The translations under genes and the position numbers were made by a program. The notes under the pieces were generated by a model. That model saw only the letters and a list, made by a program, of their open reading frames with translations. It was not told the DNA's origin and made no database searches. Positions 1 through 33,077 of a DNA stretch of 33,077 nt are shown here, piece by piece; position 1 is the stretch's first letter, and each line of letters opens with the position of its first letter. Source of the stretch: Erysipelotrichaceae bacterium (GTDB lineage: Bacteria; Bacillota_I; Bacilli_A; Erysipelotrichales; Erysipelotrichaceae); the NCBI GenBank assembly GCA_017431405.1, contig JAFRLB010000035.1, positions 1 through 33,077 of the forward strand, read 5' to 3'.

Positions 1-2
1 AA

Positions 3-33
3 AATCGGCGTGACCGCAATGGTCACGCCGATT
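3..33 (-). terminator. Rho-independent terminator at left edge
   Basis: A perfect 13-bp stem (3-15 with 21-33) has a 5-base loop. Read on the minus strand it is followed by a T tract formed by the A run at the window edge. It lies 40 bases past the stop codon of the minus-strand dehydrogenase and most likely ends that transcript. It could also serve a plus-strand gene left of the window. Confidence 0.8.
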
Positions 34-72
34 CTATGTTCTTTTGAGCTGGTTATTCCTTTATTCAGGTTA

Positions 73-1044
73 CTACTTCTTTGTGTAGTCGTAGAAACCC
101 TTGCCGGCATTGACACCGGTTTCGCCCTTATCGATCTTTTCCTTTAACAGCTTACCGATCTTGTTTTCGGTTGTGCCTTCCTGCTGTGCAGCTGGTTTCA
201 TCTGGTTGATGTTATAAGCTGTTTCCAGACCAACGATGTCTAAGATCTTGAATGGACCGGCTGGAGCTGATGTAGCTAACTGCCATGTCAGGTCGATTGT
301 TTCAGGATCAGCGACGCCATTAGCCCATAATCCCTGAGCTGCTGATAAGAATGGAACTAACATTGAGTTCAGGATGTAACCTGGCTGTTCCTTGTGTAAC
401 TGTAATGGTACCATGCCAATTGTTGTGGCGAACTTAACAACTTCGTTATAAATGTTCTGATCTGTTCCTGCATGACCCATGACTTCAGCTGTGTTGTTCT
501 TCCAGATCGTATTTGCAAAGTGTAATGACAGATACTTTTCAGGTCTGCCTGTGTATTCAGCAAACATGCTTGGTAATAATGTTGATGAGTTAGTTACCAG
601 GATGGTATCTTCATCAAGCAGATCCTTGAACTGGGTATAGACATCGATCTTTGCTTTTGGATCTTCTGACATTGATTCAATTACCAGATAAGCATCCTTA
701 ACAGCAGCTGCCTTGTCTAATTCAATATGTACCTTTTCTTCAAGATTCTTCTTGCCGCAGGCTAATAATTCATCGATCTGTTCAGCTGTAACAGCGCTCC
801 ATTCGCCTTTGACCATGCCTCTTGGATACATGAAAGCTCCCATTGGGTTACCAACTAAAGCCTTAGCCTGTGCCAGATCCTGCAACATTAATGCAGAGTA
901 TCTTTCGATTTTTGGTTTTGTACGTTCAATTGAACTTTCAGATCTGAGCCAGAATGTTGTGTCATAACCATAGTATGCACACATTAAGCCGATCTGGGTG
1001 CCTAATACGCCACCGCCTAAAACTACTACTTTTTTATTATTCAT
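73..1044 (-). CDS. 3-hydroxyacyl-CoA (3-hydroxybutyryl-CoA) dehydrogenase family protein
   Basis: This is an NAD-dependent oxidoreductase of about 323 residues that interconverts 3-hydroxyacyl-CoA and 3-oxoacyl-CoA, expected in the cytoplasm in butyrate/fatty-acid type metabolism. The N-terminal Rossmann motif GGGVLGTQIG (residues 10-19), the segment TNSSTLLPS and the catalytic-His region HFANTIW are visible. A C-terminal 3HCDH helical domain ends in GKGFYDYTKK. The reading frame is open upstream to 1125, but the ATG at 1044 is chosen because GGAGGACA lies just upstream and the Rossmann strand starts right after it. Crt, Bcd or thiolase genes are not adjacent, so the exact substrate is uncertain. 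A Rex-like operator lies in its promoter. A terminator follows at the left edge. Confidence 0.85.
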   Translation of the reverse strand: MNNKKVVVLGGGVLGTQIGLMCAYYGYDTTFWLRSESSIERTKPKIERYSALMLQDLAQAKALVGNPMGAFMYPRGMVKGEWSAVTAEQIDELLACGKKNLEEKVHIELDKAAAVKDAYLVIESMSEDPKAKIDVYTQFKDLLDEDTILVTNSSTLLPSMFAEYTGRPEKYLSLHFANTIWKNNTAEVMGHAGTDQNIYNEVVKFATTIGMVPLQLHKEQPGYILNSMLVPFLSAAQGLWANGVADPETIDLTWQLATSAPAGPFKILDIVGLETAYNINQMKPAAQQEGTTENKIGKLLKEKIDKGETGVNAGKGFYDYTKK

Positions 1045-1102
1045 GTCCTTGTCCTCCAAACAGATTATACTATTAAAATATGCAGAAAAATAACATATAT
1101 GA

Positions 1103-1132
1103 ACTATATGTGAAAATATTAACAATAGTCAC
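1103..1132 (-). promoter_or_regulatory. Promoter with Rex-like operator for the dehydrogenase
   Basis: On the minus strand, a -35-like GTGACT (1127-1132) and a -10-like TATAGT (1103-1108) are 18 bp apart. The spacer holds TTGTTAATATTTTCACAT (1108-1125), which fits the Rex consensus TTGTKAAnnnnTTMACAA at all but one position. Rex represses fermentation genes, including hydroxybutyryl-CoA dehydrogenases, when NADH is low. A second -10-like TATAAT (1064-1069) lies closer to the gene but lacks a good -35. A 7-bp inverted repeat, ACATATA/TATATGT (1093-1111), also overlaps the region. Confidence 0.5.
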
Positions 1133-1194
1133 ATGGGTTGTTGAAAAAGGGTTACATCTAAATAAAAAGTGTATAATGTTCATGGGTGATTTGA

Positions 1195-1995
1195 ATGAAG
1201 TACGCAATTTACAGTGTTGTTGCACTGATAATTGTCATCATATTTAGTTATTTACTGGTAAGATTTCTGACTAAGAAAAAGAATGTTTCAAAAGGTAAGA
1301 AGACGTTATTGACAGCCTTAATGTCAGTACTTTTAATCGTCATTTCTTCCTTAGGTTATCTGTTACCATACAGTAAGTCCGAAGCTATAACGAAACAGTA
1401 TCTGGCAAGTATGGGTTCAGTAAGTTATGAAGAAACAGGCAAGTGGATATCATATAAGAATCCTGATTCTGATAAGGCCTTCATCTTTTATCCGGGTGCT
1501 AAGGTTGATTCACACGCCTATGCACAGCTGGCAAGGGAAATAGCGAAGGCAGGCATTGATACATATATCGTAAAGTTTCCATTCCACATGGCTTTCTTTA
1601 ATATGAACGCTGCAGCAGGTGTTTTAAAGGATAAGGAATATAAGGAAATATATCTAGGTGGTCATTCTCTAGGCGGGGTAGCGGCCTGCTCATATTCTTT
1701 GAAAAATGAAGAAGTAGATGGCGTTGTGCTATTGGCCTCTTATCCAACGAAAAAGATCAATTGTAAGATGTTATCGATATACGGTGACAGGGATGGCTGT
1801 CTGGAAAAGAATGTCTATGAAGATGCCAAACAGTACTGGAATGACGACAGTTTGGAAGTTATCATCAAGGGAGGAAATCACGCCAACTTTGCCCAATATG
1901 GTAAACAGAAGGGTGATAATGAGGCAACCGTAACTGCGGAAGAACAGATATCTGAAACATCTGAGGCAATCATTAAGTTCATTAAAGGGGAGTAG
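1195..1995 (+). CDS. Membrane-anchored alpha/beta hydrolase
   Basis: A serine hydrolase of 266 residues. Two hydrophobic segments (about 3-25 and 38-58) precede an alpha/beta-hydrolase domain, so the enzyme is probably tethered to the membrane, perhaps facing outside. The nucleophile elbow GGHSLGG places Ser158. GDRDG (198-201) offers the acid and GGNHANF gives His229, completing a triad in the usual order. It resembles the PF12695-type family of bacterial hydrolases; the substrate is unknown. A TATAAT box at 1172-1177 implies a leader of only about 11 bases. The stop is 3 bases from the next start, so the small membrane protein downstream is very likely co-transcribed. Confidence 0.75.
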   Translation: MKYAIYSVVALIIVIIFSYLLVRFLTKKKNVSKGKKTLLTALMSVLLIVISSLGYLLPYSKSEAITKQYLASMGSVSYEETGKWISYKNPDSDKAFIFYPGAKVDSHAYAQLAREIAKAGIDTYIVKFPFHMAFFNMNAAAGVLKDKEYKEIYLGGHSLGGVAACSYSLKNEEVDGVVLLASYPTKKINCKMLSIYGDRDGCLEKNVYEDAKQYWNDDSLEVIIKGGNHANFAQYGKQKGDNEATVTAEEQISETSEAIIKFIKGE

Positions 1996-1998
1996 CGT

Positions 1999-2403
1999 AT
2001 GAAGTTATTATTGTTATTAAGCGGCATATTCTATGCGGTATTATGTGTCTTCAGCATTGTTACCGGGTTGATTTACATGAGCGGTAAGAGAAAACTGAAT
2101 CCGCTTGAATTGTCAGATAAATATGTTGAAAAGCTGAAGAACGGCAACAAGCTGGAACAGTTTACTAAGAGAATGGGGTTTGTGACTTTTGTGGTAGGAA
2201 TAGTTCAGGGTTTGACGTCCTATGCCATAATCTTGGGCAGGGGTACTGGCTATTATGCTCTGGCAACTGGCTTTACCGTTTTCTCGATCTGCTCAGTATT
2301 ATTCAAGTTAAAAGGTAAGATAAATGGTTTCCCGTTAATGAAACTGGCATTCTATCTGGCAATACTTGCGGTACTCATCATTTACAGAGGAGTGTATTTC
2401 TAA
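1999..2403 (+). CDS. Small four-helix membrane protein of unknown function
   Basis: A protein of 134 residues with four predicted membrane helices (about 2-26, 58-80, 84-104, 113-132) and a charged loop at about 29-57 (KRKLNPLELSDKY). I do not recognise the family. It begins 3 bases after the hydrolase stop codon, so the two probably form one operon and may act together at the membrane. The stop codon is the first part of the terminator hairpin that follows. Confidence 0.6.
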   Translation: MKLLLLLSGIFYAVLCVFSIVTGLIYMSGKRKLNPLELSDKYVEKLKNGNKLEQFTKRMGFVTFVVGIVQGLTSYAIILGRGTGYYALATGFTVFSICSVLFKLKGKINGFPLMKLAFYLAILAVLIIYRGVYF

Positions 2404-2425
2404 GTCATCATAATGATGACTTTTT
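2402..2425 (+). terminator. Terminator overlapping the stop codon
   Basis: The stem AAGTCATCA (2402-2410), a 3-base loop and TGATGACTT (2414-2422) run into a T tract to 2425. The hairpin starts inside the TAA stop, leaving no room between stop codon and terminator. The pnuC promoter follows directly. Confidence 0.75.
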
Positions 2426-2428
2426 ATA

Positions 2429-2444
2429 TGGTATAATGTTGCCA
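2429..2444 (+). promoter_or_regulatory. Extended -10 promoter giving a probably leaderless pnuC mRNA
   Basis: TGGTATAAT (2429-2437) is a perfect extended -10 (TGn-TATAAT). The ATG of pnuC is at 2444, only 6 bases after the box, where transcription would normally start. There is no Shine-Dalgarno sequence between them. No convincing -35 is seen; the upstream bases belong to the preceding terminator. Confidence 0.55.
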
Positions 2445-3142
2445 TGAAGAAGATATTTAAGGATTGGACAGCGTTTGAAAAGATACTGTATTTCACTTCA
2501 GTAACAGTGACTACGGTAATCTCGATCATTACCCGTAGCAGTTATCTGGCCTTGATCAATGGTTTCTGTAACATGACCAATGCCATCTTAAGTGCCAAGG
2601 GCAGAATATCGAATTACTATTTCTCATTGATTGGTAATGTCATATATGCCTACATATCTTTTCAGAGCCGCTATTATTCTGAAGTAATCATGAGTGTATT
2701 TCTGGTTATACCGATAACCGTTTACGGTTTAATAAGCTGGTTAAGAAACAGAAAGAGTGATGATGAAGTAAGAATCAATAAGCTTTCAACACGGCAGATA
2801 GTCATACCGATATTATCTCAGGTGATTATGAGTATACCTTACTATTATCTGTTAAAGTACTTTAATTCGGAACTATTAGTAATATCTACCTTTGGCATGT
2901 GTGTGACCATACTGTCGTTCTACTTCATGGCCAAGGCTGATCCGATATTCAATCTGTTCTTCATCATCAATGGATTGACCAGAGTAGTAATGTGGTTAAT
3001 ACCAATGCTTAATGGTGATTTTTCCAATGTACCGTTATTCTTAAGCAATGTGGTATATTGTATAAATGATGCTTACGGTTTAATTAACTGGACCAGGATG
3101 GCTAAGCAACAGAGTAGGGAAGAAATGAGGAAAACTGTATGA
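2444..3142 (+). CDS. pnuC: PnuC-family transporter (nicotinamide riboside/NMN type)
   Basis: An integral membrane protein of 232 residues with seven or so hydrophobic helices. The stretch GNVIYAYISFQ...YYSEVIMSVFLVIPITVYGLISW (about 65-100) is the hallmark core of PnuC carriers. The C-terminal half carries the matching repeat, ending in YCINDAYGLINW. PnuC proteins move vitamin B3 ribosides (or, in paralogues, thiamine or riboflavin) by facilitated diffusion, driven by phosphorylation inside. The exact vitamin is not settled by sequence alone. The start has no Shine-Dalgarno and sits at the expected transcription start. The stop overlaps the next start (ATGA), coupling it to a 5'-nucleotidase-like gene. 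No riboswitch fits into the 40-base gap upstream. Confidence 0.85.
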   Translation: MKKIFKDWTAFEKILYFTSVTVTTVISIITRSSYLALINGFCNMTNAILSAKGRISNYYFSLIGNVIYAYISFQSRYYSEVIMSVFLVIPITVYGLISWLRNRKSDDEVRINKLSTRQIVIPILSQVIMSIPYYYLLKYFNSELLVISTFGMCVTILSFYFMAKADPIFNLFFIINGLTRVVMWLIPMLNGDFSNVPLFLSNVVYCINDAYGLINWTRMAKQQSREEMRKTV

Positions 3143-3723
3143 TTATAGGATTTGACATAGATGGCTGCATGACTGATGACAACCGTTTCAAACTTGAACA
3201 GTATGGTAAGTATTTATATGAGCATGGCTTACCGGAAATGGACTTGCCGTATGGTTATGAATATAAGATGTCTTTCATGAGCTGGCCTGAGTTTCAGACA
3301 TTCTTCAGAGATCATCTGATGGAATACATTGAGAACATCAAACCTTTAATGTATGTTTCAGAAGTAACCCATAAGCTGCATGAAGACGGGCATAAGATCA
3401 TTGTCTGTACCGGTAGAAGCGGCGGCATTGAACAAAGCGAACGTGGTGAGCAAATTAGAAAACTGACTAAGCAGTGGCTTGTTGAAAATGACATCTATCA
3501 TGATGAACTGGTATTTACCGGTTTCCCGAAAATTAATTATGTCAGAAGTAAGGGCTGCGAACTGTTTGTGGAAGACTTCCCTGAAACAATTAATGACTTT
3601 GCTAAGGAGATGCCGGTACTAATATTTGATAACCCATATAATGTTGGATATAAACATGAAAATGTCACCAGAGTATTCAGCTGGTATGACATTTACCGTC
3701 ACATAAAGGAAGGTAAATATTAA
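3139..3723 (+). CDS. HAD-type 5'(3')-deoxyribonucleotidase-like phosphatase
   Basis: A protein of 194 residues with the HAD motif FDIDGCMTDD at the N-terminus (Asp6 nucleophile, Asp8 acid/base), motif II in IVCTGRSGG, and a late acidic motif (LFVEDFPETINDFA). Overall it fits the NT5C / 5'-nucleotidase (PF06941) group, which dephosphorylates nucleoside monophosphates in the cytoplasm. It overlaps pnuC by 4 bases, so it is translationally coupled to the transporter. A role on NMN or another vitamin phosphate is an inference from this pairing. Its TAA stop shares one base with the ATG of a 51-aa protein. Confidence 0.7.
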   Translation: MIIGFDIDGCMTDDNRFKLEQYGKYLYEHGLPEMDLPYGYEYKMSFMSWPEFQTFFRDHLMEYIENIKPLMYVSEVTHKLHEDGHKIIVCTGRSGGIEQSERGEQIRKLTKQWLVENDIYHDELVFTGFPKINYVRSKGCELFVEDFPETINDFAKEMPVLIFDNPYNVGYKHENVTRVFSWYDIYRHIKEGKY

Positions 3724-3878
3724 TGGATAAGGACATTGAGGAATTAAAGGAAAAACTGAAGGATTACTATGGCACGGCAATGACCAATGGTTTTCCAATG
3801 GCCGTCTTTGAGCTTAGTGAAGTAGATGAACTGAGTGATGATGAAATAATGGAAAAAGCTGAAAGTCTTGGCTTATGA
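3723..3878 (+). CDS. Small acidic protein, 51 aa, third gene of the pnuC unit
   Basis: A short reading frame starting in a TAATG overlap with the upstream nucleotidase. It has a clear Shine-Dalgarno (AAAGGAAGG, about 3705-3713) 9 bases before the ATG. The protein is acidic, with a helical N-terminus (IEELKEKLKDYY), a central GTAMTNGFPMAV segment and an acidic helical tail (SDDEIMEKAESLG). I recognise the DYYGTAM.NGFPMAV pattern as typical of small conserved Firmicutes proteins of unknown function. It may be a partner of the nucleotidase. No promoter of its own is seen. Confidence 0.7.
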   Translation: MDKDIEELKEKLKDYYGTAMTNGFPMAVFELSEVDELSDDEIMEKAESLGL

Positions 3879-3923
3879 AGTAATCGTGTTAATGTATAAT
3901 AGGGATGGAATAAGGAGTTTAAT

Positions 3924-4355
3924 ATGACAAATAATATTTTTGATGAAAACTGTTCATACTGCGCTGAAGGTGCCTTATTGGATGCCTTTGGAATTAAGAT
4001 CGGTGAATTGCCGATGAGCAAGGTCATTCTGTTTAAGGAACAGTCACACAGAGGCAGAATCATCGTTGCCTGTAAGAGACATGTTGATGACATTTCTGAC
4101 TTAAGCAGGGAAGAAAGAGCTCAGTACATGGAAGATGTAAGCCATGTTGCCTCAATTATTCATGAACTGTTCAAGCCTGATAAGATCAATTTCGGTGCCT
4201 ATGGTGATACGATGCATCACTTACATTTCCACCTGGTTCCTAAGTACAAGGATGGCTTTGAATGGGGTGGCGTATTTGCGATGAACCCACAGAAGACACT
4301 GTTAAGCGATGAGGAATATGCCAAGCTGATCGAAATGGTCAGAGAAAAGCTATAG
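3924..4355 (+). CDS. HIT family hydrolase
   Basis: A 143-residue histidine-triad protein. The active-site HxHxH is HLHFHLV (His99, His101, His103), and CSYC (Cys10/Cys13) suggests the zinc site common in bacterial HIT proteins. These cytoplasmic enzymes cleave nucleotide phosphoramidates or dinucleoside polyphosphates. A TATAAT at 3895-3900 and a Shine-Dalgarno AAGGAG before the ATG give it its own promoter and start, so it need not depend on the pnuC unit. A strong terminator follows. Confidence 0.9.
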   Translation: MTNNIFDENCSYCAEGALLDAFGIKIGELPMSKVILFKEQSHRGRIIVACKRHVDDISDLSREERAQYMEDVSHVASIIHELFKPDKINFGAYGDTMHHLHFHLVPKYKDGFEWGGVFAMNPQKTLLSDEEYAKLIEMVREKL

Positions 4356-4362
4356 AAAAATG

Positions 4363-4389
4363 ATCTCAGATGAAAATCTGAGATTTTTT
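4363..4389 (+). terminator. Terminator after HIT gene
   Basis: ATCTCAGAT (4363-4371), GAAA tetraloop and ATCTGAGAT (4376-4384), followed by a run of T to 4389. This is a canonical intrinsic terminator. Confidence 0.9.
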
Positions 4390-4404
4390 ATGGAGTTATG
4401 TTAT

Positions 4405-4432
4405 TTGGCCTTGTGAAATGATATGGTAAAAT
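4405..4432 (+). promoter_or_regulatory. Promoter of the lipase / aldo-keto reductase unit
   Basis: TTGGCC (4405-4410), a 16-bp spacer and an extended -10 TGG-TAAAAT (4424-4432). The Shine-Dalgarno GAGGA and the ATG at 4452 follow. Confidence 0.5.
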
Positions 4433-4451
4433 ATCAAATGAGGACTAACTT

Positions 4452-5447
4452 ATGAATAATCTGAAATACATCTTTGTTCACGGCCTGTCCGGCTGGGGCA
4501 GTTACGATGAACAGTACGAAAGGATGCCTTACTGGGGCATGAGAGGTGGAGACCTCATTAAGAAACTCAGAAATGAAGGCTATGACTGTTACAGTGCTTC
4601 CGTATCACCTCATGGCAGTGCCTATGACAGGGCCTGTGAATTATACGGGCAGTTAGTTGGTAAGAGAAGTGACTATGGCAAGCATCATAGTGAAAGACAT
4701 GGTCATGAAAGATTTGGCCGTGACTTTACAGGTAAGCCGTTAATTGAAGAATTAAATGAAGATACCAGATTAGTTATTATAGGACATTCATTTGGTGGGG
4801 CAACGATCAGAATGTTTGCCCATATCATGGCTGAAGGAGTCAAAGAGGAGCAGGATTATGACTGTTCAGATTTCTTCAAAGGCGGTAAAGGTAGTAATAT
4901 TTTTGCCCTGGTAACCATTGCAGCACCGCATAACGGTACTACGGCCTATGACTTATATCAGGATCCTGACTTTGATCCTTCCAAGGTAAAGACGACCGTA
5001 ATGGAAAGATTTGCCGGCAAGATGATGAGCCGCAATAATTCAAGTGGGGCTGAAAAACTGCCTTATGATGACTGTGCAGCCTATGACATGCACATTGACA
5101 ATGCCTTAAGGCTAAATGAAAGATTAAAGTTAAATGAGAATACCTATTACTTCTCCCAGCCATGTAACGGTACGGAAAGAAAAGGCAATGACTATGTTCC
5201 TAGAAAGGACATGGAAGTAATGTTCTCAAGAACCAGCCGCATCATGGGCTGTTACAGCGGTAAGACCAGAGAAGGATTTGTTCTTGGGGAAGACTGGAAG
5301 ATGAATGACGGTCTGGTAAATACCATTTCTTCAACCTATCCGTTCTTTAATGAACACAGGGACTTTGATGAAAATGAAATAGAAAAGGGTGTCTGGAATG
5401 TATTTGAAACCTATGAAGGTGACCCATGTCCTTACAGGGTGGCTTAA
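4452..5447 (+). CDS. Family I.5-like lipase, frameshifted before the catalytic histidine
   Basis: The 331-residue product is like the large staphylococcal/Bacillus true lipases: IFVHGLSGWG at the N-terminus, the HSERHGHERFGRDFTGKPL segment (about 79-97), nucleophile GHSFGG (Ser113), and the acid in NDGLVNT (Asp286). It has no signal peptide. The family ends with a DH motif carrying the catalytic His. Here the frame reads GD-P (Asp324) and stops 7 residues later. The base after the Asp324 codon looks deleted: restoring one base gives a DH motif, and the other frame then runs 27 more residues to a TAG at 5507-5509, for about 352 residues. As written the triad is incomplete, so this is a pseudogene or a sequencing error. 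The restored stop is 12 bases from the next start. Confidence 0.75.
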   Translation: MNNLKYIFVHGLSGWGSYDEQYERMPYWGMRGGDLIKKLRNEGYDCYSASVSPHGSAYDRACELYGQLVGKRSDYGKHHSERHGHERFGRDFTGKPLIEELNEDTRLVIIGHSFGGATIRMFAHIMAEGVKEEQDYDCSDFFKGGKGSNIFALVTIAAPHNGTTAYDLYQDPDFDPSKVKTTVMERFAGKMMSRNNSSGAEKLPYDDCAAYDMHIDNALRLNERLKLNENTYYFSQPCNGTERKGNDYVPRKDMEVMFSRTSRIMGCYSGKTREGFVLGEDWKMNDGLVNTISSTYPFFNEHRDFDENEIEKGVWNVFETYEGDPCPYRVA

Positions 5448-5521
5448 TGCATAATCATGACATTCTGCCATATTATGAAAAGTTAATTAAGATGATAGAG
5501 AAACTATAGTGAGGTAATCTG

Positions 5522-6703
5522 ATGTTATACAGAAACGACAAGTATGGAAATAAGCTAAGCGAACTTGGTTATGGCTGCATGCGCTTTACCACCAAGGGTA
5601 ATAAGATCGACATTGATAAGGCTGAAAAGGAATTAATGACAGCCTATCATAATGGGGTCAACTATTATGATACGGCCTACATTTACAGTGGCAGTGAGGC
5701 TGCTCTAGGTTTGATATTGGAAAGAAATGGTATCCGTAAGAATGTCAACATTGCGACCAAGTTACCGCAATACATGATTTCCAATGCCAGTGCCTTGGAC
5801 CGTTACTTCAATGAAGAATTACAGCGCTTGAGAACTGATTATGTGGACTACTACCTGATGCACCACATGACTGACCTTGTCCAGTGGGAAAAACTGAAGG
5901 CCTTAGGCATTGAGGAATGGATCAGTAACAAGAAAAAAGAAGGCAAGATCAGAAATATTGGTTTCTCATATCATGGTAATTCCGAAATGTTCATTCAGAT
6001 CCTTGACGCCTATGACTGGGACTTCTGCCAGATTCAGTATAACTATCTGGATGAGAATACCCAGGCCGGCAGGATTGGTTTAGAGCACGCGGAAAAGAAG
6101 GGCATTCCGGTCATCATCATGGAACCTTTAAGAGGCGGCAAATTAGTTAACATGTTGCCGGAAAAGGCCAAGAAGCTGATTAAGGATGATGGCAGATATT
6201 CTCCTGCTGAATTAGGCTTGAAGTGGTTATATGATCAGAGTGGTGTAACCGTTGTCTTAAGTGGCATGAATTCAGTTGAAATGGTAAATGAAAACTGCCG
6301 TATCGCTTCCGAAAGTGAACCGGGATGTATGAAGGAAGACGACTTCAGTTTAATTGAAAAGGTCGTAGCCGAAATAAAGGCCAAGGAAAAGGTTGGCTGT
6401 ACCGGCTGCCGATACTGCATGCCATGTGTTAAGGGAATTGACATTCCAGGCTTGTTCAGAGCTTACAATACCATGTACAGTGAGAACAAGAGCTCAGGCA
6501 GACACCAGTATGCCCAGGCCGTTGCCTTAAGAAAAGATGCCGCTTTCGCCAGCGCCTGTATTAAGTGCGGTAAGTGTGAAGCCCATTGCCCTCAAGGCAT
6601 TCCAATCAGAGAAAAGATTCAGGAAGCTGATAAGGCCCTAAGACCTTGGTACTATAAGATAGGTCTGAATGTTGCCAGAAAATTCATGTTAAGAAAGAAA
6701 TAG
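5522..6703 (+). CDS. Aldo/keto reductase with C-terminal [4Fe-4S] ferredoxin domain
   Basis: A 393-residue cytoplasmic oxidoreductase. The AKR barrel carries the tetrad Asp50, Tyr55 (YYDTAYIYSGSE), Lys80 and His114. After about residue 285 a ferredoxin-like tail holds cysteines 293, 296, 299, 302 and 346, 349, 352, 356, enough for two [4Fe-4S] clusters. This architecture is common in anaerobic Firmicutes; the substrate is unknown, but the clusters suggest electron exchange with ferredoxin. The start is set by GAGGT 7 bases upstream. It follows the lipase closely and is probably in the same transcript. A palindromic terminator overlaps its stop. Confidence 0.85.
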   Translation: MLYRNDKYGNKLSELGYGCMRFTTKGNKIDIDKAEKELMTAYHNGVNYYDTAYIYSGSEAALGLILERNGIRKNVNIATKLPQYMISNASALDRYFNEELQRLRTDYVDYYLMHHMTDLVQWEKLKALGIEEWISNKKKEGKIRNIGFSYHGNSEMFIQILDAYDWDFCQIQYNYLDENTQAGRIGLEHAEKKGIPVIIMEPLRGGKLVNMLPEKAKKLIKDDGRYSPAELGLKWLYDQSGVTVVLSGMNSVEMVNENCRIASESEPGCMKEDDFSLIEKVVAEIKAKEKVGCTGCRYCMPCVKGIDIPGLFRAYNTMYSENKSSGRHQYAQAVALRKDAAFASACIKCGKCEAHCPQGIPIREKIQEADKALRPWYYKIGLNVARKFMLRKK

Positions 6704-6727
6704 CCATCAATTGATGGCTATATTTTT
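6701..6727. terminator. Bidirectional terminator between convergent genes
   Basis: A 20-bp palindrome (TAGCCATCAA/TTGATGGCTA, 6701-6720) includes stop codon bases of both the plus-strand reductase and the minus-strand YhhN fragment. It is followed on the plus strand by TATTTTTT. The minus-strand T tract is weaker. Confidence 0.75.
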
Positions 6728-7155
6728 TCATTTGGATATGATATTTCCCATACGGCTATGCCATAGAGATGTAATGATATGTAGTATATCAATAAGGCAG
6801 CCAGTTTCATTAAGACTGTCGGTTTAACGGTCATGTTGAAGATCAGGAAACAGTCTGATAAGGCAAATATGATGGCTGAAACAAATATAAGCTTGTTCAG
6901 CTTAACTGAAAATACAACAGTTGAGATCATGATTGAAAGATATGCCAGGGCAAACAGATACATCGGAATACTGTTGATATGTGAGTATATCAGTACAAGT
7001 ATGACCGCAATGACTAAGGTTAATATTAACCAGGCCAGTTTCTGCTTTCTGTCTGGCTTGTTTTCCTTTATGAAGGTAATGGTAAAGATGATGTGCACAA
7101 TCGCAAATACTGAGCCCCCAGCTACTAATGAGAAGTTGATTATTACATCTGCCAT
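6718..7155 (-). CDS. YhhN-family (lysoplasmalogenase-like) protein, C-terminal fragment
   Basis: A 145-residue membrane protein with five to six hydrophobic helices. It starts in the middle of a YhhN domain (MADVIINFSLVAGGSVFAIVH matches the family's GDxxLxF...F..GH region) and ends with the family's C-terminal pattern FALSDCFLIF...YYISLHLYGI. The frame continues upstream of the ATG as LALCLMADV, the expected family sequence, so this is the back half of a split gene. Its ATG overlaps the stop of the upstream fragment (TGATG), so reinitiation could still make it. YhhN/TMEM86 proteins hydrolyse the vinyl-ether bond of lysoplasmalogens; that activity is inferred from family only. Confidence 0.65.
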   Translation of the reverse strand: MADVIINFSLVAGGSVFAIVHIIFTITFIKENKPDRKQKLAWLILTLVIAVILVLIYSHINSIPMYLFALAYLSIMISTVVFSVKLNKLIFVSAIIFALSDCFLIFNMTVKPTVLMKLAALLIYYISLHLYGIAVWEISYPNEKI

Positions 7156-7460
7156 CAGACACAGGGCCAGGGCATGACAATTCTTAAGTCAAAGCGGTTC
7201 TTTTCCATTAAGAAGCCTCTTAAGGCCAGTAATAATGAAGGGGTAGAAGCACAGAACTTCAAGATGGCAGCCATTAATTTGGCATCAGGAAAGTCAGCCT
7301 GAATGTTTCTGACGGTAATGGCACAGACAAGTGTAATGCAGAAAAATAAGGCATATATACCTATTCTGATTTTTCTGTTACCTACGGCCTTATTTGCCAG
7401 AAACCAGCCGCTTCCCACTAAAATGAGGGATGTTACAGCCACAATTATTGCCTTATTCAT
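7155..7460 (-). CDS. YhhN-family protein, N-terminal fragment (frameshifted)
   Basis: The start is the ATG at 7460, preceded by GGGAGAA. The open frame reaches further up to 7526, but without a ribosome site. About 101 residues with three hydrophobic helices end abruptly in a non-family tail (MPWPCV) at a TGA. The bases at about 7170-7175 read ATGCCCTGGCC on the minus strand. One extra G (ATGGCCCTGGCC) would join this fragment to the downstream one as a single protein of about 247 residues, close to the usual YhhN length. This is a decayed gene or a single-base sequencing error. Confidence 0.6.
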   Translation of the reverse strand: MNKAIIVAVTSLILVGSGWFLANKAVGNRKIRIGIYALFFCITLVCAITVRNIQADFPDAKLMAAILKFCASTPSLLLALRGFLMEKNRFDLRIVMPWPCV

Positions 7461-7606
7461 TATTGATTCTCCCGCCTGATAGCTCAGAGTTCTAACTACC
7501 GCCAAACATAGTTTAGCATAAGGCAAAAATAATCGGGGATATAATTTGATTAGTAAGGAGCTATGGTGTTAATATTTCCATGTATCTTAAGGGGGAGTAG
7601 TACACT

Positions 7607-8263
7607 ATGAAAAAAATACTGATTTTATTATTGAGCGCTTTAATGATCATTGGTCTTTTTGGCTGCGGCAATAAGGAAGAACAGAGTGAACCTGTTAAGC
7701 CGCAGGAAGAAACAGAGCCAACTGAACCAGAAACAAAGGAAGAAAAGAAGATCCTTGTTCTATATTTTTCCAGAACCGGTGAACAGTATAATGTCGGTGT
7801 AATTGATAAGGGAAATACTGCCATCGTAGCTGAACTCATAGCTGAAAAGACAGGCGCTGATCTGTTTGAAGTATTACCGGAAAATGACAATTATCCTACA
7901 ACCTATGATGCCTTACTGGACGTTGCCAAAGAAGAACAGAACAGTAATGCCAGACCGGCATATAAGGGAACCATTGACTTAAGCAGTTATGACACTGTAT
8001 TTGTTGGATCACCTGTATGGTGGGGTGACTGGCCAATGATCATGTATACGGTATTTGAGAATAATGACTTTAACGGCAAGACCCTAATTCCATTCTCAAC
8101 TCATGAAGGCAGCGGTCTGTCAGGTTTTGACTCAAAGTTACAGAAGGCCTGTCCAAATTCAACAGTATTAAAGGGCTTGGGCATCAGAGGTTCTGAAGCC
8201 CAGAACAATACCGAAGAAGCTAAGAGTAAGGTTAATTCCTGGATTGAAGAATTAGGATATTAG
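7607..8263 (+). CDS. Flavodoxin-like lipoprotein
   Basis: A 218-residue protein with a lipoprotein signal: KKILILL core and lipobox LFGC with Cys20. A Pro/Glu-rich linker (about 24-47) is followed by a flavodoxin domain (PF12682-like). The FMN phosphate loop is YFSRTGEQYN, and the isoalloxazine-side loop is GSPVWWGDWPM. It should sit on the outer face of the membrane, carrying electrons. The start has GGGGGAG about 10 bases upstream. A TATAAT lies at 7540-7545. The next gene, a DUF4405-like membrane protein, starts 46 bases after its stop and is probably its redox partner. A short upstream reading frame overlaps its start codon. Confidence 0.85.
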   Translation: MKKILILLLSALMIIGLFGCGNKEEQSEPVKPQEETEPTEPETKEEKKILVLYFSRTGEQYNVGVIDKGNTAIVAELIAEKTGADLFEVLPENDNYPTTYDALLDVAKEEQNSNARPAYKGTIDLSSYDTVFVGSPVWWGDWPMIMYTVFENNDFNGKTLIPFSTHEGSGLSGFDSKLQKACPNSTVLKGLGIRGSEAQNNTEEAKSKVNSWIEELGY

Positions 8264-8309
8264 GAATTGAATTCACAAAGTGAAGTGTAAAAGAGGTAGT
8301 AAGATAGAC

Positions 8310-8939
8310 ATGAAGTTAAGACAGGTTATCGACATTCTGACGGTAGTGATAATGCCTTTGTTAATGGCCTATTCATTAATAGGTGATTTTTTTCATGAAA
8401 TAGCCGGCATTGTCATGATGTGTCTGTTCATTACTCATCTTTGCTTAAACAGGAAATGGATGTTCAACATTTTCAAAGGTAGGTATTCACCTAGAAGAAC
8501 AGTTCAGACAGTAATCAATCTCTTACTGATCCTGTTCATGTTACTACAGCCGGTAAGCGGCATCTTAATGTCAAAGTACGTTCTTAAGGAAGTAACACTG
8601 CCAGGCATCAGTTCACTAGTCAGAACCGTTCACTTAGCCCTGTCGTATTGGGGTTACTGCCTTATCAGCATCCATGCTGGGATGCATATTGAGCCGGTAA
8701 TGTTAAAGGCTAAAAGGAAAAAGAAAAGCACATATGATGTGCTGAATGTATTAATGTTGGTAGTAGCTGTATATGGCTGTTACGCCTTCATTAAGCGAGG
8801 TTTTCCAGGCTACATGTTCTTACAGAATGCCTTTGTGTTCATCGATTTTTCTGAACCAATAGTATTCTTCATTGCCGATTATCTGGCCATCTTAATACTG
8901 TTTGAAAACATTGGCCGCTTACTCAGCAAATTAAAATAA
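8310..8939 (+). CDS. DUF4405-like membrane protein, possible b-type cytochrome
   Basis: About 209 residues from the ATG at 8310. A GTG at 8280 would add ten residues; AGAGG at 8292-8296 is somewhat far from 8310, so the start is not certain. The protein has five to six hydrophobic helices and membrane-embedded histidines (FFHEIAG, FITHLCLNRKW, RTVHLALSYWGYCLISIHAGMH) arranged as in DUF4405/cytochrome b561-like proteins, suggesting heme binding. It follows the flavodoxin lipoprotein, so the pair may pass electrons across or along the membrane. Its stop codon abuts the stop of the convergent AraC gene. Its terminator lies inside that gene. Confidence 0.7.
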   Translation: MKLRQVIDILTVVIMPLLMAYSLIGDFFHEIAGIVMMCLFITHLCLNRKWMFNIFKGRYSPRRTVQTVINLLLILFMLLQPVSGILMSKYVLKEVTLPGISSLVRTVHLALSYWGYCLISIHAGMHIEPVMLKAKRKKKSTYDVLNVLMLVVAVYGCYAFIKRGFPGYMFLQNAFVFIDFSEPIVFFIADYLAILILFENIGRLLSKLK

Positions 8940-9734
8940 TCAATCCGAATTACGGTATTCCACAGGTGTCATGCCTGTGGTTTTTTTGAATACGTTATGA
9001 AAGTAAGGCTGGGAAGAAAAAGCCAGATAGTTACAGATGTCCGCTATTGATCTGTCAGTATATTTCAATAAGGCCTTGGCTTCATCTATCTTACGGTTGG
9101 TAATGTATTCGCCAATGGTACTGCCGGTTTCCTTCTTGAACTGCTCAGAAAGAGCAGACTTACTGCGGGAAGAAAATTCTATTACATCCCGGGCTGTCAA
9201 TGGTTCATTGAGATGCTGAATGATGAAGTTGGTACAGCTCTGAATGACCGGGGAAAGCTTGTAAGGGAACATGTACTTGCCGATCTGATTTGTAAAGTCG
9301 ATGACCATGTTATATTGCAGGACGTAGACTTCTTCCATGGTGCTTAAGGTCTCACACTGTTGTGTATAGGTATCAATCGTGTAGTAAGCCTGTTCAACCG
9401 GGACTCCTGAAGGTATGGCGGCCATCTTGCCGATCATGGCTACTAAGCCAATGAAAATGTTCTTTACTTGTCTTAATTCATTTTCCGCCAGTTTTCCTTC
9501 ATTGAAGCTCTGTCTGTTTACTGATTCCAGAAGAAAATTTCTTACCTTTTCCACATTGCCCTGTCTGATGTATTCCAGCATGGTCATTTCAAACTGGTAG
9601 GTGCCGTGAACCATTTCATAGTCTCTGGCATCATACATCGTATTGGCTAAGTTTGCCCCTATTACTTCCCGGTAAGACTCTCTGATAAAGCGTTCCTTGT
9701 TCTGACTTATCCACTTATTTCGGCTTTTATCCAT
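8940..9734 (-). CDS. AraC-family transcriptional regulator of the glycoside hydrolase locus
   Basis: A 264-residue protein. The C-terminal about 100 residues form the two-HTH AraC domain (LTARDVIEFSSRSKSALSEQFKK and the signature SQPYFHNVFKKTTGMTPVEYR). The N-terminal part is helical, with no cupin pattern, and resembles the Firmicutes AraC group that senses sugars in the cytoplasm. The start is the ATG at 9734, because AGAGG sits 8 bases upstream; an in-frame ATG at 9761 lacks a ribosome site. It diverges from the GH2 gene and most likely controls that operon. Its 3' end contains, on the opposite strand, the terminator of the DUF4405 gene. Confidence 0.85.
   Translation of the reverse strand: MDKSRNKWISQNKERFIRESYREVIGANLANTMYDARDYEMVHGTYQFEMTMLEYIRQGNVEKVRNFLLESVNRQSFNEGKLAENELRQVKNIFIGLVAMIGKMAAIPSGVPVEQAYYTIDTYTQQCETLSTMEEVYVLQYNMVIDFTNQIGKYMFPYKLSPVIQSCTNFIIQHLNEPLTARDVIEFSSRSKSALSEQFKKETGSTIGEYITNRKIDEAKALLKYTDRSIADICNYLAFSSQPYFHNVFKKTTGMTPVEYRNSD
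8960..8987 (+). terminator. Plus-strand terminator inside the convergent AraC gene
   Basis: CCACAGG (8960-8966), a 7-base loop and CCTGTGG (8974-8980), then seven T (8981-8987). This is a strong intrinsic terminator for the flavodoxin/DUF4405 transcript, embedded in the antisense of the AraC codons for KTTGMTPVE. Confidence 0.8.
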
Positions 9735-9782
9735 TATGTTTTCCTCTTTGGATAAATTCATAATAAACCGTCCAAAAACATA

Positions 9783-9820
9783 TTACAAGAGAATGGCTTT
9801 CTTATAATATAAAATCAGGT
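9783..9820 (+). promoter_or_regulatory. Promoter region of the glycoside hydrolase operon
   Basis: TATAAT at 9803-9808 with TTACAA at 9783-9788 (14-bp spacer, too short for a good fit) and a weak Shine-Dalgarno AGGT at 9817-9820. A poor -35 is what one expects of an AraC-activated promoter. No clear AraC direct repeat was recognised. Confidence 0.4.
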
Positions 9821-9828
9821 AAACAAAT

Positions 9829-12180
9829 ATGGAATATAACTTTAATAAGAACTGGATCTTTACAGATTCCAATGGAAACAGTAAGCAGATAGACTTGCCA
9901 TATGATGCCATGATTCATGAAAAGAGAATGGACGACTGTCTTAATGGCATTAGCAGCGGATATTTCCCTGGCGGTAAGTACATCTATGAAAAGGACTTCA
10001 ACATAAGTGAAGATGAACTTGATAAGGTGTTCATCGTTCACTTTGAAGCAGTATATCAGAACTGTCTGGTAAGCGTTAATGATGTTGAATTATGTCACCA
10101 TAAATACGGCTACAGCAGTTTCGATGTAAATATTACTCAAGCGATTAAGCAAGGTATTAATCACATCAGGGTAAGCGTGGATAATTCACTTGAACCAAAC
10201 TGCCGCTGGTATTCAGGCAGTGGGATTTTCAGAGATGTAACGTTAAGAATCGTTGATGAAGATTACATAAATCTGTTACAGGTTGAAACATTGTCATATG
10301 AACCGGCAATCATCAGAGTCAAAGCTGAAACAGTTAGGAATTCTGAGGTTAAGGTAGATATAAGCTTTAAGGAAGAAAAAGTCTATAGTGGTAAGCCGGG
10401 AGAAATACAAATTGTAAATGCCAGATTATGGGATGAGGATCATCCTGATCTGTATGAAATAAAGGTAAGTTCAGCTAATGACGAAAAGGTCATTAAATAC
10501 GGCATCAGAAAGCTGGAATGGGGAGCTGATAAGGGCTTACTCATAAATGGCAGGGAAGTTCTTCTAAGAGGAGGTTGTATCCATCATGACCATGGTGTCA
10601 TCGGGGCCAATGAGTATTACGACAGTGAATACAGAAGGATCAGGATCTTAAAGGAGAATGGCTTCAATGCCATAAGAATGGCTCATAATCAAGCTTCGGA
10701 AATGTTGCTAGGCATATGTGATGAACTAGGAATGTATGTAATGAATGAAGCCTTTGACGGCTGGTATGTTCCGAAGACCTATCATGACTATTCACGCTAC
10801 TTTGAAGAGTGCTGGAAGGATGACTTAAAAAGCATGGTTACTTCCAGCTACAATCACAGTTGTGTCATTATGTATTCCATTGGTAATGAAGTATCGGAAA
10901 CAGCCAGTGAAAAGGGCGTGGAAACATGTGCAATGTTAAGAAGATATGTTAATGAACTTGATCCTTCCAGACCCGTCACAGCCGGCATAAACGTACTGTT
11001 AAATGTCTACAGTAACATGGGCATGGGAGTATATAAGGAAAAAGGTGAATATCAGCCTGCTCCGCAGAAGAAGACAAAGAGATACAGGGAAAAGAAAACC
11101 GGCTCAGCCTTCTTCAATGCAATGGCGCAGAAACTTGGCTCATTAATGTTCTTCATGAGCAAGGGCAAGAAAGGCGATAAGGCCAGTAAGGGAGCCGGTG
11201 ATAACCTGGATATTCTGGGTTTGAATTATGCTTCTTCAAGATATGATGAGGACGTCATTAACTATCCTGACAGAATGATGGTTGGCAGTGAAACAATGGT
11301 CGCTGACTTACCATATAACTGGGAAAGAGTTAAGAAGTATCATCAGCTGGTTGGTGACTTTGTCTGGTCAGCATGGGATTACTTAGGTGAGGCCTGCATC
11401 GGTGACTGGAGTTATGCCTCCTATAAGGGCTTACCGCTACTTGCCGGGCAGGGCATGATCGACATCACCGGTAAGCCGTTAGCGGCGATGAGCTACATGC
11501 AGGTTGTCTGGGGCTTAAGAAAGAAACCGTACATTGCCTTAAGACCAATCAATCACTTTGATGAAGAACCGCACAAGGGTTCATGGCAATTCACCAACGC
11601 CATTGACTCCTACAGCTGGCAGCCATATGAAGGTAAGAAAGCGGTATGTGAAGTATATTCGCAAGGTGAATATGTAGTATTAAGTCTTAACGGCAGGGAA
11701 ATCGGTAAGAAACAGTTAAAGAAGTTCAAAACAATGTTTGAATTCAAATATGCATCCGGTTGTCTGACTGTTAAGGCATATGACAGAAACGGCAACTTCA
11801 TTTCCGAAAGTAAGCTGGAAACAGCCGGTAATGAAACTGTCATTACATTAAGAAGTGACAAAGAAAACATCAGGGTTGATGAACTGTGTTATCTGGAAGT
11901 GGAATTTACCGATAAAAAGGGCAATCTCAAGCCATATGTTGAGGTGCCGCTTAAGATAGAAACAAGCGGTAACGTTGAATTATTGGGCTTTGGAAGTGCC
12001 CTATGTAAGACAGATGAAGGTTTTAACAGTAATGTACACCATTCTTACCGTGGCAGGGCATTAGCTGTAATAAAGGGAAAAGACGCTGGTAAGGCGAAAG
12101 TCAGGATCAGCTCTGAAGGATATGAATCAGTAGAAAGGGAACTGGTAGTTGTAAATGGAAACGAAAGGCTTTTTAAGTAA
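9829..12180 (+). CDS. Glycoside hydrolase family 2 (beta-galactosidase/glucuronidase-like)
   Basis: A 783-residue retaining glycosidase without a signal peptide, so cytoplasmic. The order is a sugar-binding jelly roll (about 1-145, with the typical SGIFRDVTL), a short immunoglobulin-like domain, then the TIM barrel from about 235 (RGGCIHHDHG). The acid/base is Glu354 in YSIGNEVSE and the nucleophile is Glu488 in GSETMVADLP. C-terminal beta domains follow (DUF4982-like start near 590, Big-type end near 690). A lysine-rich insertion at about 402-457 (QKKTKRYREKKT, SKGKKGDKASKG) interrupts the barrel. The exact sugar is not clear. It is the first gene of the operon and overlaps the transporter gene by 26 bases. 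Confidence 0.85.
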   Translation: MEYNFNKNWIFTDSNGNSKQIDLPYDAMIHEKRMDDCLNGISSGYFPGGKYIYEKDFNISEDELDKVFIVHFEAVYQNCLVSVNDVELCHHKYGYSSFDVNITQAIKQGINHIRVSVDNSLEPNCRWYSGSGIFRDVTLRIVDEDYINLLQVETLSYEPAIIRVKAETVRNSEVKVDISFKEEKVYSGKPGEIQIVNARLWDEDHPDLYEIKVSSANDEKVIKYGIRKLEWGADKGLLINGREVLLRGGCIHHDHGVIGANEYYDSEYRRIRILKENGFNAIRMAHNQASEMLLGICDELGMYVMNEAFDGWYVPKTYHDYSRYFEECWKDDLKSMVTSSYNHSCVIMYSIGNEVSETASEKGVETCAMLRRYVNELDPSRPVTAGINVLLNVYSNMGMGVYKEKGEYQPAPQKKTKRYREKKTGSAFFNAMAQKLGSLMFFMSKGKKGDKASKGAGDNLDILGLNYASSRYDEDVINYPDRMMVGSETMVADLPYNWERVKKYHQLVGDFVWSAWDYLGEACIGDWSYASYKGLPLLAGQGMIDITGKPLAAMSYMQVVWGLRKKPYIALRPINHFDEEPHKGSWQFTNAIDSYSWQPYEGKKAVCEVYSQGEYVVLSLNGREIGKKQLKKFKTMFEFKYASGCLTVKAYDRNGNFISESKLETAGNETVITLRSDKENIRVDELCYLEVEFTDKKGNLKPYVEVPLKIETSGNVELLGFGSALCKTDEGFNSNVHHSYRGRALAVIKGKDAGKAKVRISSEGYESVERELVVVNGNERLFK

Positions 12181-13657
12181 GGGATTGTTTGAAAAGGACT
12201 TCATGAACAGTAAGACTGATCCTGAGGTCGTAAACAGAAAAGAACGTGTATTCGGTCATCTCATTGGACCTTTAGGTCTGATATTTGTCGTAAACACCAT
12301 CGCCGCATTGGTAGAGAAGTTCTTCACTCAGCAGACCGGTGCGATCTATGGAGTTGAGAATGTCGACATGATCATGAAGATGGGCGGCAGATACGAAATC
12401 GTAATGACCTTAGCTAAGATACTGGCTGTAGGTGCCGGCTTATTCAATGGCTGGCTGTTACAGCACACCAAGTGTAAACAGGGCAGAATGCGTCCATGGA
12501 ATCTGATCTTCGGCTTTGTTTCTATCATTGTTGGATGTCTGATCTTCTTATTTGCCGGTCAGAACATCGGTGAAGGTTACTGGTATTACTTCTTCTTCCT
12601 GTTAATCGTCTATCATACGGAAGGAAGCTGTTTCTTCTATCTGTACAGAGATAACATCGTTTCCCTGTCTACCAGAAACGTTGAAGAAAAGGCCAAATTA
12701 CAGTATTACCGTAAGTTATGCTGGACCTTATTATCAGGTATTATCATCGGTATGCTCATTAACATGGTCGTATTGCCACTGTGGCTGGAAAAAGACATCA
12801 CCGGTTATCCAAAACTGATGATCGCCTTGTCAATCATTGCCATACCTCTACTGTTATTAGAATACTTCTATACCAGAGAAAGAGTATCAGAAGACGTTGC
12901 CTTAGAACATGAGGCAACTGACATTCCGGTAAAGACACAGTTAAAGGCCTTATTCTCCAATAAGTACTATGTCATTCTGACCATCGTTGCCACTGTAATG
13001 ACTGTCGTAGACAGCTTCAAAGGCGGAAACGTTCAGTACTTCTATGTTAAGTTCTTATTAAACGGTGCAGAGAATCCAATGATGTATACCATCTTCCAGG
13101 TTGTTACAGGTATTCCTGCTGGTATCGGTGCTTTCATTGTCTACCCATTGGCTAAGAAATACGGCATTAAGAACGTTACCGTTGTCGGTTATTCATTATG
13201 GTTATTAGGCAGTGTCATCGGTCTTATCTGGCCAAGTGAAATGATTCCGGTCATGGTTGGCGGTTTCATTAAGAATGTCGGCATGTTGCCAAATGCCTAT
13301 GTTGCGGCAACATTAATGTGTTATGCCTTTGACAGTATCGAAGCCCAGTCAGGCTTCAGACTTGAAGGCTTAATGGGTGTTTCAGTAATCGCCGCCATTC
13401 AGGCTCTGATCAGTGCACCGTTTGCCGGTGGCTTTGAAGCAATGTTATTAAAGCTTGGCTTCGTTGATGTCAACGGTGTCATGCCTTCTAATGATGTCAT
13501 CAGATTCATTGTCATTTCATTCTATGTATTTGACATTGTTCTGGCCGCTGTTGCCGTACTGTTATTACCAAGAGTTGATGTTGAAAAGCATCTGCCTGAA
13601 ATAACGGCTACTCTTGAACAGCGTAAGAAGGAAGCTCTGGAAGAACAGTCTGCGTAA
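12155..13657 (+). CDS. GPH-family sugar:cation symporter
   Basis: A 500-residue carrier with twelve predicted helices of the glycoside-pentoside-hexuronide (MelB/XynB-like) type. Family landmarks include the FGHLIGPLGL start of helix 1, the KCKQGRMRPW loop (about residues 108-117) and the KYGIKN loop in the second half. It likely brings oligosaccharides into the cell for the cytoplasmic hydrolases on either side. The start at 12155 overlaps the GH2 gene by 26 bases and lacks a good ribosome site. An in-frame ATG at 12203 has AAGGA 4 bases upstream and is a possible alternative. Confidence 0.85.
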   Translation: METKGFLSKGLFEKDFMNSKTDPEVVNRKERVFGHLIGPLGLIFVVNTIAALVEKFFTQQTGAIYGVENVDMIMKMGGRYEIVMTLAKILAVGAGLFNGWLLQHTKCKQGRMRPWNLIFGFVSIIVGCLIFLFAGQNIGEGYWYYFFFLLIVYHTEGSCFFYLYRDNIVSLSTRNVEEKAKLQYYRKLCWTLLSGIIIGMLINMVVLPLWLEKDITGYPKLMIALSIIAIPLLLLEYFYTRERVSEDVALEHEATDIPVKTQLKALFSNKYYVILTIVATVMTVVDSFKGGNVQYFYVKFLLNGAENPMMYTIFQVVTGIPAGIGAFIVYPLAKKYGIKNVTVVGYSLWLLGSVIGLIWPSEMIPVMVGGFIKNVGMLPNAYVAATLMCYAFDSIEAQSGFRLEGLMGVSVIAAIQALISAPFAGGFEAMLLKLGFVDVNGVMPSNDVIRFIVISFYVFDIVLAAVAVLLLPRVDVEKHLPEITATLEQRKKEALEEQSA

Positions 13658-13715
13658 CATGAAGAAACGTGTTGGAGTTTATATTGAGAAAAGAAAACTG
13701 GAAATGAGGTAAGTT

Positions 13716-16184
13716 ATGAGCAGATTCAGACTATTTGGGAATAAGACCCCTGAAATAACAGATTCAGAAAGAGCACACCGTAAGATTGCCTTTGAGGCAG
13801 CTTGCGAAGGCATTGTATTACTTAAGAATGATGGGGCATTACCTCTTAGAAATGAGAAAATCGCTCTGTATGGTGCAGGTGCCAGAATGACTGTTAAGGG
13901 CGGCACCGGCAGCGGCAACATGCAGGAACGTTACAGCGTAAATATTGAACAGGGTCTGAAGATTGCCGGTTACCAGTTGCGCAATACCAGCTGGCTGGAC
14001 CGTTATGACAGCCAGTATGAGCAGGAAAAGGAAGCCTGGAGACTGGGAATTGAGGAAAGAATCAAGGGTTACAAGCCTTGGGAAGTTCAGAGAATGTTTG
14101 ATGAAGTAATTCATGTTACTCAGCTTGAATTCCCAATTGGTGATGAAATAAGAGAGAGTGATCTTTCCAAGGAAACCGATACAGCCATTTATGTCGTTGC
14201 CAGACAGGCTGGAGAAAGTAAGGACAGAGAATTGAAGAAGGGTGATTACTATCTTTCAGATGTTGAAGAAAAGAATATCAGATTACTGGCTGAAAGCTAT
14301 GAAAAGCTGATTCTGATCATCAACAGCCCAGGCATCGTAGATTTAAGTGTATGCGATGAAGTAAAGGTCAATGCCATTGTCTATCTTGGTCAGGCTGGTG
14401 AAGAAGGCGGTAATGCCTTAGCTCAGTTATTAAAGGGCACGGTTAACTTCTCAGGGCACTTGGCAGACAGCTGGGCCATGAAGTATGAAGATTATCCATA
14501 CGCCAATGAATATGGCAAGTTAGGCAATGTCATGAGCCAGGATTATAAGGAAGGCATCTATGTCGGTTACCGCTGGTTTGACATTAATGACATTGAACCT
14601 AGATATCCATTTGGCTATGGCTTAAGTTATACGGATTTTGAAATTGAAAAGAAAAAGGCTGAACTTAACGGCTCAGTATTAAGCATCGATTTTACAGTAA
14701 CAAATACCGGTAAGTGTTCAGGTAAGGAAACAGTTCAGGTTTACTTAAGAAGACCTTCAGTCAGATATTTAAGTGAAAAGAACGCGCTGGTTGGCTTTGT
14801 TAAGACAGATTTAATTCCAGCCGGCAAAAGCCAGACTGTAACAGTCAGTTTCGATTTGAAAGACTGGGGCTGTTACGATGAAGAAAAGGCCTGTAAGATC
14901 CTGGAAAAGGGTGAATACGGCATCTTTGTGGGTAATAACAGCCGTAACTGTAACGCAATTGCGGTAGTTGAGTTAAAAGAAGATGTCATTGTTGAAAAAT
15001 TAAAGAATGTAATGCCGTTACTGAACCGCTTTGAACTGTTCAAACCGGAAATTGAAAAGACAGTATACGCAAATAACGTTGAAAGATTTGTTTTAGATTC
15101 AGAAACAATTGAAACAGCATGTCATGAATATGGTGATAAGGCTCCGGTCATTAAGAGTGAAAAGACCAGGGAAAGTCTTAATAAGCTTAGTGATGATGAA
15201 TTAATTGAACTTTGTGTTGGGGCAGGATTCAGCGGCTTGGGTTATAACGTAACACCAACCGCCGTAGGCAGAACCAGCATAAACCTCTTGAAGAAGGGCA
15301 TCCCAAATGTGAACTTCTCTGATGGTCCGGCCGGCTTGAACTTATGTCCAAAGAATGCCTACAGTAAGCTGGGAATTCCAAGTTACATAGATGAAATTCC
15401 AAAGGACTGGCAATGGGGCTGGATCAAGAAAATGGAACCGTTATTACTGGCAAGAGATGGTAAAGGCTTAAGAGTATACCAGTACATGACAGCCTTCCCA
15501 TCTACCACCTTGCAGGCGCAGAGCTGGAATGTGGAATTATTAAGAAAGATCGGCAAGGCCATCGCTGATGAAATGGTACTTACAGGTGTAACCTTATGGC
15601 TGGCACCGGCCATGAACATTCACCGTAACCTGTTATGCGGCCGTAACTTTGAATACTATTCAGAAGACCCATTTGTTTCAGGTACAATGGCTTCAGCCAT
15701 AACTGAAGGTGTACAGTCAGTTAAGGGTGTTGGTGTAACCATTAAGCACTTCTGCTGCAACAACCAGGAAGGCAAGCGTGAGACAATGAGTGAAAACGTT
15801 AATGAAAGAGCATTAAGAGAGATTTATCTCAAGGGCTTTGAAATTGCGGTTAAGAAGGCCAAGCCTTGGGCCGTAATGACTTCCTACAACCTGGTTAACG
15901 GTGTTCATACCTACGCAAGTAAGGATCTGTGTACAGAGATCTTGCGTAATGAATGGGGCTTTGAAGGCCTGGTAATGACGGACTGGGGTGCCACAAAGGT
16001 TGAAAGTGATGGTAATGTTAAATGCATGAAGTCAGGAAACAATCTGATCATGCCTGGTGATAATAATGTTAAGAAGGATCTGAAGAAGGCACTGGCAAAT
16101 AATCAGATTACAAGAAAGGAACTGGAATTCTGTGCGGCTGATGTATTGAATGTCATCTTTAACAGTAATGTCTGTGAGATATAA
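13716..16184 (+). CDS. Glycoside hydrolase family 3 beta-glucosidase with permuted domain order
   Basis: An 822-residue cytoplasmic enzyme. The alpha/beta sandwich (GH3 C-domain) comes first (about 20-290, GIVLLKNDGALPL, GTGSGNMQ), then a fibronectin-III-like domain (about 320-400, GKETVQVYLRRPS). The catalytic TIM barrel comes last (about 500-800: SDGPAGLN, AFPSTTLQAQSWN, KHFCCNNQE, GFEGLVMTDWGA). The nucleophile is Asp756. The usual order is barrel first; the reversed order is known in some ruminal and gut GH3 enzymes. It should release terminal glucose or xylose from imported oligosaccharides. GAGGT precedes the ATG. The next gene starts 2 bases after the stop. Confidence 0.9.
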   Translation: MSRFRLFGNKTPEITDSERAHRKIAFEAACEGIVLLKNDGALPLRNEKIALYGAGARMTVKGGTGSGNMQERYSVNIEQGLKIAGYQLRNTSWLDRYDSQYEQEKEAWRLGIEERIKGYKPWEVQRMFDEVIHVTQLEFPIGDEIRESDLSKETDTAIYVVARQAGESKDRELKKGDYYLSDVEEKNIRLLAESYEKLILIINSPGIVDLSVCDEVKVNAIVYLGQAGEEGGNALAQLLKGTVNFSGHLADSWAMKYEDYPYANEYGKLGNVMSQDYKEGIYVGYRWFDINDIEPRYPFGYGLSYTDFEIEKKKAELNGSVLSIDFTVTNTGKCSGKETVQVYLRRPSVRYLSEKNALVGFVKTDLIPAGKSQTVTVSFDLKDWGCYDEEKACKILEKGEYGIFVGNNSRNCNAIAVVELKEDVIVEKLKNVMPLLNRFELFKPEIEKTVYANNVERFVLDSETIETACHEYGDKAPVIKSEKTRESLNKLSDDELIELCVGAGFSGLGYNVTPTAVGRTSINLLKKGIPNVNFSDGPAGLNLCPKNAYSKLGIPSYIDEIPKDWQWGWIKKMEPLLLARDGKGLRVYQYMTAFPSTTLQAQSWNVELLRKIGKAIADEMVLTGVTLWLAPAMNIHRNLLCGRNFEYYSEDPFVSGTMASAITEGVQSVKGVGVTIKHFCCNNQEGKRETMSENVNERALREIYLKGFEIAVKKAKPWAVMTSYNLVNGVHTYASKDLCTEILRNEWGFEGLVMTDWGATKVESDGNVKCMKSGNNLIMPGDNNVKKDLKKALANNQITRKELEFCAADVLNVIFNSNVCEI

Positions 16185-16186
16185 GA

Positions 16187-17587
16187 ATGAACCCATTTCT
16201 ACCACTAAATGAATACATACCTGATGGCGAGGCTCATGTTTTTGGGGACAGGGTGTACCTGTATGGTTCTCATGACGCGGCAAACTCAAAGCGTTTCTGC
16301 ATCAACGACTATGTTGTTTATTCCGCAAAGATCGATGAACTGAAACACTGGGTCTGTCATGGAAAGTCCTATCTTAAGAAACAGGATCCTCACAGTATCA
16401 ACGGTAAGGAAGTTGATTTCTATGCCCCGGATTGCGTCAAGGGCAATGATGGCAGATACTACCTGTACTATTGTGCAATGGGGCCAAATACCGAAAATTT
16501 CGGACCAATATCTGTCGCCGTATCTGATAAACCTGAAGGACCGTTTGAGTATCTTGGTGATGTCAGATATCCGGATGGCAAGGTAGTAAGAGATTTCCTG
16601 ACCAATGATCCAACCGTATTGAATGATGAGGGTAAGATCTATCTCTATTATGGCTGGGGCTTGGCCAGAGATTTCGGTAATAAGCTAATGAAACCGATCT
16701 ACAATGTCGTTCTTAATAAGCTTACTCATAGAACCATGAAGGAAGTAAAGGAAGCTGAACCAAGCATATTGTCATGTGCGTTTGTGGAATTAGATGAGGA
16801 CATGTTGACGGTCAGGGAAAAGCCAAAGGCTGTTCTTGACAGTATGAGTACAGCGGATAAGAAATCTGAACTGTATCATCATGCCTTCTATGAAGCACCT
16901 TCAATAAGAAAGATCGGTAAGCTGTATTATCTTGTTTACTCATCAGGGCAGAATAATGAACTGGCCTATGCCACTTCCCTGTATCCTGATCATGGCTTTG
17001 AATACAGAGGTGTGATCATTTCCAACAGTGATTTGGGCTATGAAGGAAACAAGATCAGAAAGAATAATGCTTCTACCATTCATGGCTGTATTGAGGAAAT
17101 AAACGGGCAGTATTATGTGTTCTATCACCGCTGTACCAATAACACTGACTATTCCCGCCAGGCCTGTTGCGAAAGAATAGAGATTGATGAAACAGGCTTT
17201 ATAAAACAGGTTGAGATGACTACTTCAGGTGCCTTTGAAGGAATGATTTCTGCTAAGGGAACATATAATGCCGGGTTATGTTGTAACCTGATAACACCGC
17301 AAGAGATACCTCTTGGCATTGGCAAACAACAATCAGAGCCGCGAATAACTGAGAAAGACGGAACATTGTATCTGGCAGGCATGAAACCCGGTACCAAGGC
17401 AGTTTACAAGTATTTCGATTTAAGCAATACGGAAAAGATAAAAGTAAACTATACTGGTGACTGTGTCATTAAGGTTAATGGCAATGTTCTTGAAAATAAT
17501 GAAGCAGCAGTTAATCAGAAGGACAGAGTCATTGAAATAGAAGTTGTAAAGGGAAACTGTGACATACATTCATTTGAATTAAAGTAA
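16187..17587 (+). CDS. Glycoside hydrolase family 43 (arabinosidase/xylosidase-like)
   Basis: A 466-residue five-bladed propeller enzyme with no signal peptide. The inverting triad is visible: Asp13 in IPDGEAHVF, Asp141 in TNDPTVL and Glu236 in YEAPSI. A C-terminal beta-sandwich (about 370-466) may bind sugar. GH43 members remove arabinose or xylose from plant oligosaccharides; together with GH2 and GH3 this points to hemicellulose-derived or mixed oligosaccharides. It is the last gene of the operon, two bases after the GH3 stop, with a terminator right behind it. Confidence 0.85.
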   Translation: MNPFLPLNEYIPDGEAHVFGDRVYLYGSHDAANSKRFCINDYVVYSAKIDELKHWVCHGKSYLKKQDPHSINGKEVDFYAPDCVKGNDGRYYLYYCAMGPNTENFGPISVAVSDKPEGPFEYLGDVRYPDGKVVRDFLTNDPTVLNDEGKIYLYYGWGLARDFGNKLMKPIYNVVLNKLTHRTMKEVKEAEPSILSCAFVELDEDMLTVREKPKAVLDSMSTADKKSELYHHAFYEAPSIRKIGKLYYLVYSSGQNNELAYATSLYPDHGFEYRGVIISNSDLGYEGNKIRKNNASTIHGCIEEINGQYYVFYHRCTNNTDYSRQACCERIEIDETGFIKQVEMTTSGAFEGMISAKGTYNAGLCCNLITPQEIPLGIGKQQSEPRITEKDGTLYLAGMKPGTKAVYKYFDLSNTEKIKVNYTGDCVIKVNGNVLENNEAAVNQKDRVIEIEVVKGNCDIHSFELK

Positions 17588-17588
17588 A

Positions 17589-17610
17589 AAGTAGCGGATA
17601 TCCGCTACTT
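17589..17610. terminator. Bidirectional terminator between GH43 and HxlR genes
   Basis: A 22-bp palindrome built from AAGTAGCGGAT and its complement, followed by TTCTGTTTTT on the plus strand and by TTTTTACTTT on the minus strand. It overlaps the stop codon of the HxlR gene. Confidence 0.75.
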
Positions 17611-17934
17611 TCTGTTTTTCATGCCCCAGTCACATAATTTGTCCAATACCTTTACCAAGGAGCGTCCTCTATCGGTAAGAGAGTATTCTACCTTAGGCGG
17701 TATTTCCGGATACATGTGTCTGGTAATTAATTCATCCTTTTCCAGTTCCTTGAGGGTCTGACTTAAGGTCTTATCAGATATCTTTTTCAGATACCGCTGC
17801 ATCTGATTGAATCTGACCGGTTCATATTCCATTAAGCAGTATAAAATAATCGGCTTATACTTGCCGTTTATAAGTGAAAGAGTATAGCTGTAGCCAGTTG
17901 TTTCAAAATCGGCATTGTCAATGTTCTTGTTCAT
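17605..17934 (-). CDS. HxlR-family winged-helix transcriptional regulator
   Basis: A 109-residue regulator with the HxlR signature: GKYKPIILYCLMEYEPVRFNQMQR, KISDKTLSQTLKELEKDELI and PPKVEYSLTDRGRSL. These small dimeric proteins often sense quinones, aldehydes or oxidants, sometimes through a conserved N-terminal cysteine. Here the only cysteines are in the ILYCLM helix and the KLCDWG tail. It diverges from the flavin reductase and very likely controls it through the inverted repeat between them. Its Shine-Dalgarno (AAGGAAAG) lies within that region. Confidence 0.9.
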   Translation of the reverse strand: MNKNIDNADFETTGYSYTLSLINGKYKPIILYCLMEYEPVRFNQMQRYLKKISDKTLSQTLKELEKDELITRHMYPEIPPKVEYSLTDRGRSLVKVLDKLCDWGMKNRK

Positions 17935-17943
17935 ACTTTCCTT

Positions 17944-18001
17944 AAGGTAAGTACCTTTCTGAAATGATGGTACTTGTTAATGTTTCCTTTACCAATATAA
18001 T
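17944..18001 (+). promoter_or_regulatory. Flavin reductase promoter with candidate HxlR operator
   Basis: A -35 TTGTTA (17974-17979), 16-bp spacer and -10 TATAAT (17996-18001) form a good promoter. An inverted repeat AAGTACC (17949-17955) and GGTACTT (17969-17975) overlaps the -35. A tighter palindrome AAGGTA-AG-TACCTT lies at 17944-17957. Binding by the divergent HxlR protein would block the promoter and the regulator's own leader. Confidence 0.55.
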
Positions 18002-18032
18002 AATATTTAGAAAAGGATGGTTTGTAAAGAGT

Positions 18033-18605
18033 ATGAAAAGAGATTTAGGAGTTGTTGATGCAGTATATCCAATGCCGGTGTTAATGGTTGCGGCATATGA
18101 TGAAAACGGTAAGGTAAATGTCATGAACGTTGCCTGGGGTCAGATCGCTGATGATGACAAGATAATTCTGTTCATTGGCGAAGGCAAGAGAACATGGTTG
18201 AACATATTGGCTTCAAAGGCCTTTACAGTTGCCTTAGCTGATGAAGAACACATGGACGTAGCTGATTTCTTCGGTATCGCTTCAGGAAACAGAATCAATG
18301 ACAAGTTTGAAAGAACCGGTTATCACGCTGTTAAAAGTGACAAGGTCAATGCACCAATCATTGAAGAATTCCCGGTAGTAATGGAATGTGAATTACTGGA
18401 ACACCTGAAAGATGAATATGTATCAGCCATCGTTGGCAAGATCGTTAACGTAAAGGCTGAAGAAAAGGTTCTGAATGAAAAGGGCAAGGTTGATGTTACA
18501 AAATTACATGCCTTAATGTTCGACCAGTTCCAGAACGGCTACTACTCAACCGGTGAAAAAGTTGGCCAGGCCTGGAATGCCGGCAAGGATCTGATGAAGA
18601 AATAA
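18033..18605 (+). CDS. Flavin reductase (flavoredoxin) family protein
   Basis: About 190 residues from the ATG at 18033. The frame is open to 17964, but that start lies upstream of the -10 box, so it cannot be used from this promoter. The protein begins KRDLGVVDAVYPMPVLMV and continues with VNVMNVAWGQI, the FMN-binding split-barrel pattern of flavoredoxin-like proteins. It probably binds FMN and acts in the cytoplasm as an NAD(P)H:flavin or electron-transfer protein. The divergent HxlR gene is its likely regulator. A UUCG-loop terminator follows. Confidence 0.85.
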   Translation: MKRDLGVVDAVYPMPVLMVAAYDENGKVNVMNVAWGQIADDDKIILFIGEGKRTWLNILASKAFTVALADEEHMDVADFFGIASGNRINDKFERTGYHAVKSDKVNAPIIEEFPVVMECELLEHLKDEYVSAIVGKIVNVKAEEKVLNEKGKVDVTKLHALMFDQFQNGYYSTGEKVGQAWNAGKDLMKK

Positions 18606-18607
18606 TC

Positions 18608-18629
18608 AAAGAGCTTCGGCTCTTTTTTT
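18608..18629 (+). terminator. Terminator after flavin reductase
   Basis: AAAGAGC, TTCG tetraloop and GCTCTTT (18608-18625), followed by T to 18629. This is a very stable canonical terminator. Confidence 0.9.
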
Positions 18630-18664
18630 CTGGTGTATAATATAGTCAAAAGAGGTAAAAGATA

Positions 18665-20344
18665 ATGAAGACAGAATGGTATAAGAATGCGGTAGTATAT
18701 CAGATCTATCCTTTCAGCTATAAGGATTCCAATAATGATGGCTGGGGTGACATTGAAGGTATAATCTCCAAGCTCGATTACATAAAGGATCTGGGTGTTA
18801 ATGCGATCTGGTTTTCACCTTTGTATAAATCTCCTGACTATGACTATGGCTATGACATCAGTGACTATAAGGACATTGATGAGAAGTTCGGAACAATGGC
18901 TGACTTTGACAGATTGCTTGAGGAATGTCATAAGAGAGATCTGAAGGTGATCATGGACATGGTAATTAACCATACTTCGATTGAGCACCCATGGTTTAAG
19001 GAAGCTCTTTCTTCTCCAGATTCACCATACAGAGATTACTACATAATCAGAAAGGGCAAATGGGTCAAGGATAAGCTACTTCCGCCAACCAACTGGGCAT
19101 CTACATTTACAGGAAGCGCCTGGGAAAGAATTGGTGAAACTGATGAATTCTACCTGCATCTGTTCTGTAAGGAACAGGCAGATCTGAACTGGGAAAATGA
19201 AAATGTCCGAAAGGAAATAATCGATATTCTGAACTTCTGGCTAAGTAAGGGCGTTGATGGTTTCCGTTTTGATGTCTTTAACATGTTCTCCAAGACATAT
19301 CCATTCAAGGATGACAATGATCCTAAGTCCTTCCAGAAAGGAGCGCAGTACTTTGTCGATGGACCAAGAATGCATGAGTTTCTTAAGGAATTGAATGAGA
19401 AGTCACTTTCACTTTTCGACAGTTATACGGTTGGCGAATCGTTTAATCCTTCTGAGGAAGCCTGCCTGGAATATGTAAGAAAGAGCAATAATGAGCTTGA
19501 TACGATCTTTAACTTTGCCCATTTCGCTTCTGACAATATCGCTAATAAGCAGTTTTTTAAGAAGCCGTTTAACATCAGACAGTTTAAGGATGGCTTGTTC
19601 AAACCACAGAGATCATACTATGGTGAAGGCTGGAACACATTAGTCTTAGAGAATCATGATAATCCAAGGAGTGTAAGCCGTTTTTCCATAGAGACGGATA
19701 AATATCATTATGAGGCTGCAACATTCTTAGCAACCATAACCTACATGGGCTTTGGCATACCGTTCATTTACATGGGGCAGGAAATTGGCATGACTAACTG
19801 CGACTTCAAGAGCATTGATGATCTTAAGGATCCGGTAAGTCACTTTGTCTATGACTTAATGACCAGTTATGGCATGCCTAAGAAGTTAGCTTTCAGCTTC
19901 ATTAAGTATGGGGCCAGAGATCATGCCAGAGTGCCGATGCAATGGAATGATTCGGTAAATGCCGGTTTTAATGAAGGCACAAAGCCATGGCAATGCATCA
20001 ACCCGGAATATAAGAAATACAATGTTGAAAAGGATCTTAACAGTGAGAAGTCAATCTATAGATATTATCAGAAGCTGTTAAAGATCAAGAAGGAAAATAA
20101 GATCGCAGTATATGGGCGTACTGATGAATATGACCACGACAATAATAAGATAATTGCCTACAACCGTACCTATGAAACCAAGAGGCTGTTTGTGGTAGGT
20201 AACTTCAGTAAGAAGAAAGTCAGTTACGACATTCCTATCTGGGCAGTCAGAAAGATATTAATTAATAACTACGATAAACTGACAGTGAGAGGAACAACTA
20301 TAACGCTTGAACCTTATCAGGCAGTGGTATTTGAAGAAGAATAA
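18665..20344 (+). CDS. GH13 alpha-glucosidase (oligo-1,6-glucosidase type)
   Basis: A 559-residue cytoplasmic enzyme of the GH13_31 kind. Region I is DMVINHTS, region II GFRFDVFNM with nucleophile Asp203, region III TVGES with acid Glu258, and region IV ENHDNP with Asp332. The Ca-binding loop DSNNDGWGD is near residue 21. The residue after the nucleophile is Val204, which in studied enzymes goes with alpha-1,6 (isomaltose-type) activity rather than maltase activity. A TATAAT (18636-18641) and AGAGGT precede the ATG. No sugar transporter is next to it. The STAND ATPase gene begins 25 bases after its stop. Confidence 0.88.
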   Translation: MKTEWYKNAVVYQIYPFSYKDSNNDGWGDIEGIISKLDYIKDLGVNAIWFSPLYKSPDYDYGYDISDYKDIDEKFGTMADFDRLLEECHKRDLKVIMDMVINHTSIEHPWFKEALSSPDSPYRDYYIIRKGKWVKDKLLPPTNWASTFTGSAWERIGETDEFYLHLFCKEQADLNWENENVRKEIIDILNFWLSKGVDGFRFDVFNMFSKTYPFKDDNDPKSFQKGAQYFVDGPRMHEFLKELNEKSLSLFDSYTVGESFNPSEEACLEYVRKSNNELDTIFNFAHFASDNIANKQFFKKPFNIRQFKDGLFKPQRSYYGEGWNTLVLENHDNPRSVSRFSIETDKYHYEAATFLATITYMGFGIPFIYMGQEIGMTNCDFKSIDDLKDPVSHFVYDLMTSYGMPKKLAFSFIKYGARDHARVPMQWNDSVNAGFNEGTKPWQCINPEYKKYNVEKDLNSEKSIYRYYQKLLKIKKENKIAVYGRTDEYDHDNNKIIAYNRTYETKRLFVVGNFSKKKVSYDIPIWAVRKILINNYDKLTVRGTTITLEPYQAVVFEEE

Positions 20345-20369
20345 CAACTAAATAACGAGGTATGACAGT

Positions 20370-23300
20370 ATGGGAAAGGCACCTGTTAAGAAAGTACTGG
20401 CAGTAAGAAAGTTTAAGGACCGCGGGGAACCGAGAGAGGCATTCAACCGGATTTTTGAAGACGCACAGAAGCACACGGATGAATTCAATGTCATTTCATT
20501 CTATGGCATTGGCGGTTTCGGTAAGACCAGATTGATAAATGAATTAGCCAGACAGCTGGATGACTATAATTCCAATAACAAGTATCTAAGTAAGATAGCT
20601 CATGTAACATATGACTTCTCAAGAGGTACGGAGAAGATGTTTGTTCTTGGCAAGTTAAAGTATCTGCTTAAGAAGCAGGGGCTTTCCTTTCCTTACTATG
20701 ACTCTCTGGAAGCCGCCTATAACATCAAGTGCGGTAACCCGGTATATAAAACGGTTGGTGAAACGGAACTCATTGATAATCCGATGATTTCCATTGTGGC
20801 CAAGTTCATTCCAGGAGCCAGCACAGTTCTTTCTTCCATTAAGACCGGTAAGACCATAATGGAAGAAAGTGCTAAGTATTATAAGAAAATTGAAAAGCTG
20901 TGGAATGTGGACAGTAAGAACCTGGAAAATGAGATCAAGAGCATTGGCAGACTGGAGATAAATGAACTGGAAGACAAGGCTTCATACTATTTTGCCCAGG
21001 ACCTCATCAAGAATACGGAAAGCGTATCTGATGAGTTCAGATTACCGGTAGTCATTTTCTTAGATACATATGAAGAGCTGGTTAACTCCTATAAGTCAGC
21101 CGGTTTTGCCAGTGCCTATGACATCTGGCTAAGAGAAGACATCGTTAAGGCTGTACCTGGTATCTTATGGGTAATAGGCGGCAGAGAAAGACTCAGATGG
21201 GAAGAGGAAGATGACTTCTGGGATGGGGCCATTGATGAGCATGAACTGGGCGACTTGTCCAGGGAAGACTCCTTTGACTTCTTAAGAACAGCCGGCATTC
21301 CTGAAGAACTGCTTGATGACATTTACAGTGTTACCGGGGGAACACCGTTGTTTTTGGATTTGAATGTTACGACATACTATGAGCTTTTATCAGCAGGTAA
21401 GGAAATCACCAGAGACTCGTTTGGTGCCAGTAAACAACAGGTCATCGAAAGATTCTTAAGATATATGAATCAGGAAGACCAGTACATCGCCAAACTCTTA
21501 GCAGTACTGGAAAACTGGAATGATGAAGAGGCTGAAACCATTGGCAAGAAGATTCTGCCGGTTTTTTACCGTGAAAACTATAACAACTTCATTGAGCATA
21601 CCATCATCATAAAGGATAATGAACAGCGCTATTACATGCATCAGCAGGTAAGAAAGGTCATTCTTGATGCCGCAATTGAAGCTGATGCAGAAATGGTTAA
21701 GGACATATATGTGGAGAAAGTCAGATATCTGGCAAACAGAAACTGGCAGAAAATGGATGTTTCAGAACGCTTCTCATTGACCGATAAGGTAATAAGCGTT
21801 TTTGAAAATGCCGGATTCAGTGAGAAGGAGCATAATGAACTCGGTGAGATCTGTTATCCGCTTTTTACTTCATTTCTTAAAGAAGGACTGTATACAAGGA
21901 CATATGAAATATTCCACCGCTTAAGTAAGACCGTTGAACCGGGGTATGCGGGATATTACTCTTATAACTATAATCTGGCCCTGGCCTGCTATAACTGTTC
22001 CCACTACCGTGACTCTGCAGGCATGAGCAATGAAGGCTTACAGGCTGTAAGAAGAGCATACATGGAAACCAGACTGTGGTCGGATCAGAAGCAGGCCTTA
22101 AGATTTGCCGGGCAATGTAAATCACTTGAGGTACAGCTGATCATGGAAACCGGAAAGTTTGAAGAAGCTCTTGAAGTGGCTAAGGAAAACTACAGTAAGG
22201 CTTGTAAAGAATTTGGTGAAGAGAGTAAGGAAGCCATCAGACAACTTAACAGCATCGGTACCGTTTATGATAAAATGGGAAACCATGAAGTGGCCCTGGA
22301 CACATACAGAAAAGTATATGAGCAGGCCTGTAAGGTTTATGGCAGTGAAAACGAGTACACAATGGTTTCTCTCAATAACATTGCCAATGATTATTATAAT
22401 CTTAAGGACTATGTCAGAGCATTTGAAACATATAGCCAGGTTTACACGATCAGAAGCAGATCATTGGGGACTAATGATCGAAGCACATTAAAGTCATTAA
22501 ACGGCATGGCCAGAAGTGAACTGGCAAGCAGTAAGTTTGCAGAAGCAATAGAACTGTATGAAAAGCTCTTGGCAGATTGTGAAGGCATATATGAAGGTAA
22601 TGACTACGGTTTCTTGGAGGAATTGGTTGTTGCCTATAAGCATGTTGATAAGAGTAAGGCCATTGCGACAGCTAAGAAGCTGGCAGATATTTATGAATCA
22701 TACTATGGCAGTAGCCATTATCTGACTATTTCCGCAGTAAGAAGATTGAATGAACTTGAAACAGGTGAATCAGCTGAGGAAAGCCTGAAACAGTTGAAAA
22801 CGTCCATTATAAGTACTGATGACTTGTTTACCGCTGGTGAACACTATGAAACACTTAATGACTATGAAGCAGCCATAAAGTATTATTTACAGAACTATCA
22901 GATTTTATCCGCTTCATCTGCTTTATATAAGACGCAGGAAAGTGAAATGCTACTTACCATCAGTAAGCTTGGGGCATGTTACTTCTGGAGTGAACATTTT
23001 ACGGAAGCGCTCCGTTATTATGAAGAGTATTATGATTACTGTCTTAAGCATGAGGGAGTTACGAGTCAGAATACCTTACTGGGGTTAACTAATGTCTGTC
23101 AATGTCTGGAGTTTTCCGGGAAATATGACAGATTACTGGATGAATTACCTAAGCTGTTGGAAGCTTACAGCGATGATGAGAAGATGTTCTACCGGCAGAA
23201 GTTTGTCTTGGCCTTCGCCTATCTGATGAAAGACAGGAAAGATGAATGTTACAGGGAACTTAGGGACATCTATGAAAACAGAGAAGTCGTAGAAGAAGGA

Positions 23301-23489
23301 AGCGATAAGGCCAATGAGTATGAACACATGGCAATGGTAAGAGAAAACCCGACTCTCATTTTCTCTCAGGAAACGATCATGTTGAAAGAGATCATCAGGT
23401 TTACTGAAGAAAGGGATAAGGCACTTAATGAATTCTATTCTGAAGCTCTTGAACAACGCCGAAAGGTCATTGAAACTCTGACAAAGTAA
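20370..23489 (+). CDS. STAND NTPase with tetratricopeptide repeats
   Basis: A 1039-residue NLR-like protein. The P-loop is YGIGGFGKT (46-53), Walker B is PVVIFLD with Asp232, GGRERLRW (270-277) fits a sensor arginine, and GGTPLFL (323-329) fits the GxP motif of the STAND winged-helix linker. From about 560 onward it is helical. The clearest repeats (about 600-780) are 42-residue kinesin-light-chain-type TPRs: LNSIGTVYDKMGNHEVALDTY, then LNNIANDYYNLKDYVRAFETY, then LNGMARSELASSKFAEAIELY. Nothing precedes the NTPase, so no effector domain is visible. STAND proteins oligomerise on ligand binding and serve in regulation or phage defence. GAGG lies 9 bases before the ATG. It may be co-transcribed with the GH13 gene. 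Confidence 0.8.
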   Translation: MGKAPVKKVLAVRKFKDRGEPREAFNRIFEDAQKHTDEFNVISFYGIGGFGKTRLINELARQLDDYNSNNKYLSKIAHVTYDFSRGTEKMFVLGKLKYLLKKQGLSFPYYDSLEAAYNIKCGNPVYKTVGETELIDNPMISIVAKFIPGASTVLSSIKTGKTIMEESAKYYKKIEKLWNVDSKNLENEIKSIGRLEINELEDKASYYFAQDLIKNTESVSDEFRLPVVIFLDTYEELVNSYKSAGFASAYDIWLREDIVKAVPGILWVIGGRERLRWEEEDDFWDGAIDEHELGDLSREDSFDFLRTAGIPEELLDDIYSVTGGTPLFLDLNVTTYYELLSAGKEITRDSFGASKQQVIERFLRYMNQEDQYIAKLLAVLENWNDEEAETIGKKILPVFYRENYNNFIEHTIIIKDNEQRYYMHQQVRKVILDAAIEADAEMVKDIYVEKVRYLANRNWQKMDVSERFSLTDKVISVFENAGFSEKEHNELGEICYPLFTSFLKEGLYTRTYEIFHRLSKTVEPGYAGYYSYNYNLALACYNCSHYRDSAGMSNEGLQAVRRAYMETRLWSDQKQALRFAGQCKSLEVQLIMETGKFEEALEVAKENYSKACKEFGEESKEAIRQLNSIGTVYDKMGNHEVALDTYRKVYEQACKVYGSENEYTMVSLNNIANDYYNLKDYVRAFETYSQVYTIRSRSLGTNDRSTLKSLNGMARSELASSKFAEAIELYEKLLADCEGIYEGNDYGFLEELVVAYKHVDKSKAIATAKKLADIYESYYGSSHYLTISAVRRLNELETGESAEESLKQLKTSIISTDDLFTAGEHYETLNDYEAAIKYYLQNYQILSASSALYKTQESEMLLTISKLGACYFWSEHFTEALRYYEEYYDYCLKHEGVTSQNTLLGLTNVCQCLEFSGKYDRLLDELPKLLEAYSDDEKMFYRQKFVLAFAYLMKDRKDECYRELRDIYENREVVEEGSDKANEYEHMAMVRENPTLIFSQETIMLKEIIRFTEERDKALNEFYSEALEQRRKVIETLTK

Positions 23490-23503
23490 ATATTATTATC
23501 ACA

Positions 23504-23533
23504 AAAAGCCGATCTTCATGAAAATCGGCTTTT
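23504..23533 (+). terminator. Terminator after STAND gene
   Basis: AAAAGCCGAT (23504-23513), 10-base loop and ATCGGCTTTT (23524-23533). The T tract is formed by the stem end. Confidence 0.75.
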
Positions 23534-23606
23534 AAAATGATTGGATCAAGCTTTAAAGATTTACTTTAGGTTACACTCTCTAAGGGCATATAGCTTATGA
23601 ACATAA

Positions 23607-23641
23607 AACCCCTTGATCAGATCTTAGCTGATTAAGGGGTT
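23607..23641 (-). terminator. Terminator of the BMP / phosphoesterase operon
   Basis: AACCCCTT (23607-23614) pairs with AAGGGGTT (23634-23641), extended inward by ATCAG/CTGAT. On the minus strand it is followed by TTTTAT. It lies 16 bases past the phosphoesterase stop. Confidence 0.8.
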
Positions 23642-23656
23642 ATTCTTAAATTTCAG

Positions 23657-24316
23657 TTACATTAATTGTTCCCAGACTTTTTTCTGGTATCTGTCGGAGA
23701 AATAAGTGTGCTTATAGTCGATTGGTTCAATTTCAAGATCCATTTTGTCGCAGCAGTTAATTAATGTGGTGCCTGAAGGATGTTCTATTTCTCTCTGGAA
23801 GTCACCGTATCTTTCATGAACATGGCCATATAACATGTACTTAGGCTTATATACATTTAACAGCTCTTCGAAGCACTCAAAGCCCTTATGCGGTAAGTCT
23901 TCTCTGTCCCCATAATGTCTTAATGGGGCATGGGTTACCAATACGTCAAATCCACCCATTACCTTTAAGGCTCTTCTGAGCTTCCTTATTCTCTTTTTCA
24001 TTTCCTCTTCGGTAAACATGCACTCGCCATCCTTATAGCGTAAACTGCCTCCTAAACCTAAAAATCTGACGCCGTTAAAGTCATAGATCTTATCTTCAAT
24101 GTTGAAGCAGCCTGCCGGTGGGTTGGTAAGGTAACTTAAGTCATGGTTACCCTTGATGTATAACAGAGGCTTCTTGACCATTGTTACTAAGAAATCCAGG
24201 TATTCTCTGTCTAAATCACCGCAGGAAACTACCAGATCTACGTCCTTTACCATCTTAGGCTGGAAATAGTTCCATAAAGCATCATTCTCTTCGTCCGCTA
24301 CTGCCAGTATTTTCAT
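23657..24316 (-). CDS. Calcineurin-like metallophosphoesterase
   Basis: A 219-residue enzyme with the metallophosphoesterase motifs GDLDRE (33-38), GNHD (56-59), THAP (129-132) and GHVH (164-167). The first motif, usually DxH, reads VADEEN, with Asp8 but Glu in place of His; similar variants occur in other Firmicutes members. It has no signal peptide and is cytoplasmic. Substrates in the family range from nucleotides to phosphodiesters. The start overlaps the stop of the BMP-domain gene by 4 bases (ATGA), so the two are translationally coupled and probably act on a shared ligand. That last point is inference. Confidence 0.85.
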   Translation of the reverse strand: MKILAVADEENDALWNYFQPKMVKDVDLVVSCGDLDREYLDFLVTMVKKPLLYIKGNHDLSYLTNPPAGCFNIEDKIYDFNGVRFLGLGGSLRYKDGECMFTEEEMKKRIRKLRRALKVMGGFDVLVTHAPLRHYGDREDLPHKGFECFEELLNVYKPKYMLYGHVHERYGDFQREIEHPSGTTLINCCDKMDLEIEPIDYKHTYFSDRYQKKVWEQLM

Positions 24317-26217
24317 TGTTGTTTTTCTCCAATTATTCCACTTATTTCAAATAATGCCTTACCATGTTCATCAAGACTTTCATATTCAGGCATTTCCCCA
24401 ACTACATTGTCATTGAGCCAGTCCATGGCAATGATCTTATGATCACTTAATCTGCCTGACTTCTGTTTTCTGATTACCATGTTCTGACTTCTTAATTCAC
24501 CGTCAAACGGTGAGATGAGTTCTTTCTTCAACAGATCCTTATAGGTGCTTAAGGTCTTTCTGGTATAGTAGGAAAGATCCTTGGAAACCTTTATGTTAAG
24601 AACATCGTGTGATAAGCCCCACCACAAGAACAGGGACTGATCATTGTTGATGTTATAGTCAAAAGTACCGTTGGCAATAGGAGCTACGATCTTTTCGTAA
24701 TACTTGCCCCAGTTCCATATCGGTGCACCATAGTTTGTGATTTTATCATCCTCTAATTTGAAAACACCGAATTCTCTGTTTTCAGAATTTGGTTCTTCCA
24801 CATCATAACCGCTGATGATGGAAATGTTTTCCTTCTTTATTTCCTTCCTCCAGTCATCGTTTACCCAATAGACATGAACCTTTATCTGTGGGTCAATTGC
24901 GGCTGCGCCTAAGGCAAAGGCATTCAGATTGGAAATTGTACCATAGATTGGGTAGTCAGTCAGATAGGCAATCTTGTGATTATCACATAACTGAGCAGCT
25001 AAGATTCCTAACAGGAACTTAACTTCAAACAGTCGGCCGTAATAGGTTCTGACCAGGTTACTGCTGGTGTTAATGACACAGTCAAAGAAGATTACGTCCT
25101 TATGTTCAGCGGCGCATCTTACTATGGTATTAAAATGTGCAGCTGAGGTCGCAAAGACGACCTTGGCACCTTTTTCAATCGCATCTTCTACGGCTGCGAC
25201 TATTTCCTTTTCGCTGTCACAGTCAACATAGCTCCAGGTTTCCACAATGCCGTTCATTGTTTCCTGAAGATACTGTCTGCCTGCTTCATGTTCCCTGTCC
25301 CAACCGGATACTGATGGGGAACCGGCTAACAGGAAGGCGATTTTTAGTGGCTTGTCTTCACTGTATGAAGGACCTCTTGATAAGAGATTTAATATGTAAT
25401 TCTTCTGTTCAACATCCTGGTTAAGAACCATGGATTCAGCCGGTCTTGATTCTACCAGTAATTCATTCCAAATGTTATGAACACGGTTTTCCAGCTTGGC
25501 ACCGCTGATGTCCAAAACTGAATCAAAGCTGTAAATGCTCAGATACTTCAGGAAGGCATCGGCAGCGCTGAAATCAAGGTTCTGGCCGCCGTTTTCATAG
25601 AAGACCTTGGAGAATCTGAAGTAAGCTCCTTCAAGTGATCTGACTAAGTCGCTAGGCCACTTGTCAGTCATGTTCATCTGCATCATTCTGGCCAGCTTAT
25701 GGTAGCTGCCTTTTCTGGTGAAGTGAATTTCATAAATAGGAGCTACGTTATAGAAGTCCAGGAATTCATAGTATACTTCTGTCTCCGGTGTTCTCTTTGG
25801 CAAGATTCTTGTTACGGAAGCGTATATGGTTGGGTTACCAAGATACTTCATGACGGAAACACGCTTGTTTCCTTCTTCAATGTAGAACATGCCCATGTAT
25901 TCGTAGGCCTTTACCGGATCGGTAATGCCGCTTTCAATCTGGTATTCAAACAGACTTGACCACTTATAGGCGAATTCACTGTTCTTATCGGCGATAGGCA
26001 TGAAGTTAGAGGCAAAGCTGTTGGCTCTGCTCTTGGTCTTGGTACCTATGACAAGTGATAAAGGTATTTCAATATTACCGACTGGTTCGGTGTTGTTGGC
26101 AATCTCTGTCGTTAATAAATCATCTAAGACAGGCAGGTATGGATCCCGGTTCTTGTTGACATCCTGACGGAACTGTCGGTCACCGGCTTTTTTGGCGTTA
26201 ATGTAATCTTCAATCAA
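24313..26217 (-). CDS. Cytoplasmic ParB-like / BMP-domain fusion protein
   Basis: About 634 residues from a TTG start at 26217. GGGAGGT lies 8 bases before it, whereas an in-frame ATG at 26257-26259 lies upstream of the promoter's -10 box and cannot be in the transcript. The N-terminal part carries a ParB/sulfiredoxin-like stretch (DPVKAYEYMGMFYIEEGNKR, about 100-119). A helical linker leads to a BMP/PnrA-type periplasmic-binding domain (about 290-550, PLKIAFLLAGSPSVSGWDREHEAG, DVIFFDC, GILAAQL). There is no signal peptide or lipobox, unlike transporter BMP proteins, so it should act as a cytoplasmic sensor, perhaps of a nucleoside. It is coupled to a phosphoesterase gene. Confidence 0.75.
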   Translation of the reverse strand: MIEDYINAKKAGDRQFRQDVNKNRDPYLPVLDDLLTTEIANNTEPVGNIEIPLSLVIGTKTKSRANSFASNFMPIADKNSEFAYKWSSLFEYQIESGITDPVKAYEYMGMFYIEEGNKRVSVMKYLGNPTIYASVTRILPKRTPETEVYYEFLDFYNVAPIYEIHFTRKGSYHKLARMMQMNMTDKWPSDLVRSLEGAYFRFSKVFYENGGQNLDFSAADAFLKYLSIYSFDSVLDISGAKLENRVHNIWNELLVESRPAESMVLNQDVEQKNYILNLLSRGPSYSEDKPLKIAFLLAGSPSVSGWDREHEAGRQYLQETMNGIVETWSYVDCDSEKEIVAAVEDAIEKGAKVVFATSAAHFNTIVRCAAEHKDVIFFDCVINTSSNLVRTYYGRLFEVKFLLGILAAQLCDNHKIAYLTDYPIYGTISNLNAFALGAAAIDPQIKVHVYWVNDDWRKEIKKENISIISGYDVEEPNSENREFGVFKLEDDKITNYGAPIWNWGKYYEKIVAPIANGTFDYNINNDQSLFLWWGLSHDVLNIKVSKDLSYYTRKTLSTYKDLLKKELISPFDGELRSQNMVIRKQKSGRLSDHKIIAMDWLNDNVVGEMPEYESLDEHGKALFEISGIIGEKQQ

Positions 26218-26247
26218 GGTTTTTACCTCCCTTCTGTCTGTGCTTGA

Positions 26248-26266
26248 AGTATAACACATATATGTG
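26248..26266 (-). promoter_or_regulatory. Promoter and palindrome upstream of the BMP-domain gene
   Basis: The minus strand reads TGT-TATACT, an extended -10 with TATACT at 26248-26253. Directly upstream is a perfect 12-bp palindrome CACATATATGTG (26255-26266) in the spacer region, a possible operator. The start would be near 26241, giving a leader of about 25 bases with a strong Shine-Dalgarno. Confidence 0.5.
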
Positions 26267-26346
26267 CAAGAACATATTAAAAACAGGCTATTTTTTTTAG
26301 TTAATATGATGATAATATAAAAGCGCAGAATATCTGGGAGGTAGTA

Positions 26347-27861
26347 ATGGAATATTTCTGGTATGTACTGGCAGCCATTGGTGCAGGAGTCGGGACAGGT
26401 TTGGCCGGGCTTTCAGCTGCGACGGTAATGGTTCCGATTCTGATCGTATTATGTCCTTCATTTGCGTCAGAAAACGGGGCATACCAGGAAACCGCCATTG
26501 CCTTGGCTTCTGACATCTTAGGCTCAGCAGTTACGGCCTATACCTATATCAAACATAAGAACATTGACTTGAAGAGAGGCTGGATAATGATGGCCTGTAT
26601 TTTAGTCATGTGTACGGTTGGCTCCTATGCGGCCTTTAAGGCCGGTAATGTGGTATTGGGCGGCTTTACCTTGTTCCTTACTTTTTTCATTGGTATCCGT
26701 TTTTTGGTTAAGCCTGATACAAGCAGAGAAAACCAGCCTGATAAGGGAAGTAAGCTTGATGTAAAAGGCATAATAATATCATTATTCTTTGGCCTTACTA
26801 TTGGCTTTGGCACGGGATTTGTCGGTACCGGCGGTGGCATGATGATGTTGGTAGTATTTACAGTCTTCTTAAGCATGGAATTAAAGACAGCCGTAGGTAC
26901 AAGTACTTTCATCATGACTTTTACAGCCTTGATTGCTTCGGTAAGTCACATCCTGATTCACCCGGCAATATTATTGGAAAAATGGCATGTAATGTTAATA
27001 TGCATAGTTGTTACAACCATTTCCAGCTTATTATCAGCGCGCTTTGCCAACAGGGTAAGTAACAGAGTAATTGGTTTAACGACCGGGGCAGTATTAACCG
27101 TGTTAGGCGCTACAATGATATTCTTAAACTACCGTGATAAGATCTTAGGCAATCAGTTATTCATGGCTACGGCCATAACATTCTGCCGTTACTTTGTCTA
27201 CATTGCCTCACTGGCACTGACATTAATAGTCATTCATATCTTATCTAAGATACCGAAGGACATCTTCCGCAAGTTGTTACATATCGCAGCCTTTACTTCT
27301 TCCATCTATGTGGCCTTAAGAGGGGAAGGCTGGATGGCTGAATCTCTGACTCTGATCATATTTGGCTTAGTGGTCTGGCCGCTACTGAATCTGGCTGAAA
27401 AGTGGTCTGGTTATAAGAATCTCTTTGTGGAAAAGAAAAAGGGCGAAGTTAAGACCAGTTTACTGTTACTGTTCATTTCTCAGGGAATCTTTCTGGCCAT
27501 TGCCAAGGGCATATTAGGCAAGACCTACATATTGGTTGCCGCAACAAGTGCCTGGGGTTTGGGTGACATAGCCGCAGCCTGGGTAGGCAGGCCATTAGGC
27601 AAGCACAAGGTGCATCTGAAACTGGCTGACCACAATAAGTCATGGGAAGGAAGTGCGGCAATGTTTGCGGTCGCAATGATTGCCTGCTTTGTTTCTCTGA
27701 CATTACTTACTGACTTTACACTTGGTATCAGAATAATTGTTTCCATAATTATCGGGGTTGTTTCCAGCTTCTCGGAAATGTGCAGTAAGAATGGCGATGA
27801 TACGGTAATCGTACCTTTGATGAACCTCATTGTTCTGGCAATACTATCAATCTGGTTATGA
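26347..27861 (+). CDS. TauE/SafE permease fused to a dolichol/phytol-kinase-like domain
   Basis: A 504-residue polytopic protein joining two families. Residues 1-265 form a TauE/SafE-type permease (GAGVGTGLAGLSAATVMVP and the second-repeat motif GFGTGFVGTGGGMMM at about 153-167), usually linked to sulfite or organosulfonate export. Residues 280-504 resemble CTP-dependent lipid-alcohol kinases (dolichol/phytol kinase, CdsA-like): FRKLLHIAAF, GLGDIAAAWVGRPLGKHK (405-421), NKSWEGS (430-436) and SKNGDDTVIVPL. The frame is continuous, with no sign of a missed stop. GGGAGGT precedes the ATG. It diverges from the BMP/phosphoesterase operon. Confidence 0.75.
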   Translation: MEYFWYVLAAIGAGVGTGLAGLSAATVMVPILIVLCPSFASENGAYQETAIALASDILGSAVTAYTYIKHKNIDLKRGWIMMACILVMCTVGSYAAFKAGNVVLGGFTLFLTFFIGIRFLVKPDTSRENQPDKGSKLDVKGIIISLFFGLTIGFGTGFVGTGGGMMMLVVFTVFLSMELKTAVGTSTFIMTFTALIASVSHILIHPAILLEKWHVMLICIVVTTISSLLSARFANRVSNRVIGLTTGAVLTVLGATMIFLNYRDKILGNQLFMATAITFCRYFVYIASLALTLIVIHILSKIPKDIFRKLLHIAAFTSSIYVALRGEGWMAESLTLIIFGLVVWPLLNLAEKWSGYKNLFVEKKKGEVKTSLLLLFISQGIFLAIAKGILGKTYILVAATSAWGLGDIAAAWVGRPLGKHKVHLKLADHNKSWEGSAAMFAVAMIACFVSLTLLTDFTLGIRIIVSIIIGVVSSFSEMCSKNGDDTVIVPLMNLIVLAILSIWL

Positions 27862-27866
27862 ATGTG

Positions 27867-27892
27867 AACTGGGCATGTTGCTCAGTTTTTTT
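27867..27892 (+). terminator. Terminator after the permease-kinase fusion
   Basis: AACTGGGC (27867-27874) pairs with GCTCAGTT (27880-27887, one G-U pair), followed by T to 27892. Confidence 0.8.
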
Positions 27893-27958
27893 GTGCCTTT
27901 CTGAAAATAGGTAATGTGAAGGGGACAGTTTGACATGTTTGATGTTTATGGTCTAGAC

Positions 27959-28006
27959 TATAATTAGAAGTTAAGGTTTGTTACTCAATAGAAGTGAGGC
28001 TTATCC
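27959..28006 (+). promoter_or_regulatory. Promoter and RAT-like antiterminator RNA
   Basis: TATAAT at 27959-27964 predicts a start near 27971. At 27975-28006 the RNA matches the ribonucleic antiterminator (RAT) of the BglG/LicT family: GGTTTGTTACTC, then a loop, then GTGAGGCTTATCC. CTCA (27984-27987) pairs with TGAG (27995-27998), and the outer GG pairs with CC, as in known RATs. A TTGACA at 27930-27935 is too far from this -10 (23 bp) to be its partner. Confidence 0.6.
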
Positions 28007-28033
28007 TTAGAGCATACTAATTCATTTTCAATT

Positions 28034-28057
28034 ACCGGAAGTTATTCGGGTGTTTTT
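28034..28057 (+). terminator. Leader terminator (attenuator) before the antiterminator gene
   Basis: ACCGGAA (28034-28040) pairs with TTCGGGT (28045-28051) with one internal mismatch, then TGTTTTT. This is a plausible attenuator. It begins 27 bases after the RAT, rather than overlapping it as usual. Confidence 0.45.
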
Positions 28058-28076
28058 GTTGAAAGGTTCAAAGGGA

Positions 28077-28895
28077 ATGAGAGTAATTAAGAGTATCAAT
28101 AATAACGTAGCTCACTGTCTTGATTCCAAGGGAAGGGAAGTTATAGTCTTCGGAAAGGGAATAGGATTCTTTAAGTCTGAAGAAGACATCCCGCTCAACA
28201 GGATCAACAGAACCTTTTATAATGTCAAGGATACTGATTTCGGTGTTCTGCGTACCATTCCTACAGTAGTGATCAATACGGCAATATACATCATTGACAT
28301 GGTATCTGATGAACTCAACATTACCTATCCATCTTCAACTGCCATTTCACTGGCTGACCATCTGCAGTTCGCAATTGAAAGAAAAGAACAGAACATCTAT
28401 TTGCCGCAACCTATCATTCAGGACATCAGACAGTTATATCCTGCTGAGATGGAAATGGCTCTTAAGTCACTTAAGATCATTGAAAAGATGACAGGGGTCA
28501 AATTGCCTCGACAGGAAGCCGGCACCATTGCCATGCACCTAATTAATGACAGGTTGAATGTCGTGGATAAATCTCAGGTAAATACCGTTGAACTGACCGA
28601 GAAGTGCACCAGAATAATTGAAAGGTTCTTTGACATCAGAATTGACAGAGAAAGTTTTAACTACAGCCGCTTCGTAATTCATCTTGATTATCTGATCAGA
28701 AGATTATTGGATGACTACCAGATAGAAAGTGAGAACAAGAATCTCTGTGAGGAAATGAAGACATCATATCCGGACGCTTTCAACTGTGCAGAAAAGATCT
28801 GTGATTTCCTGTCAACTTATCTGAGCAAGTACATATATGATGAGGAAGTGCTGTATCTGGCCATTCATATCAACCGATTACTGTCGCGAATCTGA
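28077..28895 (+). CDS. BglG/LicT-family PRD transcriptional antiterminator
   Basis: A 272-residue RNA-binding regulator. The start is the ATG at 28077 (the family begins MRVIKSINNNVAHC), with GAAAGG upstream; a GTG at 28050 lies inside the leader terminator. The CAT RNA-binding domain occupies about 1-55. Two PTS-regulation domains follow, with conserved histidines in LADHLQFAIER and TIAMHLINDR (PRD1) and FVIHLDYLIRR and YLAIHINRL (PRD2). PTS phosphorylation of these sites controls dimerisation and binding to a RAT. A RAT-like element lies in its own leader, so it probably controls itself and the EIIA gene downstream. Confidence 0.88.
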   Translation: MRVIKSINNNVAHCLDSKGREVIVFGKGIGFFKSEEDIPLNRINRTFYNVKDTDFGVLRTIPTVVINTAIYIIDMVSDELNITYPSSTAISLADHLQFAIERKEQNIYLPQPIIQDIRQLYPAEMEMALKSLKIIEKMTGVKLPRQEAGTIAMHLINDRLNVVDKSQVNTVELTEKCTRIIERFFDIRIDRESFNYSRFVIHLDYLIRRLLDDYQIESENKNLCEEMKTSYPDAFNCAEKICDFLSTYLSKYIYDEEVLYLAIHINRLLSRI

Positions 28896-28924
28896 CAAAT
28901 TTATAAAAGACGATGAAGATGAAG

Positions 28925-28944
28925 TTACGGTATCGATACCGTAA
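28925..28944 (+). repeat. Perfect 20-bp palindrome between antiterminator and EIIA genes
   Basis: TTACGGTATCGATACCGTAA is fully self-complementary. No T tract follows, so it is not a standard terminator. It could be an mRNA processing or stability hairpin, or a protein-binding site. Confidence 0.6.
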
Positions 28945-29001
28945 GGATTCATTCTGCTGGTATAAGAAAGTGATTGCATCAAACGGAGAGGAGCCGAATT
29001 A

Positions 29002-29514
29002 ATGGGATTATTTGATTATTTCACAAAGAGAAGGTTATTAAAGGGAATTGAAAAGCTGAATATTGGCGACGATGCCATCGTTGCACCTGTTGAAGGTGAA
29101 ATGATCGATGTCAGCACTTTGCCTGATCCGATGTTTGCGGAAAAGATGCTGGGAGACAGCATCGCTATCCGCGTATTAAATGACGACTGTGTCATATGTT
29201 CACCAGCCAACGGTGTCATAAGAGCAATCTTTCCAACCGGACATGCCTTCGGTATCGAAACAAATGAAGGTGTTGAAATACTGGTTCATTGCGGCATCAA
29301 TACTGTTGAAGCCAGGGGAGAAGGCTTTACACTGTTGGATAAGAAACTGGGTGACAAGGTCAGTGCCGGGGAGCCAATAGTCATAATGAATAATAAGAAG
29401 CTTCAGGAAAAATATGACACCAGCATCATTCTGATCATTACCAATCCTAATGAAAAGACGATTGAATTCATCGCTGATCAGAATGTTAACAGAGGCACGT
29501 CACTTCTGAAATAA
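29002..29514 (+). CDS. PTS glucose-family EIIA component
   Basis: A 170-residue EIIA-Glc (Crr) type phosphocarrier. The two active-site histidines are His81 in TGHAFGIET and His96 in EILVHCGINTV, matching His75 and His90 of the E. coli protein; the latter accepts the phosphate from HPr. It lacks EIIB and EIIC domains, so it must serve a separate permease, and it could also phosphorylate the PRD antiterminator encoded just upstream. GGAGAGGAG precedes the ATG. A terminator follows. Confidence 0.9.
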   Translation: MGLFDYFTKRRLLKGIEKLNIGDDAIVAPVEGEMIDVSTLPDPMFAEKMLGDSIAIRVLNDDCVICSPANGVIRAIFPTGHAFGIETNEGVEILVHCGINTVEARGEGFTLLDKKLGDKVSAGEPIVIMNNKKLQEKYDTSIILIITNPNEKTIEFIADQNVNRGTSLLK

Positions 29515-29521
29515 CAAAAGT

Positions 29522-29556
29522 AAAGGGGAAAGAAACATTATTTCAATCCCCTTTTT
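29522..29556. terminator. Terminator between EIIA and proC genes
   Basis: AAAGGGG (29522-29528) pairs with CCCCTTT (29548-29554), with partial pairing of the inner bases and T to 29556 on the plus strand. It may also serve the convergent proC gene. Confidence 0.7.
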
Positions 29557-29572
29557 CATATGGTTAAGATGC

Positions 29573-30361
29573 TTAAAATTTCTTTTCAAAAGTTGCGATG
29601 ACGGCATCCATTACGGCAGCTCTGAAGTTTCTTTCCTCAAGTACTCTTACACCCTGAATGGTACTTCCGGCCGGTGAACAGACACTGTCCTTCAGGGCAC
29701 CCGGATGCATTCTGGTTTCAAGCAACATGTCTGCCGTACCCTTCAACATTTCAGCGGCATAGACATAGGCCTTCTTTCTTGGCAGGCCGCACGCTACAGC
29801 TCCATCAGCCAGTGCTTCCACAAACATTGCGGCAAATGCCGGCCCGCAACCCTTAACACCATCGGCCGCAGCCATGGTGTATTCATCAGTTTCTTCAAGT
29901 GATCCAGACGGTTTCATCAGGTTATAGAAGTATTCCTTTTCTTCTTGCGTGACAAATTCATTGGCCATGTACATGGTTGAGCCGCTTCCTACTATTGTCG
30001 GCATGTTTGGGGTAGTACGGATGATTGGTACATCACCTAATAATTCTCTTAATGCTGCAAGGTTTCTGCCGGCAATCATTGATACAATGATGTAACGGGT
30101 CTTACGCTTCTTTAAGTCCTTCTTTATTCCTTCATATACATCAGCTAAGAACTGTGGTTTTACACCCAGGAAAATGTAATCGGCTTCTCTTGCGACAGTG
30201 TTATTGTCACATACCGTACCGCTTATTTCCTCAGCCAGTATTTCAGCCTTGGCTCTGGTTCTGTTTGCCAGTAATATCTTATCGGCCAGTCCGCTTTTAG
30301 AAGCAGCCTTCGCTAAGGCCCCACCCATGTTTCCTGTTCCTATGAATCCTATCGTTGTCAT
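29573..30361 (-). CDS. proC: Pyrroline-5-carboxylate reductase
   Basis: A 262-residue enzyme making L-proline from pyrroline-5-carboxylate with NAD(P)H in the cytoplasm. The N-terminal nucleotide-binding motif is GFIGTGNMGGAL (5-16). GVKPQ, RTTPNMP and the C-terminal dimerisation signature (CGPAFAAMFVEALADGAV, HPGALKDSVCSPAGSTIQG) are all present, and length is normal. AAGGAGAT lies 6-7 bases before the ATG. It stands alone; no proA or proB is adjacent. Confidence 0.93.
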   Translation of the reverse strand: MTTIGFIGTGNMGGALAKAASKSGLADKILLANRTRAKAEILAEEISGTVCDNNTVAREADYIFLGVKPQFLADVYEGIKKDLKKRKTRYIIVSMIAGRNLAALRELLGDVPIIRTTPNMPTIVGSGSTMYMANEFVTQEEKEYFYNLMKPSGSLEETDEYTMAAADGVKGCGPAFAAMFVEALADGAVACGLPRKKAYVYAAEMLKGTADMLLETRMHPGALKDSVCSPAGSTIQGVRVLEERNFRAAVMDAVIATFEKKF

Positions 30362-30421
30362 GTTATTATCTCCTTACGCTGTAACTAAAATAATTATATT
30401 TCATATGCTTAAAATAACCAA

Positions 30422-30448
30422 TTACAATAACTGAAGTCATGATACAAT
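30422..30448 (+). promoter_or_regulatory. Promoter of the radical SAM gene
   Basis: TTACAA (30422-30427), 15-bp spacer and extended -10 TGA-TACAAT (30440-30448). AGGGGT and the ATG at 30473 follow. Confidence 0.45.
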
Positions 30449-30472
30449 AGTAGGGTATATAGGGGTATTTGT

Positions 30473-31348
30473 ATGATAATCAAAGAAGTTGAAGTTAAAA
30501 GCGTAATGACGAAATCGAATCTGCCGGTTTCGGATTTTTCAGTGAATCCATATGTAGGTTGTGCACACGCCTGTAAGTACTGCTATGCCAGCTTCATGAA
30601 GCGTTTTACCAATCATCCTGAACCATGGGGTGAATTCGTTGATGTAAAATACTGGCCTGAAATCAAAAACCCACAGAAGTATGCCGGTAAGGAAGCTTTC
30701 TTTGGCTCTGTTACAGACTGTTATCAGGGGTGCGAGGCAAAGTATAAGAGAACCAGAGCCTTACTTGAACAATTGCATGGCAGCGGCATCAGCATTTCCA
30801 TTTCCACTAAGAGTGATCTGGTATTAAGAGATCTGGATTTGATCAGGACTTTCCCTAATGCCAGAGTATCTTTCTCCATCAATACATTAGATGAACAGTT
30901 CAGAAGCGAAATGGACAGGGGAGTAAGTATTGAAAGACGTCTTAACGCCATGAAGCAGTTCTATGATGCCGGCATTCAGACTACCTGTTTCATTTCACCG
31001 ATCTTCCCTGGCATAACCGATGTAAAAGCCATAATTGAAAGAGCTAAGAAACAGTGCAATCTGGTATGGCTGGAAAATCTTAATCTGCGTGGCGATTACA
31101 GGGTAAAGATCCTTGAATGGATTCATGAGCATCATCCTGAACTTGATGACCTTTACCATGAGATATATTCCAAGGGCAGCCGTGATTACTGGAATAAGCT
31201 TAATGAAGAGATTAAGGAGTATACCGAAAAGGAAGGCATGCCATATTTAAGAGATAATGACCAGCACCGTTCAGATTTTGGTGAACCGCCTGTTGTGGTC
31301 AACTATTTCTATCATGAGGAGGTTAAGAAATCAGCTAAAAAGAAATAA
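30473..31348 (+). CDS. SPL-family radical SAM protein (Rv2578c-like)
   Basis: A 291-residue protein with the radical SAM cluster motif CAHACKYC (Cys30, Cys34, Cys37) in NPYVGCAHACKYCYA. GSVTDCYQGCEAKYKRTR and SISTKSDLVLRDLDL are typical of the spore-photoproduct-lyase-related group often called Rv2578c-like. It binds a [4Fe-4S] cluster and cleaves S-adenosylmethionine. The true substrate of this group is not established, and a role in DNA repair is not shown by the sequence. It is a single-gene unit with its own promoter and terminator. Confidence 0.85.
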   Translation: MIIKEVEVKSVMTKSNLPVSDFSVNPYVGCAHACKYCYASFMKRFTNHPEPWGEFVDVKYWPEIKNPQKYAGKEAFFGSVTDCYQGCEAKYKRTRALLEQLHGSGISISISTKSDLVLRDLDLIRTFPNARVSFSINTLDEQFRSEMDRGVSIERRLNAMKQFYDAGIQTTCFISPIFPGITDVKAIIERAKKQCNLVWLENLNLRGDYRVKILEWIHEHHPELDDLYHEIYSKGSRDYWNKLNEEIKEYTEKEGMPYLRDNDQHRSDFGEPPVVVNYFYHEEVKKSAKKK

Positions 31349-31351
31349 ACT

Positions 31352-31374
31352 GGAGGATAATTTCCTCCTTTTTT
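31352..31374 (+). terminator. Terminator after radical SAM gene
   Basis: GGAGGA (31352-31357), 5-base loop and TCCTCC (31363-31368), followed by six T. Confidence 0.85.
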
Positions 31375-31391
31375 CATTTCATGTTATCTGT

Positions 31392-31420
31392 TACAATACA
31401 GTTAGTTAGCATACGCTAAC
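31392..31420 (+). promoter_or_regulatory. Promoter with palindromic operator for the membrane protein / methyltransferase unit
   Basis: A -10 TACAAT (31392-31397) is followed at the expected start site by GTTAGC-ATAC-GCTAAC (31405-31420). This is a perfect 6-bp-arm inverted repeat of the size bound by TetR-type repressors. No such regulator is encoded nearby. Confidence 0.45.
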
Positions 31421-31441
31421 GATGAACAGGAGTTATGTAAC

Positions 31442-31930
31442 ATGGTTTTATTAATTGAGTGTTTAATTGGGATTATCTTATTTTCGCTGATCGTCATTCC
31501 ATCAACAATAAAGGATCCGGTTGGCTGGTTAGGAGATTATCCACCTGCCATCAGGGAAAGGTGCATTGAATTAGGAATAATTGAAAGAAGGGAACAGAGA
31601 CTTTCTAAAAGAGAACTGATCAAGAAGATCCTGGCAGTGTTTATTCTGATTGGTTTACTGTGCTTCGTATTAAGAAAGTTTAATCATGCCGATACCTTCT
31701 TAAAGGGATTTGTTAATTCTTATGTTATCTGGCTGGTCATTGCCTGGTGGGATGCTCTGGTTATTGACTGCGGTTTCTTCTGCCACAGTAGGAAAGTTAT
31801 TATTCCAGGAACAGAAGGCATGAAGGAATATAAGGACTATATGTTCCACATAAAGCAGTCTTTATTAGGTTCCATTATTGGCCTACCGGTTTGTCTCTTG
31901 GTTGGCTTGATTATAAGCTTGTGGAGGTAA
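31442..31930 (+). CDS. Conserved-looking membrane protein of unknown function
   Basis: A 162-residue protein with four hydrophobic helices (about 2-19, 62-82, 90-112, 140-160). Between helices 1 and 2 is a loop DYPPAIRERCIELG. A polar stretch WWDALVIDCGFFCHSRKVIIPGTEG follows helix 3. I recognise the pattern as a recurring hypothetical protein family in Firmicutes, without a known function. AGGAG lies 9 bases before the ATG. The methyltransferase gene follows after 4 bases, so both are in one transcript behind a palindromic operator. Confidence 0.7.
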   Translation: MVLLIECLIGIILFSLIVIPSTIKDPVGWLGDYPPAIRERCIELGIIERREQRLSKRELIKKILAVFILIGLLCFVLRKFNHADTFLKGFVNSYVIWLVIAWWDALVIDCGFFCHSRKVIIPGTEGMKEYKDYMFHIKQSLLGSIIGLPVCLLVGLIISLWR

Positions 31931-31934
31931 TGTC

Positions 31935-32720
31935 ATGAAACCTGATTATAAAAACTGGGTACCAGATATACTGGTATATGGCTTGGCTGGGGCTTTCATA
32001 GTTGCGTTGATTCTGTTCTTTGTTACAGGGGCAATGTTTCAGGGAAACTTAAAAACAGTATTTCAGATAGTAACTGGAATTGGCGCAATTATACTGGCAT
32101 TCTTTTCGGCTTGGATGAAGATCCTTCATGATACCTTTGACTATAATGGGAAAAGGAAACTATCCAAGACGATCATTGAAGGGGTCAGTGAATATGTTCA
32201 TTTACCATCTGGCGGCAAGGGACTTGATGTTGGCTGTGGCAGCGGGGCATTGACAATTGCCTGTGCCAGAAGGAATCCTTCAGCAACGATGACAGGCTGT
32301 GATATCTGGTCTGGAGGCTATAAGACAGTATTCACAAAGAATCTATGTTATGATAATGCGAAAGCTGAAGGCATTGATAATGTAGAATTTGTAGAAGGTA
32401 ATGCCATTAAGTTGCCTTTTGAAGATGAAAGTTTTGATTCCGTTACCAGTAATTATGTTTATCACAATATCAGCGGTCATAACAAGCAGGAGCTTCTTCT
32501 TGAAACACTCAGAGTATTGAAAAAGGGTGGTACATTTGCGATTCATGATCTGATGACGAATATGCGATATGGTGACATGAAACAGTTTGTAAATAAACTA
32601 AGGGAAGAAGGATATGAAGAAGTAAGACTGATTGATACAGCCGATGGAATGTTCATGAAAAAGAACGAAGCGAAGTGGCTTGATCTGGCTGGCTCAACAT
32701 TATTAGTTGGAAAAAAGTAA
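31935..32720 (+). CDS. Membrane-anchored class I SAM-dependent methyltransferase
   Basis: A 261-residue protein. Two N-terminal hydrophobic helices (about 11-33 and 42-62) tether a methyltransferase domain whose SAM-binding motif I is GLDVGCGSGALTIAC (96-110). Later motifs GCDIW, VEGNAIKLPFEDESFDSV and LRVLKKGGTFAIHDL fit the UbiE/Methyltransf_11 group. The acceptor is unknown; a membrane lipid or quinone-like molecule is possible. GGAGGTAA sits just before the ATG, inside the end of the upstream gene. No clear terminator follows before the insertion sequence. Confidence 0.8.
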   Translation: MKPDYKNWVPDILVYGLAGAFIVALILFFVTGAMFQGNLKTVFQIVTGIGAIILAFFSAWMKILHDTFDYNGKRKLSKTIIEGVSEYVHLPSGGKGLDVGCGSGALTIACARRNPSATMTGCDIWSGGYKTVFTKNLCYDNAKAEGIDNVEFVEGNAIKLPFEDESFDSVTSNYVYHNISGHNKQELLLETLRVLKKGGTFAIHDLMTNMRYGDMKQFVNKLREEGYEEVRLIDTADGMFMKKNEAKWLDLAGSTLLVGKK

Positions 32721-32779
32721 AACATTAAACCGGCTGATGAACTGCCCCAGTGAAAAAGGATAGTTAATAAAAAAACCGG

Positions 32780-32812
32780 AACCCTCCTGTATAATGAAAG
32801 TATAGGAGGGTT
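32780..32812 (+). promoter_or_regulatory. Transposase promoter inside a ribosome-site-sequestering hairpin
   Basis: AACCCTCCT (32780-32788) is complementary to AGGAGGGTT (32804-32812), and a G-U and two A-T pairs extend the stem. The right arm contains the whole Shine-Dalgarno. TATAAT (32790-32795) sits in the loop side, so its own transcript would start near 32802, after the left arm. Confidence 0.65.
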
Positions 32813-32817
32813 TTAAT

Positions 32818-33077
32818 ATGGCAGGAAAACCAAATAATAAGTATTCACCGGAATTCAAAAAGGAAGCAGCAGAGAAGTACTTAAGTGGAGAATATGGAGG
32901 ATATGATTTATTGAGCCGGGAGCTTGGTCTCAGATCATCAAGACAATTAAAGGATTGGGTAGAATTATACCGGCAGGATCCGGAACTGTTGAAACAGGAT
33001 GGCAGACATCTCGGGAAAAAAGATGGCGTTCAAAAAGGAAAGCCAAAGAAAGTTAAACTGGAAGACCTGAGTTTAGA
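32818..33077 (+). CDS. IS3-like transposase OrfA (helix-turn-helix), partial at window edge
   Basis: The first 86 codons of a frame still open at the edge. The product starts with NKYSPEFKKEAAEKYLSG and LLSRELGLRSSRQLKDWVE, the HTH_Tnp_1-type DNA-binding pattern of IS3-family OrfA. A basic stretch (GKKDGVQKGKPKKVK) follows. A very strong Shine-Dalgarno (AGGAGGG) is 7 bases before the ATG, but it lies in the hairpin described above. The partner OrfB with the DDE domain would be outside the window. Confidence 0.75.
   Translation, partial: MAGKPNNKYSPEFKKEAAEKYLSGEYGGYDLLSRELGLRSSRQLKDWVELYRQDPELLKQDGRHLGKKDGVQKGKPKKVKLEDLSL

Follow-up and report, generated by a model that had tools for sequence, protein, structure and literature searches.

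Proteins of the ParB/Noc CTPase fold have recently been surveyed with PF02195 at its gathering cut-off (--cut_ga), and 11 of the 28 proteins purified bound a nucleoside triphosphate (NTP), none being detectable for many of the others (Kaljevic et al. 2025, PMC12704722), a result that counts against assuming NTP binding for the N-terminal domain (NtD) described below. Members of the fold bind CTP, ATP or GTP, with a specificity that is not predictable, and BMP and phosphoesterase partners are not named in the text of that survey (PMC12704722). In the BMP family, the guanine ligand of AtzT is contacted by Ser97, the backbone of Phe98, Glu165, Asn218 and Asn220, and is sandwiched between Tyr45 and Trp194 (PMC6834077). 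The gene pair reported here draws on both groups as well as on the calcineurin-like metallophosphoesterases (MPEs). The BMP fold also serves regulation, not transport, in the Med-type protein 2hqb, which we take to lack both a ParB-fold domain and a phosphoesterase. This protein is entered in the PDB as a transcriptional activator of comK from Bacillus halodurans, and it matches the BMP domain studied here with a Z of 22.4.

The window, that is the whole stretch of 33,077 nucleotides analysed, carries on its minus strand gene A (24313..26217), which is predicted to encode a 634-amino-acid cytoplasmic protein with an NtD of the ParB/sulfiredoxin (Srx) fold followed by a BMP domain, and gene B (23657..24316), which encodes a 219-amino-acid calcineurin-like MPE (PF00149, 2.1e-12). 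Gene A starts with TTG at 26217, eight bases downstream of the SD sequence AGGGAGG (26226-26232), and its TGA stop lies within CAATGAAAA, sharing bases with the gene B ATG in an ATGA overlap (24313..24316, minus strand). The two genes and their overlap are as an earlier note on this DNA had described them, and the same four-base overlap is present in many relatives. The genome of the window holds one copy each of gene A and gene B, and no NCBIfam model scores above its cut-off for either product. Each domain comes from a known superfamily; the combination and the pairing are apparently undescribed, as neither was found in a literature search, in which no paper joined the BMP family with a metallophosphoesterase (subscription journals were outside its coverage).

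The link between the two genes is borne out by their co-occurrence. Of 150 Lachnospiraceae genomes, 54 have the NtD, and the same 54 and no others have a full-length MPE (a 101-residue MPE fragment occurs in one more); of 145 Erysipelotrichaceae genomes, 24 have the NtD, among which are all 22 with an MPE; in the two remaining carriers the MPE is either masked by N (G028) or truly absent (G092, an orphan). The hypergeometric P is about 4e-42 for Lachnospiraceae and about 5e-24 for Erysipelotrichaceae, values that assume independent genomes, are overstated by kinship and should be read for direction only. The pairing thus proved strong in the kind of survey that the earlier note had proposed. 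An MPE lies nearby in 73 of 79 named-species loci; five of the other six stop at a contig edge, and in the sixth (L051, genome G138) the MPE is present but unlinked. Retention of the MPE on another contig was seen in G138, G439, G470 and G535, and the pair is also retained in G456, with the MPE on the opposite strand. In L179 (G554:C66), which has a very long tree branch, the MPE is upstream and the NtD-BMP frame opens directly after its stop. The pair tolerates insertions, with a 248-codon gene between NtD-BMP and MPE in L093 (2615-4006) and two genes between them in L098. That gene A and gene B act together is considered almost certain. No family other than the MPE is conserved beside the NtD across the 79 loci, ParA included, and no third conserved gene was found, the largest neighbour cluster covering 7 of 79 loci and looking like spurious high-GC frames.

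The gene pair is common in bacteria of the human and ruminant gut, with carriers numbering in the hundreds, and occurs in about a third of the sampled Lachnospiraceae and more than half of one Coriobacteriia family (NtD in 81 of 140 genomes). Among Erysipelotrichales as a whole, 65 of 244 genomes carry the NtD, and in 295 genomes scanned from the phylum of the window members occurred only in the window's own family. The distribution given here is that within Bacillota and Coriobacteriia, a scan of genome contigs having retained the 80 highest-ranking among more than 580 relatives. A viral or mobile origin was considered and rejected: an IMG/VR pattern scan returned no relative, and matches in a phage collection were to unannotated faecal contigs that are probably bacterial.

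The most informative finding is a natural fusion. At 14 loci, first seen as open frames of 463-474 codons in a scan of the order Erysipelotrichales, the NtD is joined directly to the MPE by a linker of about 7 residues, with the BMP domain absent; the 12 fusions placed in a quick tree form one clade (100% SH-aLRT), mostly of a single genus. Since gene A lies upstream of gene B, loss of the BMP-coding segment would yield such a fusion directly. An intermediate arrangement is seen in Atopobiaceae (L154), where a lone NtD without BMP overlaps an MPE in addition to a normal pair, although its placement near the fusions is uncertain. The existence of BMP-less fusions indicates that the core unit is the ParB-fold domain plus the MPE, with BMP as a detachable accessory input, which corrects a reading centred on the BMP domain; from the fusions it is also predicted that the ParB-fold domain and the MPE touch each other.

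No Pfam family matches residues 1-280 of the gene A protein. PF02195 (ParB_N) does not match the window protein and matches 7 of 86 members, with a best E of 0.021 that is below the cut-off, so that a survey based on PF02195 (PMC12704722) would miss this family. The NtD was folded by itself with AlphaFold2 from an 86-sequence alignment, giving a model with a pLDDT of 95.6 in which residues 43-139 (25801..26091, minus strand) form the ParB/Srx-fold domain by Foldseek and VIA comparison, followed by a helical part (residues 140-263; 25429..25800, minus strand). The NtD profile found just two matches in the PDB, sulfiredoxin (E 0.037) and ParB (E 0.17), each weak alone, both covering the GI..P......GNKR region and aligned at GNKR. 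Foldseek placed the model closest to Noc (E 1.3e-4), ParB (5.5e-4) and sulfiredoxin (9.3e-4), and VIA gave Z values of 8.7 for ParB 7bnk (2.2 A over 78 residues, model residues 47-138), 8.6 for Srx 6ky4, 7.3 for PadC, 7.0 for SerK 5x0b and 6.7 for SbnI 5ujd. The first 32 VIA entries all match the same stretch and are named ParB, Noc, Srx, PadC, KorB, SerK or SbnI, bar two structural-genomics entries, 1vk1 (a close SerK relative) and 2hwj. The Z values are moderate, and the assignment of the modelled domain to the ParB/Srx fold is firm because fold, motif position and the two sole PDB profile matches agree. The ParB/Srx-like character that the earlier note had read from the N-terminal part with its GNKR therefore survives both profile and fold searches. 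As in the ParB/Noc family, the NtD combines this fold with a box I-like helix and loop, a GxxR motif and fusion to a lineage-specific domain; it differs from that family in scoring below the PF02195 cut-off, in lacking ParA and in having BMP and phosphoesterase partners.

The helix and loop resembling box I (C motif) span residues 81-101 (EFAYKWSSLFEYQIESGITDP; 25915..25977, minus strand; modelled helix 81-96) and are placed by conservation and by alignment with Srx and ParB, and the box II-like (P motif, GxxR) EGNKR, at residues 115-119 (25861..25875, minus strand), is placed by conservation. Whether BMP is present or absent, E81, K85, W86, E115, G116, K118 and S121 are identical in all 98 NtD sequences compared, among which G97 is also invariant, R64 essentially so, and R119 and the Asn of GNKR are each kept in 97. 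EGNKR is invariant in the 84 non-fused members, and the full motif is present in 13 of the 14 fusions. Near-invariance of this polar set across 98 sequences argues for nucleotide binding or catalysis, rather than for a scaffold that has lost its function. A single sequence departs from the motif, a second NtD-MPE fusion paralogue in G819 (L171, 436-1836), which reads EGEKT and may be a pseudo-switch. In three Coriobacteriia genomes (G629, G630 and G631), a single open frame contains the NtD match split into 2-144 and 145/146-255 with a gap of about 70-75 bases, so that about 24 residues are inserted behind position 144.

The BMP (PnrA-like, AtzT-like) ligand-binding domain occupies residues 287-608 of the gene A protein (24394..25359, minus strand), as given by Pfam (PF02608, residues 292-454, 60.6 bits against a cut-off of 24.1) and VIA. 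It is nearest to AtzT/3s99 (Z 32; for AtzT 6pii, Z 32.6 and 2.5 A over 305 residues), whereas PnrA, Lbp and BmpD reach Z 22-24. No signal peptide or lipobox was found in 86 gene A relatives, in agreement with the earlier note: their most hydrophobic stretch of 10 residues within the first 40 does not exceed 1.58 on the Kyte-Doolittle scale, compared with 2.6-3.2 in the same measure for four canonical BMP lipoproteins encoded by this genome and by genomes related to it. Judged by the absent signal peptide, the gene A product is predicted to be cytoplasmic. An internal contrast is provided by the genome of the window itself, which elsewhere (L002) encodes a canonical BMP lipoprotein adjoining an ABC ATPase. 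Unlike AtzT, the gene A domain is thus predicted to be cytoplasmic and has no transporter. Where AtzT has Tyr45, 90 of the 95 family members compared have another aromatic residue, Trp, and 53 of them keep Ser97, but Glu165 is replaced by Gly in 90 of 95, the positions of Asn218 and Asn220 are variable with the Asn pair lost, and that of Trp194 falls within a shortened loop. The alignment indicates that the cleft is kept and the guanine site of AtzT is not. A purine or nucleoside is a possible ligand, and the nucleoside favoured in the earlier note is not yet supported.

The gene B product matches Pfam Metallophos with 48.3 bits (cut-off 21.5), and PF00149 was matched by all 20 members examined. 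In a 92-sequence alignment, motif I (residues 8-10; 24287..24295, minus strand) reads DxE in place of the canonical DxH, with D in all 92 sequences and E at position 10 in 74, His not being among the residues listed there. The motifs GNHD (residues 56-59; 24140..24151, minus strand) and GHVH (residues 164-167; 23816..23827, minus strand) are, respectively, invariant and invariant at G164, H165 and H167, and the invariant residues of the alignment include D8, D34, N57, H58, H129, H165 and H167. Gene B shares the GDL, GNHD, THxP and GHxH motifs with calcineurin-like MPEs (MPPED2, Dbr1, Icc-like) and differs from them in its motif I, in the conserved D137, H143 and Y170, and in having a partner protein. 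Apart from the motif I His, every metal ligand is invariant, and the MPE is probably active, its metal site being altered. In the PDB, the MPE profile comes closest to MPPED2 (7e-6) and the RNA lariat debranching enzyme Dbr1 (7e-5), both too distant for naming a substrate.

The computed basis for a mechanism consists of the domains, the cytoplasmic location, the near-obligate pairing, the BMP-less fusions, and the near-invariance of both the nucleotide motif and the metal ligands. It is proposed that the ParB/Srx-fold domain would bind an NTP through GNKR (GxxR) and dock on the MPE, also when the two proteins are not fused, and that the metal site of the MPE would hydrolyse a phosphoester. The BMP domain, now cytoplasmic instead of displayed on the cell surface and outside any transporter, would bind a small molecule in the cleft of its two lobes, and lobe closure would alter the control that the ParB-fold domain exerts on the MPE. 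This mechanism as a whole, an NTP-binding ParB-fold regulator docked on an MPE and gated by a cytoplasmic BMP ligand, is given about even chances of being right. Against it, the receptor is dispensable in the lineages with BMP-less fusions, so that the central role of the system may be something other than sensing; further, no riboswitch reached the gathering score in the window or 43 other loci (tRNAs only), no neighbour gives a hint, and the ligand class of the BMP domain is not narrowed because the ligand contacts of AtzT are unconserved. The broader reading that the relocated BMP receptor gates an NTP switch of the ParB fold, which turns a dedicated phosphoesterase on or off, possibly to control a signalling nucleotide, and that this is a new receptor-enzyme class of gut Bacillota and Coriobacteriia, is tentative. 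In gene A, a receptor domain of transporters would have become a cytoplasmic input, the ParB-fold repertoire is widened past the reach of PF02195-based surveys, and the question is raised of whether an NTP, a small ligand or both act as the switch of the phosphoesterase. The earlier reading is supported in part: it stands for the cytoplasmic BMP protein, the ParB/Srx part and the phosphoesterase link, it falls short so far on the nucleoside ligand, and the core is placed in the ParB-fold domain plus the MPE.

The main rival to the NTP-regulator mechanism, itself rather unlikely, is a kinase/phosphatase pair, in which the ParB/Srx-fold domain would phosphorylate a small molecule or protein and the MPE remove the same phosphate, with BMP holding or sensing the substrate and the fusion representing a two-way enzyme. 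Phosphorylation is known from the fold (in SerK, in SbnI and as a step of sulfiredoxin catalysis), and these three proteins, with which the NtD shares fold and GxxR, recur in its structural matches; an acid precedes this motif both here (EGNKR) and in SerK (DGHHR), and the invariant E81, K85 and E115 look catalytic. The NtD differs from sulfiredoxin in having Asn (GNKR) at the position of the catalytic Cys (GCHR). Against the rival, the structural match to ParB/Noc is equal or better, and the catalytic Glu30 of SerK is not placeable on the gene A protein. A profile-profile comparison with SerK by hhalign gave no match to accompany the fold match (Z 7.0).

A housekeeping role in metabolite repair or salvage, in which the gene A protein would present a modified nucleotide or phosphoester to the MPE without sensing and BMP would be a substrate-capturing lobe, is considered quite unlikely. 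It fits the mostly single copy, the mobile context not seen, the dispensability of BMP in the fusions and the position of the Collinsella pair beside rplA/rplK/nusG/tuf, but the patchy occurrence in Erysipelotrichales (65/244) and Lachnospiraceae (54/150) means that the pair is not essential. Very doubtful is a DNA-linked role, in which the NtD would act as a CTP-dependent DNA clamp like ParB, and the MPE as a nuclease or DNA-end processing enzyme under control of the BMP ligand. The DNA-binding clamps ParB and Noc are the best structural matches, the Foldseek alignment to ParB spans the helices past the NtD core (with a large rmsd), and the MPE profile weakly reaches the debranching enzyme; against this, the VIA alignment to ParB is confined to residues 47-138 and does not extend to the helices, no clear HTH was recognised in the NtD, and neither ParA nor any other conserved neighbour accompanies the pair. 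An anti-phage defence pair is highly improbable: the PADLOC model PDC-S10 matches the window MPE (E 1.5e-17) and all 20 relatives, yet it is a candidate model only, may be a general MPE model and has no literature match, and conserved defence neighbours are lacking. The NCBI annotation as an orphan ABC-transporter binding protein, for which the Pfam BMP match speaks, and which is used in Collinsella and files the gene A family under the misleading 'BMP family ABC transporter substrate-binding protein', has next to no chance of being right and is rejected, being largely refuted, barring export of the protein by an unknown route, by the absent signal peptide, the N-terminal addition of 280 residues and the lack of conserved transporter genes (of 79 loci, 5 have an ABC ATPase at a distance of up to 5 kb, and no homologue with a signal peptide was found beside ABC transporter genes).

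In the window, the gene pair is flanked by two plus-strand genes. Convergent with it, at 20370-23489, lies a gene for a 1039-amino-acid STAND-type NTPase with TPR repeats (FxSxx_TPR-like; weak NB-ARC/nSTAND match, no PADLOC match), and an inverted repeat, AACCCCTTGATCAG/CTGATTAAGGGGTT, occupies 23608-23641 between the two convergent genes, where it was read by eye and does not appear in the terminator scan. Divergent from gene A, at 26347-27861, is a gene for a TauE/SafE permease (residues 7-257), for which Pfam gives TauE only and whose C-terminal half, by eye, resembles a membrane domain of the CDP-diglyceride-synthase/polyprenol-kinase type (GLGDIAAAWVGRPLGKHK...NKSWEGS).
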